Below, in pieces: positions 1 through 57,233 of a DNA stretch of 57,233 nt; the stretch's first letter is position 1, and every line of letters starts with the position of its first letter. The DNA lies in NCBI GenBank assembly GCA_016342715.1, contig JAEINW010000006.1:1-57233 (forward strand), read 5' to 3'. The notes beneath the pieces were generated by a model, which did no database searches, had not been told where the DNA came from, and saw only the letters and a list, made by a program, of their open reading frames with translations. The position numbers and the translations under genes are program-made. This stretch comes from Salinivirgaceae bacterium (lineage in GTDB: Bacteria > Bacteroidota > Bacteroidia > Bacteroidales > SZUA-534).

Positions 1-275
1 ACCTTACAATAACTCAGTCGATTGAGCAGAATAGCAATAGCTAATCGCTCAATTTGGGTATCATTAATATTTCTGCTGGCAACGATTTTTCACCTGTTCA
101 ATACCGGAGGCGTTGCTTCCGGCTGAAATAAATATGCCTTACAGGCAATTAATTGTCTGAATGTATTAACCGACTTTTTAAAACCACCTTTTCTAATTTG
201 CCAATTTAGGTTGACATAGGGATAAGCATATTTTATTTTATTGGTAAGATGGAACCCTGAAGGGCTCAGCGGAAG
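1..275 (-). pseudogene. Decayed reading frame at left edge
   Basis: On the minus strand one reading frame stays open from 275 down to the window edge, broken only by a TGA at 92-90 and bounded upstream by a TAG at 278-276. It has no ATG start. The translation looks protein-like (it contains FRQLIACKAYLFQPEATPPV before the TGA and NDTQIERLAIAILLNRLS after it), and the region is less AT-rich than its surroundings. I do not recognise the family. It could be the degenerate end of a gene or mobile-element remnant lying mostly outside the window. Nothing else is seen in 276-379. Confidence 0.3.
104..122. repeat. Short GC-rich hairpin
   Basis: CCGGAGGC and GCTTCCGG face each other across a 3-nt loop, giving an 8-bp stem with one G/T wobble. 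It lies inside the decayed reading frame and is not followed by a T-run in either direction, so it does not look like a terminator. It may belong to a dispersed intergenic repeat. Confidence 0.35.
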
Positions 276-379
276 CTAATACCCATGTTAAACATTTTCA
301 GTAGGTGTAATATTCATTGCATGGATATTTCATAATGTAAGTTTTCAAAAGTTAAACTATCCTTTTTGAACAGCCCTTT

Positions 380-763
380 TTATACTAATTTTTTACAAAA
401 GCGTTCTACTACTTCTTTTATTTTACTCAGCATATAAGGTTTTGTTAAAAGCTCATCAAAACCTGCCGAATTAAATTCGTCGAAAAAATCATTTGGATTA
501 TGAGCAGTTAAGGCAATGATGGGAATTTTTGACGATTTATCATCAAATTTTGTACGAATGTATCTGGTTGTTTCCAAACCATTCATAACAGGCATCTCAA
601 TATCCATCAATACCATATCAAAATTAAATTCTGCTAATTTTTCAATTGCCTCTTTACCATTGCTTGCCACTTTATATTCACAACCTATATCTTTTGCAAT
701 TTCTGATAATAACATTCTATTTACAAAAATGTCATCGACAATTAATAGTAATGGTTTTGCCAT
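380..763 (-). CDS. Stand-alone response-regulator receiver protein
   Basis: A 127-residue protein made of a single receiver domain with no output domain. The acidic pocket D10-D11, the phospho-acceptor D54 (MDIEMP), the Thr of LTAHN and the Lys of LTKPY are all present, so it should be phosphorylatable. The LMDIEMPVMNG sequence is more like receivers of hybrid histidine kinases than like classical CheY. It is divergent from the chemotaxis genes that begin at 924 (160 nt gap), so it may be a second phosphate sink or a partner for CheA or for the kinase-like protein at 6910. The ATG start is followed directly by the first beta strand. The family call is secure; the partner is not known. Confidence 0.9.
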   Translation of the reverse strand: MAKPLLLIVDDIFVNRMLLSEIAKDIGCEYKVASNGKEAIEKLAEFNFDMVLMDIEMPVMNGLETTRYIRTKFDDKSSKIPIIALTAHNPNDFFDEFNSAGFDELLTKPYMLSKIKEVVERFCKKLV

Positions 764-923
764 AATACTTAATAGTTAAACGTTACAAATTCAGGATTTT
801 AAAAATAATTAAAATAACTGATTATTTTTAAAAATTAAAACATATAAATAAATATTTATTTACAATTTTATAACTATATTTAAGAATATCTGAAGGTAGT
901 AAATAACCATATAAAATTGCATC

Positions 924-2726
924 ATGAACACTTCAAACTCAAAGCAAATAAATGATTTCATAAAACAATTCCCAACAGACGAAGTAATTTCAACATTAAA
1001 TTCAATTGACAAAAAGATTAGTTCTCTTCATAGCATATCGTCAAAAGATTTTTTGTACTTCAATGCCTTATTAAAAGAATATTATTCTAAGATTAAACAA
1101 ATATCAGATGCAAACAACGAAATAAGTGTTTTCTTTTCTAAAAAAATACCTGAATTAGTTGATGAAATAAAAGAAAAAAACAAAAAAGCAAAAGATTACA
1201 TCGATCATTCAAAAAACAACAATTCTAAGGTTATTGAATATTTATCAATCATCTATTCTTCATTTGATTTAGTAATTGTTCCATTCAACAATTATAAACA
1301 AAACTTAATCACGTTTAAATATTTATTGGCTAACCTTAAACTACATTTAGGTTATGTTGAATTAGCAAATGGCAAAGAGCTGAAAAGTAGCGTACTAAGC
1401 ATCGAGAAACATATCGACACCATTTATTCCCAATTTGAAGAAATTGCCAATAGAACTCAAAACGTATCACATAACATTATAAATCTGAAAGAATTTGCGG
1501 TGCTTGCTCAAACAAAAAATAGCAATGAGGTTTATGATAAATTAAAAGCCATATCCAATAAAATAAAAAAAATATCTATCGACGAATATCTTCCTGGAAA
1601 TTACACGTTAGATCTTACACGTCGCACCCAAAATTGCTTTGCTAATATGGGAGAAGTGATTACTAATATCCAATATCATGATATTATTAGGCAGAAAATG
1701 GAACATATCCAAAAATCACAAAAAACCCTTATTGATGAATTAAATAAAATTGCCTCAACAGGCGACAATAACACGATTACAAACCAATTGGATTTTCTGA
1801 TTCGAATTCCTGAAATAACTGATATCCAAGTAGCACAGCTCCTTTATACCAATAGAGATTATCAAACATCTATTGAAAAAATAACGAGCAAATTGATTGG
1901 CGTTGGCCATGAAATGAAAGAAATAAACAGCATATATAGAGCAGTGACTACCAATATTGCTTCATTTGAAGATTCATTTATTTCGGAAATTTCTGGAAAT
2001 CAAGAATCATTTAGTACCTACATCAAATCGATAAATACAAATTGCAACAGTATTACCAATAAATACAATAAAATACATACAGAATATCACAACCTAAAAA
2101 CCGATTACAATGTAATATTTGATAATGAAAAACAATTACGAAAAGCCATTATAACTTTTGAAAAACTGATTGAAATAAATGGCAAAAACTTTGGGAAAGA
2201 ACTTGTCAAACGCTTAATTCAATTGGTCTCTGATTTGCAGTTCAATTCAAATTCAATCAAATCAAATTTAAATAACATTACTGGAAATTTCAGAACGCTT
2301 GATAATTTGGTGTCAACATTTAATTGCGAATACAAATTATTTCCGAACCAATCAGAAATAATTTCCAAGCTACATTCAGACACCAGCCAAACTAAAGGTA
2401 TTTGCGAGAATTTTACAAACTTAAGCATTACTATTTCTGAAGAAATAACCTCATCTATTAAAAAAATTGAATACTACATTTTTTTTAAAAATACGGTTGA
2501 AGAAATTGTTACTGCCTTAAATAGCATAAATGATATAGTAAACTACAAAAGTTTAAAAGAGCTAGTTTCCGACAATAAAGAAATATTAGACAAGATTCAA
2601 CAAATATATACCATGAAAAGCGAACGCGATATTCATGAAATGCTGACTGAATCAGGTAAAAACATATCTGATATCATAGAAAATGAAAATATTGATATGG
2701 ATGAGCACGATATTGAATTATTTTAA
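924..2726 (+). CDS. Large coiled-coil chemotaxis-locus protein, possibly CheZ-like
   Basis: A 600-residue, Lys/Glu/Asn-rich, almost wholly alpha-helical protein with no signal peptide or membrane segment. It is the first gene of the plus-strand chemotaxis run. I do not recognise a named family. Residues 250-262 read QYHDIIRQKMEHI; D253 and Q257 have the same spacing as the catalytic Asp and Gln of CheZ (D143/Q147 in E. coli, in a D-L-T-G-Q context), so a CheY-P phosphatase role is a reasonable inference. It has no MCP signalling hairpin signature. It ends in DIELF-COOH, resembling the endings of the proteins at 6910 and 9520. Alternative: a soluble, receptor-like scaffold. Existence of the gene is near certain; function is low confidence. 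Confidence 0.85.
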   Translation: MNTSNSKQINDFIKQFPTDEVISTLNSIDKKISSLHSISSKDFLYFNALLKEYYSKIKQISDANNEISVFFSKKIPELVDEIKEKNKKAKDYIDHSKNNNSKVIEYLSIIYSSFDLVIVPFNNYKQNLITFKYLLANLKLHLGYVELANGKELKSSVLSIEKHIDTIYSQFEEIANRTQNVSHNIINLKEFAVLAQTKNSNEVYDKLKAISNKIKKISIDEYLPGNYTLDLTRRTQNCFANMGEVITNIQYHDIIRQKMEHIQKSQKTLIDELNKIASTGDNNTITNQLDFLIRIPEITDIQVAQLLYTNRDYQTSIEKITSKLIGVGHEMKEINSIYRAVTTNIASFEDSFISEISGNQESFSTYIKSINTNCNSITNKYNKIHTEYHNLKTDYNVIFDNEKQLRKAIITFEKLIEINGKNFGKELVKRLIQLVSDLQFNSNSIKSNLNNITGNFRTLDNLVSTFNCEYKLFPNQSEIISKLHSDTSQTKGICENFTNLSITISEEITSSIKKIEYYIFFKNTVEEIVTALNSINDIVNYKSLKELVSDNKEILDKIQQIYTMKSERDIHEMLTESGKNISDIIENENIDMDEHDIELF

Positions 2727-2767
2727 ATAAATTTATTGAATCGTTTCGAAACATAAACTTAAATCGA

Positions 2768-3073
2768 ATGAAAGATTATTCAATTGACCTTAATCAAAAT
2801 AAAAAAGAAAAGTCTTCAAATGTAACTATTCACGGACAATTAAATATCACAAACATATCTGACATTAAAAAAGGCCTTGAAAAAGCCTTAAAAAGTAAAA
2901 AAATAGATATAACGCTTGATAATATTGATGATATGGATGTTTCTTTTTTACAATTAATTAAAGCTTATAAAACAAAATGCAAGGCAAATAATATTGAGCT
3001 AAACATTTCAAGCACACTAAACGATGATCTTAACTTGCTAATTATAAGAGCAGGTTTACAAAATATAGTATAA
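2768..3073 (+). CDS. STAS-domain protein (anti-sigma-antagonist-like)
   Basis: A 101-residue protein with the pattern of a STAS domain: VTIHGQLNITNISDIKK (strand plus first helix), then DITLDNIDDMDVSFLQLI, where the loop normally carries the regulated Ser/Thr (DVS here). Length matches single-domain STAS proteins. It sits 41 nt after the coiled-coil gene and 25 nt before cheY, so it is probably cotranscribed. STAS proteins are switched by Ser/Thr phosphorylation or act as small binding modules; no cognate serine kinase or phosphatase lies in the window. Its role here (a binding partner of the 600-aa protein or of CheA) is inference from position. Confidence 0.75.
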   Translation: MKDYSIDLNQNKKEKSSNVTIHGQLNITNISDIKKGLEKALKSKKIDITLDNIDDMDVSFLQLIKAYKTKCKANNIELNISSTLNDDLNLLIIRAGLQNIV

Positions 3074-3098
3074 TTTAAAACCAAAAATCCATTTTAAA

Positions 3099-3464
3099 AT
3101 GGGAAAACGAATTCTTATAGTTGATGATTCTGAAAGCATTAGAGAAGTAGTAAGTTTCACTTTAGAAAACGCTGGACACGATGTACTTAAAGGTATTGAT
3201 GGACAAGATGCATTAAAACATCTGGACGGATCAAAATTGGATTTAATAATAACCGATTTGCACATGCCAAATATGGATGGAATTGAATTCATTAGAAGCG
3301 TGCGTGCAAAAGAAGATTACAAATTTGTTCCAATTCTTTTTTTAACTACCGAATCGCAAACTGCAAAAAAAATGGAAGCAAAAGAAGCCGGCGCTACCGG
3401 TTGGATAATTAAACCTTTTGTTCCAGAAAAACTATTAGCTGCCATAAATAAAGTTGTGAGATAA
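3099..3464 (+). CDS. cheY: Chemotaxis response regulator CheY
   Basis: A 121-residue single receiver domain: D9-D10, phospho-acceptor D53 (ITDLHMPNMDG), Thr of FLTTES and Lys of IKPF are present. The sequence ILIVDDSESIREVVSFTL is typical of CheY proteins encoded next to CheA. Its stop codon overlaps the cheA start (TAATG at 3462-3466), which indicates translational coupling and makes it the likely phosphate acceptor of this CheA. No flagellar switch or type IV pilus gene is in the window, so its output is unknown. Confidence 0.93.
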   Translation: MGKRILIVDDSESIREVVSFTLENAGHDVLKGIDGQDALKHLDGSKLDLIITDLHMPNMDGIEFIRSVRAKEDYKFVPILFLTTESQTAKKMEAKEAGATGWIIKPFVPEKLLAAINKVVR

Positions 3465-5512
3465 TGGATAAATTCAGAGATAAATTTATTGAAGAAGCCA
3501 GTGATTTAATTAACGAGCTGGAAAAGGTATTACTTGAGCTAGAAAGCAATAAAGAAAATCCAGACCTTATTCAACAAATATTTAGGGTGATGCATTCGCT
3601 AAAAGGTGGAAGTGCCATGTTTGGGTTCAACAAAATTGACAAATTCACACATCATCTGGAAAATATTTACGATCTCATTCGCAATAATAAATTGCAAATG
3701 ACTGATGAAATTCTAGATATCACATTAGCTGCAGTTGATCATTTGCGGAATTTAGCTCAAGAAAAAGACGATTCTGAAACTAAAAATAACATACAACACG
3801 ATTTATTATTAGTCAAAATTGTTGATATAATAAATGAAAACGTTGCCGGTTTAGAAGAAAATAAAACAATACAACCCATAGTTGTTGCCTCCAACAAGGA
3901 ACTCTCAACTTATTACATAAGCTTTAAACCTTACCATAATATATTCAATTATGGAACCAATCCATTGTATTTAATTGATGAGCTTTGCGACTTAGGAGAA
4001 ACAAAAATATTCCCTCGATATGATAATTTGCCTGATCTTGATGATTTAGATGAAAAAAAATGCTTTTTTTATTGGGATATATTTTTAGCTACTAACCAAG
4101 GAATTAATGCCATTAGCGAAGTTTTTATTTTTGCCGATGACCAATGCAAATTAAAAGTCCACAAAATTTCAGAGATAAACCTATTAGAGGAAATATCTTT
4201 CATTGGGATAATTGAAGAAACCATTAATAACCAGAAAGACATTAATATTGATCAGCTTTTGCTATTGACCCATGAACTTGAAAAAGTTTTTGAAAAAGAG
4301 CAGGCTAAAACTGAAAAACAAACAACAACAACAAGTCACGAAGCAGGAATTTCAAGTATCCGCGTATCATCTGAAAAGCTTGACAATTTAATTAATTGGG
4401 TTAGTGAGTTAGTGACCATTCAAGCACGTTTAAGTTTATTTGCACAAGAAACCGAAACCGATGGATTATTACCCATTGCTGAAGAAGTTGAAAAAATATC
4501 GCGACATTTAAGAGATGATGTTTTTAGCATTCGATTGATTCCAATTGAAAATATGTTGACACGATTCCAACGATTGGTTCGTGAATTATCGCATGAATTA
4601 AACAAAGATGTGGTATTTAAAACTGAAGGAACTGAAACTGAGTTAGATAAAAACATTATCGAAGTATTAGCCGATCCTTTGATGCACATTATTAGAAATA
4701 GCTTAGATCACGGAATTGAAAGCACCGAAGAAAGAAAAAAACTAGGCAAACCGAATCGTTCCGTCATTCTATTAAAAGCATTTTATTCGGGTACAAATGT
4801 AATTATTCAAATTTCTGATGATGGAAAAGGAATTGATCCTGAAAAAATTAAGAGTCAAGCAATCTTAAAAGGTCTAATTTCGCACGATGCAGATTTTAGC
4901 AAAAAAGAAGCCTTAGACTTATTATTTTTACCAGGATTCTCAACTGCCGAAAAAATTACAAAAGTTTCTGGTCGTGGAGTTGGAATGGATGTGGTAAAAC
5001 GTAAAATAGCCGAAATAAGAGGTGAAGTAGATATTGATTCAATTTTAAACGAAGGTACTACCATCACCATTCGATTACCCCTTACCCTTTCAATAATTGA
5101 TGGTTTATTGGTTCAAATAGGCGAAACAAAATTTGTGATTCCATTATCGTCAGTAGATAAATGTTACGAATTTAAACATGAAAAACTAGCTAATTCGGTA
5201 AATTATTTAATTCGCACCGATGATCATGAAGTAGCATTCTTAAACTTACGTGAAATGTTTGTGATTGATGGTACACCACCTGAAACCGAACATGTAGTAG
5301 TGGTTCAGTTTGGTGAAACAAAAATCGGACTCTCAGTTGACAACATCATTGGACAATATCAGGCTGTATTAAAACCACTTGGAAAACTGTATAAAAAACA
5401 GCAATCTATTTCAGGTGCAACCATTCTTGGCGACGGTACCGTTGCACTGGTATTAGATACAAATAAACTCATTAGCGATTATGCTCATAGTGAGAAAAAA
5501 ATTGGAGGTTAA
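3464..5512 (+). CDS. cheA: Chemotaxis histidine kinase CheA
   Basis: A 682-residue protein with normal CheA order: Hpt/P1 at about 1-110 with the phosphorylated H44 (MHSLKGGSAMFGF), a P2-like region at about 145-260 (FKPYHNIFNYGTNPLYLIDEL), P3 dimerisation from about 295, HATPase P4 with its N-box near residue 405 (HIIRNSLDHGIES), DDGKGID and GRGVGMD nucleotide-binding loops, and a C-terminal CheW-like P5 domain from about 540. All catalytic motifs are intact, so it should be an active kinase for CheY (3099) and CheB (8285). It begins within the cheY stop codon and ends 2 nt before cheW. The kinase normally needs MCP receptors to form arrays; none is encoded nearby. Confidence 0.95.
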   Translation: MDKFRDKFIEEASDLINELEKVLLELESNKENPDLIQQIFRVMHSLKGGSAMFGFNKIDKFTHHLENIYDLIRNNKLQMTDEILDITLAAVDHLRNLAQEKDDSETKNNIQHDLLLVKIVDIINENVAGLEENKTIQPIVVASNKELSTYYISFKPYHNIFNYGTNPLYLIDELCDLGETKIFPRYDNLPDLDDLDEKKCFFYWDIFLATNQGINAISEVFIFADDQCKLKVHKISEINLLEEISFIGIIEETINNQKDINIDQLLLLTHELEKVFEKEQAKTEKQTTTTSHEAGISSIRVSSEKLDNLINWVSELVTIQARLSLFAQETETDGLLPIAEEVEKISRHLRDDVFSIRLIPIENMLTRFQRLVRELSHELNKDVVFKTEGTETELDKNIIEVLADPLMHIIRNSLDHGIESTEERKKLGKPNRSVILLKAFYSGTNVIIQISDDGKGIDPEKIKSQAILKGLISHDADFSKKEALDLLFLPGFSTAEKITKVSGRGVGMDVVKRKIAEIRGEVDIDSILNEGTTITIRLPLTLSIIDGLLVQIGETKFVIPLSSVDKCYEFKHEKLANSVNYLIRTDDHEVAFLNLREMFVIDGTPPETEHVVVVQFGETKIGLSVDNIIGQYQAVLKPLGKLYKKQQSISGATILGDGTVALVLDTNKLISDYAHSEKKIGG

Positions 5513-5514
5513 TT

Positions 5515-6024
5515 ATGAACGAAAATAACACATTAGCTAACGATAATGTAACTACCTTTTTAACGTTCATCCTTGGTAAAGAAATTTTTGCCACCAACGT
5601 AAAAAAAGTTCTTACTATTTTGGAAATGAGACCCATAACAAAGGTTCCAAATTCTCCGGAATATATGCGAGGAGTTATAAATTTACGCGGCAATGTATTA
5701 CCAGTTATTGATATGCGCATTAAATTTGGTATGAGCCCCACACAATTTACCGACAATACTTGCATTATTGTATTAAATGTTACCATCGAAGATGAGGAAC
5801 TACAATTAGGAATTTTAGTAGATGCTGTTGATAAAGTACTTGAACTAAAAGAATCGGAAATTGAAGAATCGCCATCAATAGGCACCAAATACAAAGTTGA
5901 ATTTATTCAAGGAATGTATAAGTTAGAAGACGGTTTTATAATGCTTTTAAATATGGATTTAATATTTAATTCCGAAGTAATAATTTTAGCAAAAGAAAAC
6001 GAGTCAGTAGCAATAGATGAATAA
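5515..6024 (+). CDS. cheW: Chemotaxis coupling protein CheW
   Basis: A 169-residue CheW-domain protein with the signature TFILGKEIFATNVKKVLTIL, then PNSPEYMRGVINLRGNVLPV and a C-terminal GMYKLEDGFIMLLNMD. It couples receptors to the P5 domain of CheA. Length and motifs are usual for the family. It starts 2 nt after cheA and is followed 25 nt later by cheR, so it is part of the same operon. Only one cheW is present here. Confidence 0.95.
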   Translation: MNENNTLANDNVTTFLTFILGKEIFATNVKKVLTILEMRPITKVPNSPEYMRGVINLRGNVLPVIDMRIKFGMSPTQFTDNTCIIVLNVTIEDEELQLGILVDAVDKVLELKESEIEESPSIGTKYKVEFIQGMYKLEDGFIMLLNMDLIFNSEVIILAKENESVAIDE

Positions 6025-6049
6025 AAAATTATAAATAAATACAATCATA

Positions 6050-6898
6050 ATGGACAATAACTTGTTCAAAAATATATATCAAGCAACATTAACAGATTCG
6101 GAATTTAATAAGCTTAGTACATTTATTCAAAGTAATTATGGCATTAAAATGCCTCCTGCTAAAAAAATTGTACTTCAAGGCAGATTACAAAGGCGCCTAA
6201 AGCATTTAAAAATTCCAGACTTTAAATCGTATATTGAATATGTTTTTAGTAAAAATGGCGAAAATGAAATTATCCATATGATGGATGTGGTTTCAACAAA
6301 TAAAACCGATTTTTACAGAGAACCTGTTCATTTTGATTTTCTTAGAGAAGAATTGTTACCTGCTTTATATTCCCAAAAAAAAAATCATATAAAAATATGG
6401 AGTGCCGGTTGCAGTTCAGGTGAAGAACCCTATACCTTGGCAATTGTTTGTCAGGAATTTAAAGAGAAAAACCCAAACTTTGATTTTAGCATAATTGCCA
6501 CAGATATTTCGACTCAAATGCTACAAGATGGAGCAAATGCAATTTATAAGGAAGAAAAAATTGAGATTGTACCCATTGAACAAAAACGAAAGTATTTTTT
6601 ACGTTCAAAAGATAAGAGTAATCCTGTAGTTAGAGTATCGAAACAATTGCGAAACAAAGTTAGCTTTCAAAGGTTAAATTTTATGGATAATGCCTATTAT
6701 ATAAATGACTCATTTGATATCATTTTTTGCAGAAATGCATTAATTTACTTTGAACGCGAAAATCAAGAAAATGTAATCAATAAATTATGCGGCAAATTAA
6801 AACCTGACGGATATTTTTTTCTTGGCCATTCAGAATCAATTACAAACATGAACGTGCCATTAGCGAGTATAAAACCAACTATTTTCAAGAAAAAGTAA
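6050..6898 (+). CDS. cheR: Chemoreceptor methyltransferase CheR
   Basis: A 282-residue protein with the all-helical CheR N domain (about 15-70) and a SAM-dependent methyltransferase domain (IWSAGCSSGEEPYTLAI, ATDIS, FDIIFCRNALIYF, GHSES). It would methylate glutamates on a receptor. The beta-subdomain loop (YFLRSKDKSNPVVRV) has the same length as the pentapeptide-binding loop of enteric CheR but lacks its glycines. This is relevant because three neighbouring proteins end in E-[LI]-F. Its substrate is not an MCP encoded in this window. Followed 11 nt later by the kinase-like gene. Confidence 0.93.
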   Translation: MDNNLFKNIYQATLTDSEFNKLSTFIQSNYGIKMPPAKKIVLQGRLQRRLKHLKIPDFKSYIEYVFSKNGENEIIHMMDVVSTNKTDFYREPVHFDFLREELLPALYSQKKNHIKIWSAGCSSGEEPYTLAIVCQEFKEKNPNFDFSIIATDISTQMLQDGANAIYKEEKIEIVPIEQKRKYFLRSKDKSNPVVRVSKQLRNKVSFQRLNFMDNAYYINDSFDIIFCRNALIYFERENQENVINKLCGKLKPDGYFFLGHSESITNMNVPLASIKPTIFKKK

Positions 6899-6909
6899 AA
6901 ATTACGGCT

Positions 6910-7809
6910 ATGCTATCAGATAAAGAATTAATAGAGCAGTTGCACGCAAAGCTCAATGAATTAAAAAGCTCACAGAAGCTTATTGAAAGGCAACAAGACG
7001 AACTAAAACTAGTTAACGAAAAACTTGCAGAATCTGAGGCTCTAAAAAGCCATTTTATATCAAACATAACCAACGAAATTATAAATCCATTTGCCTCAAT
7101 ATTAGGCTTATCAAAAAACATTATTGCAGCAAAAGATAGCGACATTATCAAAATAAAGAGCATGGCTGAACTAATTCATTCAGAAGCTTTTGAATTAGAT
7201 TTTCAACTTAAAAACATTTTTACTGCCGCTAAGATCGAAGCAGGCGAAGCTTGTCCCGATTATGTTAAAACCGACATTAACCTTCTACTTGCTAGTATTA
7301 TAAGTGCTTACAAATACAAGGCTGAACAAAAACAACTAAAAATAAATTTCTCCTTTGAGCTTGATAAAAAACTCACAGAAACAATATACTTTTCTACTGA
7401 CCCAGAAAAGCTTAAATTAATTTTATCGAATTTATTAAGTAACAGTATTAAATATAGCAATGCTGCCAATAAAATTGAGGTAAAAGGTTGGATCGATAAT
7501 AACAAGCTAAATGTAGCTGTTAAAGACCGGGGAATTGGCATAGACAAGAAAAATCTGGAAATAATTTTCGATCGTTTTAAGCGACTTGATTCCTCAATAA
7601 ACTCAATTAATCCGGGTCACGGATTAGGATTGTCAGTTACAAAAGCATTACTCGATTTACTTGAAGGAAAAATTGACATTGTTAGCAAACGAAACTTAGG
7701 ATCAGTATTTACAATAAGCATTCCACAAGTAGAGGGTGCGAATACTGAAGATTACGCAATGGATGGAAATGAATTCATATTTGGGGATAGCGACAATGAA
7801 ATTTTCTAA
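6910..7809 (+). CDS. Cytosolic histidine-kinase-like protein lacking the acceptor His
   Basis: A 299-residue soluble protein: N-terminal coiled coil (about 5-45), HisKA-like segment and a complete HATPase domain with N-box (ILSNLLSNSIKYSN), G1 (VKDRGIGID), F-box region (IIFDRFKR) and G2 (GHGLGLSVTKALL). The H-box, normally S-H-E-[IL]-R-x-P, reads NITNEIINP: the acceptor position is N55 (codon AAC at 7072-7074). The other H-box residues are conserved, so this looks like a selected change or a simple point mutation rather than general decay. It may act as a phosphatase, a dimerisation partner or an ATP-dependent scaffold. It ends in DNEIF-COOH and overlaps cheD by 14 nt. Call as kinase family is secure; activity is inference. 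Confidence 0.9.
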   Translation: MLSDKELIEQLHAKLNELKSSQKLIERQQDELKLVNEKLAESEALKSHFISNITNEIINPFASILGLSKNIIAAKDSDIIKIKSMAELIHSEAFELDFQLKNIFTAAKIEAGEACPDYVKTDINLLLASIISAYKYKAEQKQLKINFSFELDKKLTETIYFSTDPEKLKLILSNLLSNSIKYSNAANKIEVKGWIDNNKLNVAVKDRGIGIDKKNLEIIFDRFKRLDSSINSINPGHGLGLSVTKALLDLLEGKIDIVSKRNLGSVFTISIPQVEGANTEDYAMDGNEFIFGDSDNEIF

Positions 7810-8281
7810 AACTAATACCGAGATTAAAACCCATTATCTATATCCTGCGGCACTTTTTGCAGATACAGAACCACATATTGTAGATACTATTTTAGGTTCT
7901 TGCGTGGCTGTTTGCTTATACGATCCGATAAAAAAAATAGGCGGAATAAATCATTACATGCTTCCATTTTGGAACGGCAATGGACTTGCCTCTCCAAAAT
8001 ATGGAAATATTGCTATTCAAAAACTAATTGAGAAATTACACTCCTTTGGATGTAAAACTGAAAATATTCAAGCCAAAGTATTTGGTGGAGGCGAAGTGAT
8101 AGTTACCGAAATAAATTTATTCAAAATTGGTCAACGTAATATTGAAATAGCTTTAAAGACACTAAGTGAATTAAATATTAGAATAACTGGTAAAAGTGTA
8201 GGTGGAAATCACGGTAGAAAAATTCGATTTAATACTGAATCAGGTGTTGTTATGATGAAACTAATACAAAAATCTACATAA
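7796..8281 (+). CDS. cheD: Chemoreceptor glutamine deamidase CheD
   Basis: A 161-residue CheD. The catalytic Cys and His are C36 (ILGSCVAVCLYD) and H53 (GGINHYMLP), followed by KVFGGGEVI and SVGGNHGRKIRF, all family hallmarks. I chose the ATG at 7796 because it precedes the conserved region by the usual distance and has GGGGAT about 8 nt upstream; the frame is open to 7736 but that extension lies inside the previous gene. CheD deamidates receptor glutamines and, in some species, works with CheC. No cheC is present here. Its retention implies that a receptor with methylation sites exists elsewhere in the genome. Confidence 0.93.
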   Translation: MKFSKTNTEIKTHYLYPAALFADTEPHIVDTILGSCVAVCLYDPIKKIGGINHYMLPFWNGNGLASPKYGNIAIQKLIEKLHSFGCKTENIQAKVFGGGEVIVTEINLFKIGQRNIEIALKTLSELNIRITGKSVGGNHGRKIRFNTESGVVMMKLIQKST

Positions 8282-8284
8282 ATA

Positions 8285-9373
8285 ATGGATCGTAAAATTA
8301 AAGTATTAATTGTTGATGATTCAGCTATAGTGAGACAAACCCTGGCTGACATTCTGGGAACCGATCCTATGATTGAAGTAATTGGCGTTGCAGCCGATCC
8401 ATATTTTGCTGCAAAAAAAATTGTTCACGAAGTTCCTGATGTTATAACCCTCGACATAGAAATGCCTAAAATGGATGGCTTGACTTTCTTGAAAAAAATA
8501 ATGACTCAACATCCAATTCCGGTGGTAATAATTTCAAGCTTAACAGCCGCAGGAACAGAAACCGGAATTAAAGCCTTAGAATTAGGTGCCGTTGAAATTG
8601 TTACCAAACCTAAACTAAGCACTAAAGAATTTTTTGAAGAATCTCGTATTCGAATTCGTGACGCAGTTAAAGCTGCGGCAGAATCAAAACTTTCAAGAAA
8701 AAAAGCAATTAAATATATTTCTACTTCACAAATCGAAATAAAACCGAAGCTTAGTGCAGATGCGGTTCTACCAAAAAGTACCCCATCAACAAGTATGATA
8801 AAAACTACTCAAAAAGTTGTTGTGGTTGGCGCCTCTACAGGTGGTACAGAAGCTTTACGGGTTTTTCTAGAAGCTATGCCTGCCGATAGTCCTGGAATTG
8901 TAATTGCACAACACATGCCTGAGCAGTTTACTCGTTCGTTTGCTGAGCGTTTAGATCAATTATGCAGCATTTCAGTTAAAGAAGCCGCAAATAACGATAC
9001 CGTAATTCGTGGCCGAGCGTTAATTGCCCCAGGAAACCATCACTTAATATTAAAACGAAGTGGTGCTCGCTATTTTGTTGAAATTAATGATGGCCCATTA
9101 GTAAACAGGCATCGCCCTTCTGTAGACGTTTTATTCAGATCTACTGCTAAATATGCAGGTAAAAATGCAATTGGCGTTATTATGACTGGAATGGGAGATG
9201 ATGGTGCTAAAGGTATGCTAGAATTAAATGAAACTGGAGCTCACACTATTGCACAAGATGAAAAAACATGCATTGTTTTTGGAATGCCAAAAGAAGCTAT
9301 TAAATTAGGAGGTGTTGAATATACGCTACCCTTAAACGATATTGCTTCGAAAGTTCTTAAATTACAATATTAA
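8285..9373 (+). CDS. cheB: Chemotaxis response regulator methylesterase CheB
   Basis: A 362-residue protein with an N-terminal receiver (D11-D12, acceptor D57 in [11 protein letters not shown]) and a C-terminal methylesterase/deamidase domain with its catalytic triad S184 (VGASTGG), H210 (AQHMP) and D306 ([10 protein letters not shown]). The linker at about 135-175 is Lys/Ser rich. It removes receptor methyl groups when phosphorylated by CheA and so opposes CheR. It lies 3 nt after cheD and is the last core che gene of the run. No C-terminal E-[LI]-F is present; it ends in KLQY. Confidence 0.95.
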
Positions 9374-9480
9374 TATAGCAATAAGTAATTAGCCAATGTT
9401 TTACTGTTTATATTCCGCAGGTTTTCTAATGAATTCAAAAATATTTTAGTATTTTTAATGCTCATAGTTGGAATAAATAC

Positions 9481-9488
9481 TATGTTTG
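9481..9488 (+). promoter_or_regulatory. Candidate -7 promoter element (TATGTTTG)
   Basis: TATGTTTG matches the Bacteroidota -7 consensus TAnnTTTG and lies 31 nt before the start of the GAF/PAS gene. No good TTTG -33 element is at the expected spacing, so the call is tentative. It would make the GAF/PAS gene separately transcribable from the che run. Confidence 0.4.
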
Positions 9489-9519
9489 CGTAATGAATTC
9501 ATCTTCAATCACAACATGA

Positions 9520-11805
9520 ATGGAAAAGAATAGAGTTAAGAATTTCAAGCTTCAATTTATATTTATAGGTTTTATTATTGGATTAATAATTGTTAGCATA
9601 ATATATGCTTTCACCCTATCAGCAAATAACTTCCTTTTTACCTTAAAAAATCTAGCTACTATACATACCCATGGCTTACAATATTATGTAATTGATGCTA
9701 TTCCAATTTTTATGGCTCTTTTGGGATATCTAATTGGTTTTTATACGCAATCAATTGCTCTGAAACTTGACAAGTTGGAATTGCAAACGCAAAATGCCTC
9801 AACCAACATGTTAACATTTGCTAATAATCTTGCAAAAGGTGTATTAGAATCAGAATATGAACCTTCTAAAGACAATTCACTTGGTAAAATTCTTGTAAAT
9901 CTTCGTAATAGTTTATTACTAAATAAAAAAGAAGAGGCACAGCGCAAAAAAGAAGACGAGCAAAGAAATTGGATAGCAGAAGGATTAGCAAAATTCGGTG
10001 ACATATTAAGGCAAAATAATGATAATATAGAATTACTATCTTACGACTTAGTAAGCAATTTATGTCGATATATTGACGCCGTGCAAGGTGGCTTTTTCAT
10101 AATTAATGATGAAATTGAAGAAGACAAATTCTTTGAATTAGTTGCACATTTTGCCTATGATAGGAAAAAATTTAACAAAAAAAGATTAGAATTATCCGAA
10201 GGATTGGTTGGAAGATCAGCCTTCGAAAAAAGTACTATTTACATTGACGAAGTTCCTGATAACTACGTAGATATCACATCAGGTTTGGGTGAAGCCAATC
10301 CAAGAACACTGCTTATTGTTCCATTAAAAGTTAACGACATTGTTTACGGCGTTATTGAAATGGCATCCTTCCATTATTTTGATCCTTACAAAATAGAATT
10401 TGTTGAAAAAGTTGCTGAAAACATTGCAACTACTTATTCTACTGTAAAAATCAATTTAAAAACTGCATATTTACTTAGCGAATCCAGAGAAGCTGCAGAG
10501 CGTCTTACGCAACAAGAAGAAGAGATGCGTCAAAACATGGAAGAACTTCAAGCTACTCAAGAAGAAGCAGCAAAACAGGCAGAAGAATTTGTGAGTTTTA
10601 CCAATTCAGTAAACCACACCTTAATTAGAGCAGAATACGATATAAATGGAGTATTGCTTTATGCAAATACCAAGTTTCTAAAGAAAATAGGCTATACCGG
10701 AAATAATGAAGTTGAAGGACATCATATTTCAATGTTTATAAGCGATAAAGATAAAACTTGGTTTAACGAAATATGGGATACACTTGCAAAAGGTGGGCGG
10801 CATTTCGAAGGTTACATGAAACATGTGACAAAATCAGGAAAAGATTTATGGACTATGGCTACCTATACTTGCGTTAGAAATAATGCGCAAGGTGTTGATA
10901 AAATTCTTTTCTTGGCTATTGATACTACTGAACATAAAGAACAAAGTTTGGACTTAGAAGGTCAAATTGAGGCCATAAACCAAACTAGCTTGAAAGTAGA
11001 ATATGCACCAAGTGGTAGAATGCTAGATTGCAACGATCGATTCATTAAAATATTAGGATACAGCACTGAAGATTTGAAAGATTATAGTGTTGTTAACTTT
11101 ATGGGCGAAGATGAACAAAGTGATTTTGAAGAAACATGGAATAAAGTAGTTAATGGAAAACCTTTCAGAGGTCAATCAAAATTAATTACAAAATCAGGCA
11201 AGGCAAAATGGTTTGATGTTACCTATACTGCTGCTCTCAATATGTATGGCGAAGTTTCTAAAATAATTTCGATTGCTAATGATATTACAGAGCAAAAAGA
11301 AATGGAGATTCTTACCAAACAACAAAATGAGCTACTTAAAAAACAAGAAGAAGAGCTCAAAGCCAATGAAATTGCACTTCAAAAACGATTAGATGATGCA
11401 CGTAAAGAAGTTAAGCAACAATTCCAGGAAATTGAAAAGGTTAAAATTCGTAACGAAAAGACACTTGAAGGTGCTCATGATGCCATTTTAACGATAAATC
11501 AAGAAGGTATTATTGAGTTCTTTAACCGTGCGGCTGAAAACCTTTGGGGCTATTCTCGTAAAGAAGTTCTTGGAAAAAATGTGAAAATCTTATTCAGCGA
11601 AGTTAAGAATATGCTAGAAGATGAAATGGTTTACACATTAACACATCCTGAAAAACGCAAAATGGTTGGTGTTCGAAGAGAAACTCACATAATTACAAAA
11701 GAAGGCTCACCATTGGATATTATTATACTTTTAGCAGGAGCAAAAGTGCAAAATGAATATGCTTATACTGCATTTATACAGAATATTGAAGTTGAGTTAT
11801 TTTAA
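9520..11805 (+). CDS. Membrane GAF/triple-PAS sensor protein without output domain
   Basis: A 761-residue protein. Two membrane helices (about 10-30 and 54-73) are followed by a GAF domain (about 155-315), a coiled coil with NMEELQATQEEAAKQ (about 320-350), PAS1 (about 355-465), PAS2 (about 475-590), a second coiled coil (about 590-645) and PAS3 (about 645-750). There is no HisKA/HATPase, GGDEF or MCP signalling hairpin. The Q-x-x-x-E-E-M/L-R-Q-N-M-E-E-L-Q-A-T-Q-E-E type coil is common in Bacteroidota PAS and MCP-like sensors. It ends in EVELF-COOH. Placed next to cheB and sharing this ending, it is a candidate input protein for the Che system. A strong terminator follows. Confidence 0.88.
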   Translation: MEKNRVKNFKLQFIFIGFIIGLIIVSIIYAFTLSANNFLFTLKNLATIHTHGLQYYVIDAIPIFMALLGYLIGFYTQSIALKLDKLELQTQNASTNMLTFANNLAKGVLESEYEPSKDNSLGKILVNLRNSLLLNKKEEAQRKKEDEQRNWIAEGLAKFGDILRQNNDNIELLSYDLVSNLCRYIDAVQGGFFIINDEIEEDKFFELVAHFAYDRKKFNKKRLELSEGLVGRSAFEKSTIYIDEVPDNYVDITSGLGEANPRTLLIVPLKVNDIVYGVIEMASFHYFDPYKIEFVEKVAENIATTYSTVKINLKTAYLLSESREAAERLTQQEEEMRQNMEELQATQEEAAKQAEEFVSFTNSVNHTLIRAEYDINGVLLYANTKFLKKIGYTGNNEVEGHHISMFISDKDKTWFNEIWDTLAKGGRHFEGYMKHVTKSGKDLWTMATYTCVRNNAQGVDKILFLAIDTTEHKEQSLDLEGQIEAINQTSLKVEYAPSGRMLDCNDRFIKILGYSTEDLKDYSVVNFMGEDEQSDFEETWNKVVNGKPFRGQSKLITKSGKAKWFDVTYTAALNMYGEVSKIISIANDITEQKEMEILTKQQNELLKKQEEELKANEIALQKRLDDARKEVKQQFQEIEKVKIRNEKTLEGAHDAILTINQEGIIEFFNRAAENLWGYSRKEVLGKNVKILFSEVKNMLEDEMVYTLTHPEKRKMVGVRRETHIITKEGSPLDIIILLAGAKVQNEYAYTAFIQNIEVELF

Positions 11806-11822
11806 CTTAAAAAAGACATAAA

Positions 11823-11865
11823 AAAAACGAAGCGATTGCAATTTATTGTCAATCGCTTCGTTTTT
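11823..11865 (+). terminator. Strong intrinsic terminator after the GAF/PAS gene
   Basis: A perfect inverted repeat, AAAAACGAAGCGATTG against CAATCGCTTCGTTTTT, with an 11-nt loop. It ends the chemotaxis-side transcription unit. It is only 19 nt before the start codon of the next gene on the same strand. Confidence 0.92.
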
Positions 11866-11884
11866 AGATTAAATATTAAAACAT

Positions 11885-13336
11885 ATGACCCATAAAATTC
11901 AAACATACCTTTTTTTAGCAACTTTATTAGCCCTTGTTATTTCGTGTCGTGATATGAATGAAATTAGTACAAGTAGCGATGCTCGATTAAACTTTTCAAC
12001 AGATACCATTCAATTTGATACCGTGTTTATTAATATTGGCTCAACAACTCAACAATTTAAAATTTACAACAATAATAAAGATGCGGTAAAAACAACCATC
12101 TCTCTTGGTGACATAAACAGTCTTCATTACAGGCTAAATATTGATGGGCAGCCAACCAATAAGGTAAATGATTATGAGATTCGAGGAAATGATAGTCTAT
12201 ACGTTTTTGTTGAAGTCACAATTAATCCAGCTGACCCCAACTCTCCATTGGTAGTTGAAGATTCCATAATGTTTTACACCAACGGAAATACACAAAATAT
12301 TAAATTAGTTGCCTATGGGCAAGATGTACATCTTTATAAAGATTCTGTTGTTGATACAAGAACATGGATAGCTGACAAACCCTATTTAATATATAATTCT
12401 ATTCTAGTTGACAGTGCTGAAACTTTAACTATTGAAGAAGGAGCAAAAATATATTTTCATAATAACTCTGCATTATATGTTCAAGGAACGATTGATGTGG
12501 AAGGATCGTCGGAAAATCCTGTTGTTTTTCAGGGTGACCGTTTAGATGAATACTATAAAGACCTTCCTGGCCAATGGTGGGGAAGTATTGAAAATGAAAA
12601 TGGAACAAATTATACAGGCTGCATTCATTTTTGGCCTGGAAGCAAAAATAATATAATCAATCATGCAATTATAAAAAATGGTGTAATTGGCATCTTTGTT
12701 TATAATTACGAGGAAAATAATTACATATCACTAACCTTAAGAAACTCTGTAATACATAATATGAGTTCAATGGGTATTTGGTCTCAATTTTCAAATATAA
12801 TTGTTGAAAATTCGGTAATATCAAATTGCAAATACTACAATGTGGTTCATGCATATGGCGGTCACGCAGAATTTTATCAAACCACTATAGGAAACTATTA
12901 CCCGCATGAAACGAGAAATGACCCATCGCTTATACTTACTAATTTTTTTGAAAGTGAAAATGGAAAAGTTATTAATAATTATAGTGCCAAATTTGTAAAT
13001 AGTATAGTTTATGGAAGTTTAGATAATGAGGTTGCAATAAATTACGCTTCCGATCCAACCAAAGAGTTCTATCTAGAATTTGATCATTGTATGCTAAAAC
13101 TAGACAAAGATTTTGATACCAGTAACGAAGATATTTTTAAGGATATAATTCGTGATGAGTTTTCAAAACCAAACTTTATGGATGTTTACAATGGTGATTT
13201 TCGTTTAGATACTTTATCGGCGGCTAAAGATGCTGGAACTACACAATATATTGATTTATTTCCTATTGATATGGATGGAAACAATAGATTACTTGATGGC
13301 TTACCAGACTTAGGTGCATACGAAAGAATTGAATAA
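11885..13336 (+). CDS. Lipoprotein with probable right-handed beta-helix
   Basis: A 483-residue predicted lipoprotein: signal peptide with lipobox LVISC (Cys21) and RDMNE after it. Residues about 30-130 form a beta-sandwich-like region (FDTVFINIGSTTQQFKIYNN) as in Bacteroidota proteins with an Ig-like anchor domain. From about 170 the pattern (EEGAKIYFHNNSALYVQGTIDVEGS and later Asn-rich short strands) resembles a parallel beta-helix. The end (DMDGNNRLLDGLPDLGAYE) is typical of secreted beta-helix proteins in this phylum. No catalytic residue is evident. It lies 16 nt before the EEP-family gene and is probably cotranscribed. The promoter is not obvious because a terminator sits just upstream. 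Confidence 0.85.
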   Translation: MTHKIQTYLFLATLLALVISCRDMNEISTSSDARLNFSTDTIQFDTVFINIGSTTQQFKIYNNNKDAVKTTISLGDINSLHYRLNIDGQPTNKVNDYEIRGNDSLYVFVEVTINPADPNSPLVVEDSIMFYTNGNTQNIKLVAYGQDVHLYKDSVVDTRTWIADKPYLIYNSILVDSAETLTIEEGAKIYFHNNSALYVQGTIDVEGSSENPVVFQGDRLDEYYKDLPGQWWGSIENENGTNYTGCIHFWPGSKNNIINHAIIKNGVIGIFVYNYEENNYISLTLRNSVIHNMSSMGIWSQFSNIIVENSVISNCKYYNVVHAYGGHAEFYQTTIGNYYPHETRNDPSLILTNFFESENGKVINNYSAKFVNSIVYGSLDNEVAINYASDPTKEFYLEFDHCMLKLDKDFDTSNEDIFKDIIRDEFSKPNFMDVYNGDFRLDTLSAAKDAGTTQYIDLFPIDMDGNNRLLDGLPDLGAYERIE

Positions 13337-13352
13337 GTAATATGAAGTAGAA

Positions 13353-14417
13353 ATGAATAAAAATCAAATAATCACTATTTTATTTCTGCTTCACCCCTTT
13401 TATTGTGTTTTTTCGCAAAAGCAAAAATACTCCGATGAAATAAATACAATTATTGAAAAGAGAAGGTTTGTAAGAGTAATGTTTTACAATTGCGAAAACT
13501 TTTTTGATACATCTAATGACTCGCTGAAAAACGACGAAGAGTTTCTGCCCAACGGAGAAAGACATTGGAATGATTCAAAATACTACAAAAAACAAAATAA
13601 CCTTTCAAAAGTAATTACTGCTGTTGGTGGCTGGAATCCACCTGAAATTGTAGGCTTATGCGAAATTGAAAATAGCTTTGTGCTGGACGGATTAACCAAA
13701 AGCTCACCTCTTTACCAATTTGAATATTCTCTAATACATAAAGAATCACCCGATCGTAGAGGAATTGATGTAGCCTTATTGTACAAAGCATCAAAATTTA
13801 AACCTCTAAGTACTGATTTTATTCAAGTTAGATTCAATAACTCCGATTCTAAAACACGAGATATTTTATATGTGATGGGCAAACTATCGAACTCCGACAC
13901 GCTACATGTTTTTGTGAATCACTGGCCATCGCGCTGGGGTGGAGAATTAGAATCGGAACATAAAAGAATACAAGTAGCACAAATAGTAAAAAATAAAGTT
14001 GATTCAATTTTTTCAAAGTACGCAAATGCCAAAATTATAATCATGGGCGATTTGAACGATGAGCCAAGCAATAAAAGCGTGTCAAAAATCCTTCAAGCAA
14101 ATACAAATTTAGATTCAATTTTTTCGGCTAAACTATACAACTTAACTGCAACTTTATATCCAAATAATGAATTTGGAACCCACAAATACCAAGGTAAATG
14201 GGGAATATTAGATCATATGATTGTGTCTGGAAATTTAATAAACGATAGCCTAAAAACACATGTTTCGTTAGATGACATTCACATTTTTAATGCCGATTTT
14301 TTACTTGAACCCGATGAATCATTTTTAGGAGTCAAACCATTTAGAACTTATGTAGGATTTAAATATAATGGAGGATTCTCTGATCATTTACCAGTGTTCC
14401 TTGATTTGCATCAATAG
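13353..14417 (+). CDS. Exported endonuclease/exonuclease/phosphatase-family protein
   Basis: A 354-residue protein with an N-terminal signal peptide (LLHPFYCVFS) and the EEP fold motifs in order: FYNCENFFD, GLCEIEN (metal-binding Glu), VNHWPSRWGG, GDLNDEPSN and a C-terminal SDHLPVF. This set of residues supports metal-dependent phosphodiesterase activity on nucleic acid or phospholipid head groups outside the cytoplasm. Substrate cannot be read from sequence. It is the second gene of a pair with the beta-helix lipoprotein, and its stop is only 3 nt from the stop of the convergent gene at 14421. Confidence 0.9.
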   Translation: MNKNQIITILFLLHPFYCVFSQKQKYSDEINTIIEKRRFVRVMFYNCENFFDTSNDSLKNDEEFLPNGERHWNDSKYYKKQNNLSKVITAVGGWNPPEIVGLCEIENSFVLDGLTKSSPLYQFEYSLIHKESPDRRGIDVALLYKASKFKPLSTDFIQVRFNNSDSKTRDILYVMGKLSNSDTLHVFVNHWPSRWGGELESEHKRIQVAQIVKNKVDSIFSKYANAKIIIMGDLNDEPSNKSVSKILQANTNLDSIFSAKLYNLTATLYPNNEFGTHKYQGKWGILDHMIVSGNLINDSLKTHVSLDDIHIFNADFLLEPDESFLGVKPFRTYVGFKYNGGFSDHLPVFLDLHQ

Positions 14418-14420
14418 CTA

Positions 14421-15830
14421 TTATTCAGCAACTTTAAAACCCATCTCCTGCCCTTTCGCAATCATAAATGCGTGTGCGGCTTCGTAGGTATTTTCAATTT
14501 CGCCATCGAGTATTGCATTTTTTATTGCTGTTTTAATATCACCAATAGCTCTACAAGGTGGAAGGTCAAAAGTTTTAATAATTTCTTCTCCTGAAATGGG
14601 TGGTTGCCAATTGCGTACTTTATCTTTTTCTTCAACTTCTTTCAATTTTTGACGAACCAATTGATAATTATCAAGATACTTGGCTACTTTATCGGGATTC
14701 TTTGAAGTAATGTCAGCATCACACAAAGTCATTAAATCTTCCACATCATCGCCTGCCTCAAACAATAAGCGACGAATAGCACTATCAGTAACCTCTTCTT
14801 GCGCTAATACAATAGGACGCATGTGCAAGCCCACCATTTTTTGCACATATTTCATTTTATCGTTCAATGGGAGTTTTAAATTCCTGAAAATTTCAGGAAT
14901 CATTTTATTCCCAATAAATTCGTGTCCATGAAAGGTCCATCCAACATCTTTACTATATCGTTTTGTTCGTGGCTTTGCAATATCATGCAAAAGTGCTGCC
15001 CAACGTAACCAAATATTATCAGTATTTTTACAAATATTGTCAAGCACTGTCAAGGTGTGAAAAAAATTGTCTTTATGTTTTTGGCCTTCCTTAACATCAA
15101 CCCCACGCAAGGCCGCTAAATCAGGAAAAATATAATCTAACAATCCAGTTTTTGCTAAAAGTTTAAAACCTACCGATGGCCTTTCGCACATCATTATTTT
15201 ATTTAACTCATCGCTTACTCGTTCAAAAGAAATTATTTTTATACGCTCTTTATTTCTTTCAATAGCTGCCAAAGATTCTTTTTCGATATAAAAGTTCAAT
15301 TGATTGGCAAAACGAATGGCACGAAGCATTCTCAAAGGATCATCAGAAAAAGTAATGTCAGGATTTAAAGGGGTTCGTATGGTTCTATTTTTTAAATCAT
15401 TTACTCCATTAAATGGATCAAGCAACTCACCAAATTTGTCAGCATGCAAATTCAACGCCAAGGCATTTATCGTAAAATCTCTTCGGTTTTGATCGTCTTC
15501 CAATGTTCCATTTTCTACAATTGGATTCCGCGAATTCCTTTGATAAGACTCTTTTCGAGCACCCACAAATTCAACCTCAAGATTTTTATATTTAAACATG
15601 GCAGTTCCAAAATTCTTAAAAACTGACACTTTGATGTTTTTTCCCAATTTCGCTGCCACACTTTTTGCCAAATCAATCCCGCTTCCTATGGTTACTATAT
15701 CAATATCCTTCGAAGGACGATTCAAAAACAAATCGCGTACAAACCCACCAATAACATAGGCTTCCAAGTTATTTTCTCCGCAAACCTCAGCTATCTTTTT
15801 AAAAACAATATTGCTTAATTTGTCTTTCAT
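14421..15830 (-). CDS. cca: CCA tRNA nucleotidyltransferase / poly(A) polymerase family with HD domain
   Basis: A 469-residue class II nucleotidyltransferase: IGGFVRD and DIDIV (metal-binding Asp pair), the [10 protein letters not shown] motif, [12 protein letters not shown] and the RNA-binding helical region, then an HD domain ([11 protein letters not shown] with later H residues). The single long form with a fused HD domain is the normal CCA-adding enzyme in Bacteroidota. It repairs tRNA 3' ends. I place the start at the ATG at 15830; the frame extends to a TTG at 15845 but the ATG fits homologues better. A TAAATTTG box lies 33-40 nt upstream. Confidence 0.93.
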
Positions 15831-15862
15831 CTTACAGTATGACAATTTTTCATTTAGGGATG

Positions 15863-15870
15863 CAAATTTA
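15863..15870 (-). promoter_or_regulatory. Candidate -7 element for the CCA-enzyme gene
   Basis: Read on the minus strand this is TAAATTTG, an exact TAnnTTTG match, 33 nt upstream of the ATG at 15830. No TTTG lies at the expected -33 spacing. Confidence 0.3.
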
Positions 15871-15984
15871 ATTTAATTTGTCGGGAACTTATAAAATAGC
15901 GACTATTTATTAACTAAATTACAAGTAATGTGTTTACAAAATACCGACATCTTTAACGAAAAAAGAAAAATATATTAATGGCAC

Positions 15985-15992
15985 TAATTTTG
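15985..15992 (+). promoter_or_regulatory. Candidate -7 element for thioredoxin gene
   Basis: TAATTTTG matches TAnnTTTG and lies 52 nt upstream of the thioredoxin ATG. The -33 region is A-rich and has no clear TTTG. Confidence 0.35.
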
Positions 15993-16044
15993 TTATTTAC
16001 ATATTTAGATATATAAAATAGAAATAAAATAAAAATTAAGAGAT

Positions 16045-16401
16045 ATGATTGAGCATTTGACAACAGACACATTTAAAGAAAAAGTATTCAATTTTGAAGA
16101 AAATAAAGAGTGGAAATTTGAAGGTGATTTACCATGTGTAATAGACTTTTATGCCGATTGGTGTGGCCCTTGTAAAATGGTAGCTCCAGTTCTTGAAGAA
16201 TTATCGGCAGAATATAATGGGAAATTAAATATTTACAAAGTTGATACAGAAGATCAAAGAGAACTTTCAGCTATGTTTGGAGTTCAGAGTATTCCATCGA
16301 TATTATTTGTACCAAAAGATGGTCAGCCTCAAATGGCACAAGGAGCTTTACCAAAAGATAGCTTTAAACAAGCTTTTAAAGATGTATTTAGTGTTGAGTA
16401 A
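16045..16401 (+). CDS. trxA: Thioredoxin
   Basis: A 118-residue cytosolic thioredoxin. The active site is YADWCGPCKM (C40, C43), with KVDTEDQRELSAMFGVQSIPS giving the conserved Asp and cis-Pro. There is no signal peptide, so this is a general cytoplasmic disulfide reductase. It is slightly longer at the N terminus than classical TrxA (about 105-110 aa). It is monocistronic, with a strong terminator 18 nt after the stop. Confidence 0.95.
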   Translation: MIEHLTTDTFKEKVFNFEENKEWKFEGDLPCVIDFYADWCGPCKMVAPVLEELSAEYNGKLNIYKVDTEDQRELSAMFGVQSIPSILFVPKDGQPQMAQGALPKDSFKQAFKDVFSVE

Positions 16402-16418
16402 AAACTATACAAACTAGC

Positions 16419-16456
16419 AAAAAGGGTTGTTTCAAAAATTGTAACAACCCTTTTTT
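16419..16456 (+). terminator. Intrinsic terminator after thioredoxin
   Basis: AAAAGGGTTGTT pairs with AACAACCCTTTT around an 11-nt loop, followed by further T residues. Confidence 0.92.
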
Positions 16457-16518
16457 ATTCTAAACTTTCCTCATATTGTCAAGTGGACTTTTAATATTCC
16501 TATAAAAACAAGAATTCC

Positions 16519-16532
16519 ATATCCGCAAGTCA
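16519..16532. repeat. Copy of a dispersed ATATCCGCAAGTCA motif
   Basis: This 14-nt sequence recurs exactly at 48925-48938. It lies in the gene-free stretch 16457-16684, where I see nothing else. Related ATCCGCAA sequence also occurs in inverted form at 49036-49043, suggesting a dispersed intergenic element. Confidence 0.4.
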
Positions 16533-16684
16533 ACCTTCTATTTATTGTTTTTATCTTATTGTTTATCTGCCGTTTAACACATTACTCATCAGTGTTTTTT
16601 GCATATAGTCAACACTAATATGTTCATTTTCCATAAAATTTGAATTACAAATCAACTCTTTCTTTACTAAAAAAAATAAAGAAA

Positions 16685-17866
16685 ATGAAAGAAGTTGTTA
16701 TTGTCTCGGCTGCACGGACTCCCATTGGAAATTATGGTGGTAGTTTAGCCAATTTTTCTATAGTCGATTTAGGTAGAATAGCTGCACAAAAAGCCATACA
16801 AAATGCAGGAATTAATCCCAATGAAATTAATGAAGCCATTATAGGCAACATTCTTTCAGCAGGCGAAGGTCAAAACGTTGCAAGACAGATTGCAATAAAT
16901 TCGGGATTACCCGAAACAAGTCCAGCAATGACGATTAATAAATTATGTGGCTCTGGACTTAGAGCAGTAAGCATGGCTGCGCAATTCATTATGCTTGGTG
17001 ATGCGAATGTTATTCTTGCAGGAGGGTCAGAAAGCATGAGCAATTCACCATACTTATTAAAGAAAGCAAGATTTGGGTACAGAATGGGTCATGGCGAAAT
17101 TGTTGATAGCATGATCAGTGATGGTTTGACCGATGCTTTTAACAAATACCACATGGGAATAACTGCAGAAAATATAGCTGATCAATGGAATATTTCGCGG
17201 GATGAACAGGATGCATTTGCACTAAATAGTCAAAGAAAAACTGAAGAAGCTCAAAAAGCAGGTAAATTCAATGATGAAATTGCTTCAATTGAAATTCCTC
17301 AGCGAAAAGGTGATCCAATTATCTTTGATAAAGATGAATTTCCAAAACATGGCTTAACCCTTGAAAATCTTCAAAAACTTCGCCCAGCATTTAAAAAAGA
17401 AGGATCGGTTACTGCAGGAAATGCATCAGGATTAAATGATGGAGCTGCAATGCTTTTAATCATGTCAATGGATAAAGCCAAGGAATTAGGATTAAAACCT
17501 TTGGCCAAAATTATATCATATGGAAATGCTGCATTAGACCCAAAAATTATGGGTTATGCCCCAGTTCCTGCCACAAAATCAGCATTGCTAAAAGCAAAAA
17601 TGACAATTAAAGATATTGACCTGATTGAAGCAAATGAAGCCTTTGCTGCTCAATCGATTGCTGTAATGCGTGACTTAAATCTCGATCCTGCTATAGTTAA
17701 TGTAAATGGCGGAGCTATTGCTTTGGGGCATCCTATAGGTGCATCAGGAGCCAGAATTTTAACCACTTTATTGTATGAAATGAAGCGTAGTAACAAAGCC
17801 ACTGGATTAGCAACGCTTTGTATAGGCGGTGGTCAAGGAACCTCGATTATTGTGGAACAAATTTAA
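16685..17866 (+). CDS. Acetyl-CoA C-acetyltransferase (thiolase)
   Basis: A 393-residue thiolase of normal length. Catalytic residues are all present: nucleophile C88 ([11 protein letters not shown]), His in [13 protein letters not shown] and the second Cys in LCIGGGQG near the C terminus. NEAFAAQS is also conserved. It condenses two acetyl-CoA to acetoacetyl-CoA or runs the reverse reaction. I chose the ATG at 16685 because the upstream extension starts at a TTG (16640) and [13 protein letters not shown] is the canonical N terminus. It is followed 20 nt later by an SDR reductase, the classical PhaA-PhaB type pairing, though no PHA synthase is present. Confidence 0.93.
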
Positions 17867-17886
17867 AAACAAATAACCTTAATAAA

Positions 17887-18630
17887 ATGAAAAGATTAGA
17901 AAACAAAATAGCCATTATTACCGGTGGCGCTGATGGTATTGGTAAAGCAGGCGCACATAAATTTGCAAATGAGGGTGCAACGGTAATAATTTGGGACATG
18001 AACGAAGACAAGGGAAAAGAAACAGTTCAAGAACTCAAAAACATTGGAGCAATATCAGAATTCTATAAGGTGAATGTAGCCGAATATGGTGAAGTTGAAA
18101 AAACTGTGGCGGAAATAATCGAAAAATATAAAAAAATTGACATTTTAGTCAATAATGCCGGAATTACAAGAGACGCTACGCTAAAAAAGATGACCTCAGA
18201 ACAATGGAATCAGGTAATTTCAGTTAACCTTACCGGAGTTTTTAACTGTACGAAAATAATTAGCCAGCATATGGTTGAGCAAAATTTTGGGAGAATAATC
18301 AATACATCATCGGTAGTTGCACTTTACGGAAACTTTGGACAAACCAATTATGTAGCAACAAAAGCTGGAGTAATTGGAATGACAAAAACATTGTCAAAAG
18401 AATTGGGAAGAAAAGGAATTACAGTAAATGCTGTGGCTCCTGGATTTATATTAACCGAAATGGTTAAAAAAATGCCAGAAGACGTATTGAAAATAATGGA
18501 AAGTAAAGTTCCTATTGGCCGACTTGGGCAGCCCGAAGAAATTGCATCAATTTATGCCTATTTAGCAAGTGACGAAGCGGCATACATTAACGGAGCAACC
18601 ATTAGCGTTGATGGTGGTATGACTATTTAA
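17887..18630 (+). CDS. SDR-family 3-oxoacyl (acetoacetyl-CoA-type) reductase
   Basis: A 247-residue classical short-chain dehydrogenase: TGGADGIGKAG cofactor loop, NNAG, catalytic Ser (NTSSVV) and Y-x-x-x-K (NYVATKAG), and C-terminal SVDGGMTI. Sequence style is FabG/PhaB-like. Next to the thiolase it most likely interconverts acetoacetyl-CoA and 3-hydroxybutyryl-CoA, but FabG activity on ACP substrates cannot be excluded. The ATG at 17887 is used; the longer frame from 17818 overlaps the thiolase gene and lacks family similarity. Confidence 0.9.
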   Translation: MKRLENKIAIITGGADGIGKAGAHKFANEGATVIIWDMNEDKGKETVQELKNIGAISEFYKVNVAEYGEVEKTVAEIIEKYKKIDILVNNAGITRDATLKKMTSEQWNQVISVNLTGVFNCTKIISQHMVEQNFGRIINTSSVVALYGNFGQTNYVATKAGVIGMTKTLSKELGRKGITVNAVAPGFILTEMVKKMPEDVLKIMESKVPIGRLGQPEEIASIYAYLASDEAAYINGATISVDGGMTI

Positions 18631-18657
18631 AATATTGGTTTTTATCTCAATAATATG

Positions 18658-18708
18658 CATTGGGCGATTCAATGATTTTTTAAAGCACAAATGTTCGCCC
18701 AATGTTTT
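18658..18708 (+). terminator. Probable intrinsic terminator after the SDR gene
   Basis: CATTGGGCGA pairs with TCGCCCAATG across a 27-nt loop and is followed by TTTT. The long loop makes it less certain than others in the window. It would separate the thiolase/SDR pair from the symporter unit. Confidence 0.6.
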
Positions 18709-18796
18709 AACTTAACAAAATTAAAATTCCACCAATTAATAGTAAATTGAAACAGACCATGAATGGGATTAATACAAAAGTACACATGTGCATGAT

Positions 18797-18804
18797 TAAC
18801 TTTG
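18797..18804 (+). promoter_or_regulatory. Candidate -7 element for the symporter operon
   Basis: TAACTTTG, an exact TAnnTTTG match, lies 39 nt before the symporter ATG. A matching -33 TTTG is not seen. Confidence 0.4.
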
Positions 18805-18843
18805 TGTCAAATCGCAGTATAATAGGTAATTAAAAGATTAAAA

Positions 18844-20388
18844 ATGGCAAACACACAACAAATAATAGGAACCTGGATATTGTTATTTATTTATGCGGGA
18901 TTCATTTTGTACTTTGTAATTAAAGGTGCCTTAAAAACAAAAAGCATAAGCGATTATGCTGTGGGCACTATAAATTTTTCTCCAGCCTTTGTAGGATTTT
19001 CATTAGCTGTATCAATGACCAGTGCTGCAACATTTATTATCAATCCAGGATTGATTGCAGTATATGGAATATCAGGCGTACTATCATTTGGTATATTTTT
19101 CCCATTAGCTACAATGATATCGTTGGTAGTTTTAACAAAAAGTTTTCGAAAATTCGGGCAAACGGTAAAGGCACTAACTCTGGCCGATTGGATCGGAATC
19201 CGTTATAAAAGCAAAGGTTTTGCTTTGTTTATGGCGTTTTTATCATTTTTATTAATCACATTTATTGTACTTATTCTTGTAGCAATAACAAAGGTTATAT
19301 CCAAGGCTCTCAATGCCAACGAAACAATGGTTTTAATTTTAATTATTGTATTTGTATTTGGTTACATGATGTTTGGTGGGGCAAATTCGCTAGTTTACAC
19401 AAATAGCATTCAAGCAGTAATAATGCTTATTGTAGCAGTAATTCTATTATTTTCAGGATACGAATATTTTAAAGATGGTATTTCAGGTATTTTTGATAAG
19501 CTTACCCTAATTGATCCCAATCTTGCAAAATTAACAAACCCTAAAAGTGTATTATTTCGCGATTATTTTGAAATAATATTTGTGCAATTGATTGTAGGGT
19601 TTGCAGTAGTTTGTCAACCTCACATTATCACCAAATCGTTTTTTTTAAAAGAAGAAAAGGATGTAAACAAATTTTTAACAACAGCTATTCTTGCTGAAAT
19701 CTTATTTTTCTCAGTTGCCTTTGTTGGAATTTATGCAAGATTAACTTTCCCCGATTTAATGGCAAATGGGGTAGCCTTAAAGACTGATGGGATAATTCCA
19801 GCCTATGTAGTCCAAGTATTTTCACAAGGATGTCTCCCAATTGTAATCGGACTAATTGTAATAATGGGACTAATAAGTGCAGGACTATCAACATTAGAAG
19901 GATTAATTCAATCACTTTCAACAACTATAACCAGTGATATCATTAAACCCCTATTTGGAAATAAAATAAAAAAAGAAAAATCATATATCATAATTAACCG
20001 CTTTGCGATAGTTTTATTGGCCATCATTTCGTTTTATGTTTCGTTAGAGCAATTACGTAACCCAAAATTAAGCGTAGCTATTTTAGCACAAAACGGAGTA
20101 TATGCTTACTTTTCGGTGGCATTTGCACCCATTTTATTTGGTGTATTTTTCAAAAAAGGAGGTATAAAAGCACCACTTATTGCTTCATTAACAGCCTTAA
20201 CAACACATTTTTCAATTTACTATTTATTGCCTTTTTTGGTAGCAAAATATGGATTTGACTTTGGATGGTTTACTAAATATTTAGAAGGATCTGTTAGAAA
20301 TCCAGCCATTGCATCAGCTACAGCAATTTTGTTATCAACATTGGTTGGTGGAATATTTTTATTGCTAAACAAAGATGAACATGAATAA
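18844..20388 (+). CDS. Sodium:solute symporter (SSS family)
   Basis: A 514-residue integral inner-membrane protein with about 13 hydrophobic segments. Motifs include SDYAVGTINFSPAFVGFSLA at the N terminus and GLISAGLSTLEGLIQSLSTT in the middle, the latter typical of SSS transporters (sugar, amino acid, carboxylate, proline types). Its coding end overlaps the CoA-transferase start, so the likely cargo is a carboxylate that is then activated to a CoA ester. The specific substrate cannot be told from sequence. Confidence 0.88.
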   Translation: MANTQQIIGTWILLFIYAGFILYFVIKGALKTKSISDYAVGTINFSPAFVGFSLAVSMTSAATFIINPGLIAVYGISGVLSFGIFFPLATMISLVVLTKSFRKFGQTVKALTLADWIGIRYKSKGFALFMAFLSFLLITFIVLILVAITKVISKALNANETMVLILIIVFVFGYMMFGGANSLVYTNSIQAVIMLIVAVILLFSGYEYFKDGISGIFDKLTLIDPNLAKLTNPKSVLFRDYFEIIFVQLIVGFAVVCQPHIITKSFFLKEEKDVNKFLTTAILAEILFFSVAFVGIYARLTFPDLMANGVALKTDGIIPAYVVQVFSQGCLPIVIGLIVIMGLISAGLSTLEGLIQSLSTTITSDIIKPLFGNKIKKEKSYIIINRFAIVLLAIISFYVSLEQLRNPKLSVAILAQNGVYAYFSVAFAPILFGVFFKKGGIKAPLIASLTALTTHFSIYYLLPFLVAKYGFDFGWFTKYLEGSVRNPAIASATAILLSTLVGGIFLLLNKDEHE

Positions 20389-21694
20389 TTTTCAAGAAAT
20401 ATATAAGAATAAGCTAATAAGCATTGAAGAAGCAGTTAATCACATAAAAAGTGATAGCGATGTAATTGTTGCTCAGTGTGCTTCAGAACCACAAGGATGC
20501 ATGTCTAAATTCCATTTAGTGAAAAATAAGGTTGAGAATGTAAAAGTATTCTCAGTATTAACTTTAAAACCTTATGATTTTTACATGAAACCAGAAATGA
20601 AAGGACATTTTGAGTTATGTAGCTGGTTTCATGCTCCTGGATCGCGACAAGCTATTAAAGAAAATACTGGTACAGTTACATTTGTGCCAAATATGTTGCA
20701 TCGGGCTGCTACCGATCGTTTAAAAGTACGCAAACCCCATATGTTTTTTGGAACTTGCACCCCACCCGACGGCAAAGGCTTTGTTTCTCTTTCTTTAGGA
20801 ATTACTTACGAAAAGGATATTATAGAAGCCGCATCGATTGTTGTTTTAGAAGTAAATGACAAACTGCCACTTACTTTTGGTGATACACATGTTCACGTTT
20901 CTGATGTGAACTATTTTGTTGAATATTCGCAAAGTCCACCTTCACTGCCATCGCCTGAACCCGATGATATTGCCATGCAAATTGGAAATAATATTGCCTC
21001 ACTGGTTGATGATGGATCAACCATTCAGTTGGGCATTGGTGATATCCCAAATGCTGCAGCACTTTCATTACGAGATAAAAAAGATCTGGGCGTTCATACC
21101 GAGATGATGGTTGATAGCATGATGGAATTGGCAAAAATGGGAGTTATAACCAACAAAAATAAAAAACTTTACCCGGGTAAGTTCATTTGCACTTTCGCCA
21201 TGGGTTCGCAAGAACTTTATGATTGGCTCGATAACAATCCTACTGTCGAATTTTTGAGAGGAAAGTATGTAAATGATCCCTGTTTAGTCCGACAAAACAA
21301 CCAAATGATATCCATAAATACTTGCATAATGATTGATTTTAGTGGACAAGTAGCAAGCGAAGGAATTGGAATTAATCAATATTCAGGAACTGGAGGTCAA
21401 ACAGATACGGCATTAGGAGCCATTGAAGGATTTGATGGAAAAGGTAAATCTATCATTGCTTGTCGTTCAACAGCAAAAAAAGGAACTATTTCAACTATTG
21501 TTCCAACATTACCTAATGGAACTCCTGTAACCTTGCATCGCAGCAATACCGATTATGTGGTGACAGAGCATGGAATTGCCCGATTAACCGGATTGACAAT
21601 TAAAGAAAGAACTATTGCATTAATAAATATTGCACATCCAAAATTTAGAGATGAACTTAAAACAAAAGCAAGAGAATTTGAATACATCGATTAA
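20375..21694 (+). CDS. Acetyl-CoA hydrolase/transferase family CoA-transferase (4-hydroxybutyrate CoA-transferase-like)
   Basis: A 439-residue family I CoA-transferase. The two halves and the motif GVHTEMMVDSM, whose Glu (about residue 243) forms the glutamyl-CoA intermediate, are present, as are QLGIGDIPNAAA and GIGINQYSGTGGQTDT. It moves CoA from acetyl-CoA or another donor to a short acid. The start at 20375 overlaps the symporter by 14 nt; an in-frame ATG at 20381 is an alternative. Tight coupling to the symporter suggests uptake followed by activation. Confidence 0.92.
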   Translation: MNMNNFQEIYKNKLISIEEAVNHIKSDSDVIVAQCASEPQGCMSKFHLVKNKVENVKVFSVLTLKPYDFYMKPEMKGHFELCSWFHAPGSRQAIKENTGTVTFVPNMLHRAATDRLKVRKPHMFFGTCTPPDGKGFVSLSLGITYEKDIIEAASIVVLEVNDKLPLTFGDTHVHVSDVNYFVEYSQSPPSLPSPEPDDIAMQIGNNIASLVDDGSTIQLGIGDIPNAAALSLRDKKDLGVHTEMMVDSMMELAKMGVITNKNKKLYPGKFICTFAMGSQELYDWLDNNPTVEFLRGKYVNDPCLVRQNNQMISINTCIMIDFSGQVASEGIGINQYSGTGGQTDTALGAIEGFDGKGKSIIACRSTAKKGTISTIVPTLPNGTPVTLHRSNTDYVVTEHGIARLTGLTIKERTIALINIAHPKFRDELKTKAREFEYID

Positions 21695-21704
21695 AAATAG
21701 CCAT

Positions 21705-22712
21705 ATGTTACCAATAAAAATAAAAAGTACTGGTATTTATGTTCCGGGAGAACCAATTACCAATAAAGAATTGATTGAATTAACCGGCGCCGATTTGAAT
21801 GCTGAAAAATTAGAAAAAAAACTTGGAATATATCAGCGTCATATGGCTCATTTACGCGGAATAAAAGAAACAACTGCTGATTTTGCAACAAAAGCCTGTG
21901 AAAACGCATTACAAAATACAGGAATAGATGCAAATGATATAGGCTTGTTTATTGTAGCGTCGGACACTCCTGAATATATTTCGCCCGCAACTACTCTAAT
22001 TGTACAAGGGCGTTTGCAAAAAAAAGAAGTTTGGGCAAGTAGTTTTGACGTAAATGCTTCGTGTGCCAGTTTTGCCATAGCCTTTGACAATGCCGTTCGA
22101 ATTATGGCAACAGACGAAACAATCAATTACGCCTTGGTTGTAGGTGTATATAACATGCCTGCCTATTTGCGCAAGGATGATATGTTTGGCTATTCAATAT
22201 TTGCCGATGGTGCTGGAGCTTTCCTACTTGAACGCAATTCTGATGGAAAACAAGGCTATATTTCAGGACAAAATCTTACGGATGGAACCCAATATGATTA
22301 TATAGGTGTATATGCAGGTGGCACAAAAATGCCAGTTACTAAAGAATTACTGAATGAAAATAAGCAAGGCCTTCTGAGTTTAAAACCACTTCCAGGCGAC
22401 CGAAATGTAAGATTATGGCCAATGGTTGTAAACAAGTTACTACAAAAATCAAATACCAATATTGAAGAAATTGACCATTTTATTTTCACACAAATAAACA
22501 AATACGTTATTGAGCAAGTAATGGAAGCATTACAATTGCCAATTGAAAAAACCAGTTTTAGTATGGATAAATACGGATATACCGGTTCTGCATGCCTTCC
22601 AATAACCTTTCATGAGGCTATCAATAAGGGGAATATAAAACGTGGTGATAAAATAATGATGGTAGCTTCTGGAGCCGGATTAGCAGTGGGTAGTAATTTA
22701 TTCATCTATTAG
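21705..22712 (+). CDS. FabH-like ketoacyl synthase III with altered triad (copy 1)
   Basis: A 335-residue KAS-III-fold protein. The nucleophile C120 is kept (VNASCASFA), but the position of the FabH catalytic His (PHQAN) reads FTQIN, giving T262, and the position of the Asn (YGNTS) reads YGYTG, giving Y292. The standard decarboxylating Claisen mechanism needs the His/Asn pair, so this enzyme probably does something else, such as acyl transfer or thiolytic cleavage, or works with its neighbour. The ATG at 21705 is used; an upstream in-frame ATG at 21630 lies inside the CoA-transferase gene. The copy 2 gene follows after 10 nt. Confidence 0.85.
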   Translation: MLPIKIKSTGIYVPGEPITNKELIELTGADLNAEKLEKKLGIYQRHMAHLRGIKETTADFATKACENALQNTGIDANDIGLFIVASDTPEYISPATTLIVQGRLQKKEVWASSFDVNASCASFAIAFDNAVRIMATDETINYALVVGVYNMPAYLRKDDMFGYSIFADGAGAFLLERNSDGKQGYISGQNLTDGTQYDYIGVYAGGTKMPVTKELLNENKQGLLSLKPLPGDRNVRLWPMVVNKLLQKSNTNIEEIDHFIFTQINKYVIEQVMEALQLPIEKTSFSMDKYGYTGSACLPITFHEAINKGNIKRGDKIMMVASGAGLAVGSNLFIY

Positions 22713-22722
22713 CCAATTAACT

Positions 22723-23742
22723 ATGAAAAAAAATCATGTGGGAATAGTAGGTACAGGTATTTACCTGCCAAAATATAGAATGACTGCAGCTGAAATATCA
22801 GAATCCACAAATGGCGTTTGGACAGAACAAGCGGTAATTGAAAAATTAGGCATTCTTGAAAAAATCATTCCAGGACCTAACGATGGAACTCAAGAAATGG
22901 GAGTTTATGCAGCCTTGGATGCCCTAAATAATACAAAAACAAAACCTGAGGAAATTGATGTGATATTATCCATTGGTGAAGAATGGAAAGAATATCCGCT
23001 AACAACTACAGGAATTTACATACAAGAACAAATTGGTGCAATAAATGCATGGGCCATTGACTTGCAACAACGTTGCGGAACAACTGTATCAGCCATGAAA
23101 ATTGCACAGGATATGCTTATGAATGATGATTCTTTAAACACTGCATTAATTGTAGGTGGCTATCGAAATGTAGATTTTATTGACTATACAAATTCAGCAA
23201 CATCATTTATGTTTAATCTATCAGCTGGAGGTGGTGCCATTATTTTGAAAAAAAACTATGGTAAAAACATATTATTAGGCACACACATTATTACCGATGG
23301 CTCTTTAAGCAGAAATGTACGTATTGAATATGGAGGTTCAGAAAAACCAATAAATTCACAAAATATTGAAAAAGCCTATTCATCATTAAATGTGTTTGAC
23401 GAACCATACATGAAAGCCCGGCTTAATGAAATTTCTATGAAAAACTGGATGACTTGTATTGATAAAGCTTTTGAAAAATCTGGTATTGCTAAAAAAGAAC
23501 TAAGTTTCTTATGCGGTTTGCATTTTAAACGATCGATGTATGCATATATTTTAGAAACACTTGGCTTAACATTCAACGATACTATTTACTTAGAAAATTA
23601 TGGTCATATGGGGCAGGTTGACCAAATATTAATATTGCATTTGGCACAAGAAAGACAGCTATTGAAAAAAGATTCAATAATATCGATGATTGCAGCAGGA
23701 ATAGGCTATGCATGGAATGCCAATGTAATAAAATGGGGATAA
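22723..23742 (+). CDS. FabH-like ketoacyl synthase III with altered triad (copy 2)
   Basis: A 339-residue KAS-III-fold protein (VGIVGTGIYLPKYRMTAAEI at the N terminus). C118 (QQRCGTTVSA) and a His at the catalytic position, H267 (CGLHFKRSM), are present, but the Asn position reads YGHMG, giving H295. It is clearly diverged from copy 1 rather than a recent duplicate. Together the two may form a heteromeric enzyme in which copy 2 carries the more complete active site. The substrate is unknown; the operon context (symporter, CoA-transferase) points to a CoA-linked keto acid. Confidence 0.85.
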   Translation: MKKNHVGIVGTGIYLPKYRMTAAEISESTNGVWTEQAVIEKLGILEKIIPGPNDGTQEMGVYAALDALNNTKTKPEEIDVILSIGEEWKEYPLTTTGIYIQEQIGAINAWAIDLQQRCGTTVSAMKIAQDMLMNDDSLNTALIVGGYRNVDFIDYTNSATSFMFNLSAGGGAIILKKNYGKNILLGTHIITDGSLSRNVRIEYGGSEKPINSQNIEKAYSSLNVFDEPYMKARLNEISMKNWMTCIDKAFEKSGIAKKELSFLCGLHFKRSMYAYILETLGLTFNDTIYLENYGHMGQVDQILILHLAQERQLLKKDSIISMIAAGIGYAWNANVIKWG

Positions 23743-23744
23743 GA

Positions 23745-23775
23745 AAAACACGGTCAACACTGTTTTATTTTTTCT
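23745..23775 (+). terminator. Weak terminator-like hairpin after FabH-like copy 2
   Basis: AAAACA pairs with TGTTTT around a 10-nt loop, followed by ATTTTTT. The stem is short and A/T-rich. Confidence 0.4.
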
Positions 23776-23912
23776 ATTTACCTATTTATTAAGCTTTTAC
23801 ATATATTATACATTAAATTAAAAGCATAGTCAACCCCAACAATAGTTAGATTGGTATTACATTAATGTTACACAAAAAATAATTTTACTAAAACAAACTA
23901 AACTTAAATATT

Positions 23913-24743
23913 ATGAAAAAAGCAAGTAATTTATTAATCGCACTAATTTCTTTATGCATAATAACATTTGTATCATGTAGTGAAGACGCTGAAAACAAAG
24001 CTCCTGAATTTGCATCCATTTCAATTTCTGACAATAATGAAACAGTAACGGTAATTTTTTCAGAAAACGTTTTTGCAAATAATAACAAAACCGGAGATAT
24101 AACAAAAGATGATTTAACTATTTCTATTCCAAATGTAGATTTCACATATGAAGTTACTCATACAGCTGGAGCAAAAACACTTACTATTGCATTAACGATT
24201 ACATCAATTACTGTAGGAAGTGAAGTTATTACTATTTCACAATCAACTGCGTCAAGCATCTACGACGAAGAAGGTCTTGCAATGGCTGCCTCTGAAAGTA
24301 TTTCTTCTGATCCATTAGACACCGACAAAGGAATTATTGGCAATTGGTATTCTGCTGGCGATAATGTAGCTCCGCTATTAGTAACTTATTTCACTGTTGA
24401 TTCAATTTATGCCGAATTCAAAGATGATTTCACGTATTTAGTTGAACAATTTAACATTGGAAACGAGACAACTACTCCAGATGTTGAGTTTACCGGAACT
24501 TTCTCAATTGTAAAATCAACAGTTGATGAAATATGGACTATTGAACTTACACAAGAATTACCATATGTAGCAAATGTTTCTGGAATTTTTGAAGTTAAAA
24601 CTTCTCCTGAAACACTATGGTATGAGGTTGTACAAATATCTGGTAGCCAAAACACTCCTCCTACTCCGGAACTTGGCTTTGGAAGTTCCACTGGCGGTGC
24701 ATTTGGGGTAACAAATATTCAGAAATTTGTAAGAATAAACTAA
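23913..24743 (+). CDS. Lipoprotein with Ig-like domain
   Basis: A 276-residue predicted lipoprotein: lipobox TFVSC (Cys22), followed by SEDAE, an acidic stretch that in this phylum can direct lipoproteins to the cell surface. Residues about 30-130 read as a bacterial Ig-like/SwmB-like domain (ISISDNNETVTVIFSENVF, then SITVGSEVITIS). The C-terminal half (IGNWYSAGDNVAPLL onward) resembles a lipocalin-like small barrel seen in Bacteroidota lipoproteins. No catalytic site is visible. It precedes an outer-membrane barrel gene but a terminator lies between them. Confidence 0.8.
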   Translation: MKKASNLLIALISLCIITFVSCSEDAENKAPEFASISISDNNETVTVIFSENVFANNNKTGDITKDDLTISIPNVDFTYEVTHTAGAKTLTIALTITSITVGSEVITISQSTASSIYDEEGLAMAASESISSDPLDTDKGIIGNWYSAGDNVAPLLVTYFTVDSIYAEFKDDFTYLVEQFNIGNETTTPDVEFTGTFSIVKSTVDEIWTIELTQELPYVANVSGIFEVKTSPETLWYEVVQISGSQNTPPTPELGFGSSTGGAFGVTNIQKFVRIN

Positions 24744-24757
24744 ACAAATTATATTTA

Positions 24758-24792
24758 TAAAGGTCAAATTTTTATAATTTGACCTTTATTTT
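24758..24792 (+). terminator. Intrinsic terminator after the Ig-like lipoprotein
   Basis: TAAAGGTCAAATT pairs perfectly with AATTTGACCTTTA around a 5-nt loop, followed by TTTT. Confidence 0.88.
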
Positions 24793-24810
24793 ATTCTCAA
24801 TTTAATTTTT
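24778..24810 (+). promoter_or_regulatory. Candidate promoter for the outer-membrane barrel gene
   Basis: TTTG (24778-24781), 21 nt, then TAATTTTT (24803-24810), one base off TAnnTTTG, and 36 nt to the ATG. The -33 element lies in the 3' arm of the preceding terminator. Confidence 0.4.
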
Positions 24811-24846
24811 CACTATCCATTAAACATAATTTAACTACAAAAAGGA

Positions 24847-26463
24847 ATGAGACGGATAGCCTTACTAATTTTAATATTTTCCATTTTTATCAATTTAAAA
24901 ATGTGGTCTCAAACTGAAATCAGTTTGGTTAATGAGAATCCAAAAGAAAATATTTTTAAGAACGATTTGCCCTATACTGCAAAAGCCTATAAAGAATTCC
25001 AGTTTTTTGCTTTTTACATTAATCAGGCTGTTGCTTCAAATATGTATCCACAAAGCAGTTTATTCAACGGCCAATTGGTAGGTAGATTATTTGGGCAAAA
25101 CTCTTCAACCACAACCGATTCGCTAAAATCGATGTATGTTGAACAGCGTTTAATACCATTCTTCATATATCAACCAAAACTATTCAATGGTCGGGCTATT
25201 TTAAGAGCTTCATTTGAAATTGATTGGACATGGGGCGATCAGGCTTACGGATTGAGCGGAAATAAAGGTTCAGCAATATCAGCCGATCAGGTAAATTTAC
25301 AAACGCAAAATATTGAATTAGAACTTATTCCTGCAAAAGGTTGGGCTATTAATTTAGGATTGCAACGATTGTACGACACGCCATATAACCCCTACCGAAC
25401 CTTTTTCGATAAAATGACTAATACAGGATACAGGTTAGCATACTGGGGAACCGATGGAGTGGGCATATCTGTTAGATATAACAATGATTTGAATAACATA
25501 AAAACTGGTTTTTACAAGTTGTATGAAAATCTGCCCGAAGTTGATGATGATGTTAATCTCTTTGAAGCTTCGTACGAAAGAAAACTGAATAAACTTTGGA
25601 ATGCTGGTGGATCTTTCTACTACGTTCGCGACAGAGGAATGGGTAAAGGCGGTGTTTCTGTTTTTGGCCAGGGATTGACAAGTACTTTAGCTAAATACAA
25701 TGGAGCCTATTCTTTTGATTTAGGAACAAACGAATACAGAGCAAATATTTTTTGGACAGGTTTATTTTTTAGCAGAAACTCTGAATTTTGGCTTGACAGG
25801 TGGCAAACAAGCGGATTTGTTAAGACAAATTATGGAGGAATAGACACCAAAGAAAATGATTCGTGGGGCAAAAAAGCTGATGTTTTAGGAGTTGCAGGGA
25901 ATTTGAGAACTGCTTATCGGTTCGGACAAACCCAAAACGACTATGTTTCTATTGACTTAGTTTACACCTCAGGTGATAAAAATGGAATTTCTGACAATAC
26001 CTATTCCGGGGTAATAACTGGAAATACCTGGGGCATGCCTGCTAATATTTTTATTGGCACTGGATCGTATTTATTGTTCCCTCATATGAATGTAGTTAAC
26101 AGGTACACTCCTTTAGTTTCGGATATCTCAAACATGGGATATGGAATAACTGCAGGGACTTTTAATATTTATAAAGACATTGTTCCAAATAAAATTAATC
26201 TTAAAGTTGGTTCTGCTTTCGGATTAAGTACAATAAAGCCTGAAAATGGTGGAAAAACTATGGGTACCGAAGTAAATTTTGCTGCCAAATATTCTTTAGG
26301 TCCGTTTATGAGTATTGAGCTGCATGCAGCCCATTTATGGTTAGGTAACTTTTACGATAGCAGTGACGATAGTCATGGCACCGATATAAATGGATTAAAC
26401 TATGATAGCCGACCTGTTAATCCGTGGACAGCATTTATTGCATTTAAATGGTTAATGTTCTAG
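24847..26463 (+). CDS. Outer-membrane beta-barrel protein (porin-like)
   Basis: A 538-residue protein with a signal peptide (FINLKMWSQ cleavage region) and alternating aromatic/polar strands throughout, ending in an aromatic residue (IAFKWLMF) as do many outer-membrane barrels. Strands such as AINLGLQRLYDTPYNPYRTFF and GYGITAGTFNIYKDIVPNKI resemble alginate-export or other large substrate porins of Bacteroidota, but I cannot name the family with certainty. Gene order with the following lipoprotein hydrolase (16 nt gap) suggests that the two work together at the outer membrane. Confidence 0.8.
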   Translation: MRRIALLILIFSIFINLKMWSQTEISLVNENPKENIFKNDLPYTAKAYKEFQFFAFYINQAVASNMYPQSSLFNGQLVGRLFGQNSSTTTDSLKSMYVEQRLIPFFIYQPKLFNGRAILRASFEIDWTWGDQAYGLSGNKGSAISADQVNLQTQNIELELIPAKGWAINLGLQRLYDTPYNPYRTFFDKMTNTGYRLAYWGTDGVGISVRYNNDLNNIKTGFYKLYENLPEVDDDVNLFEASYERKLNKLWNAGGSFYYVRDRGMGKGGVSVFGQGLTSTLAKYNGAYSFDLGTNEYRANIFWTGLFFSRNSEFWLDRWQTSGFVKTNYGGIDTKENDSWGKKADVLGVAGNLRTAYRFGQTQNDYVSIDLVYTSGDKNGISDNTYSGVITGNTWGMPANIFIGTGSYLLFPHMNVVNRYTPLVSDISNMGYGITAGTFNIYKDIVPNKINLKVGSAFGLSTIKPENGGKTMGTEVNFAAKYSLGPFMSIELHAAHLWLGNFYDSSDDSHGTDINGLNYDSRPVNPWTAFIAFKWLMF

Positions 26464-26479
26464 CTAAATAATTACTATT

Positions 26480-27430
26480 ATGAAAATTCTATATAAAATT
26501 CCCATGCTATTTGTTTTAATTATGAGCAGTGTCAGTTGTTCGAGCTACAAACAAATTCCGCAATTAACCACTATGCAAGAATTAAATTATGGTTTTGAAA
26601 CTTCAACCATACAATTGTCAAACGATATTAATATTTCCTATTACGATTCAAAAAAAGGTGATAAAACTATTGTATTTATTCATGGTTTAGGCAGTAACAT
26701 GGCTGCTTGGAAAAAGAATTTTAGCCAACTTAAAGCAGACTATCGTTGCATTGCCATTGACTTACCTGGTTATGGTAAATCTTCAAAAAATCCACATAGC
26801 GGATTAATGTCGTTTTATGCCGATGTTGTTATGGAGTTTTCTGAAAAAATGAATCTTGGTAAAATAATTTTGGCAGGTCATTCTATGGGTGGTCAAACGG
26901 CAATTGTTGCAGCATTAAAATATCCCGAAAAGATTGAAAAATTAATTTTGGTTGACCCTGCTGGCTTTGAAAATTTTCATGCAGGCCAACGCTTATGGTT
27001 TAAAGAGATAATGACACCAGAACTGGTTCGTTTAACAAAAATTGATGCTATTGAAAGTAATCTTGCAAGTAATTTTTACGAGGTTCCAAAAGATGCCCAA
27101 TTTATGATTGACGATAGAATTGCAATGAGAACAGCCAAAGATTTTGACTTTTATTGTTTAGCAGTTGCCCGATCTGTTGCTGGTATGATTGACGAGCCGG
27201 TATCTGAAAAGCTGAACCAAATAAAAACACCTACTCTTATATTCTTTGGAGAAAAAGACAACCTAATCCCTAATCGATATTTAAATCCAGGAAAAACCAT
27301 TAAAATAGCCGAAGATGGGGCAGGAAAAATTCCTAATTGCGAATTGATTATGGTTCCAAAATGTGGCCATTTTATGATGTTCGAAAAATCTGATGTATTC
27401 AATACTAAAGTAACTGAATTTTTAAAATAA
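26480..27430 (+). CDS. Alpha/beta-hydrolase lipoprotein
   Basis: A 316-residue predicted lipoprotein (lipobox SVSC, Cys20) with an alpha/beta-hydrolase domain: oxyanion HGLGSNM, nucleophile elbow AGHSMGGQ, Asp in FFGEKDNLIP and His in CGHFMMFEK. The fold and residues fit an esterase, lipase or haloperoxidase-like enzyme anchored in a membrane and facing outside the cytoplasm. The lipid-anchored form next to a barrel and upstream of a small STAS-like gene (1-nt stop/start overlap) suggests handling of a small ester; the substrate is not known. Confidence 0.88.
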   Translation: MKILYKIPMLFVLIMSSVSCSSYKQIPQLTTMQELNYGFETSTIQLSNDINISYYDSKKGDKTIVFIHGLGSNMAAWKKNFSQLKADYRCIAIDLPGYGKSSKNPHSGLMSFYADVVMEFSEKMNLGKIILAGHSMGGQTAIVAALKYPEKIEKLILVDPAGFENFHAGQRLWFKEIMTPELVRLTKIDAIESNLASNFYEVPKDAQFMIDDRIAMRTAKDFDFYCLAVARSVAGMIDEPVSEKLNQIKTPTLIFFGEKDNLIPNRYLNPGKTIKIAEDGAGKIPNCELIMVPKCGHFMMFEKSDVFNTKVTEFLK

Positions 27431-27834
27431 TGGAATTGCTTTTTAAAAATACTTATTGTGAAATTATGCAAGAATCCGGTTCTGATTACATTATTGTAAA
27501 ATGGATCGGATTTCCTAAAACTGAAATGTTTAAAGAAGCCTGCAGTAATTTATTGATTTTAATGAAAAGCAAAAACATTAAAAAACTTTTAACCGATAAC
27601 ACTAATGTAAAATTATTCTCTGTAACCGACCAAAAATGGTTAAATCAGGAATGGTTACCCAAAGCCTCAGAAATTGGATATTTTTGTTCAGCAACTGTAT
27701 CAAATAGAGATGTATTTGTAGATACCGCAGTTACAAATATATCGCACAAAAGAGACGCATCGAAATTTATAGTTAAACGATTTTCCAACATTAGTGAAGC
27801 CAAAAACTGGCTTAAAAATGTGCAACCCGCTTAA
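27430..27834 (+). CDS. Small STAS/SpoIIAA-like protein
   Basis: A 134-residue soluble protein. The pattern IIVKWIGFPKTEMFKEAC, IKKLLTDNTNVKLFS, DQKWLNQEWLPKASEIG and NISEAKNWLK is that of SpoIIAA-like proteins common in Bacteroidota, which have a STAS-like fold and no known enzyme activity. Its ATG overlaps the stop codon of the hydrolase gene (TAATG), so the two are translationally coupled. Function in this context is unknown. Confidence 0.7.
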   Translation: MELLFKNTYCEIMQESGSDYIIVKWIGFPKTEMFKEACSNLLILMKSKNIKKLLTDNTNVKLFSVTDQKWLNQEWLPKASEIGYFCSATVSNRDVFVDTAVTNISHKRDASKFIVKRFSNISEAKNWLKNVQPA

Positions 27835-27873
27835 ATTTCTACTATCTTCATGTAAAAATCCAACATTAGTTCT

Positions 27874-29295
27874 ATGAAGAGTAAGCTGTTAAAATTCACC
27901 GAATTTGCAAATTCATTGTATCCTCACGAAACGGATTATTTATTGTCTGTTCAAACTTTTGAAAAATCAGAAAACTTAAAAATTCTTAATCTTATAAACT
28001 ATAATAGCAAAAATCCACAAATCATTATTCCTTATGATGTTACCATAGATAAGCGAAAATATAACTATGTTAAGAATTGGATAAACAAAAACTTAACTTC
28101 AATTGACGTTGATGAATTTTACAACTGGCTTATTTCAAAAGAAAAATTGGTAATGACCGATGCTGTAAGTCCTGTCGAAGAAAAAGATATTCTTTCAAAA
28201 GCGAATAAAATTAAAGCATCACATTATTATTTTATCAGATTTTATGAATTAATGCAAAAATATCGAGATTACTTATTGATAAGAATGCGAATGCAATACT
28301 ATCAACCTGTTTCAGATTATCTCGAAAAACATGAAAAATCATACAAGATATCGTATGAAATAAATGAGAATTTAAATCAGGCAACAATAGATATTATTAA
28401 GCAACATAATGAAATTAACACAGAAACACGTAAATGGGAAGAAGTATTGACCGATACATTTTATGATATTACAATAGATGGATACACAAGATACAGAGCA
28501 GTAGTTCGCTTAACATTTTTATATTACAATTATCGCGAATTTGAAAAGCTTCGAGAAATATATAAACAACTTGATATTTTATTAAAAACAGAGGTATTCT
28601 ATTCAAAAAGAATTTTGGCAAACTATTATGCCAATATATCAATGATGCATTCTAAATTAAATGAATTAGATGAAGCTGAAAAATATGGATACTTGGCTAT
28701 CAGACAAAAAAACAGTGACTTTCTTTTTTATTTGTTGAATTTATGTGGTGTTTTACTACGTGCCAATAAAAGTGAACAAGCATATTGTTTAATGACCGAT
28801 GCAATTCCTGAATTAAAAAACACAGCTAGCTTTTATTACAAAATAGGATTTGTATCATTTTACATTAAAACACTTTCGGCAAATAGTAAAAACGAAAAAG
28901 CTGCTGATTATGCCAAATCATTTTTAGATGTTTACAAAAAGGAGGTATTTAAACATCGATGGCATATATTTTTTAGTGCATACATGCAAGCCCTTTTTAA
29001 AATAGAAGACTATAAAAGAATACTTTCGCTTACAAAAAAACATAATCTGGTAATCAGAGAAAAACAATTTATTGCAGAAGCCAAATACATGCCTATAATT
29101 CTTTGGTACAATTTAGTATCGGAGTTTATGGAGAATGAAATTTCCGAGCAAAGTCTTATTGAATCGATTGTTGAATCTGGTAAGGAACTAATTAAGCACC
29201 AATACAAAAGCCGAAAAATAAAGGAACTCATTGATGAAATATCACCTACTCTGCCACAATTATTTAAGACTATTTTACTAAAACTGAAAATATAA
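27874..29295 (+). CDS. Conserved-looking helical (TPR-like) protein of unknown function
   Basis: A 473-residue soluble protein with no signal peptide or membrane segment. The middle and C-terminal parts (about 210-400) are helical-repeat-like with TPR-type spacing (YYNYREFEKLREIYKQLD, LNELDEAEKYGYLAIRQKN). The N terminus (KLLKFTEFANSLYPHETDYLLSV) looks like a distinct domain. I do not recognise the family with certainty; my impression is of a hypothetical family found in related Bacteroidota. It lies 39 nt after the STAS-like gene and ends at a terminator, so it could be in the same unit or monocistronic. Confidence 0.75.
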   Translation: MKSKLLKFTEFANSLYPHETDYLLSVQTFEKSENLKILNLINYNSKNPQIIIPYDVTIDKRKYNYVKNWINKNLTSIDVDEFYNWLISKEKLVMTDAVSPVEEKDILSKANKIKASHYYFIRFYELMQKYRDYLLIRMRMQYYQPVSDYLEKHEKSYKISYEINENLNQATIDIIKQHNEINTETRKWEEVLTDTFYDITIDGYTRYRAVVRLTFLYYNYREFEKLREIYKQLDILLKTEVFYSKRILANYYANISMMHSKLNELDEAEKYGYLAIRQKNSDFLFYLLNLCGVLLRANKSEQAYCLMTDAIPELKNTASFYYKIGFVSFYIKTLSANSKNEKAADYAKSFLDVYKKEVFKHRWHIFFSAYMQALFKIEDYKRILSLTKKHNLVIREKQFIAEAKYMPIILWYNLVSEFMENEISEQSLIESIVESGKELIKHQYKSRKIKELIDEISPTLPQLFKTILLKLKI

Positions 29296-29300
29296 AAATT

Positions 29301-29335
29301 AAAAGACCAGAATTCGCTAAAATTCTGGTCCTTTA
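29301..29335. terminator. Probably bidirectional terminator between convergent genes
   Basis: GACCAGAATT pairs with AATTCTGGTC, with A-rich left and T-rich right flanks (one C bulge). It sits between the convergent genes ending at 29295 and 29357. Confidence 0.8.
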
Positions 29336-29356
29336 TATATGATAGCTATTTATATT

Positions 29357-30493
29357 TTATACTGCCACTTTAGCTTTAGACATTAAGGTAAGCCTATTTA
29401 CATTAATTGTTTCAACCACAGCATTAGCGTATTCTTCTTTTATACTTTCAAAAACTTCTTTAACCGAAACAATTTCGGTAGCTCTATATGCATTTGAACC
29501 AGCAAATGCAAACCCTTGATCTAATTTTCCTTGGGCAGAATTGTGCAGAATCTGCGATATACAGTAAGGAACGGTTCTAAAGTCACAAGATTTTAGACAT
29601 TTCCATGGGCATTTAAATGGCTTGGTCTCTCCATTATTAATTTTATCAACAAATTCGCTTCCAATAACTCTTCCTGGTAATCCAACCGGACTTGCAATTA
29701 AAGTAATATCTTCTTTAGCGCTGTTTATATAACTATTTTTGAACTCAATATCAGCATCACACTCATGAGTAGTTACAAAGCGGGTTCCCATTTTAACAGC
29801 TTTTGCTCCGGCTTTCATTATTTCTTTAACATCTGCTCCTGTATAAATACCGCCTGCAGCAATTACCGGAATTTCTTTATTAAATTGTTTTTCAAATACT
29901 GCAACTACTTCTACCGTTTCTCTTATTAGTGTTGACAATTTAATATTATTGTCAATTAGCTCTTGTTTTTTAAAACCTAAATGGCCTCCGGCCAATGGCC
30001 CTTCAACCACCACCGCATCGGGTACGTGATTAAATTTTGAAGCCCAATACTTAAAAATTAAATTTGCAGCCTTTGCCCCTGAAACCTTAGGAATAAATTT
30101 AGTGTGTATATTTTCAAAACCTGTATCTAAAACAAATTGCGGTAATTTTAATGGCAAACCTGCACCCATAAACACCACGTCAATTTTTTCTTCAATAGAT
30201 ACCTTTAGTAATTCATCGTAATCAGATAATGCAACCATTAAATTTACTCCTAAAACACCATCGGTTAACGATCTAGCTTTTTGAATTTGTTTTCTGAGAG
30301 CATTTTTATTTGCGTTTCTATAGTTTTTTTCGAAATTTGGTTCAGTCATTCCTATTGCAGCGGCCGATATAACACCAATTCCACCTTCATTTGCAACAGC
30401 TGAAGCTAATCCTGATAAAGAAATTGCAACACCCATTCCTCCTTGTACGATAGGTAATTTTATTGTAAGATCACCAATTTTAAACGATTTCAT
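29357..30493 (-). CDS. Nitronate monooxygenase / 2-nitropropane dioxygenase-family protein
   Basis: A 378-residue FMN-binding TIM-barrel protein: LPIVQGGMGVAISLSGLA at the N terminus, VVEGPLAGGHLG and IPVIAAGGIYTG (phosphate-binding glycines), and KAVKMGTRFV. A C-terminal cluster of four Cys, spaced C-x3-C-x3-C-x7-C, precedes GFAFAGSNAYR; this cysteine pattern is, to my recollection, kept in one branch of the family. Substrates include nitronates or enoyl-type compounds, so exact function is open. I chose the ATG at 30493; the frame extends to a TTG-like start at 30523. A TAATTTTG box (minus strand, 30521-30528) lies about 28 nt upstream. Confidence 0.88.
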   Translation of the reverse strand: MKSFKIGDLTIKLPIVQGGMGVAISLSGLASAVANEGGIGVISAAAIGMTEPNFEKNYRNANKNALRKQIQKARSLTDGVLGVNLMVALSDYDELLKVSIEEKIDVVFMGAGLPLKLPQFVLDTGFENIHTKFIPKVSGAKAANLIFKYWASKFNHVPDAVVVEGPLAGGHLGFKKQELIDNNIKLSTLIRETVEVVAVFEKQFNKEIPVIAAGGIYTGADVKEIMKAGAKAVKMGTRFVTTHECDADIEFKNSYINSAKEDITLIASPVGLPGRVIGSEFVDKINNGETKPFKCPWKCLKSCDFRTVPYCISQILHNSAQGKLDQGFAFAGSNAYRATEIVSVKEVFESIKEEYANAVVETINVNRLTLMSKAKVAV

Positions 30494-30692
30494 CATTCTG
30501 ATAATTTTGATTTGTTTCCACAAAATTACTACAACTTGCGTTCACGTTTTTAAAATCGTGATAAGTGGCCTTGAAATAGGGCTGAAACAACAGTTTAGGG
30601 ACTAAATGCTCTTATATAGGGACAAAATCAGTCAATTTTTAGATTCTAAATTTAAATAGAAGGCAAAAATATTGCAATTTCATTTTACAATA

Positions 30693-31538
30693 TTATAAAA
30701 AACTAACTTTCTTTTTAAGTTCATCAACAGCTATTTTCGAAACAGGAATTTCAAAATCAATATCTTCAAAAAACAATTTATATCCTTGTGAATTCCCTTC
30801 TACTTTATCAATAAAATTAATATTTACAATAAATGATCTATGGCATTTAAAAATAAAGTTATAATCTATTAACAACTCTTGAGCTTTAGCCAAAGTACTT
30901 CGAACTAACCTTCTATTTATTTTGTTGCCATCTTTCCAAAAAACCTCTATATAATTATCAGCTGAACGAATAAACAACAACAATCTAGCTTTAAGTAACA
31001 ATTTATCTTTCTGATACTCACTATCGAAATGCACTAACTTATCCTGATCATGCTTACTTTCTTTAAGCCTATCGTTTAGCTCATTAGCTGTTTTTAAATG
31101 TAATCGCAACAAACGGTTCTGATTAAAAACAATTAATAAAGTAAGAGGGAAAAATGCAATTAAAATTAGTTTTACCATCATGTAAAAATCAAACTCAAGT
31201 ATTCCCAGTGTTTTATATGATAAGAAATATCCAAAGGATATTATAAATAGAGTCCATAAATTCCAAAATATTTCTTTCCAAACAATCCATTCTTTTTTAA
31301 GGAAAATATTTGGTAATAAACTGGGCAATATCAATAAATTTAAACTTAATGCAAGAAAGGTAATAACGCCTAAACCTACAATTAGTAAAAATTTTTCTCT
31401 ATTTTGTATTGAACTAATTTCCAGCGGTTGGAATAATAATAAAAATACAAAAATACTAATACTGATAAAAAATATCATTTTAGCATTTCTTCTTAAGTCA
31501 TCGTTAAATGGATATGGTTTTTTTAAAAATTCTAGCAT
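30693..31538 (-). CDS. Membrane-anchored LytTR transcriptional regulator
   Basis: A 281-residue protein: N-terminal membrane part with four hydrophobic segments (about 21-41, 50-75, 90-110 and 117-138), a linker, and a C-terminal LytTR DNA-binding domain (about 180-281; SADNYIEVFWKDGNKINRR, FKCHRSFIVNINFIDKVEG). It has no receiver domain, so it is not a standard response regulator. Membrane-tethered LytTR proteins are known in Bacteroidota. Targets are not evident. The neighbours (nitronate monooxygenase and alpha-2-macroglobulin) give no clear clue. Confidence 0.88.
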   Translation of the reverse strand: MLEFLKKPYPFNDDLRRNAKMIFFISISIFVFLLLFQPLEISSIQNREKFLLIVGLGVITFLALSLNLLILPSLLPNIFLKKEWIVWKEIFWNLWTLFIISFGYFLSYKTLGILEFDFYMMVKLILIAFFPLTLLIVFNQNRLLRLHLKTANELNDRLKESKHDQDKLVHFDSEYQKDKLLLKARLLLFIRSADNYIEVFWKDGNKINRRLVRSTLAKAQELLIDYNFIFKCHRSFIVNINFIDKVEGNSQGYKLFFEDIDFEIPVSKIAVDELKKKVSFL

Positions 31539-31957
31539 GCATCCCTATAATTATATTATTCCACCTCAATTATTGTATCAAACATTAAAAACATTTGTAA
31601 GCGCAAAGGTATCGTTTTTTATTGGGATTGGCATACTAAATATTACATCAATGCTTATAATTGAAACTTTGAAAATAGAATATCCTGTTTTAATTCTTAA
31701 ATTTATAAAAAAAAGATAAGCCCAACATTTAACGGATATTTATCTGCATTTATTTCTACTAAAATATTTTCAAATGTTTACATTTTTAACAAGACTGCAT
31801 TGAACGAAATAAATTATTATCACTTTAGTTTTTATTGGTTTAGCACTAGCAATAGTTATATGAAAACAAATAAGCTTACTGTATCATTAAAAAAACACTT
31901 GAGAATTCAGAAAAAAATCTGAATTTTAAGCATTCATAACTCAACAACAATTTTATT
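31539..31957. other. Gene-free region between LytTR and A2M genes
   Basis: I see no convincing gene here; a 60-codon plus-strand frame beginning at 31537 runs back over the LytTR start and is probably a chance frame. A hairpin (AATTCAGA against TCTGAATT, 31904-31925) lies 32 nt before the A2M ATG and might be a terminator or a leader structure. No TAnnTTTG promoter is clear. Confidence 0.5.
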
Positions 31958-34900
31958 ATGTTAAAAAATAATCGTTTAGCCCAAATACTTATTATATTAA
32001 GTATAAGTTTACTATTTGTACAATGTAAACAAAAAGATAAAAGTTCAAGTCAGCAAATTGATCCAGCCTTTACCGGATATATTTCAGCTTATACATCTGG
32101 AGTAATTTCTAACGAAGAAACAATTATTGTTCGATTAACCGAAGAGCAAAATGATGTTGAACCCAACCAAAAAGTAGAGGAACAACTCTTTAATTTTTCA
32201 CCATCAATAAAAGGAGAAAGCTATTGGATTGACAAAAGAACCATTGCATTTAATCCAGAAAGTTCTTTGCCTTCTGATAAAAGTTTTGAAGCTAAATTTC
32301 ATTTATATAAAATTGCACAGGTAACTGACAACTTAAAAACTTTAAAGTTTCAGTTTAAAACTAAAAAACAAGTTATCAATATCGAATCAGAAGGTCTTCA
32401 AGCCTACAATAATAGCGATTTAACCAAACAAAAGTTAAATGGAAAGCTTTACACTTCTGATAACGCCAATAACGAAGCTATTGAAAAAACCTTTTCAGCC
32501 ACTCAAAACGGAAAAGAGTTGAACATAACATGGGAACATCTGGGCGATGGTAGAAAACATAATTACACAGTAGAAAACATAGTTCGTGGAAAAAAGAAAT
32601 GCAATGTAATTCTGCAATGGAACGGGGAAGCAATTGGATCTAATGATTCGGGAGATGAAATTATTGAAATTCCACCATTGGGTGAATTTAATGTTTTTGA
32701 TCTCAGCATTGTTCAACAACCTCAACAATGCATTACAATATATTTTAGCGATCCACTAAACCAAACACAAGAATTAGATGGACTTATTCATTTAAAGAGC
32801 GGAGCCAATGTTAAATTGGTAATTAATCAAAGCCAAATTAAGGTTTATCCTGAAACTCGACTTACCGAATCTACCGAAATTATTGTTGAGCAAGGCGTTC
32901 GTAATATAATGGATTATCAACTTAAAGAAAGATATGTTAAGGAAGTAAAATTCTCGTCCATTAAACCAAATGTTGAATTGGTTGGTGATGGTGTAATTTT
33001 ACCAAACTCCAACGGGTTAATATTCCCATTTCGTGCGGTGAATTTAAGTGGAGTAAATGTAAAAATCATTAAAATATTTGAAAACAATATTGCCCAATTC
33101 TTACAAACCAATCAGTTCGACGGGCAATATCAACTTAAAAGAGTGGGAAGAATTGTATATAAAAACCCCGTACCATTGCTTTCTGATAAAAATGTTGATT
33201 TGGGCGAATGGAATATGTTCTCACTCGATTTATCAGAATTAATAGAAGCGGAACCCGGTGCAATTTATCGAATTCAAATTAGTTTTGACAAAAGTCAGTC
33301 GCTCTACCCCTGTGCAAATGATTCAAATAGCGATGATAATTTTACAGGCTATGATGAAGATCCTGAATTAGCCAAATATGATCAACCCAATAGTGATTAT
33401 TACTATTACGACGATTATGATGATTCTTATAGTTATAACAACAACTTCAATTGGAACGAAAAGGATAATCCATGTCACGACTCCTATTACATGAGAAATC
33501 AGCGTTCTATTGTACGAAATGTACTGGCTTCAGATTTAGGAATTATTGTAAAAAGCAGCACAAGCAATGAGTTAAAAGTGGCCGTATCGGATCTTAAAAC
33601 TACCGATCCTTTAAGCGGAGTAAGCATAGAAATTTATAATTACCAAAATCAATTAATGGCCGAAGGTATAACTGATGGTCAAGGATTTGCAACGATTTCT
33701 GTCGACAGAAAACCATTTTTATTGCTTGCAAATAAAGACAAACAAAAAGGATATTTAAGACTTGATGATGGTTCTGCTTTATCACTCAGCATGTTTGATA
33801 TTGGTGGGCAACATTCAAAAAAAGGGATTAAAGGTTATATTTATGGAGAACGTGGCGTATGGCGACCAGGAGATTCGATATTTGTTTCGTTTATTATTGA
33901 AGATAAGAACAAATCATTACCTGAAAATCATCCAGTTGTTTTTGAACTTTATACTCCCGAAAATCAGCTTTACCAGCGCAAAGTAAAAACAACCTCAACT
34001 AATGGTTTTTACGATTTTAGAACCGCTACAAAGCAAGATGACCCAACCGGAAATTGGTTGGCCAAAATAAAAGTAGGTGGATCAACCTTTTCAAAAGAAA
34101 TAAAAATAGAGACGGTTAAACCCAACCGGCTAAAAATAGTACTTGATTTTGATGGCAAAAAAATACTAAAATCAGGAGATAATTTTGGAACTCTTGAAGT
34201 TAAATGGTTACACGGGGCAAAAGCTAAAAATTTAAAAGCCGATATTGAAGTGAAAATTTTACAGGGAAGTACAAAATTTAATGACTATCCCGCTTACACC
34301 TTTGACGATCCAGCAAAAAAATTCTATTCCAAAGAAAAAATGATCTTTGATTCTAATCTTGATGATCAGGGGAAAGCTTCTGTTTCAACCGATTTTTCTA
34401 TTGGTGACAATGCTCCTGGAATGTTAACTGCAAAATTTAAAACCCGAGCTTTTGAAAATGGCGGCGATTTTAGCACCGATATTTCAACCTTTAAATACTC
34501 ACCGTATTCGGGTTATGTAGGATTAAAAGTTCCTGAAGGACCAGGTTGGAATGGCGCATTATATTCAAACGAGCCCAATTTAATTCCAATAGTAACTGTT
34601 GACGAAGATGGAAATCAAGTTGACCGCAACAAAGTTAAAATTGAAATATTTGAAGTTTATTGGAGATGGTGGTGGGAACACAGCAGTTACGACGATTTAG
34701 CTCAATACGTTTCGAACCGTAGCGAAAACCTTATTCAAACTGACTATGTTAACACAAAGGATGGGAAAGCTATCTACGAAATGAATCTCAAAAGAGAATC
34801 GTGGGGTAGAAAACTAATTATTGTTACCGATCCGGTTACAGGTCACAGTTCCGGAAAACTGTTCTACACTACCTATAAGGGATGGTGGAGTCGTCCAGGA

Positions 34901-37549
34901 GCAGATAACCCAGGAGGTGCAGAAATGCTCACATTTAGCACCGATAAAAAGAAATATAATGTAGGCGAAGAAGTAAAAGTGGAACTTCCTGCAACCCAAA
35001 AAGGTAAAGCATTAGTAAGTCTAGAAACCGGTTCAAAAATACTTGAAACATTTTGGGTTGATGTGAATCCTGAAAACAACAGTTTTGCTTTCAAAACAAA
35101 TGAAACAATGTCACCAAATATTTTCATTCATATATCCTTTATTCAACCACACAACCAAAAAAACAACGACTTACCTATTCGACTATATGGTGTACAACCC
35201 ATTTCCGTTGAAAATCCTGCCACACATCTAAATCCAGTTATTGAAATGCCAGATGTTTTGGAACCCGAATCGGAAGTTACCTTAAAGGTTAAAGAAGCCA
35301 ATGGTAAAAAAATGACCTATACCATTGCTGTAGTTGATGATGGATTGCTTGATTTAACAAAATTCAAAACTCCAAATGCATGGAGCAGTTTTTACGCTCG
35401 CGAAGCTTTAGGAGTTAAAACCTGGGACATGTATAAATATGTTATGGGAGCTTTCTCTGGCGAAATGGCAGGATTGTTAGCCCTTGGTGGAGATGAAGAA
35501 CTTACTGATAAAGGTGGAAAAAAGGCCAATCGTTTTAAACCAGTTGTAACATTCCTCGGACCTTTTGAGCTAAAATCGGGTAGCAATACCCATACTTTTA
35601 CCATGCCAAATTACGTAGGTTCTGTTAGAACCATGATAGTTGCTGGGCAAGATGGCGCTTACGGTTCAACTGAGAAAACAACACCTGTTAAAAAGCCCTT
35701 AATGACTATTGCAACTTTACCAAGAGTTTTAGGGCCTACAGAAAAAGTAAAACTTCCGGTTACCGTATTTGCAATGGACGATAATATTAAAGAAGTTAAA
35801 GTTAAAATTGAAACCAATGAACTTTTCAAAATAATTGGAGAATCATCAAAGAAAATTCTCTTTACTGAACAGGGTGATCAAAACATTGATTTTGATATCG
35901 AAGTATCTGAAAACATTGGAATTGCAACAGTAAAAGTAATTGCCACCAGCGGAAAGGAAAAAGCAGAATTTGATATTGAATTAGATGTGAGATTACCAAA
36001 CCCAAGAGTTACAAAGCTTATTGATGGAATTATTGAACCCGGTAAAGATTGGAATGCAGAATATGCTGCTGTGGGTATTCAAGGAACAAATAATGGAATA
36101 ATTGAGATTTCAAGTATTCCTCCATTAAATCTTGAAAACCGATTAAAATATTTGATTAGATATCCTCATGGCTGTATTGAGCAAACTACGTCCTCAGTGT
36201 TTCCACAATTACATTTAGCTAAATTACTGGACTTATCTAACGAGCAAAAAGAAAAAATTGAAAGTAATATTACAGCCGGAATTGACCAACTTAAAAAATT
36301 TCAATTAAACAATGGAGGCTTATCATATTGGCCCGGTGAGTCGGGTCATGCAAGCGATTGGGGAACCAATTATGCAGGTCATTTTATGCTCGAAGCCAAA
36401 GCTGAAGGTTATAGTTTACCTCCGGGGTTCTTAAAAAATTGGATTAACTTCCAAAGCAAACAAGCAAACGACTGGTCGGTAAATAGTTCTGGAACTCAAC
36501 ATCATTACTACAATAGCAATCAACTTATTCAATCATATAGACTCTATACTTTAGCATTGGCCGGAAAACCTGCTATGGGTGCAATGAACCGCATGCGCGA
36601 AATGGGTGATTTAACAATTGCCGCGAAATGGCGATTGGCTGCTGCCTACCATCTAGCAGGACGTGAAAAAATTGCAAAAAAAATGGTTCAAGATGTAAAA
36701 ACAAAAATTTCACCATACAGAGAATTATCATATTCTTATGGCAGCAATGTTAGAGATGAGGCCATGATACTGGAAGCTCTTGTTTTACTAGATCAAAAAG
36801 ATAAAGCAAAAGATGTAATGGAAGAAATAGCTGAAAATTTAGCTTCAAGAAATTGGTACAGTACTCAAACTACTGCTTACGGATTACTTGCTATTGCCAA
36901 ATTTGTGGGCATTACAGGTGTTGATCAAGAAATTAAATATGAACTAAGCCTGAATAATTCAAAAAGTGTAACTAAAAAAACAACATCGCCGGTAATTCAA
37001 ACAGCGTTAAACATCGATGAACAATTGAACGGAAAAGTAAAAATAACCAACAATTGTAATAAAATGCTATTCGTTAAAGTACAGTTAGACGGAATTCCTT
37101 TGGCAGGAAATGAAACAGATTCTGAAAGCGATTTAAAATTATCGGTAAATTATAAAGATTTAAGTGGCAAAACCATCGATATTTCAAGATTAGCCCAAGG
37201 TTCTGATTTTGTTGCTGAAGTAACCATTCATCACCCAGGGATAAGAAAAGATTACAAAGAAATGGCGCTGACACAGATTTTCCCTTCGGGTTGGGAAATT
37301 CGCAACATGCGTATGGAAGGATCAAGTGTGGCATCTGGAGATATACCTAGATATCAGGATATTAGGGACGACCGTGTATATTCATATTTTGATATGCAAA
37401 AAAACACATCTAAAACCTATCGTATTTTATTAAATGCCGCTTATGTGGGAAGTTTTTATTTACCGGCAGTATATTGCGAAGCCATGTACGATAACGAAAT
37501 TAATGCACAAAAAGCTGGTCAATGGGTTGAAATTTATAAACAAGAATAA
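31958..37549 (+). CDS. Bacterial alpha-2-macroglobulin family lipoprotein
   Basis: A 1863-residue lipoprotein (lipobox LFVQC, Cys23). It has the long chain of macroglobulin-type beta-sandwich domains of bacterial alpha-2-macroglobulins, including GERGVWRPGDSIFVSFIIED in the centre, and the thioester motif GCIEQTT with C1406, E1408 and Q1409, followed by the alpha-helical TED domain (GGLSYWPGESGHASDWGTNY). This lipid-anchored form traps attacking proteases in the periplasm. An insertion at about 450-510 is Asp/Tyr rich. The intact thioester suggests it is functional. PbpC lies downstream, as in E. coli where the A2M gene (yfhM) neighbours pbpC. Confidence 0.93.
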   Translation: MLKNNRLAQILIILSISLLFVQCKQKDKSSSQQIDPAFTGYISAYTSGVISNEETIIVRLTEEQNDVEPNQKVEEQLFNFSPSIKGESYWIDKRTIAFNPESSLPSDKSFEAKFHLYKIAQVTDNLKTLKFQFKTKKQVINIESEGLQAYNNSDLTKQKLNGKLYTSDNANNEAIEKTFSATQNGKELNITWEHLGDGRKHNYTVENIVRGKKKCNVILQWNGEAIGSNDSGDEIIEIPPLGEFNVFDLSIVQQPQQCITIYFSDPLNQTQELDGLIHLKSGANVKLVINQSQIKVYPETRLTESTEIIVEQGVRNIMDYQLKERYVKEVKFSSIKPNVELVGDGVILPNSNGLIFPFRAVNLSGVNVKIIKIFENNIAQFLQTNQFDGQYQLKRVGRIVYKNPVPLLSDKNVDLGEWNMFSLDLSELIEAEPGAIYRIQISFDKSQSLYPCANDSNSDDNFTGYDEDPELAKYDQPNSDYYYYDDYDDSYSYNNNFNWNEKDNPCHDSYYMRNQRSIVRNVLASDLGIIVKSSTSNELKVAVSDLKTTDPLSGVSIEIYNYQNQLMAEGITDGQGFATISVDRKPFLLLANKDKQKGYLRLDDGSALSLSMFDIGGQHSKKGIKGYIYGERGVWRPGDSIFVSFIIEDKNKSLPENHPVVFELYTPENQLYQRKVKTTSTNGFYDFRTATKQDDPTGNWLAKIKVGGSTFSKEIKIETVKPNRLKIVLDFDGKKILKSGDNFGTLEVKWLHGAKAKNLKADIEVKILQGSTKFNDYPAYTFDDPAKKFYSKEKMIFDSNLDDQGKASVSTDFSIGDNAPGMLTAKFKTRAFENGGDFSTDISTFKYSPYSGYVGLKVPEGPGWNGALYSNEPNLIPIVTVDEDGNQVDRNKVKIEIFEVYWRWWWEHSSYDDLAQYVSNRSENLIQTDYVNTKDGKAIYEMNLKRESWGRKLIIVTDPVTGHSSGKLFYTTYKGWWSRPGADNPGGAEMLTFSTDKKKYNVGEEVKVELPATQKGKALVSLETGSKILETFWVDVNPENNSFAFKTNETMSPNIFIHISFIQPHNQKNNDLPIRLYGVQPISVENPATHLNPVIEMPDVLEPESEVTLKVKEANGKKMTYTIAVVDDGLLDLTKFKTPNAWSSFYAREALGVKTWDMYKYVMGAFSGEMAGLLALGGDEELTDKGGKKANRFKPVVTFLGPFELKSGSNTHTFTMPNYVGSVRTMIVAGQDGAYGSTEKTTPVKKPLMTIATLPRVLGPTEKVKLPVTVFAMDDNIKEVKVKIETNELFKIIGESSKKILFTEQGDQNIDFDIEVSENIGIATVKVIATSGKEKAEFDIELDVRLPNPRVTKLIDGIIEPGKDWNAEYAAVGIQGTNNGIIEISSIPPLNLENRLKYLIRYPHGCIEQTTSSVFPQLHLAKLLDLSNEQKEKIESNITAGIDQLKKFQLNNGGLSYWPGESGHASDWGTNYAGHFMLEAKAEGYSLPPGFLKNWINFQSKQANDWSVNSSGTQHHYYNSNQLIQSYRLYTLALAGKPAMGAMNRMREMGDLTIAAKWRLAAAYHLAGREKIAKKMVQDVKTKISPYRELSYSYGSNVRDEAMILEALVLLDQKDKAKDVMEEIAENLASRNWYSTQTTAYGLLAIAKFVGITGVDQEIKYELSLNNSKSVTKKTTSPVIQTALNIDEQLNGKVKITNNCNKMLFVKVQLDGIPLAGNETDSESDLKLSVNYKDLSGKTIDISRLAQGSDFVAEVTIHHPGIRKDYKEMALTQIFPSGWEIRNMRMEGSSVASGDIPRYQDIRDDRVYSYFDMQKNTSKTYRILLNAAYVGSFYLPAVYCEAMYDNEINAQKAGQWVEIYKQE

Positions 37550-37558
37550 AACAAATAT

Positions 37559-37612
37559 CTCGCGAAGACGCAAAGTTCTTTTTAATTCTTGGCGGCTTTG
37601 CGACTTAGCGAG
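37559..37612. repeat. Imperfect inverted repeat with CTTTGCG/CTTAGCG units
   Basis: Arms 37559-37575 and 37596-37612 are 17 bp with two mismatches (CTCGCGAAGACGCAAAG against CTTTGCGACTTAGCGAG). The loop also contains CTTGGCGG. Related CTTGGCG/CTTAGCG units recur at 38065-38084, on the other side of the GxxExxY gene. It lies 10 nt after the A2M stop. Confidence 0.75.
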
Positions 37613-37639
37613 CATATAAATAGATTTAACAAATATTAA

Positions 37640-38017
37640 ATGAACGAAAATACATTAGCTAAAATAATAGTTAACACTTGCTATGAAATTCATGTAGAAT
37701 TAGGACCAGGGCTTTTGGAGTCTGTTTATGAAGAAATATTGTATCATGAATTATTAGATAAAGGGCTTAAAGTTGATCGTCAAAAAGGAATACCAGTATT
37801 TTGGAAGAATAAGAAAATGAAAATTGGCTTTCGAGCTGATCTTATTGTTGAGAATAAAGTAATAATTGAACTAAAGTCTGTTGAAGTAATTGCCCCAGTT
37901 CATCCTAAACAATTATTAACGTATCTAAAAATTACAAATCTGAAATTAGGTTTATTAATTAACTTTAACGAAAAATTAATAAAAGACGGCATCACAAGAA
38001 TTGCGAATAATTTATAA
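37640..38017 (+). CDS. GxxExxY family protein
   Basis: A 125-residue protein with the signature GPGLLESVYEE (G-x-x-E-x-x-Y) that names the family, and a later Asp (FRADLIV) and E-x-K (IIELKSVE) that resemble a PD-(D/E)XK nuclease core. Family function is unestablished to my knowledge; a role in DNA or mobile-element biology has been suggested by its fold. The full-length, motif-complete gene is bracketed by GCG-rich repeats, in contrast to the AT-rich surroundings, which suggests recent insertion between the A2M gene and its downstream partners. Confidence 0.88.
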   Translation: MNENTLAKIIVNTCYEIHVELGPGLLESVYEEILYHELLDKGLKVDRQKGIPVFWKNKKMKIGFRADLIVENKVIIELKSVEVIAPVHPKQLLTYLKITNLKLGLLINFNEKLIKDGITRIANNL

Positions 38018-38064
38018 GTTTTTATTCATATTTTTAGTCAATAAAATATTTTAAAAAATAACAC

Positions 38065-38084
38065 TGCGCCTTGGCGCCTTAGCG
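38065..38084. repeat. Tandem heptamer-type repeat downstream of the GxxExxY gene
   Basis: The sequence TGCGCCTTGGCGCCTTAGCG is built of GCGCCTT/AGCGCCTT-like units and resembles the units in the inverted repeat at 37559-37612. It lies just upstream of the ABM-like gene's start (7 nt). Confidence 0.6.
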
Positions 38085-38091
38085 AAACAAT

Positions 38092-38391
38092 ATGATACAG
38101 ATAATTTGGGAATATAAGGTAAAACCTGATCAAGCTTCAAATTTTGAAGATATTTATGGCAAAAATGGTGAATGGGTTACATTCTTTAAAAAATCAAAAG
38201 CCTACAAAAAAACAGAACTAGTTATTAAAGATTTGGAAAATAACATGTACATGACCATCGATACATGGAAATCATTAGATTTATATGAACAATTTTTTAA
38301 GCAAAATTTAAAGGAATTTAAAAGATTGAATAACAAATTTAAAAACTTGCTTCTTGAAGAAAATCAAGTGGGTATTTTTAGTGAAGATTAA
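38092..38391 (+). CDS. Small dimeric alpha-beta barrel (ABM-like) protein
   Basis: A 99-residue protein. IIWEYKVKPDQASNFEDIYG plus the following WVTFFKKS and MYMTIDTWKSLDLYEQFF fit the antibiotic biosynthesis monooxygenase (ABM) / dimeric alpha-beta barrel fold. No catalytic residue is clear; many family members have unknown roles. The start ATG lies 7 nt after the GCG-rich repeat. Its link to the A2M-PbpC genes is only by position. Confidence 0.7.
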   Translation: MIQIIWEYKVKPDQASNFEDIYGKNGEWVTFFKKSKAYKKTELVIKDLENNMYMTIDTWKSLDLYEQFFKQNLKEFKRLNNKFKNLLLEENQVGIFSED

Positions 38392-38485
38392 GAATTTTTC
38401 TTTGCATTGAATAAACCGTTTTATTGCTGGATTACAAAAAGGCATAAAATTTGAATATATATGCAATATCACTAAATTACTACCT

Positions 38486-39643
38486 ATGAAAACCAAATTA
38501 CTCATTGCATTATTTATAATTTTAAATGTTTCTTCATTCAGTCAATCTATATCACAAATTAGCACCGAAATTTACAACGATTCAAACGAAGTTGACTGCA
38601 CCATTCTACCCACAAAAGCTGCCGATTTAATTGCGGAACATTATTATTTTATTGATAAAAAACTTTCCTACGATTCTGTTTTACAAATCATTAATTTTTG
38701 GACAGAAAATTGCGAATTAACAGAACCCCTTCTTCGACTTCAAATACTTATATCAACTTGTAATGGCAAGCCAACAGACAGCCTAATTAATATGTATTAT
38801 GAGAAACAATTTGCTTGGGTTTTTAAAAACAAAATGAAGAACGCAAAAAACCCAGATTATAAAAGCATCTACGAAAACGACAAAGCACAATACGGATATA
38901 TTCCTATTAAGCATTTATTTGACGATTTTACCAATGACCTTTCTGGAACTTTATTAAACAAGGAGTTATCTGATAAAGAAAGAATAATATGTCTATTATT
39001 TAATTATGATTTCCTAAATGAAGAACCCAGTGAAACAACTTATACTAATAATAATCCAGACCCTATAGCTGCAAATTTTGAAATCTATCAATCTGACTAT
39101 TCATGGGGTATTTGGGGCTTTTCAACAGGCGTTTGGATTCCACGTTTAATAATTGGGAAATCGGTTTCCCCAAATTTTATGTTCGGCGTAAATGCAGGTT
39201 TACAAAAGAGTAAATTCTTTTTTGAGCTTGAAGCAAACGCAAGATTTCATGAGAGCAACTACGATTTTGATTTTGTTGTAGATAGAGACACCTTTGCTGT
39301 CAATTCAAGTGTTGCCGCATTTTTTGGATTTAACACAGGTTTTAAACTTATACAAAACAATGTGGTTGGCTTATACGCAATCGGAGGTTTAGGAATTGAT
39401 TGGATGAATACTGATTTATTCAAAGAAGAAAAATACAATGAAGATACCGATGAATATTACGATATCAATTACAGTCTGGTGGCTCCCCATTTATATTTTG
39501 GTTTAAGCCTTCTTATTTGGAATAATTATAAAAACATATTTAGAGTGAACACAAAATATCACTTTACTCCGGTTAGCTCTTCAAAAATAATCTCTGAGCT
39601 TCCAAGTTCGGCATATTCCGTTGGTATTCAATTTGTTTTTTAA
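38486..39643 (+). CDS. Exported protein of unknown function, possible small outer-membrane barrel
   Basis: A 385-residue protein with a signal peptide (LLIALFIILNVSSFSQ). The first half (to about 190) is mostly helical with DSVLQIINFWTENCELTEPL. The second half (about 200-385) has alternating strands with aromatic girdles (GIWGFSTGVWIPRLIIGKSV, VVGLYAIGGLGIDWMN) and ends in QFVF, which fits a C-terminal barrel. I do not recognise a family. It sits directly upstream of pbpC, but pbpC has its own promoter. Confidence 0.75.
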   Translation: MKTKLLIALFIILNVSSFSQSISQISTEIYNDSNEVDCTILPTKAADLIAEHYYFIDKKLSYDSVLQIINFWTENCELTEPLLRLQILISTCNGKPTDSLINMYYEKQFAWVFKNKMKNAKNPDYKSIYENDKAQYGYIPIKHLFDDFTNDLSGTLLNKELSDKERIICLLFNYDFLNEEPSETTYTNNNPDPIAANFEIYQSDYSWGIWGFSTGVWIPRLIIGKSVSPNFMFGVNAGLQKSKFFFELEANARFHESNYDFDFVVDRDTFAVNSSVAAFFGFNTGFKLIQNNVVGLYAIGGLGIDWMNTDLFKEEKYNEDTDEYYDINYSLVAPHLYFGLSLLIWNNYKNIFRVNTKYHFTPVSSSKIISELPSSAYSVGIQFVF

Positions 39644-39666
39644 AACTTTCTTTTCCTTACAAACAA

Positions 39667-39697
39667 TTTGAAATTTTGCTATTTTACCTTATGTTTG
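39667..39697 (+). promoter_or_regulatory. Bacteroidota-type promoter for pbpC
   Basis: TTTG (39667-39670), 19 nt, TATGTTTG (39690-39697): a full match to the TTTG-N19-21-TAnnTTTG consensus. The -7 element ends 22 nt before the TTG start codon of pbpC, giving a short leader. Confidence 0.75.
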
Positions 39698-39719
39698 GCT
39701 AAAATCAATAAACAGTATT

Positions 39720-42092
39720 TTGAAACTCCAAACAACTCAAATTTTATCGGTAGTTAATAAAATAAAAGTTCCGGCAATTGCTTTATTACTACTATTCTCT
39801 ATTTTCTATTTCTCTTTGCCAAAAGAGCTGTTTCACGATCCAACATCCACCATTCTAATTGATAAACAAAATAATTTGTTAGCTGCTCAAATTGCCAATG
39901 ACGGTCAATGGCGGTTCCCTTACAACGATTCGGTTCCTACAAAATTCAAACAAGCCATTATTCTCTTCGAAGATCAATATTTTTATAAGCATCCGGGTTT
40001 TAATCCATTCTCTATTATTCGTGCAACAAAGCAGAATATTAAGGCAAAAAAAACAGTTAGCGGAGCAAGCACACTTACTGCACAAGTTATTCGCTTATCA
40101 AGAAAAGGAAAACAGCGATCGATGTGGCAAAAACTAATAGAGTTTACATTGGCCATTCGACTTGAATTAAGATACTCGAAAGAAGAAATACTGGCATTTT
40201 ACGCTTCAAATGCACCCTTTGGTGGAAATGTTGTGGGTTTAGATGCCGCAGCTTGGCGCTATTATGGGCGACCTCCTGATCAACTTTCCTGGGGAGAAAT
40301 TACAACACTTGCAGTTTTACCAAATGCGCCATCATTAATATATCCTGGTAAAAACCATGAAGTACTACTAGCAAAACGAAATCGCTTACTTGACAAATTA
40401 GCATCAAAAAATATTATTGATAAAGAAACCGCTGATTTGGCAAAATATGAGCCCTTACCCCATAAACCGCTTGCCTTACCACAACTAACACCCCATTTAT
40501 TAACCCGAGCACTCAATGAAAATAAAAAAGGGCAACGAATTAAAACCACTATAAATAAAACCATCCAAAATCAAGCCATTAGAATAGTAAACAAACATTA
40601 CCAAGTATTATCTCAAAATGAGATTCTAAATGCGGCAGCTCTTGTTATTGAAGTGAAAACAGGAAATGTGCTGGCATATATTGGGAATACACAAACAAAA
40701 AGAAGTGAATCGGGTCGGGATGTAGATATTGTAACAGCACCACGCAGCACAGGAAGTACCTTAAAACCTATTCTTTATGCCATGATGCAAAAAGAAGGAT
40801 TCATTTTACCCCACACTTTAATTCCAGATATTCCAACTCACATTGCCGGTTATACTCCGAAGAATTTTGATCGGAATTATTCAGGAGCAACTCCTGCAAA
40901 CAATGCTTTGGCACGATCACTAAATATACCTGCTGTAAGAATGTTACGAGACTATGGTATTGAACAATTTTTAGACAACTTAAATCAACTTAACCTTAAA
41001 ACGTTCACAAAAAATGCCAATTATTATGGCTTATCGCTAATTTTAGGAGGAGCAGAAACAACCTTATGGGAGTTATCAGGATTATATGCAAATATGGCTC
41101 GACTGCTTAACAATTTTGGCTCAAACAATTCAAAATATCAACCCAACGATTTTCACGACTTACATTATCAAATTAATGATGAAATAAAAGAAAAACTTCC
41201 TTTACAAGATTATTCATTATTAACCGCCGGTTCGGTTTGGTTAACCTTTGATGCTTTAACAGAAATGCATCGTCCCATAGAAGGTTCCGATTGGAGAATG
41301 TTTGAATCATCGAAAAGAATTGCTTGGAAAACAGGTACAAGTTTTGGGCATCGCGATGCATGGGCAGTTGGTGTAACTCCTGAATATGTGATTGGGGTTT
41401 GGGTAGGAAATGCCGATGGAGAAGGCAGACCCGGTTTAACAGGTGCAAGTACGGCGGCTCCAATTATGTTTGATTTGTTTAAACAACTGCCAGCAACCAC
41501 GTGGTTTAACAAACCCTACGACGACTTAGTTGAAATAGCTACCTGCTCAAAAAGCGGCTACAAAGCGGGTTCAAATTGCGATATAGTTGACACCATTTAT
41601 GCTAGCCCATCAGGTGATAGAACTCCCTTATGTCCTTATCACAAATTGGTTCATTTAACTAAAAATGAAAAATACCAGGTAAATTCCGATTGTTATCATG
41701 TTGCTCAAATGGTAAACAAAAAATGGTTTGTACTGACTCCAGCTATTGAACATTATTACAAACAAAACAATCCCTTTTATAAAAGTTTGCCAAAGTTTCA
41801 CCCCGATTGCAAAAATATTCAAAGCAAAAATATAGCTATAATATACCCAAAACAAAACGCCAAACTATATATTCCAAAAGGGTTTAACCAACAAATACAA
41901 CGAAGCGTTTTTGAAGCAGTGCATAGCGATTCAAAAGCAAAATTACATTGGCATTTAGACGAAGATTATTTAGGTACCACAACTGCGCCTCACAAAATGG
42001 AAATCATTGCCCCCGAAGGATATCATACAGTTTTTATTATTGATGAATTTGGAGCATCAAAAACTCTTATGTTTGAAGTTTTGAGTAAGTAA
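39720..42092 (+). CDS. pbpC: Penicillin-binding protein 1C (bifunctional glycosyltransferase/transpeptidase-type)
   Basis: A 790-residue protein: one N-terminal membrane helix (about 17-34), a GT51 domain (catalytic Glu in ILFEDQYFYKHPG; KKTVSGASTLTAQ), a transpeptidase domain (SxxK in STGSTLKPIL; SLN; KTGTS near 540) and a C-terminal PBP1C tail (BiPBP_C-like) from about 690. It makes glycan strands and binds beta-lactams. The start is a TTG; no in-frame ATG is nearby, and the spacing from the promoter supports it. Its association with the upstream A2M gene matches E. coli, where pbpC and yfhM are neighbours. The stop abuts the stop of the convergent gene. Confidence 0.93.
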   Translation: MKLQTTQILSVVNKIKVPAIALLLLFSIFYFSLPKELFHDPTSTILIDKQNNLLAAQIANDGQWRFPYNDSVPTKFKQAIILFEDQYFYKHPGFNPFSIIRATKQNIKAKKTVSGASTLTAQVIRLSRKGKQRSMWQKLIEFTLAIRLELRYSKEEILAFYASNAPFGGNVVGLDAAAWRYYGRPPDQLSWGEITTLAVLPNAPSLIYPGKNHEVLLAKRNRLLDKLASKNIIDKETADLAKYEPLPHKPLALPQLTPHLLTRALNENKKGQRIKTTINKTIQNQAIRIVNKHYQVLSQNEILNAAALVIEVKTGNVLAYIGNTQTKRSESGRDVDIVTAPRSTGSTLKPILYAMMQKEGFILPHTLIPDIPTHIAGYTPKNFDRNYSGATPANNALARSLNIPAVRMLRDYGIEQFLDNLNQLNLKTFTKNANYYGLSLILGGAETTLWELSGLYANMARLLNNFGSNNSKYQPNDFHDLHYQINDEIKEKLPLQDYSLLTAGSVWLTFDALTEMHRPIEGSDWRMFESSKRIAWKTGTSFGHRDAWAVGVTPEYVIGVWVGNADGEGRPGLTGASTAAPIMFDLFKQLPATTWFNKPYDDLVEIATCSKSGYKAGSNCDIVDTIYASPSGDRTPLCPYHKLVHLTKNEKYQVNSDCYHVAQMVNKKWFVLTPAIEHYYKQNNPFYKSLPKFHPDCKNIQSKNIAIIYPKQNAKLYIPKGFNQQIQRSVFEAVHSDSKAKLHWHLDEDYLGTTTAPHKMEIIAPEGYHTVFIIDEFGASKTLMFEVLSK

Positions 42093-42899
42093 TTATTCTT
42101 TAAACCTTCTTAAATCATCAGATGTAAAGGTCCATTCGGGAGTTCGAATTTCACCTGTTTTTAACTCATACCAAGGACTTAAACTGGAATGATTCGGATT
42201 AACTAATATTTGAGTCTCCTGAGCAGGCATATAACTTTGAGCAAGCATGAATATTTTTCCTCCAGTTACCGTATTTTCTGCCATATCAACCACAATCACC
42301 GCATGCCCGTAGGGATTTCTTTTTTGTATAAAAACATCGCCAATTTTCATGGAATCAAAGGAAACTTTTTCCATTTCATCATAAAGCGATGCGGTATTTG
42401 CATACGAAAAAATGTATCGCATATATTTTCTGAATTTTTTATAAGAATAGTCACCATTTACATAATCTTTATAAAATCTTGGTTTTCCATCGGAAAGAAA
42501 ATTGAAGTGTATTTTCTCGTATTCTTTTTTGTGATAATGATATTCTCCTTTAAGCCGCATCACCGCATCTGCACATTGCTGCAAATCCTGAGCATCAATA
42601 TCCATAGCAATAACAGAAAGGTAAACATTTTGATTGCCTTTTATTCGACCATCAAAATACCTTACTTTTTCGTTTATGGGTTTTAATGGAAGGTTTCTCA
42701 AATAAGTTGCAAATGAGAAGCTTTCAACCTCAATTTTTTTAAAACCATTTGGTGGAGCAAATCTGGTTTCAATAGTTGAACATGTTTCGCAAATAAATGA
42801 ATAATTCTCTTGATTAATTGCTGTCTGATTGTTCGCTTCTTGTGAAAAGCAAGACAAAAGCACTATAACTAAAATAAAAGCAAAAAAGCCTATCCTCAT
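42093..42899 (-). CDS. DUF4846-like lipoprotein
   Basis: A 268-residue predicted lipoprotein (lipobox VLLSC, Cys17). ETRFAPPNGFKKIEVESFSF, TYLRNLPLKP and DLQQCADAVMRLKGEYHY match the conserved core of DUF4846 proteins as I remember them. The later GHAVIVVDMAENTVTGGKIF with WYELKTGEIRTPEWTF has an NlpC/CHAP-like flavour, with a conserved Cys (QQCAD) and His (YGHAV). This suggests a peptidoglycan- or peptide-directed hydrolase, which would suit its position beside pbpC, but this is inference. Convergent with pbpC, with no intervening base. Confidence 0.8.
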   Translation of the reverse strand: MRIGFFAFILVIVLLSCFSQEANNQTAINQENYSFICETCSTIETRFAPPNGFKKIEVESFSFATYLRNLPLKPINEKVRYFDGRIKGNQNVYLSVIAMDIDAQDLQQCADAVMRLKGEYHYHKKEYEKIHFNFLSDGKPRFYKDYVNGDYSYKKFRKYMRYIFSYANTASLYDEMEKVSFDSMKIGDVFIQKRNPYGHAVIVVDMAENTVTGGKIFMLAQSYMPAQETQILVNPNHSSLSPWYELKTGEIRTPEWTFTSDDLRRFKE

Positions 42900-43138
42900 A
42901 TTTCATTTTTTATTCAATCAGATATTCTAAATCAATATTTAATTAGAACCAATATACATCCAGAATATTATTTAAAATAAACCTTGTAAAGTTTTGAAAT
43001 TTTTTTGTGCTTCTAGTTTTTTTATACTTAAAGTAATTTGTAGTAAACTATAAAAATTAAATATAGGACTCAAACGATTTCAAGATTACGAAATTCCTAT
43101 TTTTACATGTATTGAATTCGGTACACATACATACCATA

Positions 43139-43648
43139 TTAGTCAAACACCTGAATCCCTCTTGTTGTGAACGATAACCCTTGTTGTCCAGATGTTGAAA
43201 TCATTACGGCCTCAAACAATGGGGGATTTTTGTCATTATTTACAGCCCAATCAAAAACAAAATTAGCCCCTGAACCACCTTCGTTATCCTGCTCTGAAAT
43301 AATAATTTCAACAGTTTCCGTAGGCTTTAAGTAAATTGGTTTTTTTATGTATTTCCTAATATTATCTCCTGAAGTGTTGTAATAATCAGCTTTTAAAATA
43401 TAAATTGAATCAGTTCTCGATACATTACGAATACTTACTGTAATAGTAAGGTCAAAAGTTTTATGTTCGTGAATATGATAAATATGAGAATAAACAGGTA
43501 GATAAGTTTGCCCCAGAAAGAAAGCACTATAATTTGTCACTTCTGATTTTCGAGTTGTCCAGTCAGTTTTTCCTAATGAGTCTTCTTTTTCTCCTTGACA
43601 AGAAATGAGAATTATTAGCAAAAAAGATATTTGTATAAAATATTTCAT
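43139..43648 (-). CDS. DUF3124-like lipoprotein
   Basis: A 169-residue predicted lipoprotein (lipobox LISC, Cys17, then QGEKED). Sequence LPVYSHIYHIHEHKTFDLTITVSIRN, the pattern GGSGANFVFDW and the ending QQGLSFTTRGI match DUF3124 as I recall it. Function is not known. The 239-nt region between it and the DUF4846 gene (42900-43138) shows nothing I can identify. Confidence 0.8.
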   Translation of the reverse strand: MKYFIQISFLLIILISCQGEKEDSLGKTDWTTRKSEVTNYSAFFLGQTYLPVYSHIYHIHEHKTFDLTITVSIRNVSRTDSIYILKADYYNTSGDNIRKYIKKPIYLKPTETVEIIISEQDNEGGSGANFVFDWAVNNDKNPPLFEAVMISTSGQQGLSFTTRGIQVFD

Positions 43649-43752
43649 TTTACAATTTTCATTATTTATCTAAGTTACAAATATCAAACAAACTAATACA
43701 ATCTGTTTGTGAAATTTAATAGTACAATACATAAAAATAGTTAAAAAAATGA

Positions 43753-43760
43753 TACATTTG
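43753..43760 (+). promoter_or_regulatory. Candidate -7 element of the riboswitch transcript
   Basis: TACATTTG matches TAnnTTTG and lies 12 nt before the start of the riboswitch. No exact -33 TTTG is at the usual distance. Confidence 0.55.
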
Positions 43761-43772
43761 CAGCGAAATTCA

Positions 43773-43865
43773 CAATGGGGGTGCCATACTATTCTGGCTG
43801 AGATCATACCCTTTGAACCTGATACGGATAATGCCGACGCAGGGAATAAGAAACGTCTCCCATTG
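43773..43865 (+). promoter_or_regulatory. TPP riboswitch (THI element)
   Basis: The conserved thi-box parts are present in order: GGGGGTGCC, GGCTGAGA, ACCCTTTGAACCTGAT, GATAATGCCG and CGCAGGGA. CAATGGG at 43773-43779 pairs with CCCATTG at 43859-43865 and closes the structure. It should bind thiamine pyrophosphate and repress the receptor gene that starts at 43911. In Bacteroidota this element is known to control outer-membrane thiamine transporters. Confidence 0.95.
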
Positions 43866-43881
43866 CAATAAATTGTTTAAC

Positions 43882-43897
43882 AGTCGGTGTGCCGACT
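43882..43897 (+). promoter_or_regulatory. Hairpin between TPP riboswitch and start codon
   Basis: AGTCGG pairs with CCGACT around a 4-nt loop (TGTG). It lies between the aptamer and the ATG at 43911 and is not followed by a T-run, so if it is part of the expression platform it would act on translation. The role is inference. Confidence 0.45.
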
Positions 43898-43910
43898 AAA
43901 AATTATTGTA

Positions 43911-46367
43911 ATGTTAAAATTAAAAATTTTATCAATTCTATTGGTTTTTGGCCTTTTTGCCAATGCCCAGTTTACCCTTACAGGGAAAGTTAGCAACGAA
44001 AATGGAGAACCTTTAGTGGGAGCTTCAGTTCAGTTAAAACAAACGTATTTGGGTACTAGTACAAATAGTGCAGGCGAGTTTAGTTTTAATAAACTAAAAC
44101 ATGGTAAATATCTAGTTTTAGTAAGTTATATGGGGCATAGCTCCCAAACTAATAAAATATCTATCACAAAAGATACTGTGATTAAGGTAGCACTAACATC
44201 AAAAAGTTTAATGTCTGAAGAAGTAATTGTTATGGCTTCAAGAGCAAAAGAGAACACTCCAGTAGCGCAAACTACCTTACAAAAAGATGACATTAGAAAA
44301 GGAAATGTGATTGCAGACATTCCTTACCAATTGGAACTAACGCCTTCAGTTGTAGCCACCTCGGAAACCGGAACTGGTTCAGGCTATTCGAGTATGAGAA
44401 TTCGAGGAACAGATATTACTCGTATAAATGTTTGTGTAAATGGAGTTCCGTTGAACGATTCAGAATCGCAAGGAGTTTACTGGGTAAACATGCCTAATTT
44501 TACTGAATCGGTGAACAGTGTTCAAATTCAGCGAGGCGTAGGAACCTCAACCAATGGTTCCGCAGCTTTTGGTGCATCCATAAATTTTCAAACCTTAACT
44601 ATTGAGCCAAAACCTTATGCAAACCTTTCAACCTCAATTGGTTCGTTTAATACTTTTAAAGAAAATATTTCGGCTGGTACGGGTTTAATCGATAATAAGT
44701 TTGCCTTTGATGTTAGTGCAAGTAAATTAAACTCCGATGGTTACATTCAACGTGGTTTTTCCGATCATGGCTCCATTTATTTTTCAGGAACTTATTATGG
44801 CGAAAAAGATTTATTAAAAGCAGTGGCCATTTTTGGAAAACAAAAAACAGGCATTACCTGGTGGGGCACTCCCGATTATATGATAGATTCTATTCGTAAT
44901 TTTAATCCAGCCGGACAATATTTTGATGAAAATAAGAAGGAGCAATTTTACGACGGTCAAACCGATAATTATTGGCAAAATCATTACCAACTTTTATATT
45001 CTCGTGAAATAAATAAGGATCTAAACTTTAATGCAACCCTTCATGCAACCACAGGTAAAGGGTATTACGAACAATATAAATCCGATGATGATTTTTCTAA
45101 TTATGGATTAGACAACATACAACTTGATGGATCCACACTTACATTGGGAGATCACACCTATCCCTTTTCAGACAGTACTATTTATGGTTCTGATTTGATA
45201 CGTCAAAAATGGTTAGATAATATGTTTTACGGAATTACGGCCAATTTAAATTATCACAAAAATAAATTGGATGCAACTTTTGGTATAGCAGCAAACAACT
45301 ATGATGGAGACCATTTTGGCAAAGTAAACTGGATTAAATTTAACGCTGCAATTCCACAAGATTATGAATGGTATACTAACAATGGCACAAAAACCGATGT
45401 GAGTTCATTCTTAAAAGTACAATATTCTTTTACAAATAATTTTCTAATATTTGGCGATATTCAAGTTCGCGATATTAAATATACCATGAGTGGCACTGAT
45501 GACGATTTGGAAGCTTTAGATCAAGACAATCACTGGTTTTTTGTGAATCCTAAAGTTGGAGTAAACTATCAAATAAATCAGCAGCAACGCGCCTATGCAT
45601 CGTTTGCTATTGCCAATAGAGAACCTGCACGTGCCGACTTAAAAGAAGCATTAAAAGAGGGAGGAACCAGTACTCCAAGTCATGAAACCTTAAACGATAT
45701 TGAATTAGGCTACCAAATTAAGAATACAAGCTACGCATTCGGTATCAATGCCTTTTACATGCTTTACAAAAACCAGTTGGTTAATACTGGCGAAAAAAAT
45801 AGCGTAGGCTACAATATTATGACCAACGTGGAAAACTCATTCAGAAGAGGCATTGAGCTGATGGGTGGAATACAAATATTAAAGAACTTAAGTTGGAATG
45901 GAAATGTAACACTATCACAAAACCGAATTAATGATTATGTAGAATATGCTAGCCATAATGATGCCGATTGGAACGAAACCATTGAGGCTAAACCTCTGGG
46001 TGAAACCAATATATCCTATTCTCCTGAGTTCATTGGTGCAAGTCAATTGAGATTTGAACCCATAAAAAACCTGGGTCTTGCCTTAACTAGCAAATATGTT
46101 GGCGAACAATATTTTGACAATACGTCGAACACTGACAGAAAATTAGATGCCTACTTTGTAAATAACCTGAGTTTCGATTATAATTTTACATTTGAAACAG
46201 GACAGGATATTAGCTTTCAGTTTTTTGTAAACAATGTATTTGATGTTGATTATATAAGTAATGCCTATGGTGGAAATTGGTACGAAGAGGGTGTAGAAAA
46301 AAACTGGGCTTATTATTTTCCACAAGCAGGGATAAATTATATGGCTAAAATTAGCCTGCGATTTTAA
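43911..46367 (+). CDS. TonB-dependent outer-membrane receptor, TPP-regulated (thiamine-type)
   Basis: An 818-residue protein: signal peptide (LVFGLFANAQ), an N-terminal carboxypeptidase-regulatory-like domain (TLTGKVSNENGEPLVGASVQ), a TonB box/plug region (SEEVIVMASRAKENTP, then GSGYSSMRIRGTD), and a beta-barrel ending in ISLRF. The TPP riboswitch upstream strongly suggests thiamine or precursor uptake, as for OMR1-type receptors of the phylum. The ATG at 43911 is used; the frame opens at 43887 but only with GTG, inside the hairpin. No PnuT-type inner-membrane transporter or thiamine kinase follows. Confidence 0.92.
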   Translation: MLKLKILSILLVFGLFANAQFTLTGKVSNENGEPLVGASVQLKQTYLGTSTNSAGEFSFNKLKHGKYLVLVSYMGHSSQTNKISITKDTVIKVALTSKSLMSEEVIVMASRAKENTPVAQTTLQKDDIRKGNVIADIPYQLELTPSVVATSETGTGSGYSSMRIRGTDITRINVCVNGVPLNDSESQGVYWVNMPNFTESVNSVQIQRGVGTSTNGSAAFGASINFQTLTIEPKPYANLSTSIGSFNTFKENISAGTGLIDNKFAFDVSASKLNSDGYIQRGFSDHGSIYFSGTYYGEKDLLKAVAIFGKQKTGITWWGTPDYMIDSIRNFNPAGQYFDENKKEQFYDGQTDNYWQNHYQLLYSREINKDLNFNATLHATTGKGYYEQYKSDDDFSNYGLDNIQLDGSTLTLGDHTYPFSDSTIYGSDLIRQKWLDNMFYGITANLNYHKNKLDATFGIAANNYDGDHFGKVNWIKFNAAIPQDYEWYTNNGTKTDVSSFLKVQYSFTNNFLIFGDIQVRDIKYTMSGTDDDLEALDQDNHWFFVNPKVGVNYQINQQQRAYASFAIANREPARADLKEALKEGGTSTPSHETLNDIELGYQIKNTSYAFGINAFYMLYKNQLVNTGEKNSVGYNIMTNVENSFRRGIELMGGIQILKNLSWNGNVTLSQNRINDYVEYASHNDADWNETIEAKPLGETNISYSPEFIGASQLRFEPIKNLGLALTSKYVGEQYFDNTSNTDRKLDAYFVNNLSFDYNFTFETGQDISFQFFVNNVFDVDYISNAYGGNWYEEGVEKNWAYYFPQAGINYMAKISLRF

Positions 46368-46390
46368 TTCGTTTTAACCCTTATACAAAC

Positions 46391-46420
46391 AAGAACGCCC
46401 GCAATTAGCGGGCGTTCTTA
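46391..46420 (+). terminator. Terminator-like hairpin after the TonB receptor
   Basis: AAGAACGCCCGC pairs with GCGGGCGTTCTT around AATTA. The stem is strong but the T-run is poor. Confidence 0.8.
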
Positions 46421-46841
46421 GTTATATAAACCATCTTCTTACAGCAAACACTATTGGGTTCTATAGGACTACGAAGCGCCTGCTTCGCTTATATAAGTAC
46501 GCATGCTCATGTATTGTTAAATACCAAGATGATAAAAATAAAAAGCTGAACTCATATATAATAATTCGCTAGTGTCAAACTCCAAAAGGATAAAATATAG
46601 TGCAATGAAGCTTTTAGAGAAAGAAAAAATATGAGTATGGAATTATTAGGTGTAATTCAACTAGTACGACTTTAGTTTTCATACATGATAGAAGCTACTA
46701 AATTTCAATATTTTGTAGCTCTCAACTCCCTCACTAAAATTAGGGAGGGCTGGGGAGGGTAAAAAAAATACTTTGATTAATTTTTAAAGTAGTAAAGTAG
46801 AACTAGATATAAAAGTTTACAATAAGGCTTTCAGAAAGAAA
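46421..46841. other. Gene-free region 46421-46841
   Basis: I see no supported gene here. It holds a short hairpin (CGAAGC-GCCT-GCTTCG near 46474-46489) and the GGAGGGCTGGGGAGG repeat at 46727-46760; the terminator of the next gene follows. Confidence 0.5.
46727..46760 (+). repeat. Dispersed GGAGGGCTGGGGAGG repeat (copy 1)
   Basis: CTCCCT and AGGGAG form a small stem around CACTAAAATT, followed by GGCTGGGGAGGG. A 15-nt core (GGAGGGCTGGGGAGG, 46745-46759) is present in inverted form at 49324-49338. This G-rich motif is familiar to me as a dispersed repeat in Bacteroidota genomes. Confidence 0.7.
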
Positions 46842-46872
46842 AAAAAACGCCCGCAAAATGCGGGCGTTTTTT
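46842..46872 (-). terminator. Intrinsic terminator of the T9SS/Omp28-like gene
   Basis: AAAAAACGCCCGC pairs with GCGGGCGTTTTTT around AAAAT. It is followed by a T-run on both strands, so it may also stop plus-strand readthrough. The stem shares ACGCCCGC with the previous terminator at 46391. Confidence 0.9.
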
Positions 46873-46891
46873 AATTAAAAGCTTTTATTTT

Positions 46892-48730
46892 TTATTTTAC
46901 AAAACGTAAAACACTTGCTTCGTTTCCTTTGTAAATAATAACTGAATACATTCCACTAGCTAATTCACTAGTATTGAAACCATTTTTGAATAATGAAATT
47001 TCAGAACCTGAATAAATAACTTGTCCAGAAATACTTACTATTTCAATTTTATCAGCGTTTTCAACACCATTTACAAATAATTCATTTGCAACCGGATTTG
47101 GATACAATGATGCATTTAATGCATTCTTATTATATTTAATGCTTGTAATTACACTTGGTAATGTATCATTTACAGCTTGAGCAATAGTTTGAGTACCATC
47201 ATGCTGAACAAATGCAACCACTTCACAATTTTCTCTAACAAATGATGAAGCTAATTCAAAATTAATTACAAACTCATGTGAAGTAACTTCAGAAAAATCT
47301 ATATCTAAACCTGCAGCACCTTCAATCATATCACGCATAAGAAAATTCAACTCACTCATTCCTTGCCATGATTCTTCAATATTCGATTCTGTTAATGCAA
47401 CTCTCAATTTTAAGCCTTCAGTAAAATATGTAAATTCTTCTGTAGTCGTAATTGTTGCTGTGTAATCAGTTTCTGAAGTTCTTATTACTGTCATGTTCAT
47501 ATCTACAACAGCAGGAATATCTATTGAATTTTCATAGGCTCCTAAATAACTATCATACATAGTTCCAGTAACTGATCCCCCACCAATTTTTATTTTTCCA
47601 TCAACTACTGCAGTTGGATATGAAGTAATTCCATAATAATCTATGCGTGTTCCTGATTCAGCAGTTTCATAGTCATCTCCTCCATGATATTCAATTATCG
47701 AAACATCTTTTCCTTCTTCAACAAGTTTATCAACTCCTCTTGCTGCTCCCGGGCAATATTGACACCATGTTCCAGTAGCTACTTCAAATAAGGTGGTTTT
47801 TCTTGCAACTCCACCCTCAATAACAACAGTAGTAATTGCAGAAGTAGATAAACCAGCTTCTCCATAAAATGCTCTTACTGCGTATTCATTAGATCCTGGA
47901 TACACATTAACATCTGTATACGTAAGTACAGTTATTTCTGATGCAATACTGATTCCATTTCTATAAATTGAATAACTTTCAGGTGTAACATCAGCAGGAG
48001 CTGCCCATGTTAGAACAACATCATTTATATTTTCTAGAGTTCCCACAAGATTTGTTGGAGCTTCAGGACTTACAATGGTTTTTACATTTAAATCATCAAA
48101 ATAATACTCTGGCGATCCAGCTCCATCGTTATCCCATGCAAAAAAATTAACGGCAGCAAATTGCTTGATATTGGTTTGACTTGTACCAACACTCCATTGA
48201 AATTCAAATACCAATTCACCATCTTTATAAATCTCACACCAATCAGAATCTAAATCAACAATTGTGCGAAGTTCAAACCAAGTATCAGTTTCATAGCTAA
48301 ATGTAACTTCACCAACCCCTTGAGCTGTAGCAGTACCTCCATCAAACATTATTTGATAAGCCCAAGCACTATTGGTTCCCGCAAAATCTTGTAACATATT
48401 GTAATATCCAAGTTTACCTGCAGGCATATACATGTTAAAAGAAACTAAATATCTACCACTAACAATATTTCCAGTTTTAAATACTAAATCGTTACCAGAA
48501 GCAATTTTAATTGAATTTGGAGAACTTACAGAATATGCTGCAGATACTATAGGATCTTCAGCAGTATTAGGTGCATCAGACCAAGTAGTCCATTCTGTGG
48601 TAGTAACTTGGTTAACGAATTTTGCATCGGCCATAAAAGTGTCAAAATTCTCTTCGTATGGCAAGGTTAACTGTCCAAACGACATTGCTGCATATAATAA
48701 TGCAATAGCTAAAATGTAAATTTTTCTCAT
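46892..48730 (-). CDS. T9SS-sorted multidomain protein with Omp28-like thioredoxin-fold domain
   Basis: A 612-residue secreted protein: signal peptide (ILAIALLYAAMSFG), a jelly-roll region of cleaved-adhesin/LamG type (about 20-220, ending YYFDDLNVKT), an FN3 domain (about 220-310), an Omp28-like domain with redox motif GTWCQYCPGA (C323, C326) and cis-Pro region TSYPTAVVDG, and a type A T9SS sorting domain ending SVLRFVK. The ATG at 48730 is used because the longer frame reads through a promoter region. A T9SS cargo with an intact CxxC suggests thiol-redox activity at the cell surface. Paralogue at 49520. Confidence 0.9.
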   Translation of the reverse strand: MRKIYILAIALLYAAMSFGQLTLPYEENFDTFMADAKFVNQVTTTEWTTWSDAPNTAEDPIVSAAYSVSSPNSIKIASGNDLVFKTGNIVSGRYLVSFNMYMPAGKLGYYNMLQDFAGTNSAWAYQIMFDGGTATAQGVGEVTFSYETDTWFELRTIVDLDSDWCEIYKDGELVFEFQWSVGTSQTNIKQFAAVNFFAWDNDGAGSPEYYFDDLNVKTIVSPEAPTNLVGTLENINDVVLTWAAPADVTPESYSIYRNGISIASEITVLTYTDVNVYPGSNEYAVRAFYGEAGLSTSAITTVVIEGGVARKTTLFEVATGTWCQYCPGAARGVDKLVEEGKDVSIIEYHGGDDYETAESGTRIDYYGITSYPTAVVDGKIKIGGGSVTGTMYDSYLGAYENSIDIPAVVDMNMTVIRTSETDYTATITTTEEFTYFTEGLKLRVALTESNIEESWQGMSELNFLMRDMIEGAAGLDIDFSEVTSHEFVINFELASSFVRENCEVVAFVQHDGTQTIAQAVNDTLPSVITSIKYNKNALNASLYPNPVANELFVNGVENADKIEIVSISGQVIYSGSEISLFKNGFNTSELASGMYSVIIYKGNEASVLRFVK

Positions 48731-48768
48731 AAATAGTTGTTTTTTGTTTTGTTTCATAATATTTCCTA

Positions 48769-48801
48769 CAAAAATAAGAATTTTAAACATGTTATAACAA
48801 A
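48769..48801 (-). promoter_or_regulatory. Bacteroidota-type promoter of the T9SS/Omp28-like gene
   Basis: On the minus strand: TTTG (48801-48798), 21 nt, TATTTTTG (48776-48769), then 38 nt to the ATG. Both elements match consensus. The -33 element lies inside a decayed copy of a T9SS sorting domain. Confidence 0.7.
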
Positions 48802-48906
48802 TTTTATAACATTTATTTCATTCCCAGAATAAACAGTTACCATATATAATCCATTGGCAAAATTTCTGGTATCAAAAACATTGATAAATAAAGACATTTC
48901 ACCGCT
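48793..48906 (-). pseudogene. Decayed fragment of a T9SS C-terminal sorting domain
   Basis: About 110 nt match the 3' end of the gene at 49520 at roughly nine in ten positions by eye. The minus-strand translation reads GEMSLFINVFDTRNFANGLY and then MVTVYSGNEINVIKFV, against GLYMLTVYSGFEINVIKFVK in the intact gene. The final Lys and stop are mutated, so translation would run on. There is no upstream coding part. It is best explained as a partial duplication of the 49520 gene or the remains of a lost third paralogue. Confidence 0.85.
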
Positions 48907-48924
48907 ACCGCACTAATCTTTCTA

Positions 48925-49043
48925 ATATCCGCAAGTCATCGGATGAGTTTGTTTATTAACAGAAATATATACTTTGATTTGTTTTACCTTAATTTTATTA
49001 CTCATCCGATGACTATCAATGCTTTAATAAGCGAGTTGCGGAT
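48925..49043. repeat. Nested inverted repeats (ATCCGCAA / AGTCATCGGATGAGT)
   Basis: AGTCATCGGATGAGT (48934-48948) and ACTCATCCGATGACT (49001-49015) are perfect 15-bp inverted repeats, each itself nearly palindromic. Outside them ATCCGCAA (48927-48934) and TTGCGGAT (49036-49043) are also inverted. ATATCCGCAAGTCA recurs at 16519. It looks like a structured intergenic repeat element. Confidence 0.75.
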
Positions 49044-49100
49044 TTGTGGATCTTTCGTGTGGTATGTATCTAAAGAAAGACAATCAATTTAAAATAGAAT

Positions 49101-49133
49101 AAAGCTTAGCATAAATGTTAAGCTTTGTTTTTT
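49101..49133 (+). terminator. Orphan plus-strand terminator
   Basis: AAAGCTTA pairs with TAAGCTTT around a 10-nt loop, followed by GTTTTTT. No plus-strand gene ends nearby (both flanking genes are on the minus strand), so it may end a small RNA or belong to a repeat element. Confidence 0.65.
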
Positions 49134-49323
49134 AAGGCTATAAGCTAGAAAAAGCCAAATAGTCTTTGTTTCAACTAACAAGGATGATCGTAGCTTAATG
49201 GAATAGAGCTGACAAGACTTGTGTCTCGTGGCCTGTAACAATGTAAACAATAAGTTTTAGTATAATTCTGAACCTGGCATAAGCTGGGTTTTGTTGGTTG
49301 GAATTTTTTGTAAAATAATTTAT

Positions 49324-49374
49324 CCTCCCCAGCCCTCCTTTGCAAGGAGCCCTGCCTGCCGATAGGTAGGGAGT
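49324..49374 (-). repeat. Dispersed CCTCCCCAGCCCTCC repeat (copy 2, inverted)
   Basis: The first 15 nt are the exact reverse complement of the core at 46745-46759. It is followed by CCTTTGCAAGG (a small palindrome) and CCTGCCTGCC-GATA-GGTAGG, which also form stems. The stretch 48907-49519 is otherwise gene-free; a tRNA-like fragment near 49183 is listed as rejected. Confidence 0.7.
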
Positions 49375-49519
49375 TTCATTTGCATTTCAATTCAAATTTT
49401 TTGGTTGTGTTCTTTCAATTGTGTAATTGAGTTTGTAATATTAATATTGGTAGTATTCCATGCTTTTTAATGATTCCTATAGCCATCGGTAAAGTCTGAT
49501 AAAATAGATAACTATCAAA

Positions 49520-50527
49520 TTATTTAACAAATTTTATAACATTTATTTCAAAACCCGAATAAACAGTTAGCATATATAATCCATTGGCAAAATTTCTGGT
49601 ATTAAAACCATTGATAAATAAAGCCATTTCACTCCCTTTATATATTAACTGACCCGAAATATTTCTAATTTCAATTCTATCCGCAGTATTAATCCCTTTT
49701 ATAAATAATTTATTTGAAACCGGGTTTGGATATAAATTAATGTTAGAATTAGAAAAACTTTGATCGTGAATACCAACTTGAGTGTAAGGTAATTCAGCTA
49801 TTACCGCTTGCAAGACCTCTTGTGTACCATCGTGCTGAACAAAAGCAATCAAATTACAATTTTCAATATGATAACTAGTATCAACATTAAAATCGATAGT
49901 TATTTTCTGTGGTTTTCCATCTGAAAAATCCAACTTAAAACCATTGGCATCTTTTAGCATGTCGCGACAAACAAAGCTGGCCGTATCATTATAAAATCCA
50001 TCATAATTAATATTTGACTCTGTTAGCACCAGTCGAAGCTTTTTTTTTGTATCGTATATTTGCTCCAATTCGGTAACAGTTACCTCAACGGTATATGAAT
50101 TTTCAGCAACTTCAGTTAGCTCCATTTCAATTTCCATGGTAGATTCTTGCGCAATGTAATCTTCGTATTTAGCAAGATACTCAGGATATAAATCTACTTG
50201 GTAGGCTCCTCCATTAATTCGCTCCTTACCATCAATCATAACAACAGGAGTTGCTGTAATATCATAATAATCAACCCTCGATTTTCCATCAACAGTTTCA
50301 AACTGATCGGTGAAATGATATTTAATCACTGAAACATTTTTTCCATTATGCACGAGTGAATCCATTGCATCGGCTACTGAGGTGCAACTAGAACAACCAA
50401 CATTTGTTCCTATTTCAAATAAAACCGTTTCTCTAGCAGTAGTAGTTTTTGAATTAAGCTCCTGAGACCAGGAATAAAAAACTGAAGTCAAAATAAAAAT
50501 TAGAGTAAATGTTATTCTTAAAATCAT
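49520..50527 (-). CDS. T9SS-sorted Omp28-like protein (paralogue)
   Basis: A 335-residue secreted protein: signal peptide (FILTSVFYSWSQ), an Omp28-like/thioredoxin-fold domain with C45-S-S-C48 (GTNVGCSSCTS) and TATPVVMIDG, and a type A T9SS sorting domain (NLYPNPVSNKLFIKG, ending INVIKFVK). It is a shorter version of the protein at 46892, lacking the jelly-roll and FN3 parts. LVLTESNI, VQHDGTQ and the sorting domain align between them. It starts 5 nt from the T-run of the upstream gene's terminator, so its promoter is unclear. Confidence 0.9.
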   Translation of the reverse strand: MILRITFTLIFILTSVFYSWSQELNSKTTTARETVLFEIGTNVGCSSCTSVADAMDSLVHNGKNVSVIKYHFTDQFETVDGKSRVDYYDITATPVVMIDGKERINGGAYQVDLYPEYLAKYEDYIAQESTMEIEMELTEVAENSYTVEVTVTELEQIYDTKKKLRLVLTESNINYDGFYNDTASFVCRDMLKDANGFKLDFSDGKPQKITIDFNVDTSYHIENCNLIAFVQHDGTQEVLQAVIAELPYTQVGIHDQSFSNSNINLYPNPVSNKLFIKGINTADRIEIRNISGQLIYKGSEMALFINGFNTRNFANGLYMLTVYSGFEINVIKFVK

Positions 50528-50531
50528 ATCT

Positions 50532-50577
50532 AAAAAAATTATTCCACAATGATAATTATAACATTACCATTATGGAA
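50532..50577 (-). terminator. Intrinsic terminator of the giant adhesin gene
   Basis: On the minus strand TTCCATAATGGTAAT pairs with ATTATCATTGTGGAA (two G-U wobbles) around a 6-nt loop, followed by TAATTTTTTT. It lies between the giant gene's stop and the start of the 49520 gene. Confidence 0.85.
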
Positions 50578-50636
50578 CACTAATTGTTTAATTATTAACT
50601 AAATTTTCCAATTATACAACACAAATACTTTCTGCA

Positions 50637-53600
50637 CTATTTCACAAAACTTTGCGTAATAGTTTCGAATTTGTTTTTAATTACTGCAATGTAATAGCCT
50701 TTCTCCAAATGGTTCAAATAAATAGCATTATAACCTTCAACCAACGATTTGCTGGCATAAATTACTTTCGTAGATGAGGAGCTATATATTGAAATTTCTA
50801 CTGACAAGTTATCTTGAATTTTGTTTTCAATAACTAAAATTTCATCAAAGCTATTATAGCTAGCTAATAAAAGTTTTGAATCAATATCTGTCATATTAAC
50901 CGCCTTAATAGGGGAATAGCTATACTTGCCATCAAAGTCGGTTTGTTTTAATCTATAATATGAAACTCCTGCAAATGGTTTATTATCAACGTATTTATAA
51001 GCAATCAACTCGTTTGAAAAATGTGCCCCATTAACTTTTGCAAAAGCTATCCAATTTGTTGCATCTTTTGATTTTTCTAAGGTAAAATAATCGTTATTTT
51101 CCTCCGATAAAGTAGTCCATAATATTTCAACTGAACTTAATTTTGGAAGCGCATCAAAGCTAGCTAATTCAATTGGAAGAGGTGTCAAGCCTTCCTCCAA
51201 TCCAAAATCGCTAAAGCCAATTACCCCAGTAATTTGTATAGTATTATTAACACCATCACGCACTGCAGCATTATAGGTTGCCCAATTAGCCTGCGGGTCG
51301 GTGGCTGTTGGGTAATAGACCGGGTTTTTCATAATATTCATAACCCCTTCGTCACTTATGTCTTGCAGAATAATATCATCGTAATACAAGGTTAAATCAT
51401 AGGTATAATCAGCTATCGTTCCAAATGTTGGAGTAATCGTCCAATAAGCATTTGCATAATTAGTAGTTGTTAAGGTACTTGCACCATCATCAGTAGGATT
51501 TTTACCTGAATAATAATAAACAGCCACACTGGTCGGAAAGTTTGACCCATGCCATACAATAGATGCCAATAGTTTGCCACCCAAGGTGTAATTCGTTGTG
51601 TTTCCATCACCAATAGTACCCGACTCTGTAGCTGTAAAAGGTGCTGACCCCGGAGTAAATTCAAATGCTCCAATATCCGAAACTCCAGATACAACTGCAG
51701 TACTTCTTGAATTATCGGAATAATCAATATTTATAGTAGATATTTGTTTTGCTTTTCCATTGGCAGCCCAGCATTCGGTATTAGCTACCGGTATAGATAA
51801 GTCACCAATTGAAGCATTGGTAAATAAATTACTCAATTTTAAATTACTTGCATCGGTAGTTCCAGTAGTTGCCGTAAGGCTAAAACTTGTTTTATCACAC
51901 GATGTATTTGCTTTCCAGTCGGTAAAATTATAGGTTGCTGGATACCAAAAGCCTAAAGTTGCTGCAGTAGTACTAACTAATAAATTATAATCTGAGCTTC
52001 CTGCTCCCCAACCTGTTGCCGGTGAACCCCCTTGATTCCCAATGGCATAATGGCTCCCCACTCCACCCGAACGATTGTTTGCAAGAATATTGTTTTGTAT
52101 ATCAACCGCATAATTTGTTAATGAGGTGGTTGAATTATCACCACGTAAAATCCCAAAAGTTGATAAAGCACCAGAGGATGCTGCTCCTGTAATAAAAATA
52201 GAATTATAATAAACATTAATATCTACACTACCTGCTGGATCACTATTTAACCAAATTCCATTAAATTCAGTATTTGAAGTTTCTGATTCTCCTAGCGTAA
52301 TAATATTATTTGATATTGATGCTCCAGTGGTTGGATTATAAATTACTATTCCACTTGCGGTGGGCGGTGCCGTTGCTGTTGTTTGAGTGGATGCGTTCTT
52401 TATTCCATAAATTTTATTTTGAGAAATATTTGATGATATAGCTGAATTAAGAACAATAGCACTGGCGTTTGTTTGAACTGCTCCTGCTCCCGTGGCGGCT
52501 ATATTATAAATGGTATTTTTAGTTATAGCCGATGAATTTGATGCTCCGGCAATATAAATGCCCGAAACAGTTTGATTCGCTATTCCTGTTGATGTTCCAG
52601 CACATGCCAATGTATAAATGCTATTTGCATTTATATTTGCACTCGATGTGGATGAATGAAGTATCCCTTTAAGCACTGTTGAAGAGCCTGTACCCGATGC
52701 TGTAATAGTATTTATTACATTGTTTGCAATTAATATAGAGCTACTTGTAACACTATTAATCCCATAAACGGAATTGGCTCCAGAAGTAATATCAGCAATA
52801 GTATTTAATGTTGAATTTCCAACATTAACCAACCCTCCATTTATTTCGATTCCTGAAAACAGCGTTCCTGATGTTCCCTGAACATTAAAGTTTTCTATGG
52901 TATTATTTTGCACTGAGGAAGCGGTTGTTGTTCCAACATTTAATACCAATCCTTTAATATTTGCACTACTTGCATTGTTTGTCCATGCTGCTCCACCACA
53001 CGAGGCAGCTTGTCCTCCAATAAAATTACCTGTAATAATGTGATCATCACCACTATTTAAATAAATTCCAACCTGATCAATGGAGGATAAATCGTCGCTT
53101 AATGTTTTATATAAACTATTTCCTGAAATAGTAAATGCATCTCCAACATTTGCTAAATAAATACCAAAGTTTCCAAAATTATAAATTTCATTTCCTGAAA
53201 TTGTAATTGAAGTGTTGCTTGTATTATTTGAATATACGGCACAATAAGGATATTTTAAAGTTCCTGATGTTGCACTTCTTATATCTGAATTCGATATTGT
53301 AATATTTGAATTTGCACCACTTCCAAGTGATATTGTTCCTTGAGTAGATGTTGAATTGTTATGGTTTTCAATAATGCAATAATCAATTAATACATTAGTT
53401 GACCCATTTAAAATTTCAAAAGTTGGACTTGTATTTGCTGCTGTTGTAGTATTGTTTTTAAAAACAAGGTATTGATTTATTGTACCGTCAAAAGTAACAT
53501 TATCAGCACCATCTATTCGAATCATTGCACCAGGTCCTCCAGCCGATACTTTATTAACACTACCACTAATCGTTCTTGTTAATGCTGCACTAGGCTGAAT

Positions 53601-56600
53601 AGTTAGAATGTGACCTGAGCCATTGGCTTCGCTCCATTGGCTAAGAGCGGTAATACCCGTTTCTGTTAAATCTGACGTAATTACAGCTGTTACATTTCCT
53701 CGTAAACCTTTATTATTTATATCAACAAACAAACTACCTGTTGCTCCGCTTAAAGAAGTGTATGTTTCGCCACTTCCCACATTATATGTTCCCGACAAAT
53801 AATCGGAAGATGTAGTAAAGTATTCCAGTTGAGTTGAATTTCTTGCACTATTTGAAATAATTGTACTACCCGATGACCCTCCTGGAACATTACTAACATT
53901 TGCGTAATCTCCATTAACTGTTGAACAGTTTGTTAAATATTGGCCTGTTGTGGTTGAAACTTCAGTTATCCGAATAAACGAATTGGTAAAATTTGCAGAA
54001 TTTGCAGAAACATATATTCTCCAGTATCTGTGCGTACTTAAGAAATAGTTTGCAGGTGCTGTTGAATAAGTTCCTCCACAATTAGCATCAAAAACCTCTG
54101 CAATAACTTCTACTGTTGCACTGGTTGTAACCGCATTAACCATTTCTATCATATTATATGATCCTTTTCCAACAGGAAATGTAATGGTATTGGTTCCACT
54201 TGGTATAATTCTTTTAATTGGACCATTAACATAGCTAGTTGTTGACCCAGAACCCGTTGTTGTGTTTGCTGAAATGGTTAAAATATTTGTGCTAGTGGTA
54301 GTTAATTTTCCTTTTGTTAAATCCAAGGTATAAACAGTTAATGGATTATTTAATGTTACTCCTGAACTAGTATTTATTCCCAAAACAAGCCTATTTGTGG
54401 CAGTAAGCGTACCTGTTTTTGAAATAGTTTGTGCTGAGGTACCAACCATTCTTAGCTTATTTCCTGCAATTGTTGCATCTAAAGTACCTGCGATATTTAC
54501 GTTACCATAGATATCGAACGTGCGCGCAACGCTGCTCGTATTGTATAAGTTAAATTTTCCAGCAGTTATGGTTAAATCATTTATCATTTGAAAATTCGCA
54601 TGACTATCAGTTTTTCTAAAAGATACCTGTCTGTTCGATCCTGAAGGATTGTTTACCTTAATGTTCCCCAATGCTAATCGATATTGTGTGGGTGAACTTA
54701 TAACGAAACCATTTGTAGAACCTGCTATTGCACTTGTTCCATCACCCATTTGCAATGTGGAGCCAATAAAACTTTTATTGCTTTCTCCTCCCGCTGGAAT
54801 TAAAAAAACATAGTATGAATTGCTGTTTGGTGGATCAACTACCGTAACTGTACCTCCAGTAATTAATGCAAATGCCGTTTCTCCAAATTCAATGGTATGA
54901 TCGGCCAATATTGCTGCAGCTCGTGAATCCAAATTAATGGCGCCATTTGACATAATTAAATAACCTGTATTAGGAACATACAACTTGCCATAAAAATTTA
55001 GTATTGCATTGACTGATTCCAATTTCAATGTACCATTTAAATTAAAAGTGTTAGCCCCAGCACCATAAGCAAAGTTTCCAGATGTTATTCTTAAAATTCC
55101 ACCATCAGTAATAGTTGCATTGCCTGCCCCCGTGGTCGAGGTTCCAGTATTAACACAACTAATAGAAGCCGAGGCATTATTAAGCCATAAACGTCCGGTT
55201 GCGGAAACAATGGTTTGAGGACCATAATACGGAGTTATGGTAGAAGCACTTGATAGTTTAAAAGTACCATTAGTAATTGTCAACCTCTTTCCTAATAATG
55301 TAGGTGAAGCTACAGTTATTACTCTGGTTACATCCAAAATAGCAGAATTAGCAGAACCTTTATTAATTGTTATAGAATTAAAATCACAAGTTCCACCAGA
55401 GCCTGAAATAGTTCCAATAGACGACCCCTTAAACGTAACACTTGCTATAGATGAACCTGTAAAATTCATATCAAATATTCCATTCACTGTTAAATTGGAA
55501 TTAGCTCTTGTTCGGTTACCAATAATTAGCTGTCTGGTTCCTCCAGTTGCTGAACCAACTATATTAAAAGTTCCATTCGTAGCAACAGTCACGTCACCAT
55601 CACATGTTAATGTTCCACTGGTTATTCCACCAGCAAATTGCAAGATTCCACTAGTCCCTTGACCCACAGTTATATTATTACAAACAGCATTTGTTACCCC
55701 AATAGTAATTGTGTGGCCATTTTGTATTGTAACATTATCAGTATTTGTTGGCACTCCAACTGGACTCCATGAATTTACATCACTCCAAGTTCCTGATGCA
55801 GTATTTGAAACTTTTTCTCCAGCCGCTGTTGTTGATGCGGGTCCTGAAACAGCAGCACTTATACCACCTTCATTTACGGCTGCCACCTTAAACCAATAAC
55901 TTTTTGAAGGCAAACCCGTTACAGTCGAACTAATTGAGTTTGCATTTTCAATAGCTACAATTTCATAGGTTGTTCCTCCATCTTCTGAACGCGAAACATA
56001 AAAAAAAGCCTCATTCGATGAATTATCAGTCCAGTTCACTGTAATATCTGTATAAGTAATTCCAGTAAATGAAATATTAGATGGTGCACTTGGAATTGAT
56101 ATTGGAGTGAATTTATAAAGTACCCGATAACCATCTGATGTAGTTGATAGTCCACTTATTTCGCCTGTCGCCGATATTAGAGTTGGCAATATTGCAGTAG
56201 ATGGAGATATTCTTGAAACATTGCTATTGTTAAAAGCTCCAGTTTTGTACAAAATACCATTGCTTGCATTTGCATCTGAAATTCCAATATTGCCATAATC
56301 TTCTTGTCCAGCTCTATGCACATCGGCATTCATATAACCATAAATATATTCTATCAAGTTTGATGTTTCGGTTAAGCGAATTTGAAAGGTTGAACTCCCA
56401 TTTTGTGAACCGTCGGTATATGCGATAATCATATTTTTCCACTCAATGGTGAAAACCCTATTGGGAGAAGATCCTGTTACTTTGTAATGAACTTTTCCAT
56501 TGCTTCCTGTGCGCATATCGCATGAAAATGCTACTAAACGCGGCTCATCAACATCAAGTTCAGGAACACGATCAATGGATGACAAAGAACTACCAAAACG

Positions 56601-56891
56601 CATCACACCATCTTCAGTTGCAACAAAATCTATATACGCTTTCCCCATAAAATAAAAAGTAAACCCAATGTTATTGGCAATAGAAAACGTCCCTGTATTC
56701 AATCCATCCACATCGGGATTAATTAAGGTGGTTGTACCCGACGACATGTTTGTTAATGTACCATTAGTAGTTGCCGTAAAAGTATAATCAACAGTACTGG
56801 CTTGTTGGTATACCTTATTTGAAAACAGCAAACAAAAAATAATTGAAAAAAGTCGTAAATTGATATTCGATAGTAAATATAAGTTTCTCAT
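50637..56891 (-). CDS. Giant T9SS-sorted adhesin-like surface protein
   Basis: A 2084-residue secreted protein: signal peptide (LRLFSIIFCLLFSNK), an N-terminal beta domain (about 35-260; TFTATTNGTLTNMSSG), one FN3 domain (about 265-350), a G8-like/filamentous-haemagglutinin-like region (SGTWSDVNSWSPVGVPTNTD) and a very long Thr/Ser/Asn-rich stretch of short strands. About 1100-1620 reads as a parallel beta-helix with recurrent INSNSIYTLACAG-type turns. Then comes an FN3-like domain (ELASFDALPKLSSVEILWTT, about 1905) and a type A T9SS sorting domain ending TITQSFVK. I chose the ATG at 56891 because the longer frame begins at TTG. No enzyme motif is visible; an adhesin or matrix protein is most likely. 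Confidence 0.88.
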   Translation of the reverse strand: MRNLYLLSNINLRLFSIIFCLLFSNKVYQQASTVDYTFTATTNGTLTNMSSGTTTLINPDVDGLNTGTFSIANNIGFTFYFMGKAYIDFVATEDGVMRFGSSLSSIDRVPELDVDEPRLVAFSCDMRTGSNGKVHYKVTGSSPNRVFTIEWKNMIIAYTDGSQNGSSTFQIRLTETSNLIEYIYGYMNADVHRAGQEDYGNIGISDANASNGILYKTGAFNNSNVSRISPSTAILPTLISATGEISGLSTTSDGYRVLYKFTPISIPSAPSNISFTGITYTDITVNWTDNSSNEAFFYVSRSEDGGTTYEIVAIENANSISSTVTGLPSKSYWFKVAAVNEGGISAAVSGPASTTAAGEKVSNTASGTWSDVNSWSPVGVPTNTDNVTIQNGHTITIGVTNAVCNNITVGQGTSGILQFAGGITSGTLTCDGDVTVATNGTFNIVGSATGGTRQLIIGNRTRANSNLTVNGIFDMNFTGSSIASVTFKGSSIGTISGSGGTCDFNSITINKGSANSAILDVTRVITVASPTLLGKRLTITNGTFKLSSASTITPYYGPQTIVSATGRLWLNNASASISCVNTGTSTTGAGNATITDGGILRITSGNFAYGAGANTFNLNGTLKLESVNAILNFYGKLYVPNTGYLIMSNGAINLDSRAAAILADHTIEFGETAFALITGGTVTVVDPPNSNSYYVFLIPAGGESNKSFIGSTLQMGDGTSAIAGSTNGFVISSPTQYRLALGNIKVNNPSGSNRQVSFRKTDSHANFQMINDLTITAGKFNLYNTSSVARTFDIYGNVNIAGTLDATIAGNKLRMVGTSAQTISKTGTLTATNRLVLGINTSSGVTLNNPLTVYTLDLTKGKLTTTSTNILTISANTTTGSGSTTSYVNGPIKRIIPSGTNTITFPVGKGSYNMIEMVNAVTTSATVEVIAEVFDANCGGTYSTAPANYFLSTHRYWRIYVSANSANFTNSFIRITEVSTTTGQYLTNCSTVNGDYANVSNVPGGSSGSTIISNSARNSTQLEYFTTSSDYLSGTYNVGSGETYTSLSGATGSLFVDINNKGLRGNVTAVITSDLTETGITALSQWSEANGSGHILTIQPSAALTRTISGSVNKVSAGGPGAMIRIDGADNVTFDGTINQYLVFKNNTTTAANTSPTFEILNGSTNVLIDYCIIENHNNSTSTQGTISLGSGANSNITISNSDIRSATSGTLKYPYCAVYSNNTSNTSITISGNEIYNFGNFGIYLANVGDAFTISGNSLYKTLSDDLSSIDQVGIYLNSGDDHIITGNFIGGQAASCGGAAWTNNASSANIKGLVLNVGTTTASSVQNNTIENFNVQGTSGTLFSGIEINGGLVNVGNSTLNTIADITSGANSVYGINSVTSSSILIANNVINTITASGTGSSTVLKGILHSSTSSANINANSIYTLACAGTSTGIANQTVSGIYIAGASNSSAITKNTIYNIAATGAGAVQTNASAIVLNSAISSNISQNKIYGIKNASTQTTATAPPTASGIVIYNPTTGASISNNIITLGESETSNTEFNGIWLNSDPAGSVDINVYYNSIFITGAASSGALSTFGILRGDNSTTSLTNYAVDIQNNILANNRSGGVGSHYAIGNQGGSPATGWGAGSSDYNLLVSTTAATLGFWYPATYNFTDWKANTSCDKTSFSLTATTGTTDASNLKLSNLFTNASIGDLSIPVANTECWAANGKAKQISTINIDYSDNSRSTAVVSGVSDIGAFEFTPGSAPFTATESGTIGDGNTTNYTLGGKLLASIVWHGSNFPTSVAVYYYSGKNPTDDGASTLTTTNYANAYWTITPTFGTIADYTYDLTLYYDDIILQDISDEGVMNIMKNPVYYPTATDPQANWATYNAAVRDGVNNTIQITGVIGFSDFGLEEGLTPLPIELASFDALPKLSSVEILWTTLSEENNDYFTLEKSKDATNWIAFAKVNGAHFSNELIAYKYVDNKPFAGVSYYRLKQTDFDGKYSYSPIKAVNMTDIDSKLLLASYNSFDEILVIENKIQDNLSVEISIYSSSSTKVIYASKSLVEGYNAIYLNHLEKGYYIAVIKNKFETITQSFVK

Positions 56892-57233
56892 AGCAGCAAC
56901 AGTAATATTTAACAATCTTTGTTTCGGTTGAATTATTTTCCCGATGACCTTTCAAAAATACAAAATAGTGATAAGTATAAATTGTTATTCTTTAAATACT
57001 TACACAGCAAAACCATCAGTTAGTCAAATAATTAACACATTTTCATTAATACCAACCCTATTTCACTTTCACTAAATAAACATTCGATTTCACTTATAAA
57101 CAAACTATTTAAATATCAATAATAAATCTTCTGATAGTACGCAAAAAAATGTTTACTTTTTCATTCGTATAAACTTTGATTAATACTTTGTATTTCGGTA
57201 ACTTATGTATTTCAATTTATTTTTTGTGACATT
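56892..57233. other. Gene-free region upstream of the giant adhesin gene
   Basis: I see no supported gene. On the minus strand a TATTTTTG box (56960-56953) lies 61 nt before the adhesin ATG, without a matching TTTG at the usual spacing. The rest is AT-rich and unrevealing. Confidence 0.45.

Follow-up and report, generated by a model that had tools for sequence, protein, structure and literature searches.

The window analysed here, a 57,233-nucleotide stretch from a Salinivirgaceae bacterium of the order Bacteroidales, carries near its start a chemotaxis gene cluster with the following features.

924..2726 (+): coiled-coil protein (CC), 600 aa, with long helices and then a disordered C-terminal segment; candidate CheZ-like phosphatase
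1671..1706 (+): CC site Q250-x-x-D253-x-x-x-Q257-x-x-x-H261, a CheZ-like D-x-x-x-Q signature (orthologue conservation)
2709..2723 (+): CC C-terminal tail DIELF (orthologue conservation)
2768..3073 (+): protein with a STAS domain, encoded between CC and cheY (Pfam STAS, E=3.3e-6)
3099..3464 (+): CheY (Pfam Response_reg); proposed substrate and hub
3464..5512 (+): CheA (Pfam Hpt, H-kinase_dim, HATPase_c, CheW)
5515..6024 (+): CheW (Pfam CheW)
6050..6898 (+): CheR (Pfam CheR_N and CheR), with a beta-subdomain of pentapeptide-binding length
6910..7809 (+): histidine-kinase-like protein without phospho-histidine, 299 aa (HATPase_c, E=1.6e-23; sub-threshold HisKA hit, E=0.018)
7072..7086 (+): kinase-like H-box N55-E56-I-I-N59, with Asn in place of His and E-x-x-N retained (orthologue conservation)
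7768..7782 (+): kinase-like first tail-motif copy N287-E-F-I-F291 (F291 invariant, 33/33; N287 at least 90%)
7792..7806 (+): kinase-like C-terminal tail DNEIF, its codons overlapping the proposed cheD start at 7796
7796..8281 (+): CheD, start proposed (Pfam CheD, E=1.1e-26 for the scanned stretch 7808-8281)
8285..9373 (+): CheB (Pfam Response_reg and CheB_methylest)
9520..11805 (+): protein with a GAF and three PAS domains (Pfam GAF_2; PAS_9 in 3 stretches; no kinase domain match)
11788..11802 (+): GAF/PAS C-terminal tail EVELF, immediately after the last PAS domain

Three of these proteins end alike. The ORFs of CC (..DEHDIELF), the kinase-like protein (..GDSDNEIF) and the GAF/PAS protein (..FIQNIEVELF) close with DIELF, DNEIF and EVELF, confirming the E-[LI]-F ends at 2726, 7809 and 11805 reported in an initial annotation. 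As also reported there, CheY, CheA, CheW, CheR and CheB have unrelated ends (KVVR, KIGG, AIDE, FKKK and KLQY), and so does CheD (QKST). Unrelated ends in relatives, which the annotation had named as a refutation of its docking idea, were not found, as the tails are conserved in orthologues: an E-[LF]-F end occurs in 58/58 distinct CC sequences and [ED]-[LF]-F in 60/61 of the GAF/PAS proteins, while the kinase-like proteins have a terminal F in 90/93 and D/E at position -3 in 82/93. Among the ORFs of 80 named loci, [DE]-x-F ends are found in CC (34/34), kinase-like (71/79) and GAF/PAS proteins (52/53), compared with CheR (0/74), CheB (0/75), CheD (0/76), CheW (0/45), CheY (0/53) and CheA (2/57). 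Right-aligned entropies, as suggested initially, show that the last five residues are more conserved than positions -6 to -25 in all three families, with 0.85 versus 3.16 bits for CC (n=38), 1.65 versus 2.68 bits for the kinase-like protein (n=33) and 0.33 versus 1.15 bits for the GAF/PAS protein (n=19). The corresponding values in bits are 1.83/1.47 for CheR, 2.94/2.85 for CheB, 3.31/3.21 for CheD, 3.19/2.86 for CheA, 3.00/3.26 for CheW and 0.90/0.38 for CheY. In the whole 5.54-Mb genome, [DENK]-[LIVMF]-E-[LIVMF]-F-stop, a pattern that does not include DNEIF, is found 20 times (24 times for the reversed-pattern control); only two of these close long reading frames, namely the CC and GAF/PAS genes of this cluster, and the remaining 18 close open frames of at most 51 aa.

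The resemblance between the three tails is real and beyond chance. Position 5 is F, E/D is retained at position 3, position 4 is mostly hydrophobic, and position 2 is I/L/V, D/E/N/G or similar; the second-position aromatic of NWETF is missing, as the initial annotation had stated, with one DFELF among relatives as the exception. Because the kinase-like tail is mostly polar where the other two have aliphatic residues, speaking of one motif for all three is a generalization. Two of the tails sit on flexible or variable segments (CC, as judged by pLDDT, and the kinase-like protein, with a variable stretch before the tail). We regard the tail as very probably a functional docking motif.

CC matches occur in 57/393 genomes of the order, including the source genome. 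Its AF2 model (mean pLDDT 80.5) consists of long helices, a disordered stretch formed by the C-terminal 50 residues, and the tail, with residues 548-563 and 565-600 below 50. Only 7 of the 600 positions are invariant among 38 orthologues (F43, Q250, D253, Q257, H261, E598 and F600), four of which form the site Q250, D253, Q257 and H261. This Q..D...Q...H arrangement is present in 57/58 distinct CC sequences, the exception being a 327-aa fragment, and all five homologues found outside the order combine Q-[FS]-H-D-x-x-R-Q with an ELF end. D253 and Q257 match the D-x-x-x-Q active-site motif, which CheZ requires according to PMC3510030. In 34/34 named loci showing both genes, CC precedes cheY on the same strand with fewer than 700 bases between them; with a limit of 1200 bases, this order is seen in 31/33 loci of the order, whose genomes overlap with the named-locus set; in five loci of the order, CC is present and the cluster cheY is absent from the stretch read. 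No CC ORF is present in 17 of the 51 named loci that extend 2,500 bases or more upstream of cheY; an MCP-like gene takes its place in 16 of these, and the kinase-like protein retains its tail in all 17.

Detectable homology between CC and CheZ was not found. Pfam CheZ (PF04344) does not match the window CC at E<=0.1, CheZ is absent among the 15 Pfam families listed for 32 CC members at E<=0.01 and among the CC structure matches listed, and hhalign against E. coli CheZ gave a probability of 0.2 (0-100 scale; E 0.33), i.e. no significant homology. In the whole genome, the CheX, CheC and CheZ profiles have no match at E<=0.001.

In the kinase-like protein, the phospho-acceptor His is replaced by Asn and the phosphatase Asn is retained (N55 and N59 in 93/93 distinct orthologues), while kinases retrieved with the same profile across the phylum have His in 17/17 boxes matched (17 of 19 loci inspected). 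The ATP-site residues of HATPase domains (N, DxGxG, GxGLG) are present, with N174, N178, D206, G208, G236, G238, L239 and G240 invariant among 33 orthologues and G210 at least 90% conserved. In HisKA kinases, PMC3510030 describes a Thr/Asn four residues after the His as needed for phosphatase activity, and the residue equivalent to E56 as needed for kinase, not phosphatase, activity. Besides the conserved N55 and N59, E56 too is invariant, and the invariance of E56 counts against a pure phosphatase reading of this protein. For EnvZ, it is disputed whether the His contributes to phosphatase catalysis (PMC5231405). CC or the kinase-like protein is rather probably a receiver phosphatase.

The receptors of this organism are encoded elsewhere. 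The initial annotation found no receptor in the window, which holds for the window itself and not for the genome, where ten MCP genes lie on other contigs. Four of these MCPs have a C-terminal extension closing with EFEKM, EFEQY, EYEKY or NFDKY. In related clusters, 50 MCP-like ORFs with tails such as NYEKF, aromatic at position 2, have Y/F at -4 in 42, E at -3 in 43, a terminal F/Y in 43 and K/R/S at position 4 in 44. An aromatic at -4, E at -3 and an aromatic end are the CheR/CheB docking features described in PMC7390727 and PMC8609364, the former presenting the position-2 aromatic as central to CheR binding. Since MCPs with their own tails exist and the three proteins bear a second, different tail, these proteins do not replace MCPs, contrary to what had been suggested. 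Nor are the three tails MCP docking pentapeptides of the usual kind: of the aromatics at positions 2 and 5 only that at position 5 is present, and there is no MCP signalling domain (MCPsignal has no match at E<=0.1 in any of the three window proteins; it matches 1/32 CC orthologues, at E=0.0039 only). Pentapeptide-independent CheRs carry a beta-subdomain deletion. The window CheR has a full-length beta-subdomain, as expected of a pentapeptide-dependent CheR, three residues longer than in P. aeruginosa CheR1 and without a gap relative to the pentapeptide-binding S. typhimurium CheR (1AF7/1BC5); given this gapless alignment, the tails of the MCPs are the ligands one would first expect for it. 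In P. aeruginosa, only CheR2 of four CheRs bound the pentapeptide (PMC7390727).

We propose that a docking motif common to the three C-termini, a largely acidic stretch whose end reads roughly [DEN]-x-[ED]-[LIF]-F-COOH, would tether these proteins to one hub protein. CC (D-x-x-x-Q) and the His-less kinase-like protein (E-x-x-N, intact ATP site) would act as dedicated phosphatases of a phosphorylated receiver, filling the job of CheZ or CheX, and the GAF/PAS protein may be an input or output partner at the hub. The hub would most likely be CheY, bound in the manner of the CheZ C-terminal segment on E. coli CheY, an assignment we make tentatively. CheY residues K94, K95, K99, K115 and R125 (E. 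coli numbering) are invariant or nearly so, and mean entropies (n=54) are 0.25 bits for alpha1, 0.51 for alpha4, 0.10 for beta5, 0.62 for alpha5, 0.66 for alpha2 and 1.06 for alpha3; such a basic face would suit an acidic tail. An artificial single-chain fold of the CC tail, STAS protein and CheY gave no sign of docking, with a tail block-mean pLDDT of 29-47 and CheY mostly at 84-94. This outcome, the related clusters without a CC gene and the lack of significant CheZ homology weigh against the explanation. For the explanation as a whole (docking tail, two phosphatases, GAF/PAS sensor and CheY hub), we estimate a probability of roughly 0.4.

Other partners have to be weighed against CheY. The tails could dock CheR and/or CheB through the MCP-pentapeptide pocket, for example bringing CheB-P to the two putative phosphatases. 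MCP tails (DNYEKF, DEYEKF) and CC tails (DNLELF, DDIELF) share acidic-x-hydrophobic-E-x-F, a resemblance that could indicate a common CheR/CheB pocket, and the CheR beta-subdomain has the appropriate length. However, the position-2 aromatic of 42/50 MCP-like ORFs is lacking in the three tails, apart from rare exceptions such as the DFELF, and their position 4 is mostly hydrophobic instead of K/R/S (44/50). Moreover, we know of no kind of methylation substrate that CC, the kinase-like or the GAF/PAS protein resembles, which also counts against docking to CheR/CheB. Even though E3 and F5 belong to the three residues most important for binding CheB according to PMC8609364, we consider this pocket an unlikely site. 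Slightly less doubtful, though still improbable, is a different hub (CheA, CheW, CheD or a further protein) serving receptor-array localisation. It is favoured by the five stretches outside the order, all with the tailed CC gene beside cheY and cheA (near cheW, cheR, cheD and cheB in L190 and L192), in which kinase-like and GAF/PAS family genes were not seen, and by E. coli CheZ, which reaches the cell poles by binding CheA (PMC7750401), but positive evidence points to no single candidate.

Alternatively, the three ends might not be one motif: two docking tails of independent origin and the terminus of a PAS domain could look alike by convergence or chance. The kinase-like tail does differ at position 2, and the GAF/PAS end joins the PAS core directly, with no linker and a flank that is conserved too. 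Yet in the other two PAS repeats of this protein the last strand is followed by T-E-[HQ]-K and only the third ends in EVELF, the tail pattern closes real genes of this genome only in this cluster, and the terminal F is kept in CC, kinase-like and GAF/PAS families alike (38/38, 31/33 and 19/19 aligned orthologues; 34/34, 79/79 and 52/53 in named loci). We regard this reading as quite improbable.

Under the preferred reading of tails that gather phosphatases at CheY, CheY switch-off in pathways that, like the one of this genome, lack a match to CheZ, CheX or CheC gains two candidates with named active-site residues, and the short tail is amenable to peptide binding. Going further, and still more tentatively than the CheY assignment, a Bacteroidales chemosensory pathway may run two parallel tail codes: x-[YF]-E-K-F on receptors for CheR/CheB, and the aromatic-free [DEN]-x-[ED]-[LIF]-F on non-receptors. 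The latter would recruit to the response regulator a GAF/PAS sensor and two phosphatases of unrelated ancestry, one a coiled coil remotely like CheZ, the other a histidine kinase converted into a dedicated phosphatase. This suggests that one pathway may keep two codes apart by positions 2 and 4, a question in short-motif specificity.

Among known systems, CheZ combines a helical bundle with a linker and, at its C terminus, a segment that binds CheY (PMC7750401), the latter reading ..VDDLLDSLGF; the E. coli protein ends in VASQDQVDDLLDSLGF. CC, as modelled, resembles it in having a D-x-x-x-Q site within a helix, a helical body, a linker-like stretch, an acidic C-terminal segment ending in F and a gene beside cheY (E. 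coli cheZ adjoins cheY). It differs in length (600 versus 214 aa), in undetectable sequence homology, in site context (Q-x-x-D-x-x-x-Q-x-x-x-H versus A-x-x-F-Q-D-x-x-x-Q), in its very short conserved tail and in the absence of its gene from some related clusters. With HisKA kinases in phosphatase mode (CrdS, EnvZ) and pseudokinases (DivL), the kinase-like protein shares the DHp and HATPase layout, the ATP-site residues and the Thr/Asn residue; it differs from HisKA kinases and DivL by the His-to-Asn replacement in 93/93 orthologues examined, a two-part tail (NE-x-x-F ... EIF) and its place inside a che cluster. Its E-x-x-N is also the motif of CheX/CheC, which have a different fold. Lastly, the three tails resemble NWETF-type MCP pentapeptides in being C-terminal and acidic, with F as the fifth residue and E (or D) as the third, in CC also behind a flexible linker, but they are found on non-receptor proteins, lack the position-2 aromatic and are mostly hydrophobic at position 4, while the canonical pentapeptide is carried separately by four of the ten MCPs encoded in this genome and, in related clusters, by most MCP-like genes.

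Three proteins of the chemosensory cluster end in E-[LI]-F, and their open reading frames (ORFs) and ends were found as the initial annotation had described them:

924-2726, + strand, coiled-coil protein (600 aa), ending DIELF
6910-7809, + strand, kinase-like protein (299 aa), ending DNEIF
9520-11805, + strand, GAF/PAS protein, ending EVELF
7796-7809, + strand, proposed ATG start of cheD, which overlaps the final codons of the kinase-like gene by 14 bases (ATGAAATTTTCTAA)
380-763, - strand, stand-alone receiver protein, divergent, upstream of the coiled-coil gene

The genes are ordered coiled-coil protein, STAS, CheY, CheA, CheW, CheR, kinase-like protein, CheD, CheB, GAF/PAS protein. Receivers similar to that at 380-763 stand at the same place in a number of relatives; other relatives carry a receiver gene ahead of the coiled-coil gene and co-directional with it.

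The tails were followed in two sets of relatives' clusters that overlap in genomes, the order loci and the named loci. Orthologues were taken as one best match per locus above bit-score thresholds of our own choosing (38 coiled-coil, 33 kinase-like and 21 GAF/PAS sequences, 2 of the last without a stop and left out of the counts), from 40 order stretches plus L011, L051 and L053, which represent part of the matching genomes; L050 was omitted as a duplicate genome. The named loci are the best 80 of 308 stretches, mostly Bacteroidales/Marinilabiliales (e.g. Marinilabilia, Anaerophaga, Carboxylicivirga, Labilibacter and Salinivirgaceae MAGs), with tail counts limited to stop-terminated ORFs no shorter than 90 aa. 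Named strains with a related cluster include Perlabentimonas gracilis M08_MB, whose L144 has the coiled-coil and kinase-like genes, and Marinilabilia salmonicolor, whose L153 has the kinase-like and GAF/PAS genes. Merging order-locus orthologues with named-locus ORFs gave the distinct-sequence sets.

The initial annotation had proposed comparing the last five residues with their flank, and this comparison came out in favour of the tails. Mean entropy over the five C-terminal residues, set against that of the 20 preceding ones, was 0.85 versus 3.16 bits for the coiled-coil protein, 1.65 versus 2.68 for the kinase-like protein and 0.33 versus 1.15 for the GAF/PAS protein. The other Che ends gave 1.83 versus 1.47 (CheR), 2.94 versus 2.85 (CheB), 3.31 versus 3.21 (CheD), 3.19 versus 2.86 (CheA), 3.00 versus 3.26 (CheW) and 0.90 versus 0.38 (CheY). 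Among distinct sequences, the 58 coiled-coil proteins end ELF (36) or EFF (22), 90 of 93 kinase-like proteins end in F with D/E at -3 in 82, and the 61 GAF/PAS proteins end EVELF (35), SVDLF (20), SVELF (3), SVDFF (1) or SIDLF (1), the last one being a split ORF that ends TLAAQ. The five coiled-coil homologues from beyond the order likewise terminate in ELF (5/5), and the kinase-like protein has a second motif copy eight residues earlier, N287-[ED]-x-x-F291, with F291 in 33/33. Orthologues with unrelated ends had been named as contrary evidence; we looked for them and found the ends to be shared.

Two simpler explanations of these ends were rejected. The tail is not a common protein end: [DENK]-phi-E-phi-F-stop (where phi stands for any of L, I, V, M and F) is present 20 times genome-wide and 24 times in the control, just 2 of the 20 close a long reading frame, and both lie in this cluster; a stricter form of the motif matched once in the genome, at the coiled-coil gene, and not at all in the control. 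Neither is the kinase tail kept merely through its codon overlap with cheD, since 65 of 76 named kinase-like/cheD pairs (first-start calls) do not overlap and 79/79 kinase-like ORFs end in F. As judged from their conservation across orthologues, the three C-terminal tails are real and under selection.

The coiled-coil family was detected in 8/20 genomes of the taxonomic family, 57/393 of the order and 6/395 spread over the phylum, counts that all include the own genome; the two wider scans scored the top three candidates per genome. The kinase-like family is found in 53/198 order genomes at E<=1e-40; over the phylum its profile matches 46/395 genomes at E<=1e-45, with at most 179 bits except in the own genome (468) and mostly in frames of >500 aa. 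A 1047-aa protein adjoining the cluster of one relative (L141:2768-5911) matches CheY in part and ends YGDVDLF; it may be a further tail carrier or a chance occurrence.

The kinase-like protein has an intact HATPase domain and an H-box reading N55-E-x-x-N59-P-F, in which Asn takes the place of His in 93/93 distinct orthologues; the count in the 79 named sequences is biased, as one of the two search patterns for the named loci contains this Asn (NEI), while the 33 order sequences were gathered independently of it. In kinases over the phylum, identified with the same profile, His is kept in 17/17 matched boxes, that is in 17/19 loci, under a box pattern that requires R/K three residues past His and so selects ordinary kinases. 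Thr/Asn at the N59 place is described as required by HisKA proteins for their phosphatase but not their kinase activity (PMC3510030), and the His as dispensable for the NarX phosphatase reaction, a point disputed in EnvZ (PMC5231405). The GAF/PAS protein consists of a GAF and three PAS domains, with the tail immediately after the last PAS domain, and gave no match to a kinase domain.

Only F43, Q250, D253, Q257, H261, E598 and F600 are invariant in the 38 coiled-coil orthologues, whose identity to the window protein goes down to 17%. D-x-x-x-Q is described as the motif that marks the catalytic site of CheZ, and likewise of HisKA_3 kinases in their phosphatase role (PMC3510030). In 34/34 named and 31/33 order loci showing both genes (the exceptions being L063 and L094), the coiled-coil gene is found on the upstream side of cheY, frequently separated from it by a STAS gene, and E. 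coli cheZ likewise adjoins cheY. Membership of the CheZ family was nevertheless rejected, as CheZ profile and homology tests failed. The structure model is entirely helical, apart from a disordered C-terminal segment beginning near residue 548; the structure matches listed for it are long helices of a generic kind (SMC coiled coils, TTYH, F-BAR; VIA highest, Z 13.7), and CheZ is not among them, which says little either way. A profile search with the alignment against solved structures returned, among 60 of 214 matches listed, mostly generic coiled coils/helical bundles and some MCPs. Counting against a CheZ-like reading, a coiled-coil ORF is missing upstream of cheY in 17 of the 51 named loci whose sequence reaches 2,500 bases or more in that direction, while the kinase-like tail is kept in 17/17.

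In 16 of these 17 loci (L128, L135, L137, L138, L142, L143, L150, L156, L164, L165, L171, L173, L179, L180, L181, L183) an MCP-like gene occupies the coiled-coil place, before the gene preceding cheY (a STAS match in most), a swap of receptor and coiled-coil protein at one place. The 9 such ORFs examined share 50-59% identity with own-genome MCPs over 270-337 aa and lack the coiled-coil signature.

Both proteins have active-site signatures, and CheZ, CheX and CheC profiles gave no match in the own genome (a 98%-complete draft of 358 contigs); we infer that the coiled-coil and kinase-like proteins are probably dedicated receiver phosphatases.

The suggestion that the three proteins replace MCPs did not hold up. 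Other contigs of the genome carry ten MCP genes (from eleven profile matches, two of which share a frame), six stopping shortly past the signalling domain and four with a longer C-terminal extension bearing its own tail (EFEKM, EFEQY, EYEKY or NFDKY). With the tailed MCPs as queries, 50 MCP-like ORFs were retrieved from the named loci, having Y/F at -4 in 42, E at -3 in 43, K/R/S at -2 in 44 and F/Y at -1 in 43. The MCP pentapeptide is described as aromatic at positions 2 and 5, acidic elsewhere and highly abundant in Bacteroidetes (PMC7390727), and by their residue pattern the tails of these 50 ORFs are of this known type. Among otherwise unlabelled named-locus ORFs ending [DE]-x-F, 35 of 37 belong to the MCP-like set. 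The beta-subdomain of the window CheR aligns without gaps to that of the pentapeptide-binding S. typhimurium CheR; P. aeruginosa CheR1 has three residues fewer in this part. Given these tails and this alignment, receptor docking has, on sequence grounds, a tail of its own, and the three proteins are no MCP replacement.

Several clusters also encode a second short CheR-like protein (about 207-228 codons; L191:2290-2910, L192:11845-12465, L194:7420-8043, L064:13977-14660, L088:11321-11950), 25-30% identical to CheR. Further CheR-domain matches lie on own-genome contigs C81, C57, C301, C93 and C26; three of these matches fall within open frames 505-613 aa long.

The tails may bring two candidate phosphatases and a sensor to one hub, for which CheY is our tentative choice (probability about 0.35). 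The phosphatase signatures, the gene order and the precedent of CheZ would all speak for CheY. CheZ and FliM are described as sharing one CheY face, alpha4-beta5-alpha5 (PMC3774744), and the CheY-binding region of CheZ as C-terminal (PMC7750401). Across 54 CheY sequences, alpha1 and a basic face formed by alpha4-beta5 are conserved, which was counted in favour of CheY; rough entropies for the CheB receiver (E. coli CheY numbering, no gap correction) were 1.10 (alpha1), 1.10 (alpha2), 0.32 (alpha3), 0.83 (alpha4), 0.75 (beta5) and 1.30 bits (alpha5). Against CheY stands an AF2 prediction in which the coiled-coil tail was joined to STAS and CheY in a single chain, an artificial construct that came without coordinates and is weak either way: it was negative, with block means of 29-47 pLDDT in the tail, no better than the 30-46 from residue 551 of the coiled-coil protein alone. 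Docking to CheR or CheB instead is less likely than docking to CheY; in its favour, DNLELF resembles DNYEKF and, of the three key residues described in PMC8609364, two are retained. The three proteins agree with the MCP tail at two positions, the third (E or D) and the fifth (F), but position 2 is aromatic in MCPs and aliphatic or polar here, and position 4, which is K/R/S in MCPs, is mostly hydrophobic in the three proteins, some kinase-like tails having T, E or S.

By its conservation across relatives, this is a second C-terminal tail code, real and conserved, in a Bacteroidales chemosensory cluster, and its carriers are two likely phosphatases of unrelated origin and one sensor. Nothing on this system appeared among the literature matches listed (open-licence PMC only; Bacteroidota clusters, His-less kinases with CheY, remote CheZ), and it may still be in print. 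The phosphatase and docking claims are both directly testable. By the tests made, the tail belongs neither to the MCP pentapeptide nor to the CheZ C-terminus; as a putative docking tail it would, by analogy, work like both.
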